Of a DNA stretch of 64,000 nt, positions 1 through 64,000 are shown piece after piece. Location: contig CAIYVZ010000052.1 of NCBI GenBank assembly GCA_903929755.1, positions 1 through 64,000 of the forward strand, given 5' to 3'. The position numbers were made by a program, and so were the translations under genes. Within the stretch, counting starts at the first letter, position 1; every line of letters starts with the position of its first letter. The stretch is from an uncultured Acidobacteriia bacterium (GTDB lineage Bacteria; Acidobacteriota; Terriglobia; Bryobacterales; Bryobacteraceae). A model generated the notes under the pieces. That model saw only the letters and a program-made list of their open reading frames with translations. It searched no databases and had not been told where the DNA came from.

Positions 1-165
1 AAACCCTTCCATCGCCCCGCTTTCCACCCAAACAACACCCCTGCGATTCCCCTCAATACCGACTGGACCGTCCCAGAACCTCAAACCCGCCCCCTCTATC
101 GCTTTTCGATACACCACCGCTGCTGGTTGCGGAATCGCTGCTCCCCAAGTCCGGTTCGAGGACAT
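1..165 (-). CDS. Possible 5' part of an unidentified gene cut by the window edge
   Basis: An open minus-strand frame of 55 codons runs from an ATG at 163-165 to the left edge without a stop. The same frame is open back to the TAG that ends the neighbouring AbiV-like gene, so GTG or TTG starts a few codons upstream are also possible. The peptide begins MSSNRTWGAA and contains RKAIEGAGLRF and GVVWVESG, a mixed hydrophobic/charged composition that looks protein-like. I recognise no family. No clear Shine-Dalgarno is visible, and the lack of a stop over 55 codons could be chance in high-GC DNA. Confidence 0.3.
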   Translation of the reverse strand, partial: MSSNRTWGAAIPQPAAVVYRKAIEGAGLRFWDGPVGIEGNRRGVVWVESGAMEGF

Positions 166-231
166 CACCAAGCACGACTCCCCACAGAGAACGAACCGTC
201 GTGTCAGGTCAGCATACGTGTGCGTACGTAG

Positions 232-1002
232 CTACGGCTCGACGCTGTACTGTGTGATATTGGCAAAGACGGCGATGAGAACCTTCTTGAGCGCTTTGTA
301 TTCGTCAGAAAAGACTCCAGGGCCATCTGCGAACTGTTTCGCCCGCTCGATAGCCTGAGTCGCCTCTTCGACGGTGACAAGACCAGGATGGAATCTAACC
401 TCGCCGGTCTTCGAAATATCGGCGTAAAGGGCAGACTGTTTCTTCCGATCCAGAAACCCATCGGCGATCTTACGGACTTTCCCTTTGGCCCGATTCTCAT
501 CGCGACAAGGGTTACCGGTCCGCATTCGCTCAATCTCTTCGTGCCGATAAACTTTCAGAGCGTCGACAACATCGGGAGGAAACACAATTTCAGGCTCCTC
601 GGGCTCGGGGTCGTTGGGATTGGGTTCGAGTAGCCCCTGATTGAACCTGCTTCTCTTCGACCACGCCATCCACTGTTCATGCCGGATTGTATCGCGCCGG
701 TGCTGCTCGATCATGTCTTCAATATCAAATGGCGGAACCCAATCCAAGACCAATGCGAGGAGATGCTTGCACGGATGCCGTGCCATGGACCGTTGCACCT
801 CGGGCAGCCATGGCAGGGCACCATCTGCGACGAGTTGCAGCAAGAACGCCTTTGCGAATTCCTCTTGAGCCAGTATTGCAAGGGCCAGCGCGGTTGAGTA
901 TCGATCCCAATCAAACAGAAAGATGGCGTCGTCGAGGAGCTTTCTGGCATTGTCCGTCACTGCGGAAATGGATTTCGCGAGGGTTTCCGCTTTCGGCGCC
1001 AT
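232..1002 (-). CDS. AbiV/HEPN-like protein
   Basis: A 256-residue soluble protein. The N-terminal half resembles the AbiV abortive-infection family, a HEPN-type helical fold: an NARKLLDDA helix near residues 18-26, then ALALAILAQEEFAKA near 38-52, the hallmark alanine-rich helix with EE and K. RHPCKH (75-80) and RRDTIRH (102-108) have the R-x4-6-H spacing of HEPN ribonuclease sites, which is suggestive only. The C-terminal half is charged and unassigned. The ATG at 1002 (MAPKAE) was chosen because the open frame to 1101 adds a low-complexity tail unlike the family. In Lactococcus, AbiV acts against phage translation; here the role is inferred. It stands alone next to the window edge, with 204 bases of no recognised content upstream. 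Confidence 0.55.
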   Translation of the reverse strand: MAPKAETLAKSISAVTDNARKLLDDAIFLFDWDRYSTALALAILAQEEFAKAFLLQLVADGALPWLPEVQRSMARHPCKHLLALVLDWVPPFDIEDMIEQHRRDTIRHEQWMAWSKRSRFNQGLLEPNPNDPEPEEPEIVFPPDVVDALKVYRHEEIERMRTGNPCRDENRAKGKVRKIADGFLDRKKQSALYADISKTGEVRFHPGLVTVEEATQAIERAKQFADGPGVFSDEYKALKKVLIAVFANITQYSVEP

Positions 1003-1206
1003 GTTCTTATCATTAACATGCGGAAGGGGACAGATCCTCCACATCGGGTGATCGTCGGATACCGCTGCGTCGTCTGACCCCGTCGAGAAGGGTCGCGGCA
1101 CACCGTCACCCTCACGGGAGTTTTAGCCTTGGAGGGAGGAGCGCCGTGGTAAAGCACTGCGGGCAAGTCAGGTACGAACAAGAGTGCATACCTATGAAAT
1201 CAAGTG

Positions 1207-3312
1207 CTAAACCTGCAACGTGCACCACTTCGCTACCTGCTCGCGAAGCGTGTTCACCGCAGTGGCGACCCGGTCGGTTTCCACCAGCAGTAACGAGTGG
1301 CGAAGGCCCGAAGTGCCCGCAGCCTTTTCCAGTTCGGCCCACGCCTCGCGGACATCAGGCAGCCGGTTCGCCAATCTGCCGCCATTCCGCAGCGACGCAG
1401 CCATCACTTCAAGCACACGTTCTGTCCTGACCGAAAACTCCTGAACGGCTTCCCGGAACTGGAGCGACCGCGCCCCGCCTGGGTCCGACTCAATCGCCAT
1501 CGCCGCTCTAGCGAAAGCGTGCGAACTCACCAGAATCTCGTTCAGCAGGGTGGCTTGCGCGGGCGAGACACCGGGCTCGGACTCAAACCGGCTCACCGAC
1601 GCCTCAGCGTTCGACCGGGCCAGCCGCCCGGCATTACGGGCCGGATCCAGTGGCACCTTCGCGCTCGAGTCGTATTGGACCCGCATCAGTTGTTGGAAAT
1701 AGCTGCGGTAGGCGTCCATCATGTCGGCCAGAACGCTGCTGATTTGCGTTCGCTCCCAGGTCGGCCAAATCCAGTAAGCCGCAATGGCCAGCAAGCCGCC
1801 CAGGCTGGTGTTGATGGTGCGCGGGGCGATTACGTCCTTCGGATCGACCCCGGTCAGGGCCATCAGCAGCACGATGGTCCCGCTGACGGCGGCCACGAAG
1901 ATTCCGTAGTTGGTGGGCCCGAACCACCGAAGCAGCAGCATAAACGAAGCCAGCAGCAGAATTTGAACGGCCAGCGTATCGGGCAACAGGTAGTAGATGG
2001 CGGTGGCGAGAATGAGGCCCCCCAGGGTTCCCGCCACGCGTAAAATGCCCCGGCTGACGGTACCCACAAAGTCCGGTTTCAGAACAATCGCGACCGTCAT
2101 TGGCAGCCAGTAAGCTCTGGCCAGCCCGAGTCCGTGCCCAATGGCTGCGGCGATTCCCACGCAGATGGCAAGCCTCAGGGCGTGCCGAAAAGCCACGGAT
2201 TCGAGGGTCAGATTAGCCAAAAGGCGGGCTCTGCGACTCAGGACATCTTGCGGCTGTCCGGCTACCTGCCTCTCGCCGGAAGGAATGCTGCCTGCCGAAG
2301 TCAGCCTTGCGGAGGAGCGAAGCTGTCCGGCAATAACCTGTAGCTGGCGGCGGGCGTCGCGCACCAGGGCGGCGGTCATGGCTGAGACGGGGCCACTGTA
2401 AACGGGGGGAAAGGCAGCGAGCTTCGTCTGGAAGTTGAGTAGTTCGCTCTCTGCCTGGTCTGCCGAGTAGTTCTTGGTCTCCGCGCGCATTGCGATGGCC
2501 TGGAGGGCGAGGCCTGCCTCGTTCAAAATGTCCGCCAGCTCCTGAGCGGCGGGTTGCCCCTCGGAATTTCTGCCCAGCCGCCGTGCCAGACGCCGTAACG
2601 TGAGGATTGACAACCGCAGCCGCTCACCCTGGCTCAACAGAAAGATCAGCCGCTCGGCTTCCAGAGACCGGTCGGCTTCGAGGGAAGCCAGCGATTCATT
2701 CGCCCGGACTACCTCGCCCGTCGCCGGGGGCGCGCTGGCCGCGCCGGCAGGAGAGACGGCAATCTCCGCCAGAGTCCGGTACAACGCAGCAATAACATCT
2801 CGCTCCGGGCCATACGGCCGCACCGGCCAGATAATCACCGAAAGCGCCGTTTGGATCAGCCCGCCCAAAAATGCCAGCGCTCCGGAACTGAGGGCTTCCT
2901 CCACACTGAGCCGCTTCGCTCCGAACACGATGAGCGTCACCAGCGTTACGGTGCCCAGGTCGCTGGCCCGCGACCCCAGCACAATCATCATGCCGCCGCA
3001 AAAGGCCCAGATCATGGCGGCGAGGGCGGCTGTCATATACGTCTGGGCCGACAGCGCCCCAAAAACAACCGCGAGGCTTACCAGTACGCTCGCCTGTAAC
3101 ATTCGGCGACCACGTACCGCGTAAGCCTCGCGGCTGTCGGAGTAACAAACGTTGAGAGCTCCCAGCGCAACTACGGCACTGGCAGCAGAATGCCCGGTGA
3201 GTGCGCCGATTGCCAGCGGCACTACCAGGCCCACAGTATTTCGGACCGCAATCTCGGGCGTGAGCCGGGCCGTGTCAAGCCGCACTACGGTTTGCCAGAA
3301 TGCGTTTGCCAT
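1207..3312 (-). CDS. FUSC-family inner-membrane protein (aromatic acid exporter-like)
   Basis: A 701-residue membrane protein of the FUSC/YccS type. Two hydrophobic bundles are visible, about residues 25-165 and 385-520, each followed by a long soluble region; this duplicated TM-plus-cytosolic layout is characteristic of the family and of p-hydroxybenzoic acid efflux proteins (AaeB). Family knowledge suggests proton-driven export of aromatic or other weak organic acids; the substrate here is unknown. It is the last gene of a minus-strand run (adaptor, RND permease, DUF1080-like protein, FUSC) with 30 bases to the preceding gene, so it probably belongs to the same export operon. Length is typical. 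Confidence 0.8.
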   Translation of the reverse strand: MANAFWQTVVRLDTARLTPEIAVRNTVGLVVPLAIGALTGHSAASAVVALGALNVCYSDSREAYAVRGRRMLQASVLVSLAVVFGALSAQTYMTAALAAMIWAFCGGMMIVLGSRASDLGTVTLVTLIVFGAKRLSVEEALSSGALAFLGGLIQTALSVIIWPVRPYGPERDVIAALYRTLAEIAVSPAGAASAPPATGEVVRANESLASLEADRSLEAERLIFLLSQGERLRLSILTLRRLARRLGRNSEGQPAAQELADILNEAGLALQAIAMRAETKNYSADQAESELLNFQTKLAAFPPVYSGPVSAMTAALVRDARRQLQVIAGQLRSSARLTSAGSIPSGERQVAGQPQDVLSRRARLLANLTLESVAFRHALRLAICVGIAAAIGHGLGLARAYWLPMTVAIVLKPDFVGTVSRGILRVAGTLGGLILATAIYYLLPDTLAVQILLLASFMLLLRWFGPTNYGIFVAAVSGTIVLLMALTGVDPKDVIAPRTINTSLGGLLAIAAYWIWPTWERTQISSVLADMMDAYRSYFQQLMRVQYDSSAKVPLDPARNAGRLARSNAEASVSRFESEPGVSPAQATLLNEILVSSHAFARAAMAIESDPGGARSLQFREAVQEFSVRTERVLEVMAASLRNGGRLANRLPDVREAWAELEKAAGTSGLRHSLLLVETDRVATAVNTLREQVAKWCTLQV

Positions 3313-3342
3313 CCGTACCCTGTCAGCGGCCCGTTTCGACGG

Positions 3343-3963
3343 TTACTTCGTTACGTTCAGGCCGTCGATGTGGACTTCCAGCAGGTGATTGACGCGTGCG
3401 CCCCAAATGCCATCCGTCTTCAGGCCGGCGGACTTCGGCGAACTGTTGACGACGGTGCCGTTGATAACGAAATCGGTCTTATCCGCACCCATGCGAACTT
3501 CCAGGGCGTTGGTGGATTTGCCATCCGCGCCGGGCTTCTGCACGGCATCGTTCGGAGTCCGGCCCACAACGTTGCTGGTTGCGGCGCCGTCGCGGCTCTT
3601 GATCAGCCAGCTACCGTTCTGGGCGACGAGGAAATAGAGGTACTTCTGTTCCGCGCCTTCCAGACCGCTGCCGCCGAAAACCAGACCGTAGTAGTTGGGG
3701 TGGCCGCTGGGTTTCTGCAGCACAAACGTACCCTTTAGCGTATAGTTGCCGGAAGCCGTGTTCGCCGGGTTCCAGTAAATGGCGGCGGAGGGGTTGGTGG
3801 CGTGGTAGCCACTGCCCATGGTGACGAACTTAATGTCGCCGGGGCCATCCGGATCGGAAGCCTCCAGGCTGCGGTCCACCCGCATTTTCCAGCCCTTCGG
3901 CGCCTGGGCCGAGAGCGTAAGGCATGTAGCCACCATAAGTGTTGCGATGAAAAATTTGCGCAT
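3343..3963 (-). CDS. Exported DUF1080-like (concanavalin-like) protein
   Basis: A 206-residue protein with a clear Sec signal peptide (MRKFF followed by a hydrophobic stretch, likely cleaved after SAQA near residue 21). The mature part is rich in beta-strand-like stretches and glycine/asparagine, with YYGLVFGGSGLEG and a terminal VHIDGLNV. This resembles the 3-keto-disaccharide hydrolase (DUF1080) jelly-roll fold common in Acidobacteriota. No catalytic residues can be assigned. It lies between the RND permease (15 bases upstream) and FUSC gene, so co-transcription with the exporters is likely, but a shared function is not shown by the sequence. Confidence 0.65.
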   Translation of the reverse strand: MRKFFIATLMVATCLTLSAQAPKGWKMRVDRSLEASDPDGPGDIKFVTMGSGYHATNPSAAIYWNPANTASGNYTLKGTFVLQKPSGHPNYYGLVFGGSGLEGAEQKYLYFLVAQNGSWLIKSRDGAATSNVVGRTPNDAVQKPGADGKSTNALEVRMGADKTDFVINGTVVNSSPKSAGLKTDGIWGARVNHLLEVHIDGLNVTK

Positions 3964-3978
3964 AAGGTTAGACCTGAA

Positions 3979-6900
3979 TTATATCTGGCCAACAGCCAGT
4001 TCTTCTCGCACTGCGACCTTTTTCGGTTTCGGGCCAGGGGTCAGTTTTTCCAGGTACAGATAAACCACCGGCGTAATGTAAAGGGTCAGCAGTTGTGACA
4101 CCACCAGACCTCCCACTACCGCCAGCCCCAGAGGCCGTCGGGCTTCGCCACCCGCGCCGTAACCGAGCGCGATCGGCAAGGTGCCCAACAGAGCGCACAT
4201 CGTGGTCATCATAATGGGGCGGAAGCGCTGCAGGCAGCCTTCGAAGATGGCCTGTTCCGCCGACATTCCGTCGCGGCGCTGCATGATGGCGAAATCCACC
4301 ATCATGATGGCGTTCTTCTTCACAATGCCGATTAACAGGATGATGCCGACAAAGGAATAGAGGTTCAGGTCGTCGTGGAAGATCAGCAGCGTGATGAGCG
4401 CGCCGAGCCCTGCGGCGGGCAGCCCGGAAAGAATCGTGATGGGGTGAATGAAGCTTTCGTACAGCACACCCAGCACCAGGTAAATCACGACAATCGCCAC
4501 CAGCAGCAGAATGGCGAGTCCGCCCAGAGACTTCTGGAACGCCTGCGCCGTGCCCTGGTAGGTGAAGGACGTGGTATCCGGCAGGCCGATTTCGCGCGCT
4601 GCTTCGTCCACCTGGCGGGTCACTTCGCTCAGCGAAACACCGTGCCGACCGTTGAACTGCAGGTTGACCGCGGGCAGTTGGCCGATGTGGTTCACGCTCA
4701 AAGGCGCCACGCCCTGGATGCCGCGAGCGACGGCCGAGAGCGGGATCAGCCGGTTATTCGAAGACCGGATGTAGAGCTTTGCCAAGCCGGCGGGGTCGCG
4801 CTGGTATTGCGGCAGAACTTCCAGAATCACGTCATAGTCATTGGCCGCTGTCGTGATGGTGGAGACCCGACGGTTGCCATAGGCGTCATATAACGTGTTG
4901 GCGATCTGTTCCGGGGTAATGCCCAGAGCCAACGCGCGGTCGCGATCGATATCCACGTCCACCCGGGGGCTGCTGAGCTGCAGATCGCTGTAAACCGTTT
5001 CAATGCCTGGTACTGTACGGAGCTTCGCTTCCAGCCGCGGGGCCCATTTGTAGAGGACTGCCGTGTCCGGGTCCTGCAGTGCCACTGAGTATTGATATCT
5101 GGACTCGTTTTGCCCCAGCGTTAGCAGCGGCGGGAGCTGGAGAAACACGGAGAAGCCGGGAATGTTGGCGAATTCCTTCTGCAGATCGGCGATGATAACC
5201 GTCGCGTGCGGGCGTTTCGCGTCTTCCTTGAAGTGCATGAAGAGGAAGCCCTGATTTTGGCCGGAGAAGCCGCCGGTCCCCGTGCCGAACTGGCCCACCC
5301 AGGGGTTCTTCTGCAGGATCTTCATGGCCTGTTCCTGAAGCTTCACCATCTGTTCAAACGAGGTGTCCTGACCCGCCTCGGTGCTGCCGAAAACCATGCC
5401 CGTATCCACGCTGGGCAGGAAGCTCTTGGGCATAATGATGAACATCCAGACGGTTACTCCGGTGAGCGCGATGGTGCTCAGCAGGGTGAACATCCGGAAT
5501 CGCAGCGTGATCAGCAGGGTCCTGCGGTAGAGGTTGTTCAGGCCGACGAAGAAAGATTCGGTTACCCGGAACATGGCTCCGTGATTCTGCTCGTGCCGCA
5601 GGAACCGGCTGCAGAGCATGGGCGTCAGCGATAGCGAGATTATGCCGGAGATCAGCACGGCCACCGCAATCGTGATGGAAAATTCACGGAGCAGGCGACC
5701 GATAATGCCGTCGAGGAACAGTACCGGGATAAATACCGCCACCAGCGAGATGGTCATCGAGATGATGGTGAAACCAACCTCGCGAGCTCCCTCGTACGCC
5801 GCCTGCATGCGGGTTTTACCCATTTCCATGTGGCGGACGATGTTCTCCAGCATCACGATGGCGTCATCCACCACAAAGCCGACGGACAGCGTCATGGCCA
5901 TCATGGAAAGTGTGTCGATGGTGAAACCCAGCAGCTTCATCGCCGCAAAGGTGCCCAACAAAGAGAGCGGCACGGCGAGGCTGGGGATGATGGTGGCCGA
6001 GACGTTGCGCAGGAAGACAAAGATGACCAAGATGACCAGCGCGATGGTCAGCAGCAGCGTGAATTTCACATCTTCAATCGACTGCCGGATGTTCTGCGAC
6101 GCATCGAATTCCACGTGCATCTGAATCCCCGCCGGCATGTTTTTCTGCAGATTTGGCAGCAGCTTCTTGACGCCTTCCACCACCTCTACCGTGTTGGTGC
6201 CGGGCTGTTTCTGGACCGCGACAATCATGGAGAGCTTGCCGTTCACCCAGAAGCGGGCTTTGTCGGCAGTGACGCTGTCCGTGACATTGGCGACGTCAGC
6301 CAGGCGTACCGGATTTCCGTTGCGGTAGGAAATAATGATGGGCCGGAACTGGTCCGCTGTGCTGAGCTGGCTGTTGGCCTGCACCGCGTAGGACTTCGTA
6401 TAGCCGTAGAGGGACCCTGCCGGCAGACTCAGATTCTGCTGCCCCAGGGCGATTCGGATATCTTCCAGTCCCACCTGCCTGGCGGCGAGCTTTTCCGGAT
6501 CGGCCTGCACGCGGACCGCGTACTTCTTGGCGCCGAAGATCTGGACCTGCGCCACACCGCTGACCATGGAGATCCGGCGCCCAATCAGGCCTTCCGCGAA
6601 CTCGTTCAGGGCGGCTTCTGTCATGGTGTCCGAGGAAATGCCCATGAACAGCACGGGACGCGCCGCCGGGTTCACCTTCTGGTAGGAAGGCGGGGCGGGC
6701 ATGTTCGTGGGCAAGCTGCGCGCCGCTCGGGAAATTGCGGCCTGAACGTCCTGCGCGGCCGCATCAATCTCCCGCGTCATGTCGAACTGGAGAGTAATGT
6801 TGGTGGAGCCGAGCGAACTCGACGACGACATGCTTTCGATGCCGGCAATATTCGAGAACGACTTCTCAAGAGGCGTCGCCACGGACGAGGCCATAATGTC

Positions 6901-7068
6901 CGGATTCGCGCCGGGCAGGGAAGCGGCCACCTGGATGGTGGGGTACTCTACCGAGGGCAGGTCGCTGACGGGTAACGTGAGGTAGCTGAGAACGCCGAAT
7001 GCCAGAATTCCTGCCATGAACAGGGTGGTGGTGACGGGTCTGCGGATAAATAGATCAGTGACGGCCAT
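3979..7068 (-). CDS. RND efflux transporter permease (MdtB/MdtC/AcrB type)
   Basis: A 1029-residue hydrophobe/amphiphile efflux-1 pump. The N-terminus (RRPVTTTLFMAG) is the first RND helix, the porter domain follows, and the proton-relay aspartate pair is at D401-D402 in GFVVDDAIV, matching AcrB D407/D408. The second half repeats the architecture with a late GIVKKNAIMMVDFA segment. Length is normal. The family forms inner-membrane trimers that export drugs, dyes or detergents with a periplasmic adaptor and a TolC-type channel. The adaptor gene is 5 bases upstream; no outer-membrane channel is in the window. The N-terminal sequence with PSVEYPTIQV is closer to MdtB/MdtC-type than CusA-type pumps. 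Confidence 0.95.
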   Translation of the reverse strand: MAVTDLFIRRPVTTTLFMAGILAFGVLSYLTLPVSDLPSVEYPTIQVAASLPGANPDIMASSVATPLEKSFSNIAGIESMSSSSSLGSTNITLQFDMTREIDAAAQDVQAAISRAARSLPTNMPAPPSYQKVNPAARPVLFMGISSDTMTEAALNEFAEGLIGRRISMVSGVAQVQIFGAKKYAVRVQADPEKLAARQVGLEDIRIALGQQNLSLPAGSLYGYTKSYAVQANSQLSTADQFRPIIISYRNGNPVRLADVANVTDSVTADKARFWVNGKLSMIVAVQKQPGTNTVEVVEGVKKLLPNLQKNMPAGIQMHVEFDASQNIRQSIEDVKFTLLLTIALVILVIFVFLRNVSATIIPSLAVPLSLLGTFAAMKLLGFTIDTLSMMAMTLSVGFVVDDAIVMLENIVRHMEMGKTRMQAAYEGAREVGFTIISMTISLVAVFIPVLFLDGIIGRLLREFSITIAVAVLISGIISLSLTPMLCSRFLRHEQNHGAMFRVTESFFVGLNNLYRRTLLITLRFRMFTLLSTIALTGVTVWMFIIMPKSFLPSVDTGMVFGSTEAGQDTSFEQMVKLQEQAMKILQKNPWVGQFGTGTGGFSGQNQGFLFMHFKEDAKRPHATVIIADLQKEFANIPGFSVFLQLPPLLTLGQNESRYQYSVALQDPDTAVLYKWAPRLEAKLRTVPGIETVYSDLQLSSPRVDVDIDRDRALALGITPEQIANTLYDAYGNRRVSTITTAANDYDVILEVLPQYQRDPAGLAKLYIRSSNNRLIPLSAVARGIQGVAPLSVNHIGQLPAVNLQFNGRHGVSLSEVTRQVDEAAREIGLPDTTSFTYQGTAQAFQKSLGGLAILLLVAIVVIYLVLGVLYESFIHPITILSGLPAAGLGALITLLIFHDDLNLYSFVGIILLIGIVKKNAIMMVDFAIMQRRDGMSAEQAIFEGCLQRFRPIMMTTMCALLGTLPIALGYGAGGEARRPLGLAVVGGLVVSQLLTLYITPVVYLYLEKLTPGPKPKKVAVREELAVGQI

Positions 7069-7073
7069 GGTAA

Positions 7074-8300
7074 TTAGCTCGCAGGGGTTTCTGTCGGTTG
7101 CAGCAACCGGACTTTGGCATGGGGGGCGAGACGCATCTGGCCTTCTGAAATTACCTGTTCGCCGGCTTGCAGGCCCGTGCCGATGACGGCTTTTTCGGGT
7201 TGCCCGGGTTGCGTAAACAACCGCAGCACCGTCACATCCCGCATAGAAACCGTAGAGTCAGCCGGGTTCAGAATCCAGACAAACTTGCCCCTGGGTCCGG
7301 TCTGCAAGGCCTGCGAGGCAATCAGGATCCGATTCTGTTCCACGCTGAGGCGCGCGGTCACGTTCACGAACTGGCCCGGCCACAAGGCACGCGCCGCATT
7401 ATTGAACGTAGCTTTCAGGCGAATGGTGCCGGTGGTGGAATCGACGGTATTGTCGATGAACTGCAGGGTTCCGGTGGCGACCTTGTTATCTGAAGCAAGC
7501 GCGGAAATCTCCAGGGGCCTGGAGCTGTTGTATTTCCGGATCTCCGTGAGCAGGTTTTCCGGTACCGGGAAAGAAACGTAGACCGGCGAGACTTGCAGCA
7601 GGGTCACCAGCGTGTTGTCGTTCTCACGCGCCAGATTACCCTGTTTTGCGGCGATCACGCCGGCTCGTCCGGCCATAGGTGCCTTGATCCTGGTGTAGTC
7701 CAGTTGCAGCCTTGTCTGGTGGAGTCGGGCACGGTCCGCCTTCTCGGCAGCGCGGGCAGATTCCAAACCGGCTTTGCCGGCATCTACGGTGGCACGTGCC
7801 GCGTCCGCATTGGCCTGCGCCTGGCCAGCCTGCTCTTTCGAAAGTACGCCGTCCTTCAACAGTTGATTCGTGCGCGCCGCAATGGAGTCCAGATTCCGCA
7901 TGGTCGCCTCATCGCGGAGGATGTTGGCTTCGGCCTGTCTGGCGTTCGCGATATCTTTGGCGATTGTCGCGTCGATCTCTGCAATTTGGCGATTGATCGG
8001 CTCGGCGTCGAGTTCAAACAAAAGGTCGCCCTGCTTCACATCCTGGCCTTCCTTGAAATAGACCATCAGGATGGGCGAAGTGAGCCGCGACTTCACTTCT
8101 ACTTGTGACATTGCCTCCACATTGCCGATGGAAGCTACTTCAAGCGGGACCGAAGCGGCCTCCGCTTTCACCGCCCGAACTGCCTCCGGGGCCGGTGGTG
8201 GAGCCGATTGAGTGGTCGCAGGACCGGAGCACGCCGCCAGCGTAAGAGCGGCAGCGATGGCGAGGATTTGAGCAGGAAAAAGTTTTAGGTGAGTCGGCAC
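7074..8300 (-). CDS. RND efflux periplasmic adaptor lipoprotein (MdtA/AcrA type)
   Basis: A 408-residue membrane-fusion protein. The lipobox LAAC puts the lipidated cysteine at residue 24, so the mature protein is probably anchored in the inner membrane. It shows the usual order: a biotinyl-lipoyl-like strand pair around 60-100 (VEVKSRLTS, GDLLFELDAEP), a long alpha-hairpin around 105-190 rich in A, Q and R, the second lipoyl half (TRIKAPMAGRAGV), then beta-barrel and membrane-proximal domains. It bridges the RND permease encoded immediately downstream to an outer-membrane channel. The gene is divergent from the 182-aa gene at 8330 with only 29 bases between the two starts, so promoters must overlap. 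Confidence 0.93.
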   Translation of the reverse strand: MPTHLKLFPAQILAIAAALTLAACSGPATTQSAPPPAPEAVRAVKAEAASVPLEVASIGNVEAMSQVEVKSRLTSPILMVYFKEGQDVKQGDLLFELDAEPINRQIAEIDATIAKDIANARQAEANILRDEATMRNLDSIAARTNQLLKDGVLSKEQAGQAQANADAARATVDAGKAGLESARAAEKADRARLHQTRLQLDYTRIKAPMAGRAGVIAAKQGNLARENDNTLVTLLQVSPVYVSFPVPENLLTEIRKYNSSRPLEISALASDNKVATGTLQFIDNTVDSTTGTIRLKATFNNAARALWPGQFVNVTARLSVEQNRILIASQALQTGPRGKFVWILNPADSTVSMRDVTVLRLFTQPGQPEKAVIGTGLQAGEQVISEGQMRLAPHAKVRLLQPTETPAS

Positions 8301-8329
8301 GTTATCTTCGCAAAGGGTAAACTACCATT

Positions 8330-8878
8330 ATGAAGCCAGCGACACTCCTGCTGCTGGCAAGTCTCCCCGTCGCAGCGCTTGCCCAGCTCGTTCCTCCGTC
8401 TTTCACCGTTCCCCTAACCTACACCGGTTCAACCTATAAGCTTGTACCGCTTGGCCCCGCCGTCGCCGAGCTGGACTACAAGGCCTACATGAGCTCCATT
8501 GAGCACATCCGCAAATCACAGGGCGGAAACTGGCCCCGGCCGGGTCTGACAATGGATGACCAGGCCAAAGATATGGCCGGAGAGAAAGCGCAGTGGGATG
8601 GTCGTAAATCCTTCCCGTTCGCCATTCTCACCGCCGACGGCACCAAAGAACTGGGCTGTTTCTATCTGCGTCCGTCGCAGAAAGAGGGCTATGACGTTGT
8701 GGCCACCATGTGGGTCACCCAGGAAGCCTTTGACCTGGGGCTGGAAGACCAACTGGTACGCGATATGAAAGCGTGGCTGGCCGAGGCCTGGCCGTTCAGG
8801 AAGCCTGCGTGGCGTGGCCGAGAGATAACAGCGGAAGTGTGGAAGTCGCTGCCGAACACACAACCCTCCAAACCATAG
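8330..8878 (+). CDS. Exported hypothetical protein with a GNAT-like core
   Basis: A 182-residue protein with a Sec signal peptide (MKPATLLLLASLPVAALAQ, likely cut after residue 18-19). The mature part contains FPFAILTADG, LGCFYLRPSQKEGYDVVATMWV and a C-terminal helix, a pattern that resembles GNAT acetyltransferase-fold proteins annotated in Acidobacteriota and others (LGC.YI.PS..EGYDA motif). An exported GNAT would be odd because acetyl-CoA is cytoplasmic, so either the fold has been reused or the similarity is superficial. It is divergent from the efflux operon and 28 bases upstream of the quinoprotein gene, so it may be co-transcribed with that gene. Confidence 0.55.
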   Translation: MKPATLLLLASLPVAALAQLVPPSFTVPLTYTGSTYKLVPLGPAVAELDYKAYMSSIEHIRKSQGGNWPRPGLTMDDQAKDMAGEKAQWDGRKSFPFAILTADGTKELGCFYLRPSQKEGYDVVATMWVTQEAFDLGLEDQLVRDMKAWLAEAWPFRKPAWRGREITAEVWKSLPNTQPSKP

Positions 8879-8906
8879 CCGCAGGGTAGTAGCATGGTCC
8901 AGATAA

Positions 8907-10652
8907 ATGACTATGCTCCGAACTTTTACGCTTGGCCTCTTGCTTGTGTGGCTCTGCTCCGCGCAGGAGGGCTCGCGCGTCTTCCTGTCGCGCTGCATCC
9001 AGTGCCATGACCCGAACAGTAATTCGCATGCTTCGCTGCCTGAGGCTCTGGCTGCCATGCCCTGGGAAAACGTTTTGAAAGCCCTCGAAACCGGCAGCAT
9101 GAAGGCCATGGGTGCGCCGCTTTCGCTCGCCGAGCGCGTCAGCGTCGCGCGCTATCTTGGCAAGGCCGGACCCGTCGAAATGCCCCAAATGACTGGCGCC
9201 TGCGCTGCTGGTTCCAAACCTGTGCCGGGCGCGGCGTGGAGTGGCTGGAGTCCGGAACTGACTAACACCCGCTTCCAGAGTGCGAAAGCTGCCGGGATGA
9301 CAGCTGCGCAGGTTCCCACCCTGCAGGTTGCCTGGACCTTCGGCTTCCCCAACACCACCACTGCTTACAGCCAGCCAACCATCTCGGGTGGACGCATCTT
9401 TACCGGCAGCAACGATGGCACTGTCTACGCGCTGGATGCACGGTCGGGTTGCCTGTACTGGCGCTATCAGGCCAAGGCGATGGTCCGCAGTGTTGTCCTT
9501 GCCGGACCGAATGACCAGCTCTGGTTTGGAGACCTGGAATCGAACTTCTACGCGCTCAATGCGTCCACCGGCAAGGTCCTGTGGCAGAAGAAGCTGGACA
9601 GCCAGGCTTTTACCCGGATCACCGGGGCTCCCGTGTATCACCAGGGCCGGCTCTACGTTCCCATCACTTCCCAGGAAGAGAACGCCGGGGCCATCCCCTC
9701 GTATTCCTGCTGTACGTTTCGGGGCAATGTTGTCGCGCTGCAGGCAAAGGACGGCAAAGAAATCTGGAGGATCTTCACCACGCCCGAACCGAAGCCCACG
9801 GGCAAGAGCAAAGCCGGAGTGCAGTTCTACGGCCCGTCCGGCGCCACCATCTGGTCCGCGCCCACTCTCGACTTGAAACGCAAACTCCTGTACGTCGCAA
9901 CCGGGAACGGCTATTCGGGCCCCGAACTGGGCACGGAAGATGCTGTTATCGCGATGGATATGGATACCGGAGCTATTCGTTGGGTTCATCAGATTGCGCC
10001 CGATATGTTCAACTGGGGCTGTGCCGGCAAGCAGCCGAATGACACGAATTGTCCAGAAAACCCAGGAATCGACATCGACCCGGGTGGTTCGCCCGTGCTG
10101 CTTGACCTTCCGAATGGACGTCAGGCGCTGGTGCAGGGCAGGAAGTCTGCGGTGGTTCACGGTCTTGACCCTGATAATCAGGGCAAACAGCTCTGGGAAA
10201 CCACCTTCGGTAAGGGCGGGGCAGGCGGCGGTATCCAGTGGGGCGTTGCTTCTGGCGATGGGTTCGTTTTTGCGGGTCTGGGTGAACCGGCGGGCGGAAT
10301 GTACGCTTTCGATCCCGCCAGCGGGAAGATTGCGTGGAACACGCCTTCGCCCGTGCCCTCCTGTGCCGGCGTGCGCGGCTGTTCTCAGGCTCTGAAGTCA
10401 CCACCGGCCGTGATCCCCGGCGTTGTCTTCGCCCCGGCTATGGACGGGCACATTCGGGCGTACGAGACAAAGACCGGTAAGATTATCTGGGATTTCGATA
10501 CCGTTCAGGATTTCAAGACCGTCAACGGGATCCCCGCGAGGGGCGGTTCGATGGCTTCCACCGGGCCCACTATCGCAGACGGGATGCTCTACGTGAATTC
10601 GGGCTACTCCGGTTTGCCCGGCAACGTGCTGATCGCGTTCAAAGTAAAGTAG
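8907..10652 (+). CDS. Exported quinoprotein with fused cytochrome c domain (polyvinyl alcohol dehydrogenase-like)
   Basis: A 581-residue protein. Residues 1-19 form a signal peptide; CIQCH at 30-34 is a c-type heme site in a short N-terminal cytochrome domain; from about 90 onward there are repeated PQQ-propeller blades (for example DGTVYALDARSG, ESNFYALNASTG, YETKTGKIIWDF). This cytochrome-then-propeller order is that of polyvinyl alcohol dehydrogenases and related periplasmic PQQ enzymes, which oxidise alcohols and pass electrons to heme. Two cysteines in YSCCTFRG and CAGVRGC are conserved-looking. The ATG at 8913 is an alternative start. Downstream genes encode small cytochromes c that could accept the electrons. 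The real substrate is not evident. Confidence 0.82.
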   Translation: MTMLRTFTLGLLLVWLCSAQEGSRVFLSRCIQCHDPNSNSHASLPEALAAMPWENVLKALETGSMKAMGAPLSLAERVSVARYLGKAGPVEMPQMTGACAAGSKPVPGAAWSGWSPELTNTRFQSAKAAGMTAAQVPTLQVAWTFGFPNTTTAYSQPTISGGRIFTGSNDGTVYALDARSGCLYWRYQAKAMVRSVVLAGPNDQLWFGDLESNFYALNASTGKVLWQKKLDSQAFTRITGAPVYHQGRLYVPITSQEENAGAIPSYSCCTFRGNVVALQAKDGKEIWRIFTTPEPKPTGKSKAGVQFYGPSGATIWSAPTLDLKRKLLYVATGNGYSGPELGTEDAVIAMDMDTGAIRWVHQIAPDMFNWGCAGKQPNDTNCPENPGIDIDPGGSPVLLDLPNGRQALVQGRKSAVVHGLDPDNQGKQLWETTFGKGGAGGGIQWGVASGDGFVFAGLGEPAGGMYAFDPASGKIAWNTPSPVPSCAGVRGCSQALKSPPAVIPGVVFAPAMDGHIRAYETKTGKIIWDFDTVQDFKTVNGIPARGGSMASTGPTIADGMLYVNSGYSGLPGNVLIAFKVK

Positions 10653-10714
10653 ACGTTGCGTCAATATCTTTGGCCTTCAAAATGCTTACTCCCTCCCGAA
10701 AGGAGTGAGTGATT

Positions 10715-11137
10715 ATGCGCTTACTCGTTACGGTTGCCGCCAGTCTCGCACTTGCCACAGCAGGTCTGGCCCAAGACAAGAAAACAGAGATCAAGAAGGT
10801 TCCGGCCCAGTACTCCAATCCGGCCTCAGGCCCTGAGATGTTTAAGCAGTACTGCGCGGCGTGTCACGGCGTGGATGGGAAGGGAACTGGTCCCGCCGCC
10901 GCTGCCCTGAAGAAAACCCCAGCGGACCTGACGCTGCTGAGCGCGAAGAACAACGGTAAGTTCCCGGCCCTGAAGGTTATCAACACCATTCAGGGCGCGG
11001 ATATCGCGGCTTCGCACGGTTCACGGGACATGCCGATCTGGGGCGATATCTTCCGCAGTTTCGGGGGCGGCCAGATGATTACTGAGATGAGGGTGAAAAA
11101 CCTCAGTTCTCACATTGAAAGTATTCAACAGAAGTAG
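10715..11137 (+). CDS. Small periplasmic cytochrome c (copy 1)
   Basis: A 140-residue monoheme cytochrome c. The signal peptide ends near GLAQ (about residue 20); CAACH is at residues 47-51 and a likely axial methionine lies in SRDMPIWGDIF. ATG 10715 was chosen over a GTG at 10709 because AAGGAG (10699-10704) is then at a proper distance. It closely resembles the gene at 12489: both are 140 residues and share the YSNP/YTNP..G.EM, CHGVDGKGTGPAA and MP.WGDIFRS segments, as well as a similar leader. It follows the quinoprotein by 62 bases and is a plausible electron acceptor for it. Confidence 0.88.
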   Translation: MRLLVTVAASLALATAGLAQDKKTEIKKVPAQYSNPASGPEMFKQYCAACHGVDGKGTGPAAAALKKTPADLTLLSAKNNGKFPALKVINTIQGADIAASHGSRDMPIWGDIFRSFGGGQMITEMRVKNLSSHIESIQQK

Positions 11138-11183
11138 ACCTCGGCCAGCCTGATGCCTGGGCGCAAAACCGCGCTCAGGTATC

Positions 11184-12443
11184 ATGGGCATGGCTAAACA
11201 TTCCGGCATGAAGCTTATCACTGGTACTGTACTGTTGGGCTTAGCGCTGCTCGTGGTCACGTTGCCTGCGCAGCCTCCTCCTCAGTTCATTCCTCGTCTT
11301 GACGATAGCCGTATTCTCTACTACGGCGCAGGTAACCACGACCTCGTCAGCGAGCTGCAACACCGCCTCGAAGCCGGTACCGCACATCTCGATTACAACG
11401 AAAAATGGGGTTATCTGGAATCGGTTCTCAAAGAGCTGAAGATCCCCCTGTCATCGCAAACGCTCGTCTTCTCGAAAACCAGTCTGCAGCTTAGTCGGAT
11501 CTCTCCGGAGCACCCCCGGGCGCTCTATTTTAGTGACGAAGTCTACGTCGGCATGGTCCGTGGCGGTTTGCTGGAATTTGTGGTTGTCGATCGCGAAAAA
11601 GGCGCCGTCTTCTATGTTATGGAGCAGAAGAAGACTCCTTCTCCGAAGATTATCCGCAAGAACGAGGAGTGCCTTTCCTGCCACTTCACCGTGAACACGA
11701 TGCGCATCCCCGGCTTCCTGACGCGGTCTGTCTATCCCTCGGGCACCGGCGAGCCGATTATGGAAGCAGGTGCGTACCTCACTGACCACCGAAGTCCTCT
11801 CAGTCAACGCTGGGGCGGTTGGTACGTCACGGGCACCCACGGCGCGGCGCGGCACCTCGGAAACAGCATTGCCAGCGGACGAAAAATCGACTCCGAGCGT
11901 GGCGCCAATATTACAGACCTGAAGAAATTCATCAACCCGGCGCAGTATCCAGTCCCCTCCAGCGATATCGTGGCGCTCATGGTCCTGAACCATCAGGTCC
12001 AGATGCACAATCTAATCACAAGATTGAGTTACGAAGCGAGACTGGGCCGTCCGGAGTTTCCTGCGACCGTGGAAGCCACCGTTCGTTACCTGCTGTTCGC
12101 CGACGAGGCCAGATTGAGCGAACGCACAGCGGGCACATCGCCATTTCGCGCAGAATTCGAAAAAATGGGTCCCACGGATTCCCAGGGAAGATCCCTTCGG
12201 CAATTTGATTTGGAGAGCAGACTGTTCCGTTATCCTTGTAGCTTTCTAATTTATTCAGAGGCCGTGGATGCGTTGCCCCCTGAGGCCAAAGACCCTTTGT
12301 TTATGCGCCTCTGGGAAGTGTTGAGTGGTAAAGATCAATCGCCCGCATACAAGTCGCTGACTCCGCAGGATCGCCGGGCGATTCTGGAGATCCTCATCGC
12401 CACCAAACCCTCTTTGCCCCCGTACTTTCGGCAGGCCCTTTGA
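11184..12443 (+). CDS. Exported monoheme c-type protein of unknown function (CLSCH)
   Basis: A 419-residue protein with an N-terminal signal/anchor segment (about residues 9-30; the ATG at 11208 is an alternative start giving a more usual signal peptide). A single c-heme motif CLSCH lies at residues 163-167, preceded by NEE and followed by PGFLTRSVYPSGTG. The remainder (residues 35-160 and 190-419) matches no family I recognise. It contains HRSPLSQRWGGWYV and a helical C-terminal half with VMLNHQVQMHN. It sits between two paralogous cytochromes c, which suggests a periplasmic redox partner or sensor. The heme site is seen directly; everything about its role is inference. Confidence 0.7.
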   Translation: MGMAKHSGMKLITGTVLLGLALLVVTLPAQPPPQFIPRLDDSRILYYGAGNHDLVSELQHRLEAGTAHLDYNEKWGYLESVLKELKIPLSSQTLVFSKTSLQLSRISPEHPRALYFSDEVYVGMVRGGLLEFVVVDREKGAVFYVMEQKKTPSPKIIRKNEECLSCHFTVNTMRIPGFLTRSVYPSGTGEPIMEAGAYLTDHRSPLSQRWGGWYVTGTHGAARHLGNSIASGRKIDSERGANITDLKKFINPAQYPVPSSDIVALMVLNHQVQMHNLITRLSYEARLGRPEFPATVEATVRYLLFADEARLSERTAGTSPFRAEFEKMGPTDSQGRSLRQFDLESRLFRYPCSFLIYSEAVDALPPEAKDPLFMRLWEVLSGKDQSPAYKSLTPQDRRAILEILIATKPSLPPYFRQAL

Positions 12444-12488
12444 TTTGGCGTGAGACGTGCACATTGTTACTCCGAAAGGAGCAGGATA

Positions 12489-12911
12489 ATGCGCATACTC
12501 ATCGCGGGAGTGGCTCTTCTGGCTCTCTCAACAGCAGGCTTCAGCCAGGAAGCAAAAACACAAATCAAGAAGAAGACCATTGAATATACGAACCCCTCAT
12601 CGGGATCGGAAATGTACGGGGCTTATTGCGCCGTGTGCCATGGTGTTGACGGGAAAGGGACCGGACCAGCGGCGTCGGCGCTGAAGAAGACGCCCAGTAA
12701 CCTGACTTTGCTTACGAAGAAGAACAACGGTAAATTCCCCATTCTCGCCATTCAGGCTATGATCCAGGGCGACAACTCGCCTTCCGCCCACGGTTCCCGT
12801 GATATGCCCATGTGGGGTGATATCTTCCGCTCCGTAAGTAGCAGCCCTGCCGTGGTCGAGTTGCGAGTTCGGAATCTGCGGGAGTACATTCAGAGCCTTC
12901 AGGAAAAATGA
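12489..12911 (+). CDS. Small periplasmic cytochrome c (copy 2)
   Basis: A 140-residue monoheme cytochrome c paralogous to the gene at 10715. The signal peptide ends near GFSQ; CAVCH is at residues 47-51 and the likely axial methionine in SRDMPMWGDIF. ATG 12489 follows a strong AAAGGAG (about 12475-12481). An upstream in-frame ATG at 12450 would add a charged tail in front of the signal peptide and is rejected. Equal length and matching flanking leader sequence argue for tandem duplication on either side of the CLSCH protein gene, with divergence afterwards. Confidence 0.88.
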   Translation: MRILIAGVALLALSTAGFSQEAKTQIKKKTIEYTNPSSGSEMYGAYCAVCHGVDGKGTGPAASALKKTPSNLTLLTKKNNGKFPILAIQAMIQGDNSPSAHGSRDMPMWGDIFRSVSSSPAVVELRVRNLREYIQSLQEK

Positions 12912-13001
12912 GTTCTTCCTGAACGTCTCCCTGTAACGATTGCGCTCGGTGGCATTCTCCCCGCCGGGCGCAGTCGTGTTTGCCCTCTGGTCTCCAACCT
13001 T

Positions 13002-13046
13002 CCTTGCAACTTCACCCCTTGCAACTTCACCCCTTGCAACTTCAGG
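13002..13046. repeat. Three tandem copies of a 15-base unit at the trmD 3' end
   Basis: The unit CCTTGCAACTTCACC occurs at 13002-13016 and 13017-13031, with a third copy at 13032-13046 that differs only in its last two bases. The third copy covers the trmD stop codon (13042-13044). It lies between convergent genes (cytochrome c on plus, trmD on minus), so expansion would be tolerated. It is not an inverted repeat and is not an obvious terminator. Confidence 0.85.
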
Positions 13047-13716
13047 CGAGGTCTGGTCTCAGGCGGCGAGTTTTCTCCAGCGCAGCTTGTCGCCGCCACT
13101 TTCGAATCTCCGCATGATTACCGCCCAGCAGGACGTCCGGCACCTTCCAGCCGCGAAACTCAGCGGGCCGTGTCCATTGCGGGCAGTCAAGAATCCCGTC
13201 CTCAAACGACTCATTTAAGGCTGAATCCGAGTTCCCCAGCACACCGGGCAGCAGTCGCGCCACGGAGTCGATCACCACAGCGGCAGCCAATTCCCCCCCG
13301 CTCAGGACATAGTCTCCGATAGAGATCTCGTCGTCAGCCAGGTGTTCGGCCACGCGCTCATCCACGCCCTCGTAACGGCCGCAGACGAACAGCAATTCAT
13401 CGTACTCCAGATATTCGCGGGCAACCTGTTGGGTAAATTTCCTGCCTTGGGCTGAAAGCAGAATGACCTTCTGTTTTGGCGTCCGTTCCGGCCAAATCGC
13501 TTCAACCGCCTCGAAAAGCGGCTGGGGCTTTAGCAGCATGCCCTCGCCTCCACCAAACGGGCGGTCATCCACCGTTCGGTGCAGATCGTGAGTCCACTTG
13601 CGCAGGTCGTGAACGATCAACTCCAGGGCCCCGAACTGAGCCCCTCGGGCCACTACCCCATGCTTAAACGGACCTTCAAAAAACTCAGGGAAGATAGTCA
13701 GCAGATGGAACTTCAC
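13042..13716 (-). CDS. trmD: tRNA (guanine-N1)-methyltransferase TrmD
   Basis: A 224-residue SPOUT methyltransferase making m1G37 in tRNAs, which prevents +1 frameshifting. The start [13 protein letters not shown], the knot segment CGRYEGVDERV, and GDYVLSGGELAA with the following PGVLGN are diagnostic. Length is slightly short at the C-terminus compared with typical 230-250 residue enzymes. It overlaps the rimM stop by 4 bases (ATGA type) and ends a conserved ffh-rpsP-khpA-rimM-trmD order. rplS, which usually follows trmD, is absent; the next genes are convergent cytochromes. Confidence 0.97.
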   Translation of the reverse strand: MKFHLLTIFPEFFEGPFKHGVVARGAQFGALELIVHDLRKWTHDLHRTVDDRPFGGGEGMLLKPQPLFEAVEAIWPERTPKQKVILLSAQGRKFTQQVAREYLEYDELLFVCGRYEGVDERVAEHLADDEISIGDYVLSGGELAAAVVIDSVARLLPGVLGNSDSALNESFEDGILDCPQWTRPAEFRGWKVPDVLLGGNHAEIRKWRRQAALEKTRRLRPDLA

Positions 13717-14264
13717 AGCTTGTTGACGTCCTCCAGACCCTCCGGCAGGGTAACCAGAATCAGTTTCTGCTCCGGATGAATTCCGACGCAGATTTCCTTT
13801 ACGAACGGGACGAGAAGGTCGCCTGCATTCACCTGCAGCAGAGCCGGCCCCCCATAATCCAGAAAATCAGTCACCGTGCCAATCACTCGCCTGGTGGCCG
13901 CATCCTGGACTTCACACCCGATCATGTCCGAATGGAAATACTCACCCGGTTCCGGGTCCACGCGCTCCGACAACGGGATTCGAACCTCAAGCCCGCGGTA
14001 GTTCTCCGCGTCGGTCATCGAATCGATGCCCTTGAACTTGAAGATCAGAACCCCCTGGTGGTTCCAGGTGCGTTCCACTTCGTGCTCCGCGCCCTTAGCC
14101 GCACCCGCCGCAAACAGATAAACCTTCGTCAGCTTCTCAAACCGGTCAGGGTGGCTGGAAAGACTAATGGCCGTCAACTCGCCGCGAATGCCACGAGGAC
14201 GGCCAAGAACTGCCACTGTAACCCAGTCTGCTGCCGGGTCTTTACGGACTGTGTTGCTACTCAA
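13713..14264 (-). CDS. rimM: 16S rRNA processing protein RimM
   Basis: A 183-residue ribosome maturation factor with the N-terminal RimM barrel ([16 protein letters not shown] near residue 18; [15 protein letters not shown] near 75-90) and the C-terminal PRC-barrel ([20 protein letters not shown]). It binds ribosomal protein S19 and assists 30S head assembly. The start overlaps the end of khpA by 8 bases, and the stop overlaps the trmD start by 4 bases, so translation is probably coupled. Confidence 0.96.
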
Positions 14265-14487
14265 GGACTTCCAGAGTGAATCGGCGATTGATCTTCATGC
14301 CCGCAGCGCCCAGAATGGTCCGGATGGAGCGGGCCGTCCGGCCCTGTTTACCAATTACTTTCCCAAGGTCGCCAGAGGCAACCTTCAACTCCAGCACTGT
14401 AGCGTGTTCGCCATCCACACGGTTCACCACAACGTCCTCAGGGACGTCAACCAGCGCCTTCGCAATATCCTCAATCAGTTGTTTCAT
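14257..14487 (-). CDS. khpA: KH-domain RNA-binding protein KhpA
   Basis: A 76-residue single type II KH domain with the GxxG loop GKQG at residues 46-49 ([11 protein letters not shown]). It matches YlqC/KhpA in length and position between rpsP and rimM. The family binds RNA, often together with KhpB, and affects cell division and sRNA-dependent control. A hairpin lies between it and rpsP and may tune its expression. Confidence 0.95.
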
Positions 14488-14529
14488 GGACTTCTCTCCC
14501 TGCTCGGGCGCGTAAAACCTGTTCGTGGT

Positions 14530-14574
14530 GTGAAAGAAGAGGCGCCGCGGGTATTCTTACCAGCGAGGCGCCTC
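14530..14574 (-). terminator. Hairpin between rpsP and khpA (possible attenuator)
   Basis: GAGGCGCC at 14539-14546 pairs with GGCGCCTC at 14567-14574, an 8-base GC stem with a 20-base loop. On the minus strand it is followed by a pyrimidine-rich TCTTCTTTC. The U-tract is interrupted, so partial read-through into khpA-rimM-trmD is likely; an mRNA-processing or stability element is an equal possibility. Confidence 0.5.
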
Positions 14575-14577
14575 GGC

Positions 14578-14823
14578 TTACGCAGCGACGGCCGGGTTGT
14601 TCTTCAGCAGACGTGCCACTGTGTCGGACGGTTGTGCACCGTTCTTCGTCCAGTGAGCAATACGGTCGTGCTGCAGCTTCACGGTAGCCGGTTCGGTCAG
14701 CGGGTTGTATGTACCCACCACTTCAATCGCCTTGCTGTCGCGAGCGCGTTCCTTGTCAATTACCACTACACGGTAGAAAGGTTTCTTCTTGGCGCCGAAA
14801 CGCGCCAGCCTGATCATTAGCAT
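14578..14823 (-). CDS. rpsP: 30S ribosomal protein S16
   Basis: An 81-residue S16. [21 protein letters not shown] is the family's standard N-terminus (ATG at 14817, giving MIRLARFG, is an alternative start), followed by [16 protein letters not shown] and a C-terminal DTVARLLK. It binds 16S rRNA in the 5' domain of the small subunit. It sits 45 bases after ffh on the minus strand in the conserved order. Confidence 0.97.
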
Positions 14824-14868
14824 CGAATTCTATTTTCCTCTAAATCTGGTTGAAACAAAAGCTCTCTT

Positions 14869-16233
14869 TTAAAACCCCGGCAATCCCAGTTTACCCAGAC
14901 CGCCGAGTTTCCCCATCCGCTTGCCCAGCATACCCATGCTGCCGGAGAGGGTTTTCATCATCTTGCGAGCCTGCGTGTACTGCCGCAGCAGGTCGTTGAC
15001 ATCTTCCACTTTGGTGCCACTGCCGCGCGCGATACGGCGGCGGCGGGTCCCGTTGATAATCATGTGATTCGCCCGTTCTTTGGGCGTCATCGAATCGATG
15101 ATACACACAATCTTCGTGAGTTCTTTCTCATCGGGCTGCATGTTCTGCAGGTCCTTCATCATGCCCACCTTCGGCATCATCTTGAGAATTGAATCCAGCG
15201 AGCCCAGCTTGCGCAGGCTCTTCAGCTGGTCGCGGAAGTCTTCGAGCGTAAACTCATTCTCGATCAGCTTCCGCTGCATTTCTTCCTGCTGCTTCGAATC
15301 GAAGGCTTCCTGCGCCTTTTCCACGAAACTCAGGATGTCGCCCATGCCCAGGATGCGGGAAACCGCGCGATCCGGGTGGAACGGTTCAAAAGCGTCGGCC
15401 TTTTCACCCAGGCCTACAAATTTCAGGGGCTGGCCGGTGACGTGCCGGATGGAGAGAGCCGCGCCACCGCGCGCATCGCCGTCCATCTTGGTAAGAATAA
15501 CGCCGGTAATCCCCAGGCGCTGGTGAAACTCACCGGCAGACTTCACGGCGTCCTGCCCGGTCATGGCGTCGGCCACAAACAGAATTTCAACAGGATTCAG
15601 CAGATCTTTCAGCTGCTGCAGCTCCGCCATCAGGTCTTCGTCAATGTGCAGACGGCCCGCAGTATCCACCAGCAGGACATCGCGGCCGGAATTTACTGCG
15701 TCCCTGCGGGCGGATCGCGCCAAATCGAGCGGGAGGGTTTCACCTTCCGCGCCGGCGTAAATCGGAATCTTGTTATCTTTGGCCAGAATCGCCAGCTGGT
15801 GTCGGGCGGCTGGACGGTAAACGTCCACCGAAACCACTTGCGGACGGTGTCCGTTCTTCGCCAACCAGCGTGCCAGCTTCGCCGTGGACGTCGTCTTACC
15901 GGAACCCTGCAAACCCACAATCATGAAGACGCTGGGCGGATCGTTGGCAAACCGAAGCTTCGCCTCATGGCTGCCGAGGACCCGAATCAGTTCCTCATTG
16001 ATGATGCCGATAATCTGCTGATACGGGGAGAGCGAGGAGAGGACTTCCTGGCCCATCGCACGAGCCTTCACGGCTTCCAGCAATTGCTTAACGACTTTGA
16101 AATGAACGTCGGCTTCAAGGAGAGCCACGCGGACTTCCCGGAGCGCGACCTCCATATTCTCGGCGGTCAGGCGTCCTTCACCGCGCAGGTTCTTGAAGAC
16201 ACGCTGCAGTTTATCGGACAGATTGTCGAACAT
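14869..16233 (-). CDS. ffh: Signal recognition particle protein Ffh
   Basis: A 454-residue SRP54 GTPase. The N domain is residues 1-85; the P-loop GLQGSGKT is at 107-114; DTAGRL and TKMDGDARGGAA mark the G domain; the methionine-rich M domain with GSGTKVEDVNDLLRQY binds SRP RNA. It targets ribosome-nascent-chain complexes to FtsY at the membrane. It is the first gene of the housekeeping run. A TATACT hexamer on the minus strand (16283-16288) could be its -10 element, though no good -35 is visible. Confidence 0.97.
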   Translation of the reverse strand: MFDNLSDKLQRVFKNLRGEGRLTAENMEVALREVRVALLEADVHFKVVKQLLEAVKARAMGQEVLSSLSPYQQIIGIINEELIRVLGSHEAKLRFANDPPSVFMIVGLQGSGKTTSTAKLARWLAKNGHRPQVVSVDVYRPAARHQLAILAKDNKIPIYAGAEGETLPLDLARSARRDAVNSGRDVLLVDTAGRLHIDEDLMAELQQLKDLLNPVEILFVADAMTGQDAVKSAGEFHQRLGITGVILTKMDGDARGGAALSIRHVTGQPLKFVGLGEKADAFEPFHPDRAVSRILGMGDILSFVEKAQEAFDSKQQEEMQRKLIENEFTLEDFRDQLKSLRKLGSLDSILKMMPKVGMMKDLQNMQPDEKELTKIVCIIDSMTPKERANHMIINGTRRRRIARGSGTKVEDVNDLLRQYTQARKMMKTLSGSMGMLGKRMGKLGGLGKLGLPGF

Positions 16234-16545
16234 TGTGTTTAAGTGAAGGCGCTACTGCACCTTTATAAGGACGTCTCTAGCCAGTATAGCGCGTGGGCGT
16301 TTTTCAGCCCCCGTAGCCTCCGCGTTCGGGTGCACACCAGCAGAATACAAGCGCGGCTAAAGGCCTGTATTTTGGGCTTGATCTTACAGCTTATATAGCC
16401 GCAAGATAAGGCGTGACGACTTCCCTTCCTCCCAAGGTCCCGCGGCAGGGCCGTCAACTGGCAACCGAGTTAGTCGATGTGAGACCCACGCGCCGTGGCT
16501 CACTGTCGGAACGCGCCACCAAGTGCGTTAAACCCGGTTGCGCTT
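16234..16545. other. Non-coding region upstream of ffh
   Basis: No convincing gene. Nearest ffh are the minus-strand TATACT hexamer (16283-16288) and AT-richer DNA around 16370-16400, so the ffh promoter is probably here. From about 16440 to 16545 the sequence has several short GC-rich inverted segments (for example around 16470-16500) without a recognised RNA family. It grades into the possible intron remnant that follows. Confidence 0.4.
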
Positions 16546-16799
16546 GTGCGAAGGATCTAAAGGCCCACCGCGGTCGTTAGCTACCTACAGCAGGGGTGTC
16601 GATAGCCAGTAGCCTTCCGAACCGAGTGGCGCAACCGTTCGCCTCGACTTGGCGGATCCCTGAAAGAATCGCCTGCAGCAATTGTGATTTCCGCAGGTCA
16701 TCGGACCGCTGATCGGCATGCCGAACCATCTCGAAACAGCCGGAGCTGAGCTTCGTGCCTGATCAGGAAGATTGGGGCGAGCCCTCGGCCAACCTGCCG
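16546..16799 (+). mobile_element. Possible group II intron 5' remnant (structured RNA, no reverse transcriptase)
   Basis: The plus strand has GTGCG at 16546-16550, the consensus 5' end of bacterial group II introns, followed by AAAGGCCC and a segment with GTTAGCTACC and GTGTCGATAGCC that resembles domain I of such introns. No reverse-transcriptase/maturase reading frame and no domain V are visible before the M28 gene ends at 16800, so any intron would be a dead 5' fragment. The assignment rests on remembered consensus, not alignment, and a different structured RNA is possible. Confidence 0.3.
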
Positions 16800-18389
16800 C
16801 TACTGTGCGAATCGTTTGAAGAAACTGGTCGCATTCCAGGCAGGACGCTCCGGCGCATCCGCAATTCGGCGCGTCACCTTCGCCATTAGTTGATTGAATT
16901 TTTCGGCGGCGCGCCGGTCCACTGGCTGTTCCACGTCATCAGACGGCGCATGGTAACGCTGTTCAAACCAACTGTTAACGATTTTCTCTTCGGGAGACCC
17001 CGGCTCATATCCAAAACTCAGGAATAGGGACGGAATTCCCTTCCTGACGAAGGAGTACTGATCGCTCCGCGTGAAGATGTTCCGTTCCGGGGTCGGGTCG
17101 TCCTGGACGCGAATGCCCATCTCGCTCGCTACAGCCTGAAGAGATAGCTCCAGGTCCGATTCACCCAGACCGTACGCCCGAACGAGTTTCAGTGGATAGA
17201 GCGGAAGAAACATGTCCAGATTAATCTCGGCAACCAGCTTGTTCCGGTCAACGGTCGGATTCTCTGCGAAAAACTGGGATCCCAGCTCGCCTTGTTCTTC
17301 GCCTGTACACGCAAGGAACAGGACGGAACGTTTCGTCGTGCCGGAAGATCGCAGCAAACTCGCCGTCTCAAGAAGTGCGGCCACTCCGGCGGCATTGTCC
17401 ATGGCGCCGTTGTACATGTTGTCCCCGTTGACCGCCGCCCCTGGGCCGAGGTGGTCGAGATGGGCCGAAATCAGCACGAACTCGTCCTTCAGCCGTGGGG
17501 AACTGCCAGGCAGGATCGCCAAGACGTTCGATGATTTTACTTTGCCTTCTTCGAAAACCGGTTTGATCCGGAGTTTGGCTTCGAGAGGAAAATGCGGCAA
17601 TGGCTTGCCTTCGCGGTCCAGTGAATCCAACTCTTTAAACGTGTGGCCGGTTCCCTGAAGCACAAGGTCGATATCTTCTCCTCGGATAAATGCGTAGGGG
17701 CCCCCTTGCCACAGGTCATCCGGCCTTCGCGGGTAAGGTTGCAGACCGGTTTGCAGCAGTGTGTTAACGAAGGCATTCCAGGGCATATCAAAAACCCTCG
17801 GAGTCGCCAGAATCAGAGCGCCCCGTGTGCCCAGCCTGATACCGTTCCGGGTCTGCATCTCGGGGGAACTATAGTGTGATGCCAGTCGTGCCGGAATCCC
17901 CTTCGGAGCACCGGCCCACTCAACAATGGCTGCACCGTGGGTCTGTAAACCCTGATAGTCGTCATAATTGCTTTCGGGTACGGTAATTCCGTACCCGGCA
18001 AAGAGCAACGGGGCCTCAACCAGCTCCCCGGAGGTACCGCCCAAACCAACGATGGCGGCTTCGGGTATTTTGATCGGCTGAACCCCTCCCTTCCGGACAA
18101 TTTCCACACTCGACCGGGCAGGGTCCAATTTCCTCGATTCGAACTCGATCGGTTGCAGGTAACCGTTTGTGCCGCCGGGCTTGAGGCCGGCTTCCTCAAA
18201 CTTGCCGGCGACGTATTGCGCCGCCTTCATATAACCGTCACTCCCGGTCTTGCGCCCGGCAAGTTCATCACTTGCCAGGTATTCCAAGTGCTTCCACCAG
18301 CGAGATCCGTCATCGACCTCCTGCGTCTCAACTTTGGCGCAACCAGTCAGGACCATAGCTGACACGAGAAGCAACCGCTTAGTAGCCAT
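16800..18389 (-). CDS. M28-family zinc metallopeptidase lipoprotein
   Basis: A 529-residue exported aminopeptidase-like protein. The lipobox LTGC puts the lipidated cysteine at residue 17. A PA-like insert spans about 110-260, and the peptidase core carries the zinc ligands H310 and D331 (SAHLDHLG, NGAMDNAAG), the catalytic/ligand EE at 364-365, D392 in INLDM, and a late histidine in YHAPSDD. All metal ligands are present, so it should be active. It probably releases amino acids from peptides at the cell surface. It stands alone between the possible intron remnant and a pseudogene, in a stretch that looks like a site of insertions. Confidence 0.9.
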   Translation of the reverse strand: MATKRLLLVSAMVLTGCAKVETQEVDDGSRWWKHLEYLASDELAGRKTGSDGYMKAAQYVAGKFEEAGLKPGGTNGYLQPIEFESRKLDPARSSVEIVRKGGVQPIKIPEAAIVGLGGTSGELVEAPLLFAGYGITVPESNYDDYQGLQTHGAAIVEWAGAPKGIPARLASHYSSPEMQTRNGIRLGTRGALILATPRVFDMPWNAFVNTLLQTGLQPYPRRPDDLWQGGPYAFIRGEDIDLVLQGTGHTFKELDSLDREGKPLPHFPLEAKLRIKPVFEEGKVKSSNVLAILPGSSPRLKDEFVLISAHLDHLGPGAAVNGDNMYNGAMDNAAGVAALLETASLLRSSGTTKRSVLFLACTGEEQGELGSQFFAENPTVDRNKLVAEINLDMFLPLYPLKLVRAYGLGESDLELSLQAVASEMGIRVQDDPTPERNIFTRSDQYSFVRKGIPSLFLSFGYEPGSPEEKIVNSWFEQRYHAPSDDVEQPVDRRAAEKFNQLMAKVTRRIADAPERPAWNATSFFKRFAQ

Positions 18390-18522
18390 TGAGCTGAAGG
18401 ATACACGACTGCGTGCGGTCCTGGCAAGTCATCCTCGCCAACTAATGCCCGCCATTTTCGGTCCTGGGTCATCATCCGGGCGGGGTGGTTCCCGGGGTGT
18501 TTGAACTCCTGATACAAGGTGA

Positions 18523-19145
18523 TTAGCGAGACGGGGCAAACAGCATGGTGTTGAAGTATCTCTCCATGCGGTCCGGGAACACAGTCACCGCCTGAGAGCC
18601 TTCGCCCAGTTGCGCGGCCACCATCGCGGAGGCCGCATAATTGAGGCCGGAACTCGGGCCCACCGGGAACCCCGCCGGATCAATTGCCTGACTGTTGACA
18701 TCGCCAGCTCCTGCGGCATTTCCATCGTGATCAGGTCCGGGATCTCGGAAGGCAGGAACAGTTTCGAAAGTCCCTCCACCATGCCCTGGAATCTTTGAAG
18801 AGAAACTGCAGCACTCGGCCTCAACCGTCTCCGTGATCTCAACGGGCCTGGCCAGGACGGGGCGGAGATTGGGCGAGTGTGGCTTCAGGTCGGCGTACAG
18901 GCAGCTGAGCGTTCCACCGGTTCCGACACCACCGACCACGGCGTCGAATGCGACCCCAGGCTGGGCTTCGTCAATATCCCGCGCCGTGTGCAGTTCGTGG
19001 GCGCGGGCGTTGTCGGGGTTCGAGAACTGCCTCGGCAGAAATGCGCCTTGTTCCGCCGCCAGCTTCTCAGGCTCGGCAATCGCTCCCTCCACTCCAAGTG
19101 GCGCCGGAGTAAACCGGACGTGGCCGCCAAAGCCTCGAATCATTC
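18523..19145 (-). pseudogene. Degenerate, 5'-truncated cysteine synthase (CysK/CysM family)
   Basis: The minus strand encodes the C-terminal two-thirds of a PLP-dependent cysteine synthase: IRGFGGHVRFTPAPLGVEGA, FLPRQFSNPDN..AHELHTA, GGVGTGGTL, ARPVEITETVEAECCSFS, then GPSSGLNYAA and TVFPDRMERYF. Between about 18785 and 18670 the homology moves to another frame (VEGLSKLF..IPDLITM...LIRRG) and then returns, so two compensating frameshifts are needed. The N-terminal third, including the PLP lysine region, is missing; homology stops at about 19145 exactly where transposase-like sequence begins. It cannot make an active enzyme. Confidence 0.8.
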
Positions 19146-19261
19146 GCCAACAGCGCCTGCTTGACAAAGTGAAAATCGAAAAGCTGGTGCTCGTGCTTCG
19201 TTCCATCGAATCAACCAACGAGGCAGTGCTGGAAAAGATTCGTACGGAGGCGGACCGCATG
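19145..19261 (+). mobile_element. Short transposase-like coding remnant
   Basis: On the plus strand a 39-codon stretch reads RQQRLLDKVKIEKL...VLEKIRTEAD, with no stop. The EKIRTEAD segment resembles the region before the conserved C-terminal motif of ISKra4/ISLre2-type transposases. No terminal inverted repeats or catalytic residues remain. Its boundary coincides with the truncation of the cysteine synthase pseudogene, which supports an old insertion or deletion event. Family assignment is tentative. Confidence 0.3.
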
Positions 19262-19333
19262 ATTTCACCTCATAAATCTGGTGTGCACCCTCCGCGTTCC
19301 TGTTAAGCTACCCTCTATAAAGGAGCGAAACCT

Positions 19334-20155
19334 ATGCAACGACTTCAGTTCCTTCGCCTCGGCTGGCTTGCGATCACGGCTCTGCCGGGCTTTGTCCTGG
19401 CTCCGGCCCAAGCCCAGGCCCCCGCAACCGTTAAGGCCCCGCAGCGCAGTCCCTTCCTGATCAGCCGTCCGGTTCCCGACCAGGCGTCTATCGACAGAGG
19501 CAGGGCGCTCTACGTTCCCACCTGCGGTTTCTGCCACGGCACGAACGCCACCGGCGCGGAAGGTCCGGATCTGGTCCGGTCCTTTGTAGCCCTTCGTGAC
19601 GAAGGAGGCAACGAAATTGGTCCCGTTATTAAGGCCGGACGTCCGGGGATGCCCGCCTTCCCCCAGCTCACCGACGATCAGATTCGCGATATCGCGGCCT
19701 TTCTCCGCAATCGTCAGCAGGACGCGATCGACCGCAACGCCTACCAGATCAAGAACGTGAACACCGGCAATATCGAAAAAGGCAAGGCGTACTTTGCAGC
19801 CCATTGTGCGGCCTGCCACTCCCCTGAAAAGGATCTGAAAGGCATCGGCGGGAAATACGAAGACGCTGTCCTGCTGGGCAAGATTGTCTACCCTACGGGC
19901 CGCGGTGTAACCCCGGCAGCCCGCCGCACAGTTACCGTGACGGCCAATGGCAAGGCCATTAGCGGACGTCTGGAATATCTGGACGACTTCGAAGTCGGGC
20001 TGAAAGACTCCACTGGCGAATATCATGCCTTTCAGCGCGGCCCCACCGTAAAAGTGGCTGTAAAGGACCCCCTCGCCGGCCACGAGAAACTGATGAAGAT
20101 CTTCAACGACGCCGATCTCCACGACGTCCTCGCTTATTTGGTGACCATGAAATGA
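19334..20155 (+). CDS. Exported diheme cytochrome c
   Basis: A 273-residue periplasmic protein with a signal peptide ending near AQAQ (residue 28). Heme motifs CGFCH (64-68) and CAACH (158-162) define two cytochrome c domains; axial methionines are likely in AGRPGMPAFPQ and near the C-terminus. A small beta domain lies between residues 180 and 240. AAAGGAGCG precedes the ATG. Its stop overlaps the quinoprotein start by 4 bases, so the two are translationally coupled, and it is the obvious electron acceptor for that enzyme. Confidence 0.9.
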   Translation: MQRLQFLRLGWLAITALPGFVLAPAQAQAPATVKAPQRSPFLISRPVPDQASIDRGRALYVPTCGFCHGTNATGAEGPDLVRSFVALRDEGGNEIGPVIKAGRPGMPAFPQLTDDQIRDIAAFLRNRQQDAIDRNAYQIKNVNTGNIEKGKAYFAAHCAACHSPEKDLKGIGGKYEDAVLLGKIVYPTGRGVTPAARRTVTVTANGKAISGRLEYLDDFEVGLKDSTGEYHAFQRGPTVKVAVKDPLAGHEKLMKIFNDADLHDVLAYLVTMK

Positions 20156-21735
20156 ATATCCCCCGCCTGATTTCCGCCTGCCTCTGCCTGAGCGCTTTCT
20201 CCTGGGGCCAGGGTTTGGACCCGAAGAAGCTTCTGCAGCCGCCCACCGATACGTGGCCCAGCTATAACGGTGATTATTCCGGTCGTCGCTTCAGCACCCT
20301 GAAGCAGATCAACTCCACCAGCGTGGGCAACATGACGCTGGCCTGGACCTACCGCATGAATTTCGGTGGTCCGGCCCCCGGCGGCGGCACCATGAAGGCC
20401 ACGCCTCTGATGGTGAATGGTGTCCTCTATTTCTCAGCGCCGGACCACGCCTGGGCCGTCGATGCCCGCACCGGTCGCCAGCTCTGGCACTACGAATGGA
20501 AATCGAAGGGGGGAATCCATATCGGCAGCCGGGGCGTAGCCATCTACCGGGACTGGCTCTACTTTGAAACGCCGGACAACTACCTCATTTGCCTCAACGC
20601 GAAGGATGGCACTGAGCGCTGGCATACCGAAATCGGCGACGTGCGGCTGGAGTACTTCTCCACGCCGGCCCCCATGGTTATCGGCAACCACATCATTGTG
20701 GGCACGGGCGGCGATTCGCTCGACGTTCCCGGGTATCTGGAAGCTCGCGACCCCGAGACCGGCAAGGTGCAATGGCACTGGAACACCACGCCTCGTCCCG
20801 GTGAGCCTGGAGCCGAAACCTGGCCCAACAAGGACGCGATGGAGCACGGCGGCGGCATGACCTGGCTGCCCGGCACCTATGATCCCGAACTGAACCTCTA
20901 TTACCTTGGCACCGGCAATCCGAACCCCGTCTGGGGCGGCCAGGGGCGCAAGGGCGATAACCTCTACACCTGTTCTATCGTGGCCCTGAATCCCGATACC
21001 GGGAAGATGGTCTGGTATTTTCAGGCATCTCCTCACGACACGCACGACTGGGACGCCATTCAGACGCCTGTCCTGATTGATGGCATGATCGACGGCAAGC
21101 CCCGCAAGCTCGTCGCCCAGGCCAGCCGGAACGGCTATTATTTCCTGCTCGATCGCACGAATGGCAAGCAAATCGTGTCCGAACCCTTCATCAAACTCAA
21201 CTGGTCCAAAGGCCTCGATAAGAAAGGCCAGCCGATCCCCGATCCCGAAAAGGATCCGAAGCCGGAAGGCATCCTGAGCATGCCCGCCGCTTCCGGCGGC
21301 ACCAACTGGGCCCCGCCTTCCTTTAGCCCCCAAACTGGTCTGTTCTATGTCAGCGGCACGGAGAACTACAGCCTGCTGTTTCTGACGGATACCGACGAGA
21401 AGCCCGAGGGCTTTGCCGGTAAAGAGACGAATCTCTGGTCAAAAACCTCGGTGAAAGCTCTGGACTACAAGACAGGTAAAGTGAAGTGGATGCACGAGTT
21501 CCCGGGCCTGGGCGGCGGTAATTTCGGCGTCCTGAGCACGGCGGGGAACCTGGTGTTCACCGGCGACCAGTTCAACAACTTCATAGCGTTTGACGCCGCT
21601 GCCGGCACTATTCTGTGGCATTCCCGCCTGGGGGGCGCGGTTGCGAACGGCCCCATCAGTTATGAACTCGACGGCAAGCAATACGTGGTGGTTGGGGGAG
21701 GGGACTCTATCTACGCCTTCGCCCTGAATCGCTAG
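20152..21735 (+). CDS. PQQ-dependent alcohol dehydrogenase (methanol/ethanol dehydrogenase-like)
   Basis: A 527-residue exported quinoprotein with a signal peptide ending near SWGQ (residue 20). It is an eight-bladed PQQ propeller: GTGNPNP at 253-259 supplies the metal-binding asparagine, and HDTHDWD with D299/D301 supplies the catalytic aspartates. Residues such as DYSGRRFSTLKQIN and NPDTGKMVWYFQ are standard for the family. The vicinal CC disulfide of many methanol dehydrogenases is not evident at GTGGDS. It oxidises a primary alcohol or related substrate in the periplasm; the actual substrate is unknown. The coupled upstream gene provides a diheme cytochrome. Confidence 0.9.
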   Translation: MNIPRLISACLCLSAFSWGQGLDPKKLLQPPTDTWPSYNGDYSGRRFSTLKQINSTSVGNMTLAWTYRMNFGGPAPGGGTMKATPLMVNGVLYFSAPDHAWAVDARTGRQLWHYEWKSKGGIHIGSRGVAIYRDWLYFETPDNYLICLNAKDGTERWHTEIGDVRLEYFSTPAPMVIGNHIIVGTGGDSLDVPGYLEARDPETGKVQWHWNTTPRPGEPGAETWPNKDAMEHGGGMTWLPGTYDPELNLYYLGTGNPNPVWGGQGRKGDNLYTCSIVALNPDTGKMVWYFQASPHDTHDWDAIQTPVLIDGMIDGKPRKLVAQASRNGYYFLLDRTNGKQIVSEPFIKLNWSKGLDKKGQPIPDPEKDPKPEGILSMPAASGGTNWAPPSFSPQTGLFYVSGTENYSLLFLTDTDEKPEGFAGKETNLWSKTSVKALDYKTGKVKWMHEFPGLGGGNFGVLSTAGNLVFTGDQFNNFIAFDAAAGTILWHSRLGGAVANGPISYELDGKQYVVVGGGDSIYAFALNR

Positions 21736-22373
21736 ATTCCCAGGTAGTCGGCAAGGGTCTTGGTCAGCGCGAAGAACCAGATTTTGCGGCCTTCCCGGTT
21801 GGTCCACCAGCGCCCGTTATCCCAGTTGGGTTCGCTGGCCCCGACAACGGTAAACTTCAGGTCCGGAGCCGTACGCATAAATACTTGCCGCGCCCGCGCG
21901 GTATGGCTGAGGCTCGTCACCAGAATGTAGCGTTTCGCCCCGAGCTGCCGCAAGACCGGAATATCGTGAGATGCCTCGTCAGCCGTGTTGCGGGCCGGGT
22001 GTGGCACGGCAATCATGGTCTGGCGGGGATAACCTTTCGCGGCCGCGAATTCCATTGCCAATTCGCTTTCGTGCTTGCCGTATTGCGCGCCGGCACCGCT
22101 AATCACCAGCATGGGGGCCCAGCCGTCCTTCACCAGTTGAGCCCCTGTCAGAATCCGGTTGCCACTGGCGTCGCCGCCAAGCACCACCACCGCATCACCA
22201 GGCACCAGTGTCTCGTGATAGACCAGAAAGTCACCCAGGGCGAACAGGATCGGCTCCCTGGCAAGGTAAATCAGACCGCCAGCGGCCAGCAGAACCATGC
22301 CAGCCAACGGCCAGCGAAACTTTTGTTTCAAACGAACTCCAGGGTGAGGGGGCGAGAGCGGTCTACCGCTCAT
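21732..22373 (-). CDS. YdcF/SanA-family (DUF218) membrane protein
   Basis: A 213-residue protein with one N-terminal TM helix (about 20-40) and the DUF218 core: AVVVLGGDASGNR, LVISGAGAQYGKHESE, ARNTADEA and LVTSLSHTARA. Members are inner-membrane proteins linked to envelope integrity and peptidoglycan or polysaccharide precursors, with no settled reaction. The ATG at 22373 was chosen because it overlaps the upstream gene by only 11 bases; a longer open frame to 22583 lies mostly inside that gene. The stop is convergent with the quinoprotein, overlapping by 4 bases. Confidence 0.85.
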   Translation of the reverse strand: MSGRPLSPPHPGVRLKQKFRWPLAGMVLLAAGGLIYLAREPILFALGDFLVYHETLVPGDAVVVLGGDASGNRILTGAQLVKDGWAPMLVISGAGAQYGKHESELAMEFAAAKGYPRQTMIAVPHPARNTADEASHDIPVLRQLGAKRYILVTSLSHTARARQVFMRTAPDLKFTVVGASEPNWDNGRWWTNREGRKIWFFALTKTLADYLGI

Positions 22374-22953
22374 CACCAGTATTGTGATGACTCGAATTGC
22401 GAGGTTCCGAAGCCGCAGGGCCAATATGGCCGACGGTCTTGAGGAGGAAATAGAGACGTTCCACTTCTTCCTCGTCCTCGGGACGTAATACTCGGTAGCG
22501 AGGGGCAGCCATACGTCTTGCTTCCTGCGCTCCCAGCATTTCTCCCCAATATTGGCGGTACGGAATTCCGTCAATCTTGGCACAACTTGCCATCTGGCGG
22601 AGAGTCCGGAGCAAATGCTTGCAACCGTCCACTTCGCCCGGGTACACCAGCCAGATCATCTCGTCATCGAACATGGTCAGCTTTACCACCAGCGGCGAGA
22701 TCCAACCGGTTCTGTCAACCCGGCGGACATCCTGCCAGGGGATAATCTGCTTGCCAATTTCGACATGATCATCGTGAACCGAGATAGCCGGACGCGACGC
22801 CAAGGCCAGCAGGAGGGCGGATGTCAGGAAGAACATGGCAGCCGGAAAGTATGCAGGTGACCAGGACAGCCCCAGCCAGGCGGAGAAACCGCCCAGCGCC
22901 AATGCGACAATTCCAAACGATACGTAATGGCGTGCTGGAACGTAACGGCTCAT
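22363..22953 (-). CDS. Small membrane protein with a PH-like domain, unknown function
   Basis: A 196-residue protein. Two adjacent TM helices (about 10-30 and 34-52) are followed by a beta-rich stretch (SVHDDHVEIGKQIIPWQDVRRVDR) similar to bacterial PH-like membrane proteins, then a soluble tail of charged residues ending in an acidic EDEEEVERLYFLL helix. No catalytic motif. It overlaps the YdcF-like gene by 11 bases, so both are probably in one transcript and may act on the same envelope process. Confidence 0.65.
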   Translation of the reverse strand: MSRYVPARHYVSFGIVALALGGFSAWLGLSWSPAYFPAAMFFLTSALLLALASRPAISVHDDHVEIGKQIIPWQDVRRVDRTGWISPLVVKLTMFDDEMIWLVYPGEVDGCKHLLRTLRQMASCAKIDGIPYRQYWGEMLGAQEARRMAAPRYRVLRPEDEEEVERLYFLLKTVGHIGPAASEPRNSSHHNTGDER

Positions 22954-23035
22954 GCAAAAGACCCTGGCTCAATCTAAGGGTACTCCCACCAGGCTCGCAG
23001 GTCAATGGTGCTGTTCTGCAGGGTGTGGCACAACC

Positions 23036-23587
23036 TCAACTACGCTGTGCCAACCATCTGACCCCTCGCCAGGTGTAGTCCCCGGCGCTTAGAACGGAGA
23101 ACAGCGTGATGAGCCAAAACAGGCCCCGGCAGACCATTAACAGGGCGGGGTCCTGATAGCCATTTCCAGCCAGAACCCCCACTGCCGTCATCACCTGAAT
23201 GTAAGTGCTGGCTTTACCCCAGTTGCTGGGCTGCAGGTCGCGATACTTCGTGGTGGCCAGCGCTACGCCTGAAAGCGCCAGAATCCAAAGATCGCGGCCA
23301 AAGATGACCCCCAGCAGCCACATCGGCACCGCGCCGCCGAGGCCCAGGCCAATAAATACAGCACTCAGCAGGATCTTGTCAGCAAGGGGATCTAAGTACC
23401 CGCCCAGTTTGGTTTCGCCCCCAAATCGTCGGGCCACGGCACCATCCAGCAAGTCAGTGAAGGCCGCCAGTCCTACCAGCCAGCCTCCCAGAATAAAGTG
23501 GCCTTCGGCCAGTGCGCGCAAGATGAAGGGCGTGGCAAAGACGCGCAGGGCCGTAAAGAGATTGGGTATGGAGAACAACGTTTCCAT
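23036..23587 (-). CDS. CDP-alcohol phosphatidyltransferase (PgsA-like)
   Basis: A 183-residue integral membrane enzyme. The catalytic motif D-G-x2-A-R-x8-G-x3-D-x3-D is complete: DG at 48-49, AR at 52-53, G62, D66 and D70. Several TM helices follow. Length and N-terminus (SIPNLFTALRV) match phosphatidylglycerophosphate synthases, which transfer phosphatidate from CDP-diacylglycerol to glycerol-3-phosphate; another alcohol acceptor cannot be excluded. It is divergent from the DUF2157 gene. Confidence 0.87.
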   Translation of the reverse strand: METLFSIPNLFTALRVFATPFILRALAEGHFILGGWLVGLAAFTDLLDGAVARRFGGETKLGGYLDPLADKILLSAVFIGLGLGGAVPMWLLGVIFGRDLWILALSGVALATTKYRDLQPSNWGKASTYIQVMTAVGVLAGNGYQDPALLMVCRGLFWLITLFSVLSAGDYTWRGVRWLAQRS

Positions 23588-23634
23588 GATAAGTCCTGGC
23601 GCTTAGGCGTATCATCATAACGGAGCTTCTGCAA

Positions 23635-24681
23635 GTGGCGGATCGGGAAGAGGCGCAAGCACAAGCGAATCGAATCCGGAATCTGCAGGCTGCCCTCTCA
23701 AACACAGAGGTGGCCTCAGTTCTGGACCTGTCTTCGGAGCAGCGGGAGCGCTTTGCGCACTGGGCCGCAGGGCACCTTGCCGAGCTGGAACGGGATTTTG
23801 ACGTTGACCTGACGCCGGGCCAGGGCAGCATGTCCTGGGGCCTTCGAATTGCTTCTGCACTGGGTGGAGTCGCGCTCTCGGCTTCACTCGTTCTGCTTTT
23901 CCACCGCTATTGGGGGGACTTCGATACCTGGCTCCAGGTCCTCTTCGTCCTGGCAGCCCCCCTGGCGTTTCTGGCCGCCGCCGAGTATGCCGCGAAAAGA
24001 GAGCACACCAGATACTTTGCCGGCTTGCTCTCACTGATCGCGCTGGCCGCCTTCATCCTCGACCTCAGCGTGCTCGGCCAGGCCTTCAATATCACACCGA
24101 CGGAACGTTCACTTCTCGCCTGGGGCATTTTTGCCCTGGCTCTCGCCTATAGGTATGGACAACGTCTGTTGTTGATCATCGGGTTGCTGTTCCTGATCAG
24201 CTATGGATGCGCTGCTGTAACTGCCACGCTCGGCTTTCACTGGCTGGACTTTGGTACGCGACCTGAACACGCGCTCGTGATTGCGATTCTGGTCTGGGGC
24301 GTTCCCCTGCGCCTCGCCCACCAGCGGCATCCCTCCTTCGAGCCCGTCTACCGCGCGGTCGGCATTATTGTTTTCTTCGTCGCGGTCACCGCGCTTTCGG
24401 AGGGTTCACCTGTCAGTTACCTTCCCCTTGTTCCCGAAACCGTGCGAGTGTTTTATGAGGTTCTTGGCATAGTCGTCGCGGCCGGCGCGATCTGGCTTGG
24501 CATTCGACGTCAGTGGTCCGGGCAGGCCAACCTGGGTGCGTTATTCTTCTGTACGCTTCTGATCAGCAGGTTTTACCACTGGTGGTGGGACTGGATGCCA
24601 GCCTGGCTGTTCTTTGCCATTATTGGCGGCTTCGGCGTGGGCGTGGTCATCGCGCTGAAGCGTTTGCGGAGGCCCGCATGA
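23635..24681 (+). CDS. DUF2157-type multispanning membrane protein
   Basis: A 348-residue protein with a soluble N-terminal helix region (1-65) and about eight to nine TM helices from 75 to the C-terminus. This is the DUF2157 arrangement, typically next to a DUF4401 or GDYXXLXY/DUF4824 partner. The GTG at 23635 is preceded by CGGAG at a normal distance. Its TGA overlaps the ATG of the next gene by 4 bases. Function is unknown; the conserved pairing suggests a two-component membrane complex. Confidence 0.75.
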   Translation: MADREEAQAQANRIRNLQAALSNTEVASVLDLSSEQRERFAHWAAGHLAELERDFDVDLTPGQGSMSWGLRIASALGGVALSASLVLLFHRYWGDFDTWLQVLFVLAAPLAFLAAAEYAAKREHTRYFAGLLSLIALAAFILDLSVLGQAFNITPTERSLLAWGIFALALAYRYGQRLLLIIGLLFLISYGCAAVTATLGFHWLDFGTRPEHALVIAILVWGVPLRLAHQRHPSFEPVYRAVGIIVFFVAVTALSEGSPVSYLPLVPETVRVFYEVLGIVVAAGAIWLGIRRQWSGQANLGALFFCTLLISRFYHWWWDWMPAWLFFAIIGGFGVGVVIALKRLRRPA

Positions 24682-25331
24682 AACGGACTACCTTTGCGCT
24701 CGCGCTGGCTGCGGTGGCCATCTCCAACGGCTTCGCCCTTCTTCATGTATGGTTGAACCGGACTGGCACGCCAGCAGCCTCCCTGACGCTTCGTGACTCA
24801 CGCGCCACGCCCCCCAGGGGCCAGCAAACCGACCTGGACTTCCGCCTTCCCTGGCACGTCCAGCATGGACCCTGGCTCTCTCTCGACACGCTCCGACAGT
24901 TGGGCTTCGATTGCTCTGTGGGACTCACCGATCCCCGTGCCGACGTCTTCTACCGCCGCCAGCCTCCCCGGAAAGTCTTTGTCGCGGGGGAACTGCAGAA
25001 CGAAAAAGCCGGCGCACTCTTGCCAACGTCAGAACTCATGCTGTTCGATGCCGCGCTGGACGCCGATGCTCTGCGGGGCCGCTATCCGGATGCGTCGAAG
25101 ACAGTGGTCCTGCCCGCCGTCCTGAACCTCCGCCTCGTCACGGCGCATGAGGGGGAACTACAGCCCCAACTGACCGCTGACGTAAATGGCCTTTCCACAC
25201 AAATCCACATCCCCAAGCCCTTCAGTGACCAAATCCGGGCCAACCACTTCGCACCTCATCTGCTCCACCTGAACTTCGGGCGTTTCCACGAACCGTGGGT
25301 GACCGGTGTAGACTTTCCCGGCCACCCTTAA
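24678..25331 (+). CDS. DUF4824-like membrane-anchored protein
   Basis: A 217-residue protein with one N-terminal TM helix (LALAAVAISNGFALLHVWLN, about 6-25) and an extracytoplasmic domain. The anchor followed by NRTG and a polar domain resembles DUF4824, which commonly accompanies DUF2157 proteins. The open frame extends upstream to 24513, but ATG 24678 gives the 4-base ATGA overlap with the DUF2157 gene and removes non-hydrophobic residues ahead of the anchor. No enzymatic motif seen. Confidence 0.72.
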   Translation: MKRTTFALALAAVAISNGFALLHVWLNRTGTPAASLTLRDSRATPPRGQQTDLDFRLPWHVQHGPWLSLDTLRQLGFDCSVGLTDPRADVFYRRQPPRKVFVAGELQNEKAGALLPTSELMLFDAALDADALRGRYPDASKTVVLPAVLNLRLVTAHEGELQPQLTADVNGLSTQIHIPKPFSDQIRANHFAPHLLHLNFGRFHEPWVTGVDFPGHP

Positions 25332-25361
25332 GCAGCATGCCCCGTTTGTCAAAATGAAGAG

Positions 25362-25619
25362 ATGGGCTTCGCCGTCTGGCTCGACACTCCGAATGGCCTT
25401 GCGTGGGCGCAGGGCACGCACGAATACCGCGTGATGGGGACCGCCGTGATCGCTGCCTCCGGGCAGTTCCGCCACCGTGATTTCAGCAAAATGTACCGCC
25501 GTCCCAAGCACCTGGAAAACAGCTTCGGAGGCTTCTTCGGGTCGCTGGAAGAGGTGAACGCCACGTTGCGGGAGGCTGCACCTTTGAAACTAAGATGGAC
25601 GCCCGGCCACCTTCGATAA
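25362..25619 (+). CDS. Small hypothetical protein (85 aa)
   Basis: An 85-residue soluble protein with protein-like composition: WLDTPNGLAW, FRHRDFSKMY, and ENSFGGFFGSLEEVNATL. No signal peptide or TM helix. The only gene candidate in the 337 bases between 25331 and 25669. Its last codons and stop lie inside a perfect hairpin, which is unusual and may mean it really ends earlier or is not a gene. It could be a downstream member of the DUF2157 transcript. I recognise no family. Confidence 0.45.
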   Translation: MGFAVWLDTPNGLAWAQGTHEYRVMGTAVIAASGQFRHRDFSKMYRRPKHLENSFGGFFGSLEEVNATLREAAPLKLRWTPGHLR

Positions 25620-25642
25620 GCAGAAGGCACCGGGCGTCCATC
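25594..25642. terminator. Strong inverted repeat between convergent genes
   Basis: GATGGACGCCCGG (25594-25606) pairs perfectly over 13 bases with CCGGGCGTCCATC (25630-25642). The 23-base loop holds a nested CCTTC/GAAGG pair. It sits between the end of plus-strand genes and the end of the minus-strand PEP-CTERM gene, so it can serve both directions. No long U-tract on either strand, so it may act as an RNA-stability element as well. Confidence 0.6.
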
Positions 25643-25668
25643 AAAGAACGTTTGAAGGTGTTTAAGAA

Positions 25669-26637
25669 CTAAGCGCGGTTGCGGCGACGGGCGAAAGCCA
25701 GTGCGCCAAGGCCAGCAAGCATGGTAGCGATGGTGCCCGGTTCCGGGGTGTCCCCACCAAATGAGGCACCTGTGGGAGCCGTCAGACGGAGGATTTCCGT
25801 CCCCTGCGTGAGCAGCAGCGTACCGTTTGGATCGGCGGTAACGAAGTCACCGCGGGAACCACTGTCGGCGATCACGGTCTGGGCCAGAGAGGCGGTATTC
25901 ACCTCAACAAGGGTACCGCCATTGGTGTTCACAAACAGGTTGCCGGCGAGTGTACCCTGGCCGACTGCAATACCGTCAATTCCGCCAGCGATCGCGCCGG
26001 AATCGAAAACCGTCGCACTGTCGCTGATCCGGAAACCATAAACGTGGCCATTGCCGGAGTTGGCAGCGTAAAGGATCCCGGCGCTGACATCAACGGAAAG
26101 ACCGTCATATTGGCCGCCCGTCGTGAAACTGGTAACAACTCCGCCCAAAGTTATTCTGGAAATCCCGAGCCCGAAGTCGCTCCCGTTCACAAATAAGTCA
26201 GTCCCGTCGTTGGTGATGCCAGTGGCGTTTGAACGGAAGGCAAGGGACGCTCGGCTGGTGCCGTCAAAAGCCATCGAATAAACGCTGCTAGTCTGGGCGG
26301 TCATATAAATAGTGCCGCCCAGGTTCGTCAGGCCCACCGCTCCGCTGCCGCCATAATTTGCTGCCGGCGCTACAGTGCTTGCATCCTGACCATCAACGTC
26401 ATCCAGAATGCGGACGTTGCCAGGGTAATCCGCTACCATGACTTTACCGTCCGTACGAAAAGCTATTCCCAGCGGGCCACAACAGCCGGTCGAAGGGTAG
26501 TTATACGAGAACGTTGACAAGCCGAAGCCTGCGGTTGTTCCGGCAGCCGTCAACACCATCCCGGCGTTGGCGAATGAGGCCGTAGCTGAAGCCGCTGTTA
26601 ACAGGACAGCGGATCTAAACATATTTTGATACTTCAA
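25669..26637 (-). CDS. PEP-CTERM sorting-domain surface protein
   Basis: A 322-residue exported protein with a signal peptide (residues 1-25, ending near FANA). The middle is made of repeated beta-propeller-like segments (GIAFRTDGKVMVAD, GLTNLGGTIYM, GIAVGQGTLAGNLFVNT). The C-terminal tripartite signal is complete: TPEPGT, a hydrophobic helix MLAGLGALAFA, and RRRNR. Such proteins are cut and anchored or released by exosortase and are often tied to exopolysaccharide. No exosortase gene is in the window. It is likely a monocistronic gene with 146 bases of upstream non-coding DNA. Confidence 0.85.
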   Translation of the reverse strand: MKYQNMFRSAVLLTAASATASFANAGMVLTAAGTTAGFGLSTFSYNYPSTGCCGPLGIAFRTDGKVMVADYPGNVRILDDVDGQDASTVAPAANYGGSGAVGLTNLGGTIYMTAQTSSVYSMAFDGTSRASLAFRSNATGITNDGTDLFVNGSDFGLGISRITLGGVVTSFTTGGQYDGLSVDVSAGILYAANSGNGHVYGFRISDSATVFDSGAIAGGIDGIAVGQGTLAGNLFVNTNGGTLVEVNTASLAQTVIADSGSRGDFVTADPNGTLLLTQGTEILRLTAPTGASFGGDTPEPGTIATMLAGLGALAFARRRNRA

Positions 26638-26783
26638 AGTTCTCTCCGATCGGAAGTGTCACCCCACCAGATTTTCTTCATGGGTAATGAACTTCACAAT
26701 CGTAACTCGCCAAATGTGAGATGGTCAACAAAACGCTGAAGTGTTCGGCGTATTTGGGGTCTAGTACCTCTTCTGCCTACGCC

Positions 26784-27641
26784 TTACTTCAGGCTCTCAA
26801 TCGCGGCTCTGGTATCGCGCAGCATCTTGTCCACAGCATCTTTCGTCCGCTTGGTACCCCACCAGCCAAATCCCGTCGGACTCTGTCTCGAAAGCGACAT
26901 ACTGTCCACCTGCATGTCCAGTCCCCCGTCACGCTCCCGGATCAGCCAGTACGTGTTGGTTTTCCACAGGAACCCGTGGTCCTCGCCAAGAGGGAACAAG
27001 CCCGCAGCCGCGTTTTTCGGATCCCGCTGCTCCCGAATGCTCAGGGAAGCGGATTTCGCAATGAATCGATTCTTGTCCAGACGGTAGTAATGGACATCGT
27101 ACTTCGAGTCGTAAGTCACAGCGATCCACAACGTTGACTGCACCAGAAACAGATTGGTAAGGTAGTGCTCGTCCTCAGGCTTGCTGTCGGCCTGCTTTTC
27201 GCCCTTCGCGCTCCCCAAATCGCCCTTGAAGTACTTCACGTAATTCGGGTAGTCCTGCATAATCTGCCGGACCATCTCAAGCGTCGCGCCTTTCACCCGT
27301 ATCGACCCCGAAAAGTGGTGAATACTGCCACCGGAGACGTCCTTGCTTTCGCGTGGCTCCACTACGGGTTTGCCTTCATCGAAGGCCGACGCCTTGCCGC
27401 AGCAATTGCAGCACTGCCGGTCCACCCAGAGCTTTCCGGTGGATGAAAATCTTGCATAATCGGCTTTTTCGTAAGCTGCGACGTAGTCGTCAAAAGCCTT
27501 TGAAGTAGCCGGATCGAGGTGGGAGATTGGTATGACTGCCGCGCACAGCGTCACGGCCGAAACCAAGGTCAGGGCCGCCGCCGCGCCCCTGAAGGAACGC
27601 ACATATCCATAATAACGTTCCAGGTTAATCGGCGCCGCCAA
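26784..27641 (-). CDS. Exported SRPBCC/START-like protein with a CCxCC cluster
   Basis: Up to 285 residues. A hydrophobic segment (AAALTLVSAVTLCAAVIP) acts as a signal peptide; a GTG at 27602 would give a shorter, more usual signal than the TTG at 27641 used here. After about residue 105 it looks like a polyketide-cyclase/START fold: SGSIRVKGATLEMVRQIMQDYPNYVKYF, typical of SRPBCC N-termini, and a C-terminal helix DKMLRDTRAAIESL. The odd feature is QCCNCCGK in the N-terminal part, two vicinal cysteine pairs that could bind a metal. The 5' end overlaps the response regulator by up to 17 bases, so it is probably co-transcribed with the two-component genes. Confidence 0.65.
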   Translation of the reverse strand: MAAPINLERYYGYVRSFRGAAAALTLVSAVTLCAAVIPISHLDPATSKAFDDYVAAYEKADYARFSSTGKLWVDRQCCNCCGKASAFDEGKPVVEPRESKDVSGGSIHHFSGSIRVKGATLEMVRQIMQDYPNYVKYFKGDLGSAKGEKQADSKPEDEHYLTNLFLVQSTLWIAVTYDSKYDVHYYRLDKNRFIAKSASLSIREQRDPKNAAAGLFPLGEDHGFLWKTNTYWLIRERDGGLDMQVDSMSLSRQSPTGFGWWGTKRTKDAVDKMLRDTRAAIESLK

Positions 27642-28380
27642 TCAACTCCCGGAAGCGCGCGTAACCGGCCCGGCTTACCGGCGTCTGGGTGCCGTCGGCC
27701 AGCACGGCCAGCCACGTGTCTTTGGTATTCGGATCGAGCCTGACAATCTTCTGAATATTCACCAGATATGACCGGTGCATTCGCAGAAATCTCTGTGGAT
27801 CCAGCGCCGCTTCCAGGCTGGCAATCGTCTGCTGCTTCATCCAGGTCCTGCCGTCACTCCTGAGTGATACGTAGTCGTCCTGCGCCTCGGCATAGTCGAG
27901 CTTGTGAACCGGAATCACGTGAACTCTTGGACCGTCTTTCACCACAATCCGTTCCAAAAACTCTCCTGGTCGTCGGGCCGCGTGTTTCAGGTCGTGCGCC
28001 GCCAGCGGTTCCGCGGCTACCGCTCCCAGTCGAGCCCGCACACGAGCGAGCGAGGCCTCCAGTCGCGTTGCGCTGAACGGTTTCAGCAGATAATCCACAG
28101 CCGCCGCCTCAAACGCCCGCATGGCGTATTCATCGAACGCCGTTACAAATACCACCGCGCGCGCTTCGGTGGCCAGTTCGAGTACTTCAAACCCGTCGAG
28201 CTTTGGCATCTGCACGTCCAGGAACGCCACATCCGGTTTCGTCTCGTGAATCGCCTTCACCGCTTCCAGGCCGTTGGAGCACTCGGCCACAATCTCGATC
28301 CGCCCGTCGCGCAGGAGATGCTCCCGCAACACCCTGCGGGCCAGGTCTTCGTCGTCAGCCATCACAACCCGGAGTTTCAT
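27625..28380 (-). CDS. LytTR-family response regulator
   Basis: A 251-residue regulator. The receiver domain has acidic pair D9-D10, phospho-acceptor D55 (AFLDVQMP) and the conserved lysine in LLKPF; the C-terminal LytTR DNA-binding domain (about 145-251) has LDYAEAQDDYVSL, and RFLRMHRSYLVNI near its end. ATG 28380 was chosen because the upstream extension to 28437 overlaps the kinase gene and adds unrelated residues. Its start overlaps the kinase stop by 4 bases. It is expected to bind paired direct repeats when phosphorylated by the kinase. Confidence 0.93.
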   Translation of the reverse strand: MKLRVVMADDEDLARRVLREHLLRDGRIEIVAECSNGLEAVKAIHETKPDVAFLDVQMPKLDGFEVLELATEARAVVFVTAFDEYAMRAFEAAAVDYLLKPFSATRLEASLARVRARLGAVAAEPLAAHDLKHAARRPGEFLERIVVKDGPRVHVIPVHKLDYAEAQDDYVSLRSDGRTWMKQQTIASLEAALDPQRFLRMHRSYLVNIQKIVRLDPNTKDTWLAVLADGTQTPVSRAGYARFRELIGGAD

Positions 28381-29426
28381 GCCGTTTCTCCCGCCGTTGC
28401 CCGTCCCATTGGAATCGTCACCGTCACTTCGTACCACGCCTCCCGCGCCTCTATCTCCATCCTTGCCCCATTGCCGTATCTTGACGCCAGCCGCTCCCGG
28501 ATATTCCTCAACCCGAGGCCGTTCTTCCCCGTGGAGGGGGACTCCGGATCAAATGGGTTCGAAATTCGAAACCACAGTTGCCCCCGCTCTACCCGGCCCT
28601 CCAGCACAATTTCGCCGCCCTCGGCCATCATCGCTACCCCGTGCTTCACCGCGTTTTCCACCAGCGGCTGGATAATCAGCGGCGGAACTTCCGCTGTATT
28701 ACACTCGCCCGCGATCTCGGTCCGAATGCGGAGCCTGCCGCCAAACCGCACTTTCTCTACATTCAGGTACATCTCCGTGAGTGCCATCTCTTCGCGAAAC
28801 GGTACCGTCACCCTTTCACCCAGGCGCAGCGAAGTTCGCAGAAAATCGGCCAGGCGGATACACATTTCACGAGCCTGCTCCGCGTCCACAGCCGTCAGGG
28901 CGCTGATGGAATTCAGGCTGTTGAACAGAAAGTGCGGGTTCACTTGCGCCTTTAGCGCCCGCAGTTGCGCCTCGCGCGCCAGAACCTCCGCCCTCCGCGA
29001 GGCCTCCATTTCCAGCCACGCGTAATGCAGCGCCACGGCCAGCAGGTACAACATGGCGAACATTGCCTGCAGGACCGGAGCTGAGGCCCCCAGCCCCCCT
29101 TCAAATTCGGGAAACGCAGGCACCAGCGCGGAGGTGATGATTCGTCCCGCCACCGTGACAGCCCCCGAGATCCCGATTGCGGGCACCACATGGTTGAACG
29201 CCAGTTTCGTCCACGGCGACGAACGAAGTGGAATTGACCGGCACACATAGTAAGGCGCCAGGCACACCACGGCCAGTAGCAGCGTTACGGGCAGCGTCCA
29301 TGCAATAGCTCCCGCAACCGGCCAGCGCCCGGCTTCATTGGCGGCGATCCCGAGAATTGCGCCCAGCGGAAGCCAGGCCGCCAGATACGCCGCCAATCGC
29401 CGCCCGCTTGTGAGAATTGGGTGCAT
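28377..29426 (-). CDS. LytS/YehU-type sensor histidine kinase
   Basis: A 349-residue kinase. About four TM helices fill residues 8-140 with no large periplasmic sensor. The His_kinase (PF06580) core starts with QVNPHFLFNSLNSISAL, phospho-histidine H165; the ATPase part has IIQPLVENAVKHG (N box) and NGLGLRNIRERL (G box). It phosphorylates the LytTR regulator encoded by the overlapping downstream gene. Upstream in the same transcript are LiaF-like membrane proteins, which suggests an envelope-stress input by analogy with LiaFSR-type systems. Confidence 0.93.
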   Translation of the reverse strand: MHPILTSGRRLAAYLAAWLPLGAILGIAANEAGRWPVAGAIAWTLPVTLLLAVVCLAPYYVCRSIPLRSSPWTKLAFNHVVPAIGISGAVTVAGRIITSALVPAFPEFEGGLGASAPVLQAMFAMLYLLAVALHYAWLEMEASRRAEVLAREAQLRALKAQVNPHFLFNSLNSISALTAVDAEQAREMCIRLADFLRTSLRLGERVTVPFREEMALTEMYLNVEKVRFGGRLRIRTEIAGECNTAEVPPLIIQPLVENAVKHGVAMMAEGGEIVLEGRVERGQLWFRISNPFDPESPSTGKNGLGLRNIRERLASRYGNGARMEIEAREAWYEVTVTIPMGRATAGETA

Positions 29427-29430
29427 CCGG

Positions 29431-30210
29431 TTAGTTCATCAGCACGACGGCCCCAAACGCCACGCCACCGCGAATCACCAGCACGGGAGAGATAACGCCC
29501 GGTTCCGGCCGGGGAGGCAGCGTCTTATCCTCAAACTGTCCGAATACGGCGTTGCCTTCTACCGAGACCTTCCAGTGCTCCGGCACGCGGATCTCAATCC
29601 CGCCAAACGCAGCATTCGTTTCCAGCACCACTCGCCGCGTTTCGTTCGAAATCTCCGCACGGCGAAGATTGATCTCGATTCCCCCAAAAGCCGCCGTCAG
29701 GGTTCCTCCCTCAAAAGTCTGCGATTCAATGCGGCGCTTCACCTGGCTGAAAAGAGCTTGTTCATTCAGTCTGCTTCCGGTGCTCTGCGATTCGCTGGAA
29801 CTTCCCACGTTAGTGGCACCGCGGGCGAATGTGTCCATGAAGGGCCGCCATTGCAGCCGGTGAATCAGCATCACGACGCCTGCGGCAATCAGAGCCAGCG
29901 GCCACAGGATATTGCCCCGGAGATGCAGTAGGCCCAGTTCCCGCAGAATCAGCAAGATGCCGCCGAGTATCGCAGCGCCTGACCAGATCCGGACCGCCGT
30001 GCTGGGCGTCCGAATCGCCATCAACACGCCGTACGCCAGCAGCGCCACGGGCCAGATCATCCCGGCTGCACGGAATGGCAGAATGGCCAGATTATCAATG
30101 AACATCAGGCTGCCGGCGATTACCAGCAACATTCCCAGCACCATGCCGGGCTTTACCGGGCCTTCACAAAATCGCCTGTCGAACCGGATCCGTTGTCTTT
30201 GTTCGTCCAC
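29431..30210 (-). CDS. LiaF-like membrane protein with C-terminal adhesin-type repeats
   Basis: About 259 residues from GTG 30210 (ATG 30144 is an alternative). Four TM helices lie in the first half (DUF5668-like), followed by a soluble domain with repeated VVLETNAAFGGIEIRVPEHWKV and GNAVFGQFEDKT segments, the cell-wall-active-antibiotics response fold seen in LiaF/VraT proteins. LiaF proteins inhibit a cognate sensor kinase until envelope damage. Its position 4 bases before the kinase start supports such a role here. The long open frame to 30417 is rejected because it covers the small upstream gene. Confidence 0.75.
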   Translation of the reverse strand: MDEQRQRIRFDRRFCEGPVKPGMVLGMLLVIAGSLMFIDNLAILPFRAAGMIWPVALLAYGVLMAIRTPSTAVRIWSGAAILGGILLILRELGLLHLRGNILWPLALIAAGVVMLIHRLQWRPFMDTFARGATNVGSSSESQSTGSRLNEQALFSQVKRRIESQTFEGGTLTAAFGGIEINLRRAEISNETRRVVLETNAAFGGIEIRVPEHWKVSVEGNAVFGQFEDKTLPPRPEPGVISPVLVIRGGVAFGAVVLMN

Positions 30211-30401
30211 AAGTACTCCTGGGCGCGCGCCCTTTTCGTCCACAGGTAAACCTCTTCCAGCCCAGTAGCAATCAGCGTAACCGGCCAGTAGCTCCAGACC
30301 CGCCATTGGGGCAGCAGCCCCCACCCGCTCATCATCGAAGCCACCACCATCAGCGTCAGCAGGAGAGGAATCATCAGGATGCCGGGGTAATAAGTTCTCA
30401 A
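30153..30401 (-). CDS. Small two-helix membrane protein
   Basis: An 82-residue protein with two hydrophobic segments (about residues 8-26 and 33-48, SYWPVTLIATGLEEVYLW) and a basic/polar tail. This resembles the short DUF5668-type first modules found beside LiaF-like proteins. It is the first gene of the run leading to LiaF-like protein, kinase and regulator, and overlaps the preferred start of the LiaF-like gene by 58 bases. No known function; a regulatory partner of the kinase is a reasonable guess. Confidence 0.6.
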   Translation of the reverse strand: MRTYYPGILMIPLLLTLMVVASMMSGWGLLPQWRVWSYWPVTLIATGLEEVYLWTKRARAQEYLWTNKDNGSGSTGDFVKAR

Positions 30402-30476
30402 GTTCGTTTGCCCTCAAAGTGATGGTAGGGCGGGGAAGGGGGGCGGGTCACCAGGAATTCGGCGAATGCCCGGAAG

Positions 30477-30758
30477 CTACCGGCGAATGCCGAAATCCAC
30501 AACTGTAGCCCCCCAGCCCCCCGCTTCCGCGGGGGCATCCGCGAACTGCGTCACAAATTGCGTTCGGGCCAGAATCTTCCGGACCGCCTCCCGCTGGACG
30601 CCAAGCCCGCGGCCATGAATGATCCGTACGTACGCGAACCCCAGGGCCTGCGCCTCTTCCAGATACGCCTCCACCACGCCCGCCACATCGCGGGGCAGGA
30701 CCGAGTGCAGATCCAGAACGTCGGTCACTTCTAGCCGAATTGGCTCGTCTTCATCCAC
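30477..30758 (-). CDS. Smr-domain protein
   Basis: A 93-residue stand-alone Smr domain: LDLHSVLPRDVAGVVEAYL, RIIHGRGLGVQREAVRKIL and a C-terminal GATVVDFGIRR. The LDxH and HGxGxG motifs characterise Smr domains of MutS2 and of free Smr endonucleases acting on branched DNA or on mRNA in ribosome rescue. A free domain of this length is common in Acidobacteriota. It is preceded by a strong terminator, so it has its own promoter between 30758 and about 30778. Confidence 0.88.
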   Translation of the reverse strand: MDEDEPIRLEVTDVLDLHSVLPRDVAGVVEAYLEEAQALGFAYVRIIHGRGLGVQREAVRKILARTQFVTQFADAPAEAGGWGATVVDFGIRR

Positions 30759-30777
30759 TTATTTGTGTCTCCGGGCA

Positions 30778-30811
30778 AGAAAAAACCCGGCTGCCTCATC
30801 AGCAACCGGGT
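30778..30811 (-). terminator. Rho-independent terminator after the DUF465 gene
   Basis: On the minus strand a 10-base stem (GCAACCGGGT at 30802-30811 with ACCCGGCTGC at 30785-30794, one wobble pair) with a 7-base loop is followed by a run of T (plus-strand A at 30778-30785). It ends the DUF465 transcript about 40 bases past its stop. Confidence 0.88.
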
Positions 30812-30849
30812 CCCTGTCTTTCTAAAGATGCAAGCGCACCTGATGAGCT

Positions 30850-31098
30850 TCAACCAGCAGCGTGTTGTAGCCTGTACTCACTTACAGTCTGTTCAATCTG
30901 GTCTTTCAGCTGTAGTTTGAGTTTTTTCAGACGATGTTCCTCGACCTCTTCGGCTGGCGAGAGGGCGTGCTTGGCTTCCAGTTCCGCCACCAGGACATCA
31001 AGCTGGTGGTGTTGGTCGACCATAGCGCGGAATTGCTCATTCGTCTGCATCAGATGCGCTTTGAGTTCTTCTTGTTCGTTCCGGTCCATGCTGGGCAT
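30850..31098 (-). CDS. DUF465/YdcH-family small coiled-coil protein
   Basis: Up to 82 residues; the ATG at 31089 (MDRNEQEEL) is a likely alternative start. It is nearly all helical and charged: HHQLDVLVAELEAKHALSPAEEVEEHRLKKLKLQLKDQIEQ forms a helical hairpin with the family's LDxxI/V and LKKxKLxLKD core. Function is unknown; members are abundant small proteins. It ends at a strong terminator. Confidence 0.85.
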   Translation of the reverse strand: MPSMDRNEQEELKAHLMQTNEQFRAMVDQHHQLDVLVAELEAKHALSPAEEVEEHRLKKLKLQLKDQIEQTVSEYRLQHAAG

Positions 31099-31227
31099 CT
31101 CTCCTTCAGTGGAGTTGCCACGCCCTCCCGCCTTTCGGAACCGTCAGCGGTCAGGTGGGTCTTCACGTCACCTATTCAACTTCTTTCAGGCTTTGCTCGA
31201 CTACTCCCGCCTGACATCCGCACTGTA

Positions 31228-31644
31228 TCATGAACTTCTTTTCATGACAACCGCGTCCACCGTACCCTGTCCGTAATAGCCCGGACGGACACCTTGACCC
31301 TGCCAGCCCAGTTTGCTGTAAAGAAATCTGGCGGCAGTGTTAGGCGCGGCCACCTCAAGGAATATATCCCCGCTGGCCACCCGAATCAGTTCCCAAAGAA
31401 TCATCTCCGCCACGCCCAGTCGCCGAAACGCCGGGTCCACGGCAAGATTCAAAAGTTCAGCCTCATCCGCCGCCGTCTGCCGCCACGCACAGAAACCCGC
31501 AGGCTTACCGTCGCACAAAGCCAGCAGAACCTCATAGTTCGAGTAGTCCCCCACCGGCCACTGTGCCGCCTCGGGCGACGCCCCCTGAATGCGAGTGATT
31601 GCCGGATAGTCGGAAGCCTTTGCCGCTCGAACCAGAATCGTCAC
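31228..31644 (-). CDS. GNAT acetyltransferase (RimI-like)
   Basis: A 138-residue GNAT domain. LNLAVDPAFRRLGVAEMILWELI carries the acetyl-CoA pyrophosphate loop (R-x-x-G-x-A), and FLEVAAPNTAARFLYSKLGW matches the RimI C-terminal pattern (xLEVRxSNxxAxxLYxxxGF). It acetylates an alpha-amino group or small molecule; RimI targets ribosomal protein S18 but other targets are possible. It is 10 bases after the spermidine-synthase-like gene and probably the last gene of the long polysaccharide operon. Confidence 0.85.
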   Translation of the reverse strand: MTILVRAAKASDYPAITRIQGASPEAAQWPVGDYSNYEVLLALCDGKPAGFCAWRQTAADEAELLNLAVDPAFRRLGVAEMILWELIRVASGDIFLEVAAPNTAARFLYSKLGWQGQGVRPGYYGQGTVDAVVMKRSS

Positions 31645-31654
31645 TGGAATTTTG

Positions 31655-34081
31655 CTATTGGCCGTTCGGCAGGGCGTTCAGCAGGGTCTTTACCTTTTCC
31701 GCATCCCCGGTGAAAACGTCTGTCGGTGTCTTACGGTATTTCAGCATCCGCCGGTACAGGTAGTCATCAAGCGTCGCGTTGATGCCCCAGCCCGCCAGGT
31801 AGCTCAGCTTCAGATCCCCGTCCGTATTGGCCTCTGCGTCCTTCACCCACGGATACATATCCTTCGCGTTACCGGTATAGGTAGAGAACAGGTCGAACAG
31901 GTTGTTCACGCCGATGTCGCGCAAAGACTGCCGCACGGGCTCATGTTCCGGTGCCGAATACTTCGCTTCCACCGTATCCAGGTTGATCCGCAGCGGGCCA
32001 TTTTGCGCCAGGAACACCATGTCATAACCCAGACCATCCCGCAGATTCGCCCAGACCGAGCCTTCCGGAAACGCATCAAAGAACGTCTTCAGCTCGCTGC
32101 GGAACGTCGGTTCGTCCGTCTCGTAAAGCGGTACGTACAGGCTGAACATCCCGCCCGGATTCAAATGCCGCTTCACCGACTCGAAATACTCCCGCGAATA
32201 CAGCGCCGCCGTGCCCTTAATGAAGACGTCCAGCGGATCTGAGGCGATGATGTCGTACTTGTCGGTTGTCGTCATCAGATAATGCCGGGCGTCGTCAAAC
32301 ACAATCCGCGTCTTCGGGTTCAGGGCCACCCGGTAGTCCTGGTCGCCAAAGTACTTCGTGGACGCAGGTGGAATCACGGGTTCAATCTCGCAAACCGTAA
32401 TGTGTTCAATGCCAGGATACCGAGTAAAAGTACCGGCCGAAACGCCCGCGCCGAACCCAATCCCCAGCACAGACTTCGGATTTGGATGCAGCAGGGCAGG
32501 CAAATGCCCTACCATTCGCTGCAGCTTCATATCGAAGATCTCGGTGGTCGCTTCCACGTGGCCGTTCACGTTTACGTATACCGTGCCGTTATTCCACCGG
32601 GAGATTGCGACCGAAGAATTCCTGCCTTCTTTGGTGTACAGAATCTGCGAAAAGCCTTTGTTCGCCGCCATGCGCCGACCGTAAGCGATCAGTTCGCCCG
32701 GAATCGGGTCCATGGTCCAGGCGCACACCATCGCAACCAGCGTCGCCGCAGCCACACCAGCCACGGAGAAGAAAGACTTCCTCATAACCGGCACAATCGC
32801 TACCAGCCCGCTCAGTGCCGCCGTTACCAGCATCACCTGCAAGGTGGCGTATGACCCGATAGCCGGAATCATCCAGAGGCTGACCAGAAGCGCGCCCACA
32901 ATCCCACCCAGTGTGTTGGCCGCATAAACACCGCCTGCGGCGCGACCGGAATCTTCGCCCGGCTTCGCCACTGCCGCACACGCCAGAGGGAAGCTGGCTC
33001 CCCAGAACAGCGTGGCTGGCAACAGCGCATAAATCACGCGCTTAATATCCAGAAAGTACATGTGCCACGGGTCGCCTGTGGTCAAAACGTCGTCCTGCCA
33101 GTAGGGCAGGGAATTCACAATCGCGTAGGCCGTCCAGGCCATACCGAGCGCCAGGAAGATCTGTGACCAGCCCAGCGCATTCTGCGCCCGAACCTTCTTC
33201 ACCATGGCCGAGCCCGCCGCACTACCCAGTGCCAGCCCAAACAGGAACACTGCCAGGATGATGGCGAACACGTACACGGTACCCAGCAGCAGATAGCCCA
33301 GCAGCCGGGTCCAAACCACCTCGGCACCCAGGGCGGTTGCGCCTGAAAGTCCGATGGTCAGATAAACCGGCCAGTTGATCGAGCTCGTGGAAGCTGCCGA
33401 CGCATTCTCGCGTTCCTCAAGATCTTCCGGAGCCTTCACCACACTCGACAGAAGGAAGCTGGCCGCCGCCACCAGGAAATTGATACCCACCGCCACATAG
33501 GTCGCGGTCGCCATATTGAAAACACGCAGCAGATAGAATCCCGCCAGCAGGCAACCGAACACGGCGCCGGCCGTATTGCCGCCGTACAGGTAACCCCACC
33601 ACGAAACACCAGACGGGGTCCCCTGGATCCACTTCACAATGGCCGGCAGCGAAGCGCCCATCAGGATGGTTGGCACCAGCATCACCACGCCGGCCAGCAG
33701 GCCGCGCAGCAGCATACTTTCCAGACCATGCTCCGCACCCGTCATATAGACACCACTCAGGTACGGCAGCAGGCCCTGCACCACCAGCGCAAACACGCCG
33801 ATGCCAGCTTCCAGACCCGCATATACCTTCAAGGGATGGTTATTCCACTTCCGGCGCGGGAACCACAGGCTGCCGATACACAACCCGCCCATGTACGTGG
33901 CGAGCAAAACACCCAGCGATACAGAAGTCGAGCCAATAGCCAACTGCAGAGACTGGTACCAAACCACCTCATAGATCAGGGCCGCGCATCCGCTAAGAGC
34001 GAATAAAATCAGCAGAAGGAAGAAGTGGGAGGGAGCACGTTCTGCGGGAGGTGTGGGGGTTATGGAGACGTCGGGGCTCAT
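31655..34081 (-). CDS. Membrane-fused spermidine synthase-like protein
   Basis: An 808-residue protein. The first half has about 12-14 TM helices of MFS/SpeE-membrane type; the second half (about 500-720) is a spermidine synthase-like Rossmann fold with SVLGIGFGAGVSAGTF and CEIEPVIPPAS, plus FDDARHYL. Such fused proteins are common in Acidobacteriota next to polysaccharide genes; whether they transfer an aminopropyl group is not known. Its start overlaps the ABC permease stop by 4 bases. The C-terminal 80 residues are helical. Confidence 0.85.
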   Translation of the reverse strand: MSPDVSITPTPPAERAPSHFFLLLILFALSGCAALIYEVVWYQSLQLAIGSTSVSLGVLLATYMGGLCIGSLWFPRRKWNNHPLKVYAGLEAGIGVFALVVQGLLPYLSGVYMTGAEHGLESMLLRGLLAGVVMLVPTILMGASLPAIVKWIQGTPSGVSWWGYLYGGNTAGAVFGCLLAGFYLLRVFNMATATYVAVGINFLVAAASFLLSSVVKAPEDLEERENASAASTSSINWPVYLTIGLSGATALGAEVVWTRLLGYLLLGTVYVFAIILAVFLFGLALGSAAGSAMVKKVRAQNALGWSQIFLALGMAWTAYAIVNSLPYWQDDVLTTGDPWHMYFLDIKRVIYALLPATLFWGASFPLACAAVAKPGEDSGRAAGGVYAANTLGGIVGALLVSLWMIPAIGSYATLQVMLVTAALSGLVAIVPVMRKSFFSVAGVAAATLVAMVCAWTMDPIPGELIAYGRRMAANKGFSQILYTKEGRNSSVAISRWNNGTVYVNVNGHVEATTEIFDMKLQRMVGHLPALLHPNPKSVLGIGFGAGVSAGTFTRYPGIEHITVCEIEPVIPPASTKYFGDQDYRVALNPKTRIVFDDARHYLMTTTDKYDIIASDPLDVFIKGTAALYSREYFESVKRHLNPGGMFSLYVPLYETDEPTFRSELKTFFDAFPEGSVWANLRDGLGYDMVFLAQNGPLRINLDTVEAKYSAPEHEPVRQSLRDIGVNNLFDLFSTYTGNAKDMYPWVKDAEANTDGDLKLSYLAGWGINATLDDYLYRRMLKYRKTPTDVFTGDAEKVKTLLNALPNGQ

Positions 34082-35298
34082 ATGAGATCGGGGAAAGACT
34101 TCCTTAGCTTATAAAACCAGGCATGTCCGGCTATCAAAACCAGCAGCGAGACCAATGTCAACGCTGCCAGCGAACTAAAATCCGGTGCCTGGCCTTCCAG
34201 AAGTGTCGCACGATACGCCCTTACCAGAACGTAAATTGGATTAAACTTCAGCACCCCGGCCACCACAGCCGGGACTTTCGACTCCGGGTAAAAGATGGGC
34301 GTCAGGAACATCAGCACCGTCAGCAGGTACCCGATCACCTGGCCCAGATCACGCAAAAACACCGCCAAAGCCGATAGAAACCACGCCAGGCCGGCCGTCA
34401 GGAGGACTTGCGGGATCAGCGCCAGCGGCAGATACAGCACCGCCGCCGACACCTTCCCTCGAAGCAGGACGAGCGCCAGGATGAACAGCAACAGTCCGAA
34501 AAACTCCGTCACCAGCCCGCTCACCACCAGGTTAATGGGCAGCGTCTCCACCGGGAACACCAGCTTCTTGATGAAATTGCGGTGCTCCAGCAGCACGAAC
34601 GGCGCGCGTCCGATCGCTTCACTGAAGGCCAGCCACGGCAGCATTCCGGCCAGGAAGTAAAGCGCGAAGCCCGTCCGGCTGGGGTCATTGTCGAACTTGG
34701 TGTTCATCACGACGCCGAATACGAAAAAATACGTCAGCATCAGCATCAGCGGGTTCAGCACGGCCCAGAAAGTCCCGCCAAACGACCCCGTATACCGGCT
34801 CTTTACATCCCGGCGGACCAGGGTGCGAATCAGGCTCCGGTTGTTCCAGGTAGCCGAGAACGGCAGCGTGAGCGCCCGGCCCAGACTGCGACTGGTACGC
34901 CGCAGCCGCACGGACCGCATGTCCGCCAGGCGCGCCCGCCCCAGCGTCGCCGCGCCGTCGTCATCCACCACCACGTCAATCAGCACAAACGGCCACCCGC
35001 GCTCGTACCACCACGCCACATGCTCCTGCATGGCGGAAACGTAGATGCAATATTCGCCCGGTTCCGGCGGTGTCTCTATCGAGATCTCCAGCGCACAGCT
35101 TTCCCCCGGCTTCAGGTCCAGCGGGGTTCGTTCGCCATCCACTACCAGCGTGCTGGTGGGTTCATCAAACAGGTGGTAACCGGCGGCCCAGCCCTCGGCC
35201 TTCCGCCAGGCTGAGGTGGTCCTGTTCACTACTTCCGCACGAACCGTCAGAATCCGGCCCTGCAGCGAAACAACCGGCTTTCGAAACACTTCACTCAT
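34078..35298 (-). CDS. ABC-2 polysaccharide export permease with fused N-terminal beta domain
   Basis: A 406-residue protein. Residues 1-110 form a beta-sandwich-like domain with PVVSLQGRILTVRAEVVNRT, LKPGESCALEISIETPPEPGEYCIYVSAMQEH, which resembles the C-terminal O-antigen-binding domain of Wzt-type ATPases. Residues 150-406 are a Wzm/TagG-type permease: RRDVKSRYTGSFGGTFWAVLNPL, then six TM helices and a terminal WFYKLRKSFPDLI. Normally this substrate-recognition domain is on the ATPase. No ATPase gene is in the window. ATG 35298 gives a 4-base overlap with the upstream gene; the open frame to 35319 is rejected. Confidence 0.85.
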   Translation of the reverse strand: MSEVFRKPVVSLQGRILTVRAEVVNRTTSAWRKAEGWAAGYHLFDEPTSTLVVDGERTPLDLKPGESCALEISIETPPEPGEYCIYVSAMQEHVAWWYERGWPFVLIDVVVDDDGAATLGRARLADMRSVRLRRTSRSLGRALTLPFSATWNNRSLIRTLVRRDVKSRYTGSFGGTFWAVLNPLMLMLTYFFVFGVVMNTKFDNDPSRTGFALYFLAGMLPWLAFSEAIGRAPFVLLEHRNFIKKLVFPVETLPINLVVSGLVTEFFGLLLFILALVLLRGKVSAAVLYLPLALIPQVLLTAGLAWFLSALAVFLRDLGQVIGYLLTVLMFLTPIFYPESKVPAVVAGVLKFNPIYVLVRAYRATLLEGQAPDFSSLAALTLVSLLVLIAGHAWFYKLRKSFPDLI

Positions 35299-37418
35299 GA
35301 ATAGAGCCAGCTCGGCCAACGGTTCTTTATCGGGCCGGCTTTGCGCCCGACCGCGTAAATACCATCGCCGCGCAGGTTATGCGAAAGCTTGTACCGATGC
35401 AGCAGGTGCGTCACCCAGCCCAGTTCGGGATGTGGCTCTTCCAGGAATTCGCCCGTTTCCAGGCGGACCAGCTCAAACCCGGAATCCGTGAGCAAATGCT
35501 GCACTTCCATCGGCACGTATTCACGATTATGCCGGGCTTCAGCCTCTTCGCCTTCCTTCCGGGGCCGAATATAGGCGGGGAAGAACGCCGGATGATAGCC
35601 CAGCAGAATGGCTGAAACTGCCCGTAGTGAACCCGCGTTCGGAGTCGTCAGCACCAAATGTCCACCCGGCTTCAGAATGCGGTTGATCTCGCTCATCATG
35701 AACATGGGATCTTCAAACAGGTGCTCGATCAGCTCGCAACACATGACTGTGTCGAACGCCTCATCGGCATAGGGGTAGACATGCTTTTCCGCATCGAAGT
35801 GGTCCACATCGCACTCGAACGTCTCGCCGGTTTCCGCCACCAGGCTTTTGTGGTCAATGCGACCCTCTGGCCCGTAATAGCACCCGCGGACATACCCATA
35901 ACCGAGCTCGTGATGCAGCGCGGGAGTGATTTGCATGTACGCGCCCATCTCCAGAATCGACTGCGAAGCATCGCCCGGAGGCGTAATCTCCAGCGTGTGC
36001 ACGAACCGCGATTTGTGGTGCGCCGCGTAGCTCTTGCCTTCCGGACTTAGCCACGTTTCGAAAACGATGGGATCAATCGGCTCCGGCGCTGCAGCCGCAG
36101 CAACCGGTTCGGGTTCCGTAACATCGGCTTCTTCGCCAGCGGGAGGCTCATCCTCAACCAGCAGTGGCGCGTCCATTGTGGCTTCTGCGGTTGTGGCTTC
36201 TGCGGTCGCTTCCTCAAAGTCCGCCACTGCTTCAGCCACTTGCGCAGCAGTAGTCACCACACTCGCGGCAACCGGAACAAACGAAGCCACCCGGCCCGTT
36301 GCCACCTGCTCCAGGAAATCGGCGTACTTGTCGGCGACCACGTCCCACCGGCACTCCGTCTCCACCCAGGCTTTCGCCCGAGCCCCCATCGCCAACGCCA
36401 GATCCGGTCGCATCACCAGCGTATTGAGGTATTCAAAAATCAAATCTTCTTCGTGAATTCCGACGGGCACCTTGAGGCAAATATCATCCGGCAGTTCTGA
36501 GAACGAACCGACGTCGCTCACCATCACCGCGCGCCCCAGGCCCATGGCCCTGGTCAGGCTGCCCGACGTTTCGCCGACCGTGGGGAACCGCAGATTCAGG
36601 ATGATGTCACAGGCCGCGATGTATTCCACGAACTTCTCAATCGGCACAAAGCCCAGAATCCGCACGTGGTCCCGCAGCCCCAGCGTCCGGATCAATTGCT
36701 CCACGGGAAACTCGGGGTGCGGTTCGCCCACCAGAATCATCCGCGCATTCGGCTCCACCCGAACCAGCCGCCGGAAGGCCCGCAACGACTCCGCGATCCG
36801 TTTGTACGGCTTAATAAACCCAAACACTCCAACCAGCGTGTGCTGGTCTTCCAGGCCCAGTAAATGCCGTGTCGCATGGCGATCCGCCGCCGGAATCCAC
36901 GCCCCGTGCGGAATTACCGCCACCGGCCCTTCATATCCCTGACCCTGCGACTCCCGCGCCACAAACTGGCTGTGCGCCACCAGGCCCCGCGAAGACTGCA
37001 GAATCCGCCGAGTCATCGGCAAACCGTCGTAATCCGGACCGATTTCCAGATTTCGCACCCTGAGCGCAAACTCCCGCGCCGCCGCGCCGCCATTGAACGC
37101 ACACTCTTCCACATACGCATCCCAATCGCCACGCCGGATCGTCAAATCCGTTACCAGATGATGCAGGTTTGACTCGTGCATCACCGCGACTCCTGGGTAC
37201 CGCAGCGCACCTTCGTACACAAAACTGTGGTACGGATTATTCCCCAACTGGTACAGAGAAATATCGAAAGCCGACGCCTCAAAGCTCTTCGGCTCACTGC
37301 CAAAGACCGTCAGGTCAACTCTCTTGCTCAATTCATCCGCCAAAGCGGCGGAATAGTCGGCGATACCACTCTTCGAGGGGGGCATCGGGGACCACAGGGC
37401 GACACGTAAACGGCTCAG
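35295..37418 (-). CDS. Glycosyltransferase (GT4)-methyltransferase fusion, probable CTG start
   Basis: About 707 residues. The GT4 part is residues 1-380 (SGIADYSAAL; GEPHPEFPVEQLI; a late E-x7-E-type loop), followed by an Ala/Glu/Thr-rich linker (about 385-445) containing a duplicated 15-base unit, and a class I SAM methyltransferase (about 490-650, ILEMGAYMQITPALHHELGYG, FDTVMCCELIEHLF). The in-frame ATG at 37385 would remove the first beta strand of the GT fold. A CTG at 37418 gives MSRLRVALWSP and overlaps the DUF3108 TGA as CTGA, matching the ATGA overlaps elsewhere in this operon. It likely adds and methylates a sugar on a surface glycan, possibly as chain cap. Confidence 0.85.
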   Translation of the reverse strand: MSRLRVALWSPMPPSKSGIADYSAALADELSKRVDLTVFGSEPKSFEASAFDISLYQLGNNPYHSFVYEGALRYPGVAVMHESNLHHLVTDLTIRRGDWDAYVEECAFNGGAAAREFALRVRNLEIGPDYDGLPMTRRILQSSRGLVAHSQFVARESQGQGYEGPVAVIPHGAWIPAADRHATRHLLGLEDQHTLVGVFGFIKPYKRIAESLRAFRRLVRVEPNARMILVGEPHPEFPVEQLIRTLGLRDHVRILGFVPIEKFVEYIAACDIILNLRFPTVGETSGSLTRAMGLGRAVMVSDVGSFSELPDDICLKVPVGIHEEDLIFEYLNTLVMRPDLALAMGARAKAWVETECRWDVVADKYADFLEQVATGRVASFVPVAASVVTTAAQVAEAVADFEEATAEATTAEATMDAPLLVEDEPPAGEEADVTEPEPVAAAAAPEPIDPIVFETWLSPEGKSYAAHHKSRFVHTLEITPPGDASQSILEMGAYMQITPALHHELGYGYVRGCYYGPEGRIDHKSLVAETGETFECDVDHFDAEKHVYPYADEAFDTVMCCELIEHLFEDPMFMMSEINRILKPGGHLVLTTPNAGSLRAVSAILLGYHPAFFPAYIRPRKEGEEAEARHNREYVPMEVQHLLTDSGFELVRLETGEFLEEPHPELGWVTHLLHRYKLSHNLRGDGIYAVGRKAGPIKNRWPSWLYS
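36178..36207. repeat. Two tandem 15-base units in the fusion-protein linker
   Basis: GTGGCTTCTGCGGTT at 36178-36192 is followed directly by the same unit with one change at 36193-36207. In the minus-strand protein this gives the repeated TAEAT motif of the linker between glycosyltransferase and methyltransferase. It is a recent slippage product inside a low-complexity hinge. Confidence 0.85.
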
Positions 37419-38125
37419 CGGACTAACTCCAGAGAAAAACTTCCCACCGCCAGCGGCAACCTCATCACCAGCGGTGTTCTTGCCGCATCCCGGGCAAACA
37501 GGATCTCAACCTGCACACTGGATTTCGGGCCCTTCAGCGTACACACAACCTTGTCGGTGACTTCCGTCTTCCCGCCAAGCTCCACATTTTCCGTCCCCGT
37601 ATACACCAGTTGCGCGTCGTATATACCGCCAAACAGCACACGCTGGGCCTTCGGGACCCGGCCCTGACCCATCTCTTTGCGGGTGTACATCAGCAGTGTG
37701 AGGGCATCCCGCGTACAGTCCGGCACGGAAAATTGGCTCTTGCCCCCGCCGTTCAGCGTGGTTCGGGTCACCGTTCCATGCGATCGGTCGACCTCTTCTT
37801 TTTCGCCGCCCTTGCGCTTCCCGTGCTGGAACGTTTTGGTAAACTCGCCCGCACAGAAATCGGCATTGGCCTTCGCTGTGTACAAATCGTGCACTTCAAA
37901 AAGAGGCACAGGAGCATCGAGGCCAAGCTCAAAACTCCACCCGGCGTCCGACTTGCGCGACGTCAGATGACCTACGCCCAGCTTCGGTCCGCCCGGCATA
38001 TTCAGTGAGTACTTCAGCGCTTCATTGGTAAACGGGAACCCCGTCAGGGCGGGAGCTGCAAAACTCTGTGCCCCCACCAAAGCCATCAAAAATACGCGCG
38101 TCGCCAGCATCGGATACTTCCTCAT
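37415..38125 (-). CDS. DUF3108-domain exported protein
   Basis: A 236-residue protein with a signal peptide (about 1-23, ending QSFAA). The mature part matches DUF3108: FPFTNEALKYSLNMPGGPKLGVG at the start, a long beta-rich body, and CTLKGPKSSVQVEILFARDAARTPLVMRL near the end. It is predicted to be periplasmic and beta-rich; members occur near lipid and polysaccharide genes but have no defined reaction. Both ends overlap neighbouring genes by 4 bases, which places it firmly in the polysaccharide operon. Confidence 0.8.
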   Translation of the reverse strand: MRKYPMLATRVFLMALVGAQSFAAPALTGFPFTNEALKYSLNMPGGPKLGVGHLTSRKSDAGWSFELGLDAPVPLFEVHDLYTAKANADFCAGEFTKTFQHGKRKGGEKEEVDRSHGTVTRTTLNGGGKSQFSVPDCTRDALTLLMYTRKEMGQGRVPKAQRVLFGGIYDAQLVYTGTENVELGGKTEVTDKVVCTLKGPKSSVQVEILFARDAARTPLVMRLPLAVGSFSLELVR

Positions 38126-39285
38126 CCCTTATTGCCCGGCACGCTAACCGTTGCCACGGGTTTTACCCCTGCGCCCTGCCGCTCTGCCATTACGTCGTGA
38201 TAGACGTCCAGCGTCGCCCGCGCACTGCTTTGCCAGCTAAACAACGCCGCTCGCTGCGCGCCCAGCCGTTCCAGGCGTCCGCGCAGACTGCTGTCCAGCA
38301 GAATATCGGACATCGCGCGTGAAATCTCTTCGGGTTTCCGGGGATCGAACAGGACCCCCGCGCCGTCCGCAACCTCCGGCATGGCCGAAGTATCCGAACA
38401 CGCTACCGCCCGCCCGCAGGCCATTGCCTCCAGAATTGGAAGTCCAAAGCCTTCGTAGAACGACGGGAAAACGAAACAATCGCAGGCGTTATAAAAATGC
38501 AGCAAACGCCGCTCCGTAACAAATCCCGTAAAGTGGATGCGGTCTCCAAACCCACTCGCCGCAGCCGCTTCCCGAACCTTGGGCGCAAACCACGTGTCCT
38601 TGCCAGTCAGCACCAGATGATGTCGTAGTTGAGGGTGCGCCGTCAGCATCCGCGCAAACCCTTCAATCAGACCAATGTGATTCTTTCGGGGCTGCAAGTC
38701 GCCCACCGAAAACACGAAGGGAGCGTCGAACCCCAGCTTCTCCCGAGCACTGGCCAGAGCCTTCTCCCGGCTAATAATGCGGAACGCCTGATTGGCGGCA
38801 TTCGGCACCGCCGTGACTGCATTTGGTGCTAAATCGTACGCATTTAGGATGGACTTCCGCGAAAACTCGCTTACCGTGATAATCCGGGCCGCACGTTCCA
38901 CGGTTCGCGCCACGGTGTACCGTAACTGCGTTCTGCGCGCCCACTCAAAATACTCGGGACACTCCAGAAAGCTCACATCATGGACTGTCACTACCAGAGG
39001 CACACTGCAAAAAAGCGGGGCTGTGTACTGAACATGCAGCAGATCGGCCTTGTCGGCTTTAGCGCCCGCAGCCAGATCCCAGCCGAGCCGACGAAAAGGA
39101 TTCTGTGAGACGTGCTTCACGGTAAAGCTCTCCGGAACCCACTCGCCCGCGGCAGGCTCGGACACGTAAGCAATGAATTCGGATTCGGAATCGACTTCGG
39201 AAAAGCCACGCAGGAGACTACGGATGTAGGTCTCGTTGCCGGTCAAATTCCGGCCGATTGCGTGGGCATCTACGGCGAAGCGCAT
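38122..39285 (-). CDS. GT4 glycosyltransferase
   Basis: A 387-residue GT-B enzyme. The N-terminal domain has MRFAVDAHAIGRNLTGNETY, the hinge FSVGDLQPRKNHIGLIEGF, and the nucleotide-sugar site FVFPSFYEGFGLPILEAMACG with the catalytic E-x7-E. ATG 39285 was chosen, 4 bases after the upstream stop; the frame to 39342 lies inside the upstream gene. It transfers a hexose-type sugar from a nucleotide donor during glycan assembly. Confidence 0.9.
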   Translation of the reverse strand: MRFAVDAHAIGRNLTGNETYIRSLLRGFSEVDSESEFIAYVSEPAAGEWVPESFTVKHVSQNPFRRLGWDLAAGAKADKADLLHVQYTAPLFCSVPLVVTVHDVSFLECPEYFEWARRTQLRYTVARTVERAARIITVSEFSRKSILNAYDLAPNAVTAVPNAANQAFRIISREKALASAREKLGFDAPFVFSVGDLQPRKNHIGLIEGFARMLTAHPQLRHHLVLTGKDTWFAPKVREAAAASGFGDRIHFTGFVTERRLLHFYNACDCFVFPSFYEGFGLPILEAMACGRAVACSDTSAMPEVADGAGVLFDPRKPEEISRAMSDILLDSSLRGRLERLGAQRAALFSWQSSARATLDVYHDVMAERQGAGVKPVATVSVPGNKG

Positions 39286-39289
39286 CGAA

Positions 39290-40501
39290 TTAACCAGTAT
39301 AGCTGCTAAGTTGCCGGATCCGTGTAACTTGCGGCATCGCATCCAACGTCACCCAGGCTGCTTCCCAGGTATATCTTTCCCTGAGGCACTGCAACCCGCA
39401 CTCCGCCAGCTGACGCCTCTGGTCGGGGTTCTTCAACAGGTTGCAAACCGCTGCGGCGAACTCCGCCGGGTCGTCCTGCAGTTCAATATTGTGTCCCGAT
39501 TCAACCGCCAGGCCTTCGGCGGCCAGGGGCGTCGCCACCACAGCCCGATGTGCCGCCCACGCCTCCAGAATCTTCAGGCGCGTGCCGCTCCCGGTCCGCA
39601 AAGGCGCAATCACCACCGCACCCCGTGCAATTTCCGCCACCGCATCTTCTACCGGCCCCGTTACGTGCACTGTCGCGTCCCCTTGTATGTACTGACGCAC
39701 AAACTCCTCTCCGCGCCCAACCAAAAGCAGCCGCGCAGCCGGAATCTTCTTCACGATGCCCGGCCAAATATCCCGCATCAGGTATCGCACCCCGTCAATG
39801 TTTGGATGGTATTCGAAGTTGCCGGAAAACACCACCGTCAGGGGGGCAGAGGGGACCTCGGGCCGTTCCGTATACGGGTAAGCATTCGGGTAGACGGCCA
39901 CTTTCGCGTCAGGCGCAATCCCCAGAACCTGAGCGCTGTCCTCCGCGGACGTTGTCAGCACCAGGGAGAATTCCGGTAGCAGGCGTGCTTCCAGTGCGCG
40001 GCACCTGCGCCCAAAATGCCGATGCCCTGCCGCCACCAGGCCTTCGGAGGTCTCGGCGCACCTTCGATGAAGAGTGGACTCCACGTTATGCAGATCCAGA
40101 GCTACCTGCCGGCAATTGGCCTTTAGCTGCCCCACATAGTTGGCCGCCCAGAAATGTTCCACCAGACCCAGGTCGTAGGTTTCTCCCGCCAGAGCGCGCT
40201 CCACTTCCGCCTCCAGACCCGAAACCCGGTCCACCAGCGGGGGGACTCCTCGTAATGCCCGCCGCGCATTGCGGGCGTACCTGGCCCACATCGCACGGTT
40301 GTGCACGGGAAGCGGGATCACCGTTTGCCGTCTCACCAGGCCGGCCGGGATCTCGGCAGGTTTTCCACTGTCTGAGAGAAAGATCAGGTCCACCTCGGCA
40401 AAGCGGGCATAATAGTGCAGCAGAGATGCAATTCGGAACGCGCCGCCACCCCGCAAAGGGTAGGGCGGTTCCGGCGACAAGATCACCACGCTGGGCTTCA
40501 C
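39290..40501 (-). CDS. Glycosyltransferase (GT4, WsaF/exopolysaccharide type)
   Basis: A 403-residue GT-B protein starting SVVILSPEPPYPLRGGGAFRIASLLHYYA, a typical GT4 N-terminus. The C-terminal domain has VVFSGNFEYHPNIDGVRYLM and LKILEAWAAHRAVVATPLAAEGL, close to the group that builds exopolysaccharide repeat units. It overlaps the upstream glycosyltransferase stop by 4 bases (ATGA). Linkage and sugar cannot be read from sequence. Confidence 0.9.
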   Translation of the reverse strand: MKPSVVILSPEPPYPLRGGGAFRIASLLHYYARFAEVDLIFLSDSGKPAEIPAGLVRRQTVIPLPVHNRAMWARYARNARRALRGVPPLVDRVSGLEAEVERALAGETYDLGLVEHFWAANYVGQLKANCRQVALDLHNVESTLHRRCAETSEGLVAAGHRHFGRRCRALEARLLPEFSLVLTTSAEDSAQVLGIAPDAKVAVYPNAYPYTERPEVPSAPLTVVFSGNFEYHPNIDGVRYLMRDIWPGIVKKIPAARLLLVGRGEEFVRQYIQGDATVHVTGPVEDAVAEIARGAVVIAPLRTGSGTRLKILEAWAAHRAVVATPLAAEGLAVESGHNIELQDDPAEFAAAVCNLLKNPDQRRQLAECGLQCLRERYTWEAAWVTLDAMPQVTRIRQLSSYTG

Positions 40502-41568
40502 TTTGCGCCGCTCGCTTCTTCGAACACCCGCCGCGTCTTTTGTGCCGTCAATGCCCAGGAAAAAGCCCGCGCGCGAAGTAGTCCGGCCGCGCTGAGCCTG
40601 GAGCGTAAATCCGGGTTACCCGCCACCGCCGCCATGGCCGCTGCCAGTTCGCCCGTGTTCCCCGTGTGCATTGCAGCCCCCCCTGAAACCTCCGTTACTG
40701 CCGGGTCTCGTGACGTGATCACCGGACACCCGCACTGCATGGCTTCCAGGACCGGTAGCCCAAAGCCTTCATAATGCGTCGGATAGACGAATGCGAGAGC
40801 GTTGGAGTAGAGCGCGGGCAGGTCTGTATCGGAAACTTCGCCAAGTATCTTAAGACCCGGAATTTCCGGAAAGGGAACGAAATCCGCACGCTCGCGACCC
40901 ACAATCCACAGGTCAATATCCCTTACAGCCCGAACCGCCTGCCACGCCTCCACCAGCGCCGCCAGATTCTTCCTTGGCTCCAGCGTCCCCACAAACAGGA
41001 AGTAAGGCTGCTCGGGAGCTGGGGTCGATAGCTGGCGAAATATCCCGGAAGCAGCCAGCGGAACCGCCCGAATCTTCTCCGCAGGTAGCCCGAAATGCCC
41101 CGCGATCTCCCGTCCCATTGCCTCGCTCACCGTCAGTATCAGCTTGGCCCGCCCCAGGCGTACCAGCCACGGGGTCCGCTGCCGGACCCTCGCAGCGCCT
41201 GAATGCCACGCCGGATCCTTCCACGGCGAAAGATCATGGATCGTCAGAATCGCCGGAGTCTTCCCCAGATAAGGGACCTCAAAGTTTGTGCCGTGAAAGA
41301 CATCCGCCTGCAGTTCCCGCAGCGCCCCACGTACCCCCCAGCTCCAGAAGCGGGGAACAGGCCGGGTGACCGCTCGGAGGTTCCCTGGTGCCCCCTCGGG
41401 CGCTTCAAACTTCTGGTCCGACAGCAGCGTATACGTGTCCGATGGGTACGCTGTGGCCAATGCCAGCGAAAGCTGCTCCACATAGCGCCGCAACCCGCCC
41501 GAAGTGAGGGTGAGGGGGGTGGCGTCCAGCGCGACTCGTAAATCAGGCAAACGGAGCAAACCAGGCAA
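40498..41568 (-). CDS. GT4 glycosyltransferase, first gene of the operon
   Basis: A 356-residue GT-B enzyme of the mannosyltransferase-like group: SGGLRRYVEQL in the acceptor domain, FVGTLEPRKNLAALVEAW at the hinge and VYPTHYEGFGLPVLEAMQCGCPV with the E-x7-E pair. It appears to head the minus-strand glycan operon, and its start is 22 bases from the divergent cupin gene, so the operon promoter must overlap the cupin promoter. The first ATG at 41568 gives a few extra residues before LRVALDATPL; a later start is possible. Confidence 0.88.
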   Translation of the reverse strand: MPGLLRLPDLRVALDATPLTLTSGGLRRYVEQLSLALATAYPSDTYTLLSDQKFEAPEGAPGNLRAVTRPVPRFWSWGVRGALRELQADVFHGTNFEVPYLGKTPAILTIHDLSPWKDPAWHSGAARVRQRTPWLVRLGRAKLILTVSEAMGREIAGHFGLPAEKIRAVPLAASGIFRQLSTPAPEQPYFLFVGTLEPRKNLAALVEAWQAVRAVRDIDLWIVGRERADFVPFPEIPGLKILGEVSDTDLPALYSNALAFVYPTHYEGFGLPVLEAMQCGCPVITSRDPAVTEVSGGAAMHTGNTGELAAAMAAVAGNPDLRSRLSAAGLLRARAFSWALTAQKTRRVFEEASGAK

Positions 41569-41590
41569 ACTGATAGGATACTGGCCTGGT

Positions 41591-41941
41591 ATGGACCACT
41601 ACAACTGGAACGAAATCCCCGAAGAAGTTCTCACCCCGATGCTGCGCCGGAAAGTCATCCATACGCCGCAAATGACTATCGCCCGCCTCTGGCTCCGCAA
41701 GGGTGCCGTGGTGCCCACCCACCACCACGTCAATGAGCAGGTCACCAATGTCGAAGCCGGCAGCTTGCGCTTCATCTTCGGAGAAAAGAGCATTCTGGTG
41801 AACGCCGGCGAGTCGCTCCGGATCGCGCCCAATGATCCCCACTCTGTGGAGACGCTGGAGGATTCCGTCGCGCTGGACCTCTTCACCCCCGCCCGCGCCG
41901 ACTGGCTCAGCGGCGACGACGCCTACCTGCGCCAGAAGTAA
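41591..41941 (+). CDS. Small cupin-domain protein
   Basis: A 116-residue single cupin. The metal site is visible as THHHVNEQ (motif 1, His-x-His with Glu/Gln) and the second motif around PNDPHSVETLED. Start ATG 41591 (MDHYNWNEIP) was preferred over the open frame to 41504, which would cross the divergent gene. Family members bind a divalent metal and sugar, acid or hydroxylated compounds; here no substrate can be named. It is convergent with the esterase, adjacent to its stop. Confidence 0.85.
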   Translation: MDHYNWNEIPEEVLTPMLRRKVIHTPQMTIARLWLRKGAVVPTHHHVNEQVTNVEAGSLRFIFGEKSILVNAGESLRIAPNDPHSVETLEDSVALDLFTPARADWLSGDDAYLRQK

Positions 41942-43219
41942 TTACCAGGCTTCGCGGTTGGCCACTTTCACACGGAACGGTGGTTTCGCCTTCTCCGTCT
42001 CCTCCTGCACGTACTCTTGCGCAGTCTTTGCCGGATCGTAATCCCGCCACAGCCATGCGAGCGACTCCGGCAGATCCATCGCCCCCTGCGCAATCGCATG
42101 CATACCTTCCCCGAACCGGAAATGGAAGTCATACCCCTTCAGTTTCAGTGAATTCGCCAGCATAATGTTGTTCAGCGGCCAGCTGCCAACCGAAGCCTCC
42201 TGGTCGTCCGTGCCATCCGACAACCACACCCGAAGGTTCTTCCGCACGTCCCGCCGGACTTTCTGCGACACGATATACCCGCCATCCAGACCCTGCTCCG
42301 GCTTCCACTGCAGCGGCACATAACTGCCGATATGCGACAGCACCCGGCTGTAATCGTTCGGGTAATACCAGGCCACATTAAAGGCGCAAATCGCCCCCGA
42401 AGACGCTCCCGCAACCGCGCGTGAATACGCATCATGCCGCACTTTGTACGTCTTCTCCACTTCGGGAAGGATTTCCTCTGCCAGATACTTTCCGTATCGG
42501 TCCGAAACGGTGTCGTACAGGATGCTGCGCATCCGCGTCCCCGTCGCCTCGCCCCCGGTTCCTGGCTGAATCAGCACATGCACCATGGGCGGAATCAGCT
42601 TCTTCGCCACCAGATTGTCCGACACAATCTGCAGCCGCAAACGGAGCAAATCCAGGTTCCCCACAATCGTTTCGCCATCCTGCCAGACCATCAGCGGAGC
42701 GCCGTTCGTCATGTCCGCGCCGGAGTTTACGTAGACCCAGTAGTTCGCTGACATCCCCGGATACACCTTGCTGGTGAGTGTCTTCATCTCGGAAAGCTTC
42801 CCGTGCGCCACCCCGGGCAACGGGTATGAATCCGGGTTATACCCAGCCACGTCGTAAGTCCCCAGCGATTTGCCCGCAGCAAAGTAGTTGTAGTTGTGCG
42901 TGGCGCCCAGCCGCAGCGTCATCAAACGGAACCAATATTTCGTCCCCGGAACATTCGTCATGGTGAGGGCAGGCTGGTGGTCAATCGAGACCGTGGCGGG
43001 CGTCTCCGCCTGCACGGCGAACAGGAAATCCTGCCCCCAAACCGCCGCTCCATCCCGGCCAGCCAGCCCAGGCAATCCGGCGGCCAGCAGGTCTTTCAGC
43101 CGGGGCGAATTCGTTCGGGCGGCTTCAATCAAAGCCTGCAGTGGGTGGACCTGTAGTGAGGGGACCTGGGCTGCAAGCGAAACACAACACAGGGCAAGCA
43201 AAGGCAATAGACGGCGCAT
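41942..43219 (-). CDS. Exported alpha/beta-hydrolase esterase (enterochelin esterase/Fes-like)
   Basis: A 425-residue protein with a signal peptide (MRRLLPLLALCCVSLAAQ). An N-terminal immunoglobulin-like segment (about 45-130) precedes an esterase domain: LMVWQDGE, HVLIQPG, and the nucleophile elbow GASSGAI with the histidine in FGEGMHAIAQG. This is the PF00756 layout. The true start is the ATG at 43219; the frame to 43687 runs over the divergent gene. In Acidobacteriota such enzymes hydrolyse plant-derived or siderophore esters; the substrate here is unknown. Confidence 0.87.
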   Translation of the reverse strand: MRRLLPLLALCCVSLAAQVPSLQVHPLQALIEAARTNSPRLKDLLAAGLPGLAGRDGAAVWGQDFLFAVQAETPATVSIDHQPALTMTNVPGTKYWFRLMTLRLGATHNYNYFAAGKSLGTYDVAGYNPDSYPLPGVAHGKLSEMKTLTSKVYPGMSANYWVYVNSGADMTNGAPLMVWQDGETIVGNLDLLRLRLQIVSDNLVAKKLIPPMVHVLIQPGTGGEATGTRMRSILYDTVSDRYGKYLAEEILPEVEKTYKVRHDAYSRAVAGASSGAICAFNVAWYYPNDYSRVLSHIGSYVPLQWKPEQGLDGGYIVSQKVRRDVRKNLRVWLSDGTDDQEASVGSWPLNNIMLANSLKLKGYDFHFRFGEGMHAIAQGAMDLPESLAWLWRDYDPAKTAQEYVQEETEKAKPPFRVKVANREAW

Positions 43220-43276
43220 GCTCCAGATTCTTTCACACTCCTGGCTACACTGACACCAGGAGAAAGTGGGGAATAT

Positions 43277-43960
43277 TTGAAAAAAGTATTGCTGTCCTGG
43301 AGTAGTGGGAAGGACTGTGCCTGGGCGCTGCGTCTCCTCCGGCAGCAGCCCGATATTCAGGTCGCCGCGCTCCTCACCACCTTCAATCAGGCAGCCGACC
43401 GTGTCGCGATGCATGCCGTCCGCCGCGCACTCGTGGAAACCCAGGCCGAACGCCTCGGCCTCCCTCTCTGGGCCATCGACCTCCCGTGGCCCTGTAACAA
43501 CGAGCAATACAGGGAAATCATGGCGGGCGTCACACAACGTGCCATTCTTGACGGCTTTCACGCCATTGCGTTCGGGGATCTCTTCCTGGCGGACATTCGG
43601 GGCTACCGCGAAAGCCAGCTCTTGGGGACCGGTATTGAACCCCTGTTCCCCGTCTGGGAAATCCCCACCCCGGAGCTGGCGCGCCAAATGCTTGCCGCCG
43701 GAGTCCGTGCCAAAGTCACCTGCATCGACCCCTCTAAACTAGACCCGTCCTTTGCCGGCCGCGAGTACGACGAGGCCTTCCTTCGGGATCTGCCGCCCGG
43801 CATCGACCCTTGCGGGGAAAGGGGTGAATTTCACACTTTCGTCTATGCTGGTCCACTCTTCAGTCAGCCGATTGATGTGGTATCGGGCGAAGTTGTCACC
43901 CGCGATGGCTTCGTTTTTGCCGACGTTCTGCCTGCGCCGGTACCGCTTTCGATGACCTGA
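43277..43960 (+). CDS. Dph6-like ATP pyrophosphatase (adenine nucleotide alpha-hydrolase fold)
   Basis: A 227-residue PP-loop ATPase. LLSWSSGKDCAWALRLL contains the SxGKDS/C-type ATP loop, GVTQRAILDGFHAIAFGDLFL is a conserved helix-strand, and the C-terminal CGERGEFHTFVYAGPLF is the signature of the Dph6 (diphthine ammonia ligase)-related family. Bacteria lack diphthamide, so these homologues must amidate or adenylate something else; function is unknown. The start is a TTG at 43277 with AGGAGAAAGTGGGG upstream. It is divergent from the esterase. Confidence 0.85.
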   Translation: MKKVLLSWSSGKDCAWALRLLRQQPDIQVAALLTTFNQAADRVAMHAVRRALVETQAERLGLPLWAIDLPWPCNNEQYREIMAGVTQRAILDGFHAIAFGDLFLADIRGYRESQLLGTGIEPLFPVWEIPTPELARQMLAAGVRAKVTCIDPSKLDPSFAGREYDEAFLRDLPPGIDPCGERGEFHTFVYAGPLFSQPIDVVSGEVVTRDGFVFADVLPAPVPLSMT

Positions 43961-44042
43961 TTCCCGGCGGGCGTTGCCTCTCGGGCGCATCTCTCCTTTG
44001 CTTCCGGGTACCAGGTGCTTCCTGCAGCCAGCCTGACGAGGA

Positions 44043-45056
44043 CTACTTCCAGATCATCACGACGACCGGAATTGCCAGCGTTGCCGCCACCAGAACCCAC
44101 GACAGCGGGTGGCCGAAATTCATCGTATAACCGAATCCCATTCGCTTCTCCACCATCAGCGCCGGGTCAGCGGGATTGTAGTAGATCAGCCCGAGTTTCC
44201 ACGCTTCATCCGGCGTTCGCTCCGCCTCGGAACCTTCCGGATCACTCGATGCCCGAATCACCGGAATCACCAGAATCGCTATCGCGGCAATAATCGCGGG
44301 AGCCAACCAGCCTGGCCGGACGTACTCCGGATACAGCGGCGCCAGCGCGATCAGCGCAAACATCAGGCCCATGAGGTAACCCAGCCACCGGAACATCCGC
44401 AACATCTGCCACCGGACGGTCTTCTTTCCGCCTGCCAGTCTCGCCGAGCCGTAGCTTAGCCCCAGACTTGTGGCAATCATGATCACGCACAGGAAGGCAC
44501 CCAACACCAGCGGGCCGTAGACGCCTCGGGCCGTTCGTTCCGACCAGCCGTTCGGGTTTCCGGCAATGTCCCAGTGAATGGGGAACCGTGCGGGAATCGC
44601 GTCCCAGTGTTCCTTGAGCCAATATGCGGCGCCGGCCAGAATGACGAATGGCAGAACGAAGTGCAAAGGGTTCGCTTCAGGCGCTGCCGTGCTTGCGAGG
44701 CTGGCCGATCGGGCAATCGGTTCCGTGCTGGCGTACGGGAGGGTAGCCCGGCGACCGGCGACAACAGCTGCCACCGCGCCGAACGTCAACAGCAACGGTC
44801 CGGAAACCAGCATCCACGGCGCGCCCGCGTTCATTCCCCAGTACCCTAGTGCTACCGCCGCCAGCGACAGACAGCCCACTCGTATCCGGTAGCCCCGAAT
44901 GATGCGCTGCGCCTCCGCGCTGTTCGACCAGCCCGGCGCAACTCGAACCGAAAACATCAGAAAGCGTCGCCGGACGAGCGGAGCAATCATCAGGGCAGCT
45001 CCTATCAGCAACGGCATGAATATGATCAGCCCCAGACCCAGCTTCTGTTCGTTCAT
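44043..45056 (-). CDS. DUF1648/SdpI-like membrane protein
   Basis: A 337-residue protein with about eight TM helices. The hallmark is IPARFPIHWDIAGNPNGWSERT (about 165-186), the DUF1648 motif, with a later DUF5808-type segment (AWKLGLIYYNPADPALMVEKR). Members often serve as immunity or signalling partners next to GntR-type regulators (SdpI/SdpR pattern). The gene follows the GntR regulator by 11 bases and is surely in its operon. Confidence 0.82.
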   Translation of the reverse strand: MNEQKLGLGLIIFMPLLIGAALMIAPLVRRRFLMFSVRVAPGWSNSAEAQRIIRGYRIRVGCLSLAAVALGYWGMNAGAPWMLVSGPLLLTFGAVAAVVAGRRATLPYASTEPIARSASLASTAAPEANPLHFVLPFVILAGAAYWLKEHWDAIPARFPIHWDIAGNPNGWSERTARGVYGPLVLGAFLCVIMIATSLGLSYGSARLAGGKKTVRWQMLRMFRWLGYLMGLMFALIALAPLYPEYVRPGWLAPAIIAAIAILVIPVIRASSDPEGSEAERTPDEAWKLGLIYYNPADPALMVEKRMGFGYTMNFGHPLSWVLVAATLAIPVVVMIWK

Positions 45057-45067
45057 TTGGCACCCGC

Positions 45068-45469
45068 TTATTTGGCACCCTCTACAACAGTGAGCATCAA
45101 TTCACGAATTCGGTCCGGCACCATGCCAGCCGCCCGCATCTCGGTCACGAGGTGGCGGACCCGTTGACGGAAATCTTCTTCTACCTGGGGACAGGCCGAC
45201 GCCGCATCCGCCCGCAGCTGGACCCGCGTCGCACGGCCGTGGGCAATATCCAGCAACCCTTCGCCGGCCAGCTGCCGATAAGCTTCGGCAATCGTATTAA
45301 AGTGGACCCCAACGTCAATGGCAAGGCGTCGGACGGACGGCAATTCCTCACCGATCCGTAACGAGCCCTCAACAATTGCCGACCGGATTTGGTCCGCGAT
45401 CTGCTTACGTGCAGGCTCGGCCGATGCCGGATGGATAGTGACGACGGGAGTGGGAGACTTACTGCTCAC
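45068..45469 (-). CDS. GntR-family transcriptional regulator (YtrA subfamily)
   Basis: A 133-residue regulator. The winged helix-turn-helix has QIRSAIVEGSLRIGEELPSVRRLAIDVGVHFNTIAEAYRQL, the family signature, then a short helical YtrA-type dimer tail ending MRAAGMVPDRIRELML. The start is GTG 45469. It lies inside the right arm of a palindrome (45466-45492) and has no Shine-Dalgarno, while TATACT lies 11 bases upstream; a nearly leaderless, self-repressed transcript is plausible. It controls at least the downstream DUF1648 gene. Confidence 0.9.
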   Translation of the reverse strand: MSSKSPTPVVTIHPASAEPARKQIADQIRSAIVEGSLRIGEELPSVRRLAIDVGVHFNTIAEAYRQLAGEGLLDIAHGRATRVQLRADAASACPQVEEDFRQRVRHLVTEMRAAGMVPDRIRELMLTVVEGAK

Positions 45470-45492
45470 TGTACCTGTACAGTATACAGTGA
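45466..45492. promoter_or_regulatory. Palindromic operator over the gntR promoter and start
   Basis: TCACTGTA at 45466-45473 and TACAGTGA at 45485-45492 are perfect 8-base arms with an 11-base spacer; inside lies ACTGTAC-CT-GTACAGT. On the minus strand the likely -10 hexamer TATACT sits within this site, 11 bases before the GTG. Binding of the GntR protein would block its own promoter. Confidence 0.65.
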
Positions 45493-45498
45493 GAGGGT

Positions 45499-45918
45499 TT
45501 ACTTCTTCTCTTCTTTTTTATCCTGCGCTTCGTGCTCAGAATACTGGCGCTGGGGACGATTCACTTTGATGCTGATGGTCTGTTCCGGCTCGGTCACCTG
45601 GTAGATTCCGCCGTGGGTCTGAAACCCATTTGCGATCACCTGGATGGAAATCTCACCCTGCGGCATGCTGGGCAGCTTCACGATTCCGGCTTCCGACGTC
45701 TTGGTCTCCCAGTTCGTCTGTATTTTCTTCAGATTGACGCCGACGCCATGGCGGAACCGGACAATCACGCTCGCGCGCTCCACGGGCTTGCCGCTATCCG
45801 CGGAACGAACTTCCACTGTCAAACGTGCATCTTTCGCGGAGGCAGGAGTCAAAGCCAAGGCCAGAAGCGCTGCAGCTGCGAGAACGGTCTTCACCCGATA
45901 ACGGAACATTACTACCAT
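45499..45918 (-). CDS. Small exported beta-domain protein (carboxypeptidase regulatory-like)
   Basis: A 139-residue protein with a signal peptide (about 1-28, ALTPASAK). The mature domain begins LTVEVRSADSGKPVERASVIVRF and ends with QTISIKVNRP, a CarboxypepD_reg/PEGA-like beta-sandwich, then a basic-acidic tail DKKEEKK. No enzyme motif. Its start overlaps the hpnE stop by 1 base (TAATG), so it is co-transcribed with it, though a functional link is not evident. MFRYRV at 45909 is an alternative start. Confidence 0.7.
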   Translation of the reverse strand: MVVMFRYRVKTVLAAAALLALALTPASAKDARLTVEVRSADSGKPVERASVIVRFRHGVGVNLKKIQTNWETKTSEAGIVKLPSMPQGEISIQVIANGFQTHGGIYQVTEPEQTISIKVNRPQRQYSEHEAQDKKEEKK

Positions 45919-47228
45919 TATGCGATATCGGGAATCAGGAATGGACGGGGGCGTCCCGCCCTCTGTGTCACGGCCTCGGCCGCCAGATATCCGCTTCGCA
46001 CAGCACCCTCCATCGTGGCCGGCCAGCCGGACCGTGTCCAGTCGCCAGCAAGGAAGAAATTGGGAATTCCGGTAGCAGCCACAGGACGTCTGGCTTCCAG
46101 ACCGGGCTTCGCCGAGAATGTTGCCCGGATCTCTTTTACGACGTGCGCTTTTTCCAGATGCGCCTCGGAAACGGCAGGGAAAAACTCAGTCAATTCCCGC
46201 AGCACCAGATCGATTACGTCCTGCCGCGGCATGTTCGTCAAGCTGCGTGACGCGCTCACCACCAGATGCACATGTCGCCCGTCATTCTTATTAAAGAACC
46301 ACTGGATCGTTCGGTCCAGCAGCGTGGCGTGCGGAATATCGGTAATCGGCCTGTCAAACCAGAGGTGGATTCCGGTAATGGGCGAGTGCTCAAACGCGCT
46401 CCACTCCACCGGCAACTCCGGCATCAGGGGCTGCAGGCGTTCGAAGGGCAGCGCGGAGACGTAGTAATCGGCGGTGACGGCCTGGCCGCCCGCTTCGAGC
46501 CCCACAACCTTGCCGCTGTCCATCCGAATCGCCGTCACTGCGGCCCGCTCGTGAATCCGGACCCGCTGCCCCACGGCGGCGCCGGAATAAAGCTCCCGCA
46601 GAGGCACCGACGGCACGCCCATCTCGTACGAGTCGGCGCGCGCAATCATCCCCAGCCAGAAAACCTGAAAACCGTGTGATGCTGCCATCTGGTCCAGCTC
46701 TTCATTTACCGCCGAGACCAGGATTTGCCGCCAATACCGTTCAATGGCCTGCGGCGTCTGCCGCTTCTCCCGAAGCCAGGCGGCCATGCTGATGGCGTCC
46801 AGATCCTCCCGGTGGCGCTCCTTCGGAATCGCCCTCACCGCCCGTGCAATACAAATCTTGTCGGCGAGGGAAAGGAACTTCAGCCCTAAAAACGACAGCG
46901 CGAAGTGATTCGGAGCCGGCAGGAAGCCGCGCCGCAGGTGAGATGTGCGCCCGCCCGGCTCAATAAAGCAGAACTCTTTGTGGAAGTGGATCCGGTCCGC
47001 AACGCCCAGGCGCCGGTACAGGTCCAGCAGATTCCCGCAACACCGTAGCAGGACATGCTGGCAGTTATCCACCAGTTCCGTTTCCTCGCCCCCGGCGGGC
47101 CAGGACGTGGCGCGTCCCCCCAGAAATGCCCGGGCTTCATAGAGATCTACCTCAAAACCCGCATCCCCCAGCGCTACCGCCGCCGCAAGACCGGCCAACC
47201 CACCCCCAAGAACCGCTACGCTCGACAT
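45918..47228 (-). CDS. hpnE: Squalene-associated FAD-dependent desaturase HpnE
   Basis: A 436-residue flavoprotein of the phytoene-desaturase group. The FAD dinucleotide-binding fold AVLGGGLAGLAAAVAL is at residues 4-19, with ARAFLGGRATSW and DNCQHVLLRCCGNL further on, a combination diagnostic of HpnE. HpnC, HpnD and HpnE together make squalene from farnesyl diphosphate via hydroxysqualene; HpnE reduces hydroxysqualene. hpnC and hpnD are not in the window, so they must be elsewhere. C-terminal ALKLA-type FAD segment is NFFLAGDWTRSGWPATMEGA. Confidence 0.9.
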   Translation of the reverse strand: MSSVAVLGGGLAGLAAAVALGDAGFEVDLYEARAFLGGRATSWPAGGEETELVDNCQHVLLRCCGNLLDLYRRLGVADRIHFHKEFCFIEPGGRTSHLRRGFLPAPNHFALSFLGLKFLSLADKICIARAVRAIPKERHREDLDAISMAAWLREKRQTPQAIERYWRQILVSAVNEELDQMAASHGFQVFWLGMIARADSYEMGVPSVPLRELYSGAAVGQRVRIHERAAVTAIRMDSGKVVGLEAGGQAVTADYYVSALPFERLQPLMPELPVEWSAFEHSPITGIHLWFDRPITDIPHATLLDRTIQWFFNKNDGRHVHLVVSASRSLTNMPRQDVIDLVLRELTEFFPAVSEAHLEKAHVVKEIRATFSAKPGLEARRPVAATGIPNFFLAGDWTRSGWPATMEGAVRSGYLAAEAVTQRAGRPRPFLIPDIA

Positions 47229-47291
47229 ACCAATCCCCAGTGTCCAACATGGCAGGCACCGGTGAACATTCCGGACCGGAGTAACGTACTC

Positions 47292-47317
47292 TTTACTGTA
47301 GAGCGGTTTACTGTAGA
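47292..47317. promoter_or_regulatory. Two direct repeats upstream of the zinc-ribbon membrane protein gene
   Basis: TTTACTGTAGA occurs at 47292-47302 and again at 47307-47317, 15 bases apart, just before the SD (AGGAGG) of the 165-aa gene. The ACTGTAG core resembles half-sites of BlaI/MecI-type operators and shares ACTGTA with the gntR operator 1.8 kb away. It could be a regulator binding site. Confidence 0.4.
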
Positions 47318-47332
47318 CAGGAGGCGGACGTT

Positions 47333-47830
47333 ATGGCATTTTGCACTCAATGTGGTTTCAAAGCGGGGGACGCCGACCAGTTCTGCTCCAATTGTGGGGC
47401 GCGGCAAGCCACACCCGCAGCGGCAGCTGGAAGAACTTACGCTCCGCCACCTCCCCATCCCCCCGGCGCGACCGGTCCGGATCCGCTGGCGAACATTACG
47501 CCCAGAACCGCCGCTATCCTGTGTTACATCCCCACGGTCGGCTGGATCTTTGCCGTCATCGCTCTTGCCGCCCGACGCTTCAAGGCCGACACGAAGGTCC
47601 GTTTCCACGCTTTCCAGGGCCTGTACCTGTTCGCCGCCTGGCTGATGGTCCAGTGGGTGATCCACCCCCTGAGCCTGACATTCAACTACCCAGGCGTCCG
47701 CATTGACCACATTCTGGAAGGCGTGTTGCTGGGCGTGGCGATCTTCATGATCATCAAAGCCAGCCGGGACGAAGCCTACGTTCTGCCGATTATAGGAGAA
47801 CTGGCACAAAGGTCGGCCGTCGAACAGTAG
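47333..47830 (+). CDS. Zinc-ribbon membrane protein (DUF4870-like)
   Basis: A 165-residue protein. The first 25 residues have two CxxC pairs (CTQCGFK and CSNCGA), a zinc ribbon; a proline-rich linker (45-60) follows, and the rest is three to four TM helices with TAAILCYIPTVGWIFAVIAL, DTKVRFHAFQGLYLF, matching the DUF4870/TIGR-type tic20-like fold. A good AGGAGG precedes the ATG by 9 bases. Function unknown; the upstream direct repeats suggest it is regulated. Confidence 0.78.
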   Translation: MAFCTQCGFKAGDADQFCSNCGARQATPAAAAGRTYAPPPPHPPGATGPDPLANITPRTAAILCYIPTVGWIFAVIALAARRFKADTKVRFHAFQGLYLFAAWLMVQWVIHPLSLTFNYPGVRIDHILEGVLLGVAIFMIIKASRDEAYVLPIIGELAQRSAVEQ

Positions 47831-47853
47831 TTGCCCGCGAAATCCGAATATAG

Positions 47854-48582
47854 TCAGACTCCTGCCGCCAAGGGCTCCGCTGCCGCAACTTGCACGATGA
47901 TGGCGCTGTGATCGGTAAAAGCACCCGCACCCATACGGACTGAGTGGTCGTAAGCAACGGTTGCCGAGTCCATTAGCGCAGCGGAAATAAGCGCGAGATC
48001 ACAGCGAAACCGTCCGTGCTGGCCGTACTGGACTCGCTCGAAGGTGAACTCTGTCGGTGATCCCGCAGTCCGACAGGTTGCATCCGCCAGACCTCCGGCT
48101 CCAATCAATTCTGCAAACGCCCGGCGTTCCCCAGGCTTGGTGAACTCGCTGAACTTATCGCCGAACAAACCATCTTCGGGCCCGGGGGCAAGGTTGAAGT
48201 CACCAACTATGATCGAAGGCTCTTCCCGTATCTTCGCCATCTTCTCGGCGATGCGGAGCAGCAGTTCCCGCCGATCTTTGGAAGAATGTGCCGACAAGTA
48301 GACGTTGTGGACGGTGACATCGCCGAGTCGAATTTCGTGCCAGCGATCGGAATGTTGAATTACCGAACGCGGGGCGGAATCATCGGCGATCCATGAGGAG
48401 ACCAAGGGAGACGTGCCGATGAGCCGATAACCAGCCAACGCTGGCCGGCTCTCCTGCCTTGGCTTAAACGGCTCCTGGCTTACCAGCAACTCCGGTCCAT
48501 GAGTCTGGAGCCAAAGCTCGAAACGCGATCGCGCAGCAACGTTACCCAAGCGCTGATTGAGATTTACGGACACAACCTTCAT
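47854..48582 (-). CDS. Endonuclease/exonuclease/phosphatase-family protein
   Basis: A 242-residue EEP-fold hydrolase. VNLNQRLGN near the start, QEPFKP with the metal-binding glutamate, HNVYLSAHS, SIIVGDFNLAPG (D-x-N) and the terminal DHSAI provide the catalytic set, so it should be an active metal-dependent phosphodiesterase on nucleic acid or lipid headgroup. No signal peptide. It is convergent with the zinc-ribbon gene and stands alone. Confidence 0.85.
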   Translation of the reverse strand: MKVVSVNLNQRLGNVAARSRFELWLQTHGPELLVSQEPFKPRQESRPALAGYRLIGTSPLVSSWIADDSAPRSVIQHSDRWHEIRLGDVTVHNVYLSAHSSKDRRELLLRIAEKMAKIREEPSIIVGDFNLAPGPEDGLFGDKFSEFTKPGERRAFAELIGAGGLADATCRTAGSPTEFTFERVQYGQHGRFRCDLALISAALMDSATVAYDHSVRMGAGAFTDHSAIIVQVAAAEPLAAGV

Positions 48583-48775
48583 CGAGCTTCAGTATAGGGA
48601 AACCTGCTCCGCCATCGCCCTGGACGCTGGGAAGTTCCTACAACACGCAGCGCCGTGTGACCGGAGCCCGGGGGGCGATTCGACGCGAGCCCACCTTATC
48701 GCGTCGAGCGGCCTCCCCTCCAACGCACTCCCTCTTCGTCTTCGGCTTGCGCTGACCGGCCCGCGCGGTTGGCTA

Positions 48776-49858
48776 TTACCGCCCCATGCGGGGAGTGTCC
48801 ACCTTCGTGAAGCCGGAGGGCACTTCCACCTTCGAGGCGTCGACGCTGGCCGTTGAAAAAGCTGACGATTCCAGAGTCGTTTCCAGGAAGACTGACGGAT
48901 CTCCACGGCCTGCCGCAGGTGCAGGTGCGGCCACCGGAGCCTGCGCCGCCGGAGTTTCCGCCGCCTGGGGTTTTTCAGCGGGTTTCTTCTTGCCGAACCC
49001 TCCGAACTTGGGCACTCCCAGCGCGCCCGCAATCGCGGAGCTTGCCGAAAGCTGTTCCTTCGGCTGCTGCTGCGCCGCCTGCGCACGAGCCGCATCCGCC
49101 TGGCCCTGCGCCGATTCCATCCGCGCCTGCTGCTCCGGCGTCATTTGTGGCATATCCTGGCCGCCGGGAGAGCCCATCTTCACTACTTGCAGAACCGGCA
49201 CACCATCCAGCCTGGCCATTTCTTTGGCCACCTGCTCCATACCCTTCGCCAGGTCCGGCCGACCCATCATCGGGGCCGAGCCCCCGGGTGACCAGTCGAT
49301 TTTCGAGGCCATTTTCTTGTAGAACTCCCGAACCTCGTCGTACCCCGACACTTCCGATGAAATCCAGCTGTCAGTCGTGATCTTCATCGTTGAGGAACGG
49401 CCCGACTTCTGGTCTTTCATCTCCGCTTCCATCGTAATGATGATTTCTTTGGCCTCCACCCCGGACACCTTCTTCGTGGCGCCGGTCCGGTTCGCGGAAA
49501 CCTTGAAATCCGGCGTCTGAGTGCCGGTCTTTCCGCCCAGTTGTTCCATCATTTGCTTCATCTGGGCAAACGTCATCACCGAGTACGACTTCTTCTGGAA
49601 ATCGACTTCCGTAATGGTTTCGGCCGCGACATCCACGATGGTCGAGTGAGTCGAACTGACCGTCGCCATCTTGTCACCCTTCAGGTAGTGAGACGTCGTG
49701 GTCGGCTGATTTCCCCGACCGGACAAGCCTCCCGCCATGCGCATCATTGCCGCCATCTGGCCCCCGGTTACCTGGCTGGTCTGCACGTAGCTGAAATCTG
49801 CCATTAGAGTGCCGGCGGCCAGCAAGCCCGGCACAGCGATCAAAAATCTCTGCAACAT
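48776..49858 (-). CDS. Exported DUF4412-like protein with low-complexity tail
   Basis: About 360 residues from ATG 49858 (MLQRFLIAVPGLLAAG signal, cut near LMA). The domain contains DFSYVQTSQVTGGQMAAMM, SHYLKGDKMATV and FQKKSYSVMTFAQMKQMMEQLGG, which match DUF4412-like beta-rich proteins. After residue 240 it turns into an Ala/Gln/Pro-rich tail. An open frame to 50035 is rejected since it has no signal and precedes the start codon with shine-like GAGGAAGTG. The gene is divergent from the 49951 gene. Confidence 0.7.
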   Translation of the reverse strand: MLQRFLIAVPGLLAAGTLMADFSYVQTSQVTGGQMAAMMRMAGGLSGRGNQPTTTSHYLKGDKMATVSSTHSTIVDVAAETITEVDFQKKSYSVMTFAQMKQMMEQLGGKTGTQTPDFKVSANRTGATKKVSGVEAKEIIITMEAEMKDQKSGRSSTMKITTDSWISSEVSGYDEVREFYKKMASKIDWSPGGSAPMMGRPDLAKGMEQVAKEMARLDGVPVLQVVKMGSPGGQDMPQMTPEQQARMESAQGQADAARAQAAQQQPKEQLSASSAIAGALGVPKFGGFGKKKPAEKPQAAETPAAQAPVAAPAPAAGRGDPSVFLETTLESSAFSTASVDASKVEVPSGFTKVDTPRMGR

Positions 49859-49950
49859 TAGCACTTCCTCCGAGTTGATTCTACTCCCATTTTTATCCAC
49901 CGTCCTTACTCCGGATAGACTACATTCCATTTGCCTGCTATGCTCCAGGC

Positions 49951-50349
49951 ATGGGACTGACGCTACGCAGGTTTCTGCCAGCCGGTTGTCTTTTGATGCT
50001 TCTGCCGGTGGCTGCTCTGGGCCAACAGTCGGCATCTCCCCCTCAGTCCCCTCAGTCGAGCGACAAAAAGGCCTCGCCGGACAAGAAAGATCCGAACAAG
50101 CCGGAGCCGAAGAAAGAGCCCGCGCCCTTGTTCGGAGGCGTTCTGGGTATCAAGTCGTCCTCCAACACGAAGGAAACGGCGGCCATGGGCTTCAACGGGG
50201 TCGATCCTTCGGGCAAGGTGGACGCGAAGATGTTGGCGACCTCAGCTTCCGCAGAGCACGAAGCTAAGGCTAAACATCTGGCCGCGGTGACGCCGAGTGC
50301 GGTGGATCTGGCGGCGTTCCTTCAGGAGGGCGGTTTGAAATCCAAATGA
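49951..50349 (+). CDS. Small exported lysine/proline-rich protein
   Basis: A 132-residue protein with a signal peptide (about 1-25, AALGQ). The mature part is disordered-looking: a PQSPQSSDKKASPDKKDPNKPEPKKEP run, then LFGGVLGIKSSSNTKETAAMGFNGVDPSGKVD. No family recognised. Its stop overlaps the M48 peptidase start by 4 bases, so the two are translationally coupled, which suggests a substrate, chaperone or inhibitor relation to the peptidase. Confidence 0.65.
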   Translation: MGLTLRRFLPAGCLLMLLPVAALGQQSASPPQSPQSSDKKASPDKKDPNKPEPKKEPAPLFGGVLGIKSSSNTKETAAMGFNGVDPSGKVDAKMLATSASAEHEAKAKHLAAVTPSAVDLAAFLQEGGLKSK

Positions 50350-51197
50350 AACGGATACTCCTCTTCGGGCTGGCCTGCGCTCTGGTGGCTATGGCCCAGT
50401 TCGGTGGTTTAGGCAAGCTGAAAGATCAGCTCGAGCAGGCCAAGCAGAAGGCCAAGCCCGCTACGGATCGTACCCAGAAGGCGGCGGAGACTTTCGGGCA
50501 GTGGTCCGCAGACGAAGAAGCCGCCATTGGCGACGCGGGTGCCGCGAAAATGATCGCTATGTTTGGCCTTGTTGAAAATGAAAAACTCGTGCGCTACACC
50601 AATCTGGTTGGCGCTTCTGTGGCGCAGTTTTCCACTCGGCCACTGAGCTACCGGTTCGCAGTGCTCGACAGCGACATCGCGGGCGCGTTCGCGCTGCCGG
50701 GTGGTTATGTCTTCATCACCAGGGGTGCTCTTCTTGCCATGAAGAACGAAGCTCAACTGGCCGGAGTGTTGGGCCACGAGATTGTGCATTCGGCCGAGCG
50801 GCACCTGGAAAAGGAGGTTCGCGCCAGGAGAACTTCCGCCTGGGCCATGCAGGAAGGGGTGGCAGCGAGCAAGTCGCAGGATCTGGTTAAAGGGCGCGCC
50901 GACGCGCTCCTGAAGGACCTTTTCAATACCTCGCTCAGCCGTGACAAAGAAGACGCCGCGGATGAACAGGGCACGCTGAATGCGGCCAAAGCCGGGTACG
51001 CGCCCGCTGGCCTGACCGAGTTTCTGGAGACGCTGAAAGGGCTGGCTGAAAAACCCGAGAATCAGCAGATGTTCGGCCAGTTGCTTTCCACGCACCCGCC
51101 CTTCGATTCGCGTATTGCGAAACTGCGCCCGGTGGTGGCTCGTGCCGGGGGGGGCGGCCAGACGCTGGAAGAACGGTTTCAGGCATTTCTCCAATAG
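50346..51197 (+). CDS. Exported M48-family zinc metallopeptidase
   Basis: A 283-residue peptidase with an N-terminal signal (MKRILLFGLACALVAMAQ). The zinc motif HEIVH is in VLGHEIVHSAERH, and the third ligand glutamate is in DKEDAADEQG, so the active site is complete. The substrate-binding strand FALPGGYVFITRGAL is typical of BepA/Oma1-like periplasmic M48 proteases that remove misfolded outer-membrane proteins. It is coupled to the small protein upstream and followed by the CHASE2 cyclase gene. Confidence 0.87.
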   Translation: MKRILLFGLACALVAMAQFGGLGKLKDQLEQAKQKAKPATDRTQKAAETFGQWSADEEAAIGDAGAAKMIAMFGLVENEKLVRYTNLVGASVAQFSTRPLSYRFAVLDSDIAGAFALPGGYVFITRGALLAMKNEAQLAGVLGHEIVHSAERHLEKEVRARRTSAWAMQEGVAASKSQDLVKGRADALLKDLFNTSLSRDKEDAADEQGTLNAAKAGYAPAGLTEFLETLKGLAEKPENQQMFGQLLSTHPPFDSRIAKLRPVVARAGGGGQTLEERFQAFLQ

Positions 51198-51225
51198 ACA
51201 GTAGTCCTGCACAAGGAGCCTTTCC

Positions 51226-53115
51226 ATTTACAGTCCTCAGACGCGCCGGAAGCTGCGCACCGGGGTAATCGTGGTCACCGTCCTGATTGCGCTGGGTACC
51301 TGGCTCGCGTCGTCATTTGGCTGGCTGGACTGGCTGGAGAACCGAACCCTGGACATGCGGGTTCGAGCCACGCTCGACGGTCGCGCCGACAAGAGTATTG
51401 TCATCATCAACATCGACAATGCGAGCTTCAACGCCTTGACCCAAAAGCTGGGACGCTGGCCCTGGACCCGGCGTGTGTGGACCGAGCTTGTCCGCTACAT
51501 CGACCAGGGGCAGCCACGCATGATGATCTTCGATACCTTGTTCAGCGGAACCGAAGAGGGCGTGGACCCCGGTTTTGCCGAGGCACTACAGGAGAGCGGC
51601 AAGGTACTGCTTCCTTTTGCCTTCGTTGGGGGCAAAATTGATACCGACGCCGATGTGAGGCAGGCACCCGCCGCGGCAGCGTTGCCGGCCGGCAGCGTGC
51701 CAGTGGGCCTGACACTGGCTGCGGACGCCTGGTACATCAACAAAGCCAATCCGGTCCTTGAAGGGGCAAAGACTCTCTCCGGTTCCATTCTCTGGACACC
51801 TGACGCCGACGGCATCACGCGGCGTTTGCCCCTTGCCATCGGCTATAAAGGAAGCGACTGGGCCACGCTTTGGCTGGCGGCGGCGCGCTTCCTGCGCAAC
51901 AACCAAATGCCTGCCCCACCGCTCGATAAACACGGAAATTACGACATTCACTGGCATCAGGACACACTGCATTCTTACGAGAGCATCCCCCTCTGGGAAA
52001 TGATCTGCTCCATTTATCCGACGCAGTGCGATAACACCGTCCGCAAACACCAGCCGGAAGAGTTTCGGGGCAAGGTGGTGTTTGTGGGCGCTACAGCCTC
52101 GGGCAGTTACGAAGTTCGGCCCACCCCCGTTTCGGAGACGTCGCCCGGCGTCTTCATTCTGGCAACCGCGCTGGACAATATGCTGCACGATGATGGCATC
52201 CACCAAATACCCGCCTGGCTGAACGCGTTGCTGCTCTTGTGCGCGACCGTCGCCCCCGCCTGGACGGTAGTCCGGTTCCGGACGATCGTCGCGCCCCTCG
52301 CCATCACCCTCACTATCGTGGCGCTGTATGCCGGCTTCGGCTTCTGGCTCTACGCGCATGCCTGGTCCATCGCCATGGGCGGACCGCTGGTGGCCACCAC
52401 CCTCTCCTTTTCCGGCAACACGGCGTGGCGCTATGTGGCGGTGGATCGGGAACTCTCCCGAACGCGCGGCACGCTGGAGCGGTACGTTTCTCCGCAACTG
52501 GTCCGCTACGTGATGGACAACCTCGACAGCTTCAATTTCAAGGGGGAAAAACGCCGGCTCACCATCTTCTTTTCCGATATTCGCAGCTTTACAACGCTGA
52601 CCGAGAAATCCGATCCCGTCGAGTTGCTGGCGCAGCTGAATGAGTATCTGGAAGCGATGACGGATATTATCTTCCGTTACGACGGCATCGTCGATAAATT
52701 CATTGGCGATGGCATCATGGCCCACTGGGGAGCCTTCACGCCAGACCGGCCCAACGCGCAACTTGCGGCGCGCGCGGCTCTCGACATGATGGCGCGACTC
52801 AAAGAGCTGAACACGCAGTGGGCGACGCTGGGAAAGCCCGCCCTCGATATCGGAATCGGCCTGAATACCGCTGAGGTGATCTTCGGCAATGTGGGTACGG
52901 GAAAGAAGGTGGATTTCACCGCGATCGGGGATGGCGTGAACCTGGCGTCCAGGCTGGAAAGCGCCAACAAGGAGTACAAGACGCACATCATTATCAGCGA
53001 TTCCACGCGGCAGGAACTGGGCCCGGCGGCGGAGCTTCGGTCCCTCGGCAGCATTACGGTAAAGGGCAAAACGGTGGGAGTGGAAATCTACGAACTGCTT
53101 TCCCTGGGGGCGTAA
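51226..53115 (+). CDS. CHASE2-domain class III adenylate cyclase, probable ATT start
   Basis: About 629 residues. N-terminal TM anchor, an extracytoplasmic CHASE2 sensor (about 30-345) with IVIINIDNASF, LGRWPWTR, three TM helices, then a cyclase domain (about 430-625). The catalytic set is present: FFSDIRSFT with the metal aspartate, DKFIGDGIMA with the second aspartate and the adenine-selecting lysine, TGKKVDFTAIGDGVNLASRLE with the adenine-selecting aspartate and the N/R pair. So cAMP is the likely product. The open frame begins at GTG 51271, but an in-frame ATT at 51226 follows AAGGAG by 7 bases and restores the basic residues before the first TM helix. Confidence 0.85.
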   Translation: MYSPQTRRKLRTGVIVVTVLIALGTWLASSFGWLDWLENRTLDMRVRATLDGRADKSIVIINIDNASFNALTQKLGRWPWTRRVWTELVRYIDQGQPRMMIFDTLFSGTEEGVDPGFAEALQESGKVLLPFAFVGGKIDTDADVRQAPAAAALPAGSVPVGLTLAADAWYINKANPVLEGAKTLSGSILWTPDADGITRRLPLAIGYKGSDWATLWLAAARFLRNNQMPAPPLDKHGNYDIHWHQDTLHSYESIPLWEMICSIYPTQCDNTVRKHQPEEFRGKVVFVGATASGSYEVRPTPVSETSPGVFILATALDNMLHDDGIHQIPAWLNALLLLCATVAPAWTVVRFRTIVAPLAITLTIVALYAGFGFWLYAHAWSIAMGGPLVATTLSFSGNTAWRYVAVDRELSRTRGTLERYVSPQLVRYVMDNLDSFNFKGEKRRLTIFFSDIRSFTTLTEKSDPVELLAQLNEYLEAMTDIIFRYDGIVDKFIGDGIMAHWGAFTPDRPNAQLAARAALDMMARLKELNTQWATLGKPALDIGIGLNTAEVIFGNVGTGKKVDFTAIGDGVNLASRLESANKEYKTHIIISDSTRQELGPAAELRSLGSITVKGKTVGVEIYELLSLGA

Positions 53116-53138
53116 ACCGGGCCATTCGGCCGCCCTGC

Positions 53139-54533
53139 CTACCGGTGAATCGCCAGTTCCGCCACCACATTCCATGTATATTCCACAAACTGGTAAATCG
53201 AAGGCTCCCAAAGCCGTTCCACATCGCTGTGAGCCCCGAAATTGATCCGGTCCGACTCCATCGACGCCGGGCCAATGCCGTAACTCGGAATCCCCTTCGC
53301 GCGTAACTGCGCCATATCACTGGCCCCGGTCGACATGGACGGCATCACCGTCGCCGCAGGATATAGTCTCTTCGCCACCCGCTCCAGCGTGCTGTAAGCA
53401 TCGTTTGTCAGCGGAGATGCAGGCGACGGAGGCCTCATCATCGGCATCGGCTCAATCCGTACCGCCGGGTCGTTAATCACCTTCTTCATCTCGGCATAAA
53501 ACGCCGGAATATCCTCGCCCGGCACCGCCCGAATATCCAGCGTCGCTTCCGCCTCTGAAGGAATTACGTTCATCCCCACGCCCGCCTTCATCATGGTCGG
53601 CACTACTGATGTCCGAAGCATGGAATACCGGCCGGGTTCGTTCTCTCGCAAATACTGCTGCGCAGCCTGCGTGGTGGCCGGATTCAACAACGCCTTGTAT
53701 CGCGCCGCCCTCTCCGGAGGACTCATCCCCGCCAGTTTCTCGAAATACGTCCGCGTGGTGTCGTTCAGCTTCATCGGCGTCTCCCACGTGCCCACTTTCT
53801 GCACCGCCGCACCCAAATGAATCAGGGCATTATCCAGACGCGGCACTGACCCGTGTCCCGAAGTCCCGTTCGACACCAACCGTACCCTGGCGGGCAGTTT
53901 TTCTGCCGTTCCGATATTCACCGACACCACTTTGCCGTTCTCCAGAATCGCCCCGCCGCCCTCCGTAATCGCGAACTCGGCGTCAATCTCCTTAAAATGC
54001 TCGGCCACCATGTAATTGATGCCCACGCCCTTCGTGTCCGCTTCCTCGCCAGACTCGGCAAAGAAGATCACATCCCGGTCCAGCACGGCACCAGACCTTT
54101 TCAGCAGCAGGAAGCTCATCAGCGTTGCGGTGAGCACTGGTTTGTCGTCCACCGAGCCACGGCCCCACACGTAACCGTCTTTCAGCACAGCCCCAAACGG
54201 ATCCACCGGCCATTTCTCGCGCTGCACCGGCACCACGTCCGTATGCGCCAGAATCAGCAGCGGCTTTTTCGAGCCGTTCCCCTTCAGTCGGGCCACCAGG
54301 TTCGCCCGGTTCGGGTCCATGGCGAACACCTGTACGGGAATTCCTTCGGCTTCCAGGAGCTTTTTCAGATACTCCACCGCACGTGTCTCATTGCCGGGAG
54401 GGCTCTGCGTATCCAGCCGAATCAGGCTCCGGTACCGGTCCAGAATCTCAACCTTCTGTTTCTCAAAATCGACAGCGGGAATCTGTGCTGCGGCACTGAC
54501 GGCAAAGATGATGGCAAGCGGGAATAGTTTCAT
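53139..54533 (-). CDS. Exported M20-family metallopeptidase (carboxypeptidase-like)
   Basis: A 464-residue enzyme with a signal peptide (MKLFPLAIIFAVSAAAQ). Zinc ligands and catalytic residues of M20 are present: LILAHTDVVP, GRGSVDDK, ESGEEAD, ITEGGGA and a late FGAHSDVERL. The dimerisation domain is in the middle. It hydrolyses dipeptides or acylated amino acids in the periplasm. ATG 54533 was chosen since upstream codons to 54716 lie in a region without hydrophobic signal and precede the SD. Convergent with the cyclase gene. Confidence 0.88.
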   Translation of the reverse strand: MKLFPLAIIFAVSAAAQIPAVDFEKQKVEILDRYRSLIRLDTQSPPGNETRAVEYLKKLLEAEGIPVQVFAMDPNRANLVARLKGNGSKKPLLILAHTDVVPVQREKWPVDPFGAVLKDGYVWGRGSVDDKPVLTATLMSFLLLKRSGAVLDRDVIFFAESGEEADTKGVGINYMVAEHFKEIDAEFAITEGGGAILENGKVVSVNIGTAEKLPARVRLVSNGTSGHGSVPRLDNALIHLGAAVQKVGTWETPMKLNDTTRTYFEKLAGMSPPERAARYKALLNPATTQAAQQYLRENEPGRYSMLRTSVVPTMMKAGVGMNVIPSEAEATLDIRAVPGEDIPAFYAEMKKVINDPAVRIEPMPMMRPPSPASPLTNDAYSTLERVAKRLYPAATVMPSMSTGASDMAQLRAKGIPSYGIGPASMESDRINFGAHSDVERLWEPSIYQFVEYTWNVVAELAIHR

Positions 54534-54612
54534 GGCGGTGACCGATTGCCACCAGGGTAGCACGCTGGAAATACCTGCTATACAATTCCTCTGGAGCAAA
54601 TAAATTAACAAT

Positions 54613-55557
54613 ATGGATCGCAGACTGTTTCTCGGAACCCTGGCGGCAGCCTCGCTGGTGAACGCCGAATCCAAATCCTGGACCTTCGCCCCGGCGCCTA
54701 ACGCCAAAACGCTCACCGCGCCCGACGGTCACACCGTCCTCAGCTATCTCACGTCGAAACCGGCCGGTACGCCTCTCGCCGGCAACAGCGTCTGCTGCTT
54801 CCACCCCCTCACCACCCCCTCCGGGGAACGCATCACCGACTTCGCCCCTCCCGACCACAAAGATCATCGCGGAGCCTTCTGCGCCTGGGGCAACATGGAA
54901 TTCGAGCGCCCCTCCGGCAAGAAGGCGGGCGATTTTTGGGGCTGGGGCCGCTACGCCCCCGTCAAAGACCGCATGATTCAGAACCGTGAACTCACCCTCA
55001 CGAAATCCAGCGCCAAATCGGTCACCCTCACCGTCCGCAACGACTGGATGCTCGAAGGCGAAAAAGTTCTCGACGAAGAAACCGTTGCTGTCGTCCGTCT
55101 GGAAAAAGACGTCAACGTGTACGACCTTACTTTCCGTCTCCAGTCCGACGGCGCGTTTACCGTCAATCAGATGGCCTTCACCGGCTTTGTCGTCCGCTGC
55201 CGCAAGGACGGTCAGTACTTCATGTCCAATTCCAAAGGAAAGGTCACGCTTCCCGACTGCAATTCCACCAAGCCCGAAGAAAACTGGCCTGCCGAGCCCT
55301 GGTACGCCCACACGAACGCTCTCGAAAGCGGCAAGACCATCGCCACGGCGCTGATTGACCACCCCGCCAACCCGAAAGGTACCTGGCACTATACGAAGCA
55401 GATTTCCTTCCTGAATCCCTGTATTTCAGCGCTCGGTCCGGTCTCGACCGGGGCGGGGAAGGCGCTGACCCTTCGCTATCGGGTCCTCACTCACGATGGC
55501 GAGTTCCCGGCTGGCCTGGTCGATAAGTACGCCGCCGCCTTCCGCAAGCGGGCGTAA
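54613..55557 (+). CDS. PmoA-like (DUF6807) exported protein
   Basis: A 314-residue protein. The N-terminus MDRRLFLGTLAAASLVNA has a double arginine before a hydrophobic stretch, so a Tat or Sec signal is likely. The body matches the DUF6807/PmoA family: FHPLTTPSGERITDFAPPDHKDHRGAFCAWG, WGRYAPVKDRMIQ, and the terminal FPAGLVDKYAAAF. The family is common in Bacteroidota, Planctomycetes and Acidobacteriota near sugar-degradation genes; no reaction is established despite the PmoA name. It is followed at 27 bases by an exported dehydrogenase, probably in the same transcript. Confidence 0.8.
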   Translation: MDRRLFLGTLAAASLVNAESKSWTFAPAPNAKTLTAPDGHTVLSYLTSKPAGTPLAGNSVCCFHPLTTPSGERITDFAPPDHKDHRGAFCAWGNMEFERPSGKKAGDFWGWGRYAPVKDRMIQNRELTLTKSSAKSVTLTVRNDWMLEGEKVLDEETVAVVRLEKDVNVYDLTFRLQSDGAFTVNQMAFTGFVVRCRKDGQYFMSNSKGKVTLPDCNSTKPEENWPAEPWYAHTNALESGKTIATALIDHPANPKGTWHYTKQISFLNPCISALGPVSTGAGKALTLRYRVLTHDGEFPAGLVDKYAAAFRKRA

Positions 55558-55584
55558 GACTTTGGATACGATATGATCCAACCG

Positions 55585-56592
55585 ATGAACAAGCTTGTGC
55601 TCGCGCTCTGCCTTTCGGCCTGCCTTCTCCCCGCACAGACCCTGAAAATCCTCTATCAGGGCGGCGACGAAAAGACGCTGCAGGAGTTTCGGGCCGTCAC
55701 GCCCAAGGCCCGCATTATCCCCGTCGACAGCTCCAATGTAATGACGGAAATTGTTGATGCGGATGGCTTTATCGGTGTCCTCACCCCGCAGCTCTTCGCA
55801 GCGCAAAAGCAGTTGAAGTGGGTCGGCAGCAACTCCGCCGGCGTGGAAAACCAGCTCTTCGTGCCCGGTGCCGAACCCTTCCGCAACTCCGACATCATTC
55901 TCACCAGCAATCGCGTCGTCCAGGGCATCGAGATCGCCGACCATGCCTGGGCTCTCCTGCTCTACACCTCGCGTGGTCTCCACCTCTTTCAGGAACACAA
56001 GCGCAACGAGAACTGGCAGCCCAAACCCTATCCCGGCATCGAACTTCGCGGCAAGACCGCTCTCATCATCGGCGTCGGCGGCATTGGTACTCAGATCGCC
56101 ATCCGCGCCTGGGCGTTCGGCATGCACGTCATTGGCGTAGATCCAGAAGACAAGCCCATCGTCCCCTACGTCGACCGCATGGTGCATCCCGACCTTCTCG
56201 ATGAGGTGATCCCCCAGGCCGACGTCGTCTTCATCTCCGCCCCCGACACGCCTAAGAGCCACAAGATGTTCGGCGCAAAGCAATTCGAGCTGATGAAGCA
56301 GAAAAGCTATTTCGTCGCCGTCAGCCGAGGCGGCGTCTACGACATGGGCGGTCTGGTGAAAGCGTTGGACAGCAACCGCTTAGCCGGCGCCGGTGTGGAT
56401 GTGACCGACCCCGAACCGTTACCAAAAGGTCACGCTCTGTGGAAATTCAACAACGTGATGATCACGCCCCACATCGCCGGGCGCTCCGATCATGACGTCG
56501 AACGCATGGCTGGGACCATCAAGGAAAACATCCGGCGTCTGGCCGAGGGGATGCCTCTGATGAACGTTATTGATAAGAAACGGGGCTACTAG
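55585..56592 (+). CDS. Exported D-2-hydroxyacid dehydrogenase
   Basis: A 335-residue NAD(P)-dependent D-2-hydroxyacid dehydrogenase. The Rossmann motif IIGVGGIGTQIA, the catalytic R in VSRGGVYDM, E in DPEPLP and H in TPHIAGRSD are all present. Unusually it starts with a cleavable-looking signal MNKLVLALCLSACLLPAQ; a NAD-dependent enzyme outside the cytoplasm would lack free cofactor, unless it is carried folded or uses another acceptor. ATG 55585 was preferred over 55573 because it gives the compact signal. Its neighbours are exported proteins too, so export is credible. It ends about 100 bases before the DUF1592 gene. Confidence 0.85.
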   Translation: MNKLVLALCLSACLLPAQTLKILYQGGDEKTLQEFRAVTPKARIIPVDSSNVMTEIVDADGFIGVLTPQLFAAQKQLKWVGSNSAGVENQLFVPGAEPFRNSDIILTSNRVVQGIEIADHAWALLLYTSRGLHLFQEHKRNENWQPKPYPGIELRGKTALIIGVGGIGTQIAIRAWAFGMHVIGVDPEDKPIVPYVDRMVHPDLLDEVIPQADVVFISAPDTPKSHKMFGAKQFELMKQKSYFVAVSRGGVYDMGGLVKALDSNRLAGAGVDVTDPEPLPKGHALWKFNNVMITPHIAGRSDHDVERMAGTIKENIRRLAEGMPLMNVIDKKRGY

Positions 56593-56690
56593 CCCGCGGT
56601 CGGTAACCCTGGCGAGAATTTATTCGCCAATCCAAAGTATGGGTCCATTCGCACGGAACCGTAAGATTCTATAAAGACGGGTCTAAGCGC

Positions 56691-59111
56691 TTGACTCCAG
56701 TGATGTTAAAGGATAATGTGAACCGAGAGGCGTTAGTGAGCTTTCCCCCCTGTAGCGGACGTGTGTTTCAAGCGGTTTGTACCGCATTTCTTGCAGTTGT
56801 TTCTTGTTCGGTAGCTTTTGGCCAGTCCGGTGCCGCCCCCGCGCAAGCGGGTTCAGCATTGGTCAAGCAGTACTGTGCAGGTTGCCACAGTGCGAAAACT
56901 CGCGCGGGAAACCTGGCGCTTGAGGGGCTTGACCTTGCCAAAATTGGCGATGACGCCGCTACGTGGGAAAAGGTTCTTCGCAAAGTCGGAGCGAAGCAGA
57001 TGCCCCCGCTCAACGTCCCCCATCCGGACGCCGCAGCCCAACAGCAATTTCTTACCTATCTCGAAACCGAGCTCGACCGGGCCGCGGCCACCCACCCGAA
57101 TCCGGGCCGTGCCACCATCCACCGTTTGAACCGTGCGGAATATTCGAACGCTGTTCGCGATCTTTTTTCGCTCGATGTTCGCGCCGGCAATACCCTCCCG
57201 CTCGACGATACCGGTTACGGTTTCGACAACATCGGTGACGTCCTTTCGCTTTCGCCTGTTCTCCTCGAACGCTACCTCACGGCCAGCCGCATGGTCTCTC
57301 GTCTGGCCGTTGCCGATACCGACCTGAAGCCCGAAATCAATTCCTTTGACCTGGGTCGCGGTCGCGGAGCCCGCAATGAAGCGGTTAGTGAAGATCTTCC
57401 CTTCGGCTCCGGTCTCGGCCTCTCCTTTACCTACACGTTCCCGGTCGATGCCGATTACACTTTCAAGGTCCGCTTGCCCGCCCCCGCCCCCGGCTTCGGG
57501 GAAACTGCCGCGCCGGTGGGACAGGTTCTGGAACTCAAGGTCCCGGTGAAGGCCGGCGTTCGCCACGTTGGCATCTCCTTTATGCGCTCGAACGCTGTCC
57601 CCGAAACGCTGCCGGTCTTTGGCAACGGTCGTGGTGGCGGCGGTGCGGGCGTCGGCCGCGGGGGCGCGCCGGGCGCTTCCATGGCGCACCTCGACCTCCG
57701 CGTCGATGGCGCCCGCCTCAAGATGTGGGATGTTCCGGAAGGCCCCAATGGCCCCCGCTTCAACGATCTGTCTATCGGTGGCCCCTACGATGTGAAGCAG
57801 CAGAGTGAATCGGCCAGCCGCAAGATCATTTTCGGCGTCTGCCGTCCCGGTGGTCCCAAAGAAGAAGATGTCTGCGCCCGTAAGACTCTCACCGCGCTGG
57901 CCCGCCGCGCTTATCGGCGTCCCGTGACCGATTCCGACATCAAGCCCCTCATGACTTTCTATGCCAGCGGCCGCAAAGAAAAGTCGTACGAGTACGGGAT
58001 TGAAACCGCGCTCCGCGCCATGCTCGTCGCCCCCGATTTTCTATTTCGTGTCGAGCGCGATCCGGCCTCCAGCGCTGCCGCCTCACACCGCGTCAACGAC
58101 TTCGAACTCGCCTCCCGCCTCAGTTTCTTTCTCTGGAGCAGCATCCCGGACGAAGAACTGCTCTCACTCGCCGATCAGGGCAAGCTTCGCGACCAGAAGA
58201 TGGTGGAATCCCAGATCGCCCGGATGCTGGACGATCCGAAGTCCAAGGCCTTTGTCAGCAACTTCTCCGGGCAGTGGCTCTTCCTGCGCAATCTCGATCA
58301 GGTTAAGCCCGATCCCGATGTTTTCCCCCAGTTCGACGCCAGCCTGAAGAAGTCCTTCCAGCAGGAGACCGAACTGTTCTTTAACTCGATTCTCCGCGAA
58401 GAGCGGCCCGTCAGCGAATTTCTGGATGCGAAATATACCTTTATGAACCAGCGCCTCGCTGAGTTTTATGGCGTGAAAGGTGTCTTTGGACCCCAGTTCC
58501 GCCGCGTGGAACTCACCGACCCCCGCCGCGGAGGCCTGCTCGGTCAGGGCAGCATTCTGACGGTAACTTCGTATCCCAACCGAACCTCGGTGGTGCAGCG
58601 CGGCAAGTGGATCCTCGAAAACCTGCTGGGGACGCCGCCTCCGGCTCCGCCGCCCAACGTGCCGCCCCTTGACACTCACGGTAAAGAAGGCAAGCTGACC
58701 ATGCGTCAGGCGATGGAGGCCCACCGGGCCAACCCGGTCTGTGCTTCCTGCCATTCCAAGATGGACCCTCTCGGCTTTGCCCTCGAAAACTACGATGGTA
58801 TCGGCCAGTGGCGCGACACCGACGGCGGCGCGGACATTGATCCCTCCGGAACCCTGCCCAACGGTGCCTCGTTTAAGGGGGGCGCCGGTCTTCGGCAAGC
58901 CCTGCTGAATAACCACCGCGAAGAGTTCGTTTCTACATTTACGGAAAAGCTCATGATCTACGCGCTCGGCCGCGGTCTGGAACCTTATGACCGTCCGGTG
59001 ATGCGTTCCATCATGCGCGAAGCCGCCCGCCACAACACGACAATTCCCGCTCTGATAAACGCCATCATTCAGAGCCCCCAGTTCCAGATGAGGAGAAACC
59101 GCGAATCATGA
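56691..59111 (+). CDS. Large exported diheme DUF1592-family cytochrome
   Basis: An 806-residue protein (ATG 56703 is an alternative to the TTG used here). Residues after the signal (SCSVAFGQ) carry CAGCH at 62-66, the planctomycete-type cytochrome c domain; then the DUF1587, DUF1595, DUF1592, DUF1588 and DUF1585 set follows in order, with RLNRAEYSNAVRDLF, RRAYRRPVTDSD, FLFRVERDP, LGQGSILTVTSYPNRTSVVQRG, and PLGFALENYDGIG. A second heme motif CASCH is at about 684-688. The family is restricted mostly to Planctomycetes, Acidobacteriota and Verrucomicrobiota and has no proven substrate; oxidative polymer cleavage is a hypothesis. Its stop overlaps the DUF1552 gene by 4 bases. Confidence 0.88.
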   Translation: MTPVMLKDNVNREALVSFPPCSGRVFQAVCTAFLAVVSCSVAFGQSGAAPAQAGSALVKQYCAGCHSAKTRAGNLALEGLDLAKIGDDAATWEKVLRKVGAKQMPPLNVPHPDAAAQQQFLTYLETELDRAAATHPNPGRATIHRLNRAEYSNAVRDLFSLDVRAGNTLPLDDTGYGFDNIGDVLSLSPVLLERYLTASRMVSRLAVADTDLKPEINSFDLGRGRGARNEAVSEDLPFGSGLGLSFTYTFPVDADYTFKVRLPAPAPGFGETAAPVGQVLELKVPVKAGVRHVGISFMRSNAVPETLPVFGNGRGGGGAGVGRGGAPGASMAHLDLRVDGARLKMWDVPEGPNGPRFNDLSIGGPYDVKQQSESASRKIIFGVCRPGGPKEEDVCARKTLTALARRAYRRPVTDSDIKPLMTFYASGRKEKSYEYGIETALRAMLVAPDFLFRVERDPASSAAASHRVNDFELASRLSFFLWSSIPDEELLSLADQGKLRDQKMVESQIARMLDDPKSKAFVSNFSGQWLFLRNLDQVKPDPDVFPQFDASLKKSFQQETELFFNSILREERPVSEFLDAKYTFMNQRLAEFYGVKGVFGPQFRRVELTDPRRGGLLGQGSILTVTSYPNRTSVVQRGKWILENLLGTPPPAPPPNVPPLDTHGKEGKLTMRQAMEAHRANPVCASCHSKMDPLGFALENYDGIGQWRDTDGGADIDPSGTLPNGASFKGGAGLRQALLNNHREEFVSTFTEKLMIYALGRGLEPYDRPVMRSIMREAARHNTTIPALINAIIQSPQFQMRRNRES

Positions 59112-60478
59112 AGTCCCTGAGAAATGCCTTTTCTAATAAAGCACTAGACCGCCGCACCCTGCTGCGTGGTCTCGGCGCCACCCTGGCGCTCCCGTTCCTT
59201 GATTCCATGGTTCCGGCCATCGCGGCCACCACCCAGGCTGCCTCAAAAGCTCCTGTGCGTATGGCGTTCTGCTATGTGCCGAACGGTATTATTCCCAAGG
59301 ACTGGCTCCCGACGACCACTGGCCGCGGCTTTGAATTCACGCCTACCCTGAAGCCTCTCGAAGCGTATCGCGAGGACATGCTGGTGCTCAGTAATCTGGC
59401 GCAGATTAACGGCCGCGCTCTGGGCGATGGCGCCGGGGACCACGCCCGCGCCGGGGCCACCTGGCTGACCGGCGCTCACCCCAAAAAGACCGAAGGCGCG
59501 GACATCCACGCCGGTATCTCTGCCGACCAGGTAGCGGCCCGCCTCCACGAAAAAGAAACCCAGTTCGGCTCGCTCGAGCTGGGGCTTGAAGAGCCCTATC
59601 TCGCCGGCGGTTGCGACTCCGGCTATAGCTGCGCCTACACCAACACGCTCTCCTGGCGTGGTCCCACCACCCCGAATCCGGTTGAAATCAGCCCCCGCGC
59701 CATCTTCGAACGCCTCTTCGGCGATGGTGAAACCACCGATCCCGCTGCCCGCCTGAAGCGTATGGCGCAGGACCGCAGCGTCCTCGACTTTGTCCGCGGC
59801 GACGCCTCTCGTCTCGCGACCGGGCTTGGCGCGCGTGACAAGAGCAAGCTCGACGAGTATCTCGAAGCCATTCGCGACATCGAACGCCGCATCCAGAAGG
59901 CCGAACAGCAGTCCGCCACCATCAAAATGCCGGTAATGGAACGTCCGGTCGGAATTCCAGAGTCCTTTGAAGAACACGCCAAAATCATGGCCGATCTCAT
60001 GGTCATCGCATTCCAGACCGACATGACCCGCGTCATCACTTTCATGATGGCTCGCGAAGGCTCCAACCGCAGCTACCGCGAAATCGGGATCTCCGACGGT
60101 CACCACTCCGTCACGCACCACCAGAACGATCCCGAAAAGATTGCCAAGACCCAGAAGATCAACGAGCACCACGTGAAGAGCTTCGCGTACCTCGTGAAGC
60201 GCATGAAGGAGACGCAGGACGGCGATGCCAGCCTGCTTGACCGCACGCTGCTCCTCTACGGCTCCAGCATCCGCGAAGGCAACGTCCACGACCACCACGA
60301 TCTTCCCCTCGTGCTTGTCGGCGGAAAGGCCATCGGTATCAAGGGCGGGCGTCACATCCGGTATAAGGAAGAGACCCCGATGAACAACCTGCTCATCACG
60401 ATGCTCGACAAGTCCGGTGTTGCTGTCGAAAAGCTCGGCGACGCAAACGGTAAGGTCGATCAGTTGAGCGAGGTCTAA
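59108..60478 (+). CDS. DUF1552 exported protein, partner of the DUF1592 cytochrome
   Basis: A 456-residue protein with a twin-arginine-like start (LDRRTLLRGLGATLALPFLDSM), typical of DUF1552 proteins. It has FCYVPNGIIPKDWLP, DHARAGATWLTGAHPKKTEGADIHAGISADQVAA, and DLPLVLVGGKAIGIKGGRHI; this sulfatase/phosphatase-superfamily-like pattern has metal-binding D/H residues in GDHARA and SDGHHSVTHHQND. It always accompanies DUF1592 cytochromes. A Tat signal would fit a folded protein with a cofactor. Coupled by a 4-base overlap with the cytochrome and by 3 bases to the ankyrin gene. Confidence 0.88.
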   Translation: MKSLRNAFSNKALDRRTLLRGLGATLALPFLDSMVPAIAATTQAASKAPVRMAFCYVPNGIIPKDWLPTTTGRGFEFTPTLKPLEAYREDMLVLSNLAQINGRALGDGAGDHARAGATWLTGAHPKKTEGADIHAGISADQVAARLHEKETQFGSLELGLEEPYLAGGCDSGYSCAYTNTLSWRGPTTPNPVEISPRAIFERLFGDGETTDPAARLKRMAQDRSVLDFVRGDASRLATGLGARDKSKLDEYLEAIRDIERRIQKAEQQSATIKMPVMERPVGIPESFEEHAKIMADLMVIAFQTDMTRVITFMMAREGSNRSYREIGISDGHHSVTHHQNDPEKIAKTQKINEHHVKSFAYLVKRMKETQDGDASLLDRTLLLYGSSIREGNVHDHHDLPLVLVGGKAIGIKGGRHIRYKEETPMNNLLITMLDKSGVAVEKLGDANGKVDQLSEV

Positions 60479-60481
60479 ACC

Positions 60482-61837
60482 ATGAAGAAAGTTGTCCTGG
60501 CAGTAACCGTGGCTGGTTTGCTCGGTGGGATCATTCCGGCTGCGGCGTCAGAGTTGCGGCTGGTGGATGCCATCCGCGATCAGAACCGCAAGGCCGTTCT
60601 CGCTCTCATCAACAGCAAGGCCGATGTCAACGCCCCCCAGCCCGACGGCTCCACGCCTCTCGCCTGGGCGGCGCATGAGGATGACACTACTGTCGTCGCC
60701 GCTCTTCTCAAGGCGGGGGCGAAGGCGAATGTCGCTGATGAATACGGCGAAACTCCTCTCACCCAGGCCTGTGCCAACGGCAACGCTGGAATTGTGAAGC
60801 AGCTTCTGGATGCCGGTGCCGACGCCAATGCGGTTCGCTGGAACGGCGAATCGGCTCTGATGATCGCAGCTGGTTCCGGTAACCCGGAAGCCCTGAGGCA
60901 GCTCATCAGTCACGGCGCCAAAGTCGAAGCCACCGAAACCGTCAAGGGGCAGACGCCCCTGATGTGGGCAGTTGCTCATGGTCATTCTGAAGCCGTTGAG
61001 GTCCTGATCAAAGCGGGCGCGAAAGTGAATGCCCTGTCTAAATCGGGATTCTCACCTCTTGTTTTCGCTTCCATCCAGGGCAATCAGAAATCAGCCGAAG
61101 CTCTTATCGCCGCTGGTGCCGAAGTCAATTATGCGGTGCCAGCTGGCCTCAGCCCCCTCCTGGTTGCCGTCACCGCGAAGAAGAACGCGGTAGCGGACGT
61201 CCTGGTCGCCCACGGCGCCGACGTGAAAGCGAAGGACCGTACCGGCAACACTGCTCTTCATATCGCGGCACAGTTGGGGGATGTCAATCTTTCCAAGGCT
61301 CTCGTCGCCAAGGGGGCGGATGTCAACGCGAAGACCAATAAACAGCAGGCGGCGGGTGGCCGTGGCGGCGGTGGTGGCTTTTTCCGCGGACCCTCCGGCG
61401 AACAAACTCCCCTCATGCTGGCTGCGCGCGCCAATCATGCCGATGTTATGAAGGCTCTCGTCGCGGCCGGTGCGGACGCCAAAATTCGCGCCCAGGACGG
61501 CAGTACGCTGCTCATGGCTGCGGCGAACAGCGGTCATCTTGACCCGGTTGCCTACGCCTGGGAACTTGATCCCGGTGCCATCAAGGCGCAGACCGACACC
61601 AAATCCGAAGTGATGCACGCCTCCGTGAGCGGATCGCTGCAAGTCTCCACTCAGGACGAGGTGTGCAAGGTGGTGAAGTTCCTCGCCGACAAAGGCGCGG
61701 ATCTGGATCCCCTCGACGCTAACGGCCGCACGCCCATCATGATCGCCAACGTTTTGCCTATTGATAAGGCTGTAGAGCTGATCACCGGCCTGATCAAGGC
61801 TTCCGGGGCCGAACCAAAAGTCAAGACTACTCGTTAA
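60482..61837 (+). CDS. Exported ankyrin-repeat protein, third member of the cassette
   Basis: A 451-residue protein with a signal peptide (MKKVVLAVTVAGLLGGIIPAAAS). About nine to ten ankyrin repeats follow (DGSTPLAWAAHEDDTTVVAALLKAGA, NGESALMIAAGSGNPEALRQLISHGA and others), with a short Gly-rich insert (GGRGGGGGFF, about 300-310). Ankyrin proteins are usually cytoplasmic; here a periplasmic scaffold for the cytochrome/DUF1552 pair is likely. The start is 3 bases after the DUF1552 stop. A small hairpin AACCC-TTC-GGGTT followed by TT (61836-61850) sits on the stop codon and may partly end the transcript. Confidence 0.9.
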   Translation: MKKVVLAVTVAGLLGGIIPAAASELRLVDAIRDQNRKAVLALINSKADVNAPQPDGSTPLAWAAHEDDTTVVAALLKAGAKANVADEYGETPLTQACANGNAGIVKQLLDAGADANAVRWNGESALMIAAGSGNPEALRQLISHGAKVEATETVKGQTPLMWAVAHGHSEAVEVLIKAGAKVNALSKSGFSPLVFASIQGNQKSAEALIAAGAEVNYAVPAGLSPLLVAVTAKKNAVADVLVAHGADVKAKDRTGNTALHIAAQLGDVNLSKALVAKGADVNAKTNKQQAAGGRGGGGGFFRGPSGEQTPLMLAARANHADVMKALVAAGADAKIRAQDGSTLLMAAANSGHLDPVAYAWELDPGAIKAQTDTKSEVMHASVSGSLQVSTQDEVCKVVKFLADKGADLDPLDANGRTPIMIANVLPIDKAVELITGLIKASGAEPKVKTTR

Positions 61838-61851
61838 CCCTTCGGGTTTTC

Positions 61852-62670
61852 ATGCCCGACATGCACGCCAAATTCGAACGCTTCCGCCAACTCCACCAGT
61901 TGCCGGAAGCGTTTGTCATTCCAAACCCCTGGGACGCCGGCTCCGCCCGGATTCTCACTGCCCTGGGCTTCGCAGCCCTCGCCACCACCAGCGCGGGGCT
62001 GGCTTTCTCGTTGGGGTGCCGCGACGGAGCCAACCAGGTTTCCCGCGAACACGTTCTCGCGAATGCCCGGGCCATCGTGGATGCGACCCACCTCCCCGTC
62101 TCCGCCGACCTTGAAAGCGGGTATGCCCCCCACGCCGCAGGGTGCGCCGAAACCATTCGGCTAGCCTCCGGCACCGGTCTGGTTGGCGGCTCCATCGAAG
62201 ACACAACGGGCAATCCGGTTACCCCGATCCGGGATTTCTCAGAAGCCGTAGATCGCGTGGCGGCTGCCGCCGAAGCTGCGCACAAACTTCCATTTCTGCT
62301 CACCGCCCGAGCTGAGAACTTCCTCTGGGGCCGTCCCGACCTGGACGACACCATCCGCCGGCTCCAGGCCTTTTTCGCCGCCGGGGCCCACGTTCTCTAT
62401 GCCCCAGGGCTGCCGTCCCTCGAAGCGATCCGTACCGTCTGTGCGTCGGTCGATAAGCCGGTCAACGTCGTTATGGGACTCAACGGCCCCACCTGGTCGG
62501 TTGCCGACCTGTCCACTGCGGGAGTAAAACGCATCAGCGTAGGCGGATCATTGGCGCGCGCTGCTCTCGGCGCGCTGGTTCGAGCCGCCCGCGAAGTAAA
62601 AGATGATGGCACATTTACTTATGCCGCCGAAGCGATCTCCCACGCAGACGCCACCAGTTTTATGGGCTAA
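61852..62670 (+). CDS. Isocitrate lyase/PEP mutase family protein
   Basis: A 272-residue TIM-barrel enzyme: VIPNPWDAGSARILTALGF, SADLESGY, GGSIEDTTGNP and LTARAENFLWG with the Mg-binding and phosphonate-like residues. The isocitrate-lyase KKCGH motif is absent, so a PEP mutase, oxaloacetase or C-P bond type function is more likely, and the specific substrate is unknown. It is cytoplasmic, 14 bases downstream of the ankyrin gene, perhaps by chance. Confidence 0.85.
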   Translation: MPDMHAKFERFRQLHQLPEAFVIPNPWDAGSARILTALGFAALATTSAGLAFSLGCRDGANQVSREHVLANARAIVDATHLPVSADLESGYAPHAAGCAETIRLASGTGLVGGSIEDTTGNPVTPIRDFSEAVDRVAAAAEAAHKLPFLLTARAENFLWGRPDLDDTIRRLQAFFAAGAHVLYAPGLPSLEAIRTVCASVDKPVNVVMGLNGPTWSVADLSTAGVKRISVGGSLARAALGALVRAAREVKDDGTFTYAAEAISHADATSFMG

Positions 62671-62756
62671 TCGAGTGAGCAGCCAATCGGCCGCTGATTC
62701 GCGGCCCGTACCAGTGTTTTGCGGAGGGCCTTGCCGCAAGCCTCCGGGCCACCTGT

Positions 62757-64000
62757 TCAACTCCTTCCGGATACGTATTGGGCTTTTTCACCTGCCGCCA
62801 CAGACGAAATCTCGTTTCTGAGTTCGGGAGTTGGTCCACTTCTCACTTTGCCCGGATCTCCCGTTTCGGTTAAGCTTGCCATGCACGCCACAATGGCGGG
62901 ATCAAAATCCGCCCCGGCGCGAGCTTTCATATTCAGAATGGCTCGCTCGTGCCCCATCCCTTTGCGGTACGGTCGATCGCTGGTCATCCCATCATATGCA
63001 TCCGCGACATGAATGATTCGAGCCTCCAGCGGGACACACTCCCCGCGCAGGCCATACGGATACCCTGTCCCATCCCAATTCTCATGGTGCAGTTCCACCG
63101 CATCCAGCCACCCGGAAAACCCCGGCACCTTCTCCAGAATGCGGCGCCCGATCTGCGGATGCTGCCGGATCATCGCCATTTCGGCCTGGCTCCGGTTGCC
63201 GGGCTTGAGTAGTACCGTATCGGAGATCCCCACTTTGCCGATGTCATGGAGCAAAGCGCCCATCCGGATCCGCTCCACCTCTTTATCGACCAGCCCCAGC
63301 TTAACCGAAAGCCTGCCGGCCAGTTCGCTCACCCGCTGGCTGTGCCCCGCTGTGTATCGGTCTCTCGAATCCAGAGCCCTCGCCAGCGTCCCCACAAATT
63401 GCAGATACGAGCCTTCCAACTTGTCCCGAGCCTCCGACGTTGCTGCGGCAGCCTGGTTGAGACTCCGGGTGAGTTCATCCAGTTCCAGAATTCCGGACCC
63501 GCGAAGTGGCACCGCGGAAATCTGCCCGGACTGTTCCGCCTGCTGCAAATATTTAACCAGTGCCAAAATCGGTCGCACGATAGACCGCGAACTCAGGATC
63601 CCGCAGAAGACTGCCATCAGCGCCGCGACTGCGAACACATACACAAACACCCAGCGCAGCCCCGACGTGACCGGCAGTGTCACAACATCGGCGTTCTGCA
63701 GGCTCACCACCCGGTAGCCACCACCATTTCCAGCAAAAGGCAGCGACACGAAGTTACTGTTCCCAATCCGCACGTCGCACTCATTCGGTCCCGTACAATG
63801 TTTCAGCGCCGCGCCCGCCGCCTCCGGCGTCACTCCGGGAACATTCGACCGAAGAACCCTTCCGTCTTGCAGTAACACTGCACCGGTAGTATTTTGCGGC
63901 AGTTCAAACACATCCCCCACAATCAGTGTCGCCACAGTTTCCCCGCCCAGTTCCACCGGAACCCGGCGTATCTTGTAGACCTCACGGCCCACAGGCAGAA
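62757..64000 (-). CDS. HD-GYP cyclic-di-GMP phosphodiesterase-like protein, cut by the right edge
   Basis: At least 411 residues; the N-terminus continues beyond the window because the frame stays open to base 64000. It has a periplasmic part, one visible TM helix (WVFVYVFAVAALMAVFCGIL, about 113-132), a HAMP-like linker (SRSIVRPILALVKYLQQAEQ), and an HD-GYP domain (about 190-370). The metal-binding HD is in LLHDIGKVG, and HHENWDGTGYP carries the GYP motif. Such proteins degrade c-di-GMP. A dCACHE-type sensor is probable upstream but mostly out of view. Confidence 0.9.
   Translation of the reverse strand, partial: LPVGREVYKIRRVPVELGGETVATLIVGDVFELPQNTTGAVLLQDGRVLRSNVPGVTPEAAGAALKHCTGPNECDVRIGNSNFVSLPFAGNGGGYRVVSLQNADVVTLPVTSGLRWVFVYVFAVAALMAVFCGILSSRSIVRPILALVKYLQQAEQSGQISAVPLRGSGILELDELTRSLNQAAAATSEARDKLEGSYLQFVGTLARALDSRDRYTAGHSQRVSELAGRLSVKLGLVDKEVERIRMGALLHDIGKVGISDTVLLKPGNRSQAEMAMIRQHPQIGRRILEKVPGFSGWLDAVELHHENWDGTGYPYGLRGECVPLEARIIHVADAYDGMTSDRPYRKGMGHERAILNMKARAGADFDPAIVACMASLTETGDPGKVRSGPTPELRNEISSVAAGEKAQYVSGRS

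Follow-up and report, generated by a model that had tools for sequence, protein, structure and literature searches.

A three-gene cassette encodes predicted exported proteins

Within the stretch of DNA analysed here (64,000 nucleotides; hereafter the window), three consecutive genes encode a DUF1592 cytochrome, a DUF1552 protein and an ankyrin-repeat protein (Table 1). The first and second genes overlap by 4 bases and a 3-base gap separates the second from the third; these values and the gene coordinates are as given in an earlier sequence-only reading of this DNA. That reading had also proposed that three exported proteins are encoded as a single unit, which is borne out by the coupling of the genes and by their linkage in relatives (see below). 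Since the trio is usually kept together in relatives despite changes in gene order, the three neighbouring genes are very probably one working unit.

Table 1. Features of the cassette, with positions in the window
Feature	Position	Strand	Basis
Predicted exported diheme DUF1592 cytochrome	56691..59111	+	Pfam domains, CxxCH motifs, AlphaFold model
First CxxCH heme motif (CAGCH, residues 62-66)	56874..56888	+	Sequence
Second CxxCH heme motif (CASCH, residues 684-688)	58740..58754	+	Sequence
DUF1552 (PF07586) protein with Tat leader and modelled sulfatase/alkaline-phosphatase-superfamily fold	59108..60478	+	Pfam, model
Predicted exported ankyrin-repeat protein of a distinct family beside DUF1592–DUF1552 pairs of the cassette type	60482..61837	+	Pfam, profile

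The first protein has the domain set and the two CxxCH motifs of the DUF1592/PSCyt3 planctomycete-type cytochromes. PSD3, PSD5, PSD4 (DUF1592), PSCyt3 and PSD2 scored above the Pfam cut-off, together with a cbb3-type cytochrome c match, and PSCyt1 fell marginally below it (20.4 vs 22 bits). An N-terminal cytochrome c domain is followed by PSD3 (DUF1587), a beta-sandwich (residues ∼214–366), PSD5 and PSD4, and the C-terminal part comprises PSCyt3 (DUF1588), which holds the second CxxCH, and then PSD2 (DUF1585). A motif count confirmed the two CxxCH sites claimed earlier for this protein: there are exactly two, at residues 62–66 and 684–688 when numbered from the TTG at 56691, although this start is doubtful and an ATG four codons downstream appears at least as likely. 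Among 67 aligned cytochromes, 66 have two CxxCH motifs and the remaining one has a single motif. M104, H678, C684, C687 and H688 are invariant in all 67, of which M104 probably serves the first heme as axial ligand and H678 may lie near the second; the additional cysteines C384 and C395 are kept in 63/67 and 62/67, respectively. The AlphaFold model of the cytochrome (pLDDT 88.4) had no Foldseek match at 0.001, so most of the protein is without an identified fold here, and the absence of a match does not make the fold new. Its beta-sandwich (214–366) weakly resembles a xylanase module, galectins and carbohydrate-binding domains (best Z 7.2), the galectin-like match scoring too low to indicate true relatedness.

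The second protein matches PF07586 over the whole profile (1–307 of 307; 9.7e-109; 364 bits against a cut-off of 30). The twin-arginine-like leader first suspected in this protein alone is upheld by its relatives: the arginine pair at residues 15–16, inside an RRxxLRG-type Tat motif, is invariant in 77/77 aligned DUF1552 sequences (the window and 76 of the 80 named loci described below; L050, L072, L100 and L114 were left out). C169 and C175 are also invariant in this alignment, and the conserved H112, H333, H337, H338 and H394 are a candidate metal site. The predicted model (pLDDT 86.3) matches sulfatases and nucleotide pyrophosphatases (Z 16–18, best 17.8, over 245–278 residues) and shows the overall fold of the alkaline phosphatase/sulfatase superfamily. 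Comparison by hhalign with one sulfatase-like protein of the same genome (named from its sequence alone) gave no sequence-level link, and hhalign gave a weak alignment of the DUF1552 C-terminus to DUF1501 (probability 9.9). When the cassette was searched by sequence against solved structures, the best E was only 0.86.

The third protein consists of ankyrin repeats (Pfam 1e-72) preceded by a putative Sec leader, read by eye. Among ankyrin frames from relatives, a home-made heuristic that chooses the most favourable start found a hydrophobic leader in 46/47, the exception being L092, with L051 and L081 doubtful.

Paralogues in the same genome

The genome that contains the window has 20 DUF1592 genes and 20 complete DUF1552 genes, with fragments of the latter on contig 121; the two families make up 19 DUF1592–DUF1552 pairs and leave one gene of each unpaired. 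Ankyrin repeats are present in 11 frames, five of which adjoin a pair (the window, C163, C69, C55 and C112). The other 14 of the 19 pairs have no ankyrin gene, one of them (L035) lying ∼300 bases from a contig end. A profile of the ankyrin family scored the five pair-linked proteins at 405–539 bits and the others at no more than 148 bits. In a quick tree of the 19 own-genome cytochromes, the five ankyrin-linked members group together as a single clade (support 0.999), whereas in a quick DUF1552 tree the ankyrin-linked members do not.

An exported fusion protein of 748 residues is also encoded in this genome; it combines a PSCyt1 domain with ankyrin repeats and has a second CxxCH and an end that weakly resembles squalene-hopene cyclase. 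This protein is not a triad member and has no DUF1592. It was matched in 21 of 61 genomes of the host order; 13 matches outside its own genome extend from before residue 30 to at least residue 737, and most others are without the cytochrome end. At E 1e-60, its own genome was the only one of 119 phylum genomes with a match.

The ankyrin gene is linked to one clade of DUF1592 cytochromes

Scanning with five ankyrin-type DUF1552 proteins gave at least 80 loci, mostly in Acidobacteriota (the named loci), a sample biased by a search profile that represents the ankyrin-linked type. Ten of the 80 listed are cut near the pair, leaving 70 usable. Among the matches listed, an ankyrin gene of the cassette family lies within 600 bases in 42/70 usable loci, and the DUF1592–DUF1552 pair was called in all 42. 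The ankyrin gene in these listed loci is downstream in 24, divergent upstream in 14, upstream in the same direction in three and convergent downstream in one; L078 was removed from the linked loci, its 66-bit ankyrin gene not being counted.

The ankyrin partner is specific to one clade of DUF1592 cytochromes, and the conserved three-gene unit is real. The cytochrome tree has 85 rows, i.e. the window, 66 named loci (among the matches listed) and 18 own-genome paralogues; the other 14 of the 80 named loci stand outside it (cytochrome gene cut, missing or not assignable), and four of these are ankyrin-linked (L047, L056, L068 and L090). Every ankyrin-linked row of the tree, among the matches listed, falls in one clade of 46 (SH-aLRT 100). 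The sequence-only reading had staked its proposal on linkage of the three genes in related genomes, and this linkage was found: among the matches listed, 43/45 informative rows inside the clade are linked compared with 0/37 outside, the latter including 14 own-genome paralogues, L035 among them. This is far beyond chance (Fisher 2.6e-21, which is not a true probability because the tree rows are related). The exceptions inside the clade are L059 and L073, the latter without an ankyrin gene. As L059 was scored unlinked although a divergent ankyrin frame ends 57 bases before its cytochrome frame, L073 is left as the sole exception. Clade-type loci include four in MAGs labelled Pseudomonadota and one in a MAG labelled Acidimicrobiia, labels in which binning errors are possible.

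Gene layout changed at least nine times on the cytochrome tree, counted as the fewest possible changes and with weakly supported forks included. Across 36 triads, distance correlations were 0.82 for cytochrome–ankyrin, 0.77 for DUF1552–ankyrin and 0.75 for cytochrome–DUF1552, each larger than the largest of 999 permutations, and co-inheritance raises all of them. Nine residues mark the ankyrin-linked cytochrome clade, five of them at 144–194, in or beside PSD3; these are a lead only, as ancestry alone could explain them. The cytochrome clade and the sequences outside it have no clear difference in segment length, and we therefore rejected the idea that the ankyrin protein stands in for a middle domain that the cytochrome has lost. 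Separately, in L059 and L067 the second ankyrin genes, and in L076 and L079 the distant ones, each adjoin a fragment of a further DUF1552 or DUF1592 gene.

A reverse test was made from the ankyrin side with a 16-row ankyrin profile on the 119 phylum genomes, where up to 13 candidates were scored per genome (up to 26 in the 61 order genomes). Outside the own genome, 38 hits reached at least 285 bits (among the matches listed), three of them at contig ends; 34 of the 35 informative hits adjoin a DUF1592–DUF1552 pair, the exception being L196. These high-scoring hits come from 14 genomes, with 25/38 from G077, G116 and G107, and three triads lie in a row on one G107 contig (L167). Weaker hits among those listed were linked in 3/8 cases and unlinked in 5/8. 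Altogether, 46 of the 50 hits outside the own genome were examined, the remaining four being low-scoring; among the matches listed, 37 are linked, three are at contig ends and six are unlinked (L196, two of G010, two of G004 and one of G050). Within the host order, the ankyrin family was matched in 41/61 genomes, with at least 19 matches in the top genome (among the matches listed). The best hits of 20 order genomes lie beside both genes in 17 cases, beside DUF1552 without a called cytochrome in one (L218) and beside neither, with no adjacent pair, in two (L220 and L224).

Flanking genes vary

A possible link to the PmoA-like protein (DUF6807) and the exported dehydrogenase encoded upstream, raised in the earlier reading, is not conserved: at E 1e-10, the regions flanking the 80 related loci contain no homologue of either gene. 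A link to the downstream PEP-mutase-like gene was rejected likewise, with no homologue in the 80 loci at the same threshold. PQQ_2 propeller domains occur in 8/68 flanking genes of clade triads (68 of 71 genes; two of L050 and one of L059 were left out), and these flanks otherwise vary. Beside other pairs, a nucleoside hydrolase is commonest (5/57) and PQQ_2 occurs in at most 1/57. The PQQ_2 excess beside clade triads is small and the control is rough; its 57 genes include clade member L098 and nine loci absent from the tree.

A proposed role for the ankyrin protein

On balance, we lean towards an exported three-protein unit in which the ankyrin solenoid binds and docks or assembles a cytochrome that moves electrons from an organic substrate. 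The DUF1552 protein would be exported folded via Tat, and the cytochrome and ankyrin protein via Sec. In the periplasm, the solenoid would bind the diheme cytochrome, with or without DUF1552, and dock or assemble it. An organic substrate, probably a carbohydrate derivative, would provide electrons to the cytochrome, either directly or through neighbouring enzymes that vary between loci, PQQ dehydrogenases for example, and the cytochrome would pass them toward the respiratory chain, with DUF1552 as the putative metal-binding, phosphatase-like domain of the unit. The role that we infer for the ankyrin protein, as the dedicated periplasmic partner of the clade-type cytochrome, draws on the linkage in one clade, the layout changes, the reverse test, the distance correlations and the PSCyt1–ankyrin fusion. 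The PQQ_2 genes in the flanks and the weak carbohydrate-binding resemblance of the cytochrome beta-sandwich also speak for this reading of the unit. Against it, many DUF1592 paralogues have no ankyrin gene, as in the 14/19 own-genome pairs, and there are exceptions to the linkage (L073, L196, L218, L220 and L224).

With respect to substrate, CBMs occur on some PSCyt proteins, for which a role in carbohydrate metabolism has been suggested (He et al. 2017; PMC5615132), and a lignocellulose study lists a DUF1592 protein with CBM2 whose best match is in Cellvibrio (PMC6004670). These reports support, but do not show, a role in carbohydrate oxidation. More tentatively, the triad could be a periplasmic redox complex of a new class, with the ankyrin solenoid as the obligate third subunit beside a diheme cytochrome and a phosphatase-fold protein, expanded beyond 10 copies in some Acidobacteriota, where each copy may have a substrate of its own.

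It seems rather unlikely that the ankyrin protein is instead a maturation factor, supplying the apo-cytochrome with heme or protecting it in the way that Cj1386 does for KatA. Attachment of c-type heme is the job of general machinery, and sister DUF1592 proteins of the same genome do without an ankyrin gene. Y88, a possible counterpart of the heme-ligand tyrosine (Tyr57) of Cj1386-type proteins and the one tyrosine invariant among the five own-genome ankyrin proteins, is kept in just 61% of 51 aligned ankyrin proteins. The gene neighbourhood speaks for maturation, as the cassette likewise places an ankyrin gene next to one for a heme protein, but a review counts Cj1386 as cytoplasmic (PMC11442138).

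Similarly, we think it improbable that the ankyrin protein acts with DUF1552 and not the cytochrome, for example as a chaperone, inhibitor or substrate adaptor. The ankyrin gene directly follows DUF1552 in the commonest layout (24/42 listed linked loci) and the two proteins have a distance correlation of 0.77; however, the ankyrin gene adjoins the cytochrome gene in 17/42 (14 divergent and three upstream, among the matches listed), the quick own-genome trees give an ankyrin-linked clade for DUF1592 and none for DUF1552, and the fusion protein couples ankyrin repeats to a cytochrome domain. Mere co-inheritance, i.e. a neighbourhood without direct functional contact, is very improbable: all three proteins are predicted to be exported and the lineage is rich in such gene pairs, but the genes stayed adjacent through at least nine layout changes and are also found together in Pseudomonadota MAGs.

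Several phyla are rich in planctomycete-type cytochromes, and the fixed third partner provides a specific handle on one cytochrome clade, being a protein to pull down, delete or co-express. The ankyrin partner also marks which paralogues share a functional type (5/19 own-genome pairs). If the ankyrin protein is the partner of the cytochrome, as we favour, the cassette would offer a clear example of an exported heme protein with its own dedicated ankyrin protein, and the redox complex, if true, would be an oxidative counterpart of a polysaccharide-utilisation locus.

Comparison with known systems

In Verrucomicrobia, PSCyt3 genes usually adjoin one family of unknown genes, and nothing was known about the function of planctomycete-type cytochromes according to He et al. 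2017 (PMC5615132). We infer that this family is DUF1552. The cytochrome domains of these PSCyt3/PSD loci are the same as those of the cassette; unlike the cassette, no ankyrin partner is mentioned in that paper's section on these genes (PMC5615132). Our search of the open-licence PMC literature found no account of an ankyrin partner of DUF1592/DUF1552 or PSCyt cytochromes. Hence, the pairing of planctomycete-type cytochromes with an unknown family was already known, and the ankyrin partner is without a description that we could find.

The PSCyt2/PSD1 (DUF1549/DUF1553) and DUF1501 pairs follow the same plan, with a cytochrome-type gene beside a DUF1501 gene. The own genome has such a pair at L037 and, with its first gene cut and PSD1 only, at L030. 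The families differ from those of the cassette, and no ankyrin gene was found at L030 or L037. The DUF1552 predicted model has the fold of two groups of the alkaline phosphatase superfamily, sulfatases and nucleotide pyrophosphatases, at just ∼7–12% identity. In Campylobacter jejuni, the ankyrin protein Cj1386 binds heme and serves the catalase KatA (PMC11442138, PMC9426514). As in the cassette, an ankyrin protein is encoded beside a heme protein; in contrast to the predicted periplasmic protein described here, Cj1386 is cytoplasmic and its partner is a catalase (PMC11442138).

Further ankyrin, dehydrogenase and outer-membrane proteins

The exported fusion of the source genome (G000) joins a PSCyt1 cytochrome domain to ankyrin repeats; it also has a second CxxCH, and its end weakly resembles squalene-hopene cyclases. 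Its front and back portions gave separate matches in neighbouring stretches of genomes G139, G141 and G143. A second ankyrin protein of this genome, at L126, likewise has a weak cyclase-like end, and no PSCyt1 match was found in it. A tandem row of three cytochrome–DUF1552–ankyrin triads occupies locus L167 (G107:C25), where the end of the extracted stretch cuts the cytochrome of the first.

Features in the window and in other loci
Feature	Position	Genome position
2-Hydroxyacid dehydrogenase, NAD-type, apparent Sec leader	window 55573-56592	
Ankyrin protein, weak squalene-hopene-cyclase-like end	L126:3960-6083	G000:C175
Exported PSCyt1-ankyrin fusion	L124:4258-6504	G000:C7:78257-80500
Large outer-membrane beta-barrel protein, carboxypeptidase-regulatory domain	L027:12721-16263	
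Large outer-membrane beta-barrel protein, carboxypeptidase-regulatory domain	L028:2921-6220	

The apparent Sec leader of the window's dehydrogenase is unusual for an NAD enzyme, and no homologue of this protein was found among the 80 related loci. On a 6.6 kb contig of the source genome (L042; G000:C121), several short frames are fragments of at least one DUF1552 gene. Immediately upstream of each of the L027 and L028 DUF1592–DUF1552 pairs, which have no ankyrin gene, lies the tabulated beta-barrel protein.
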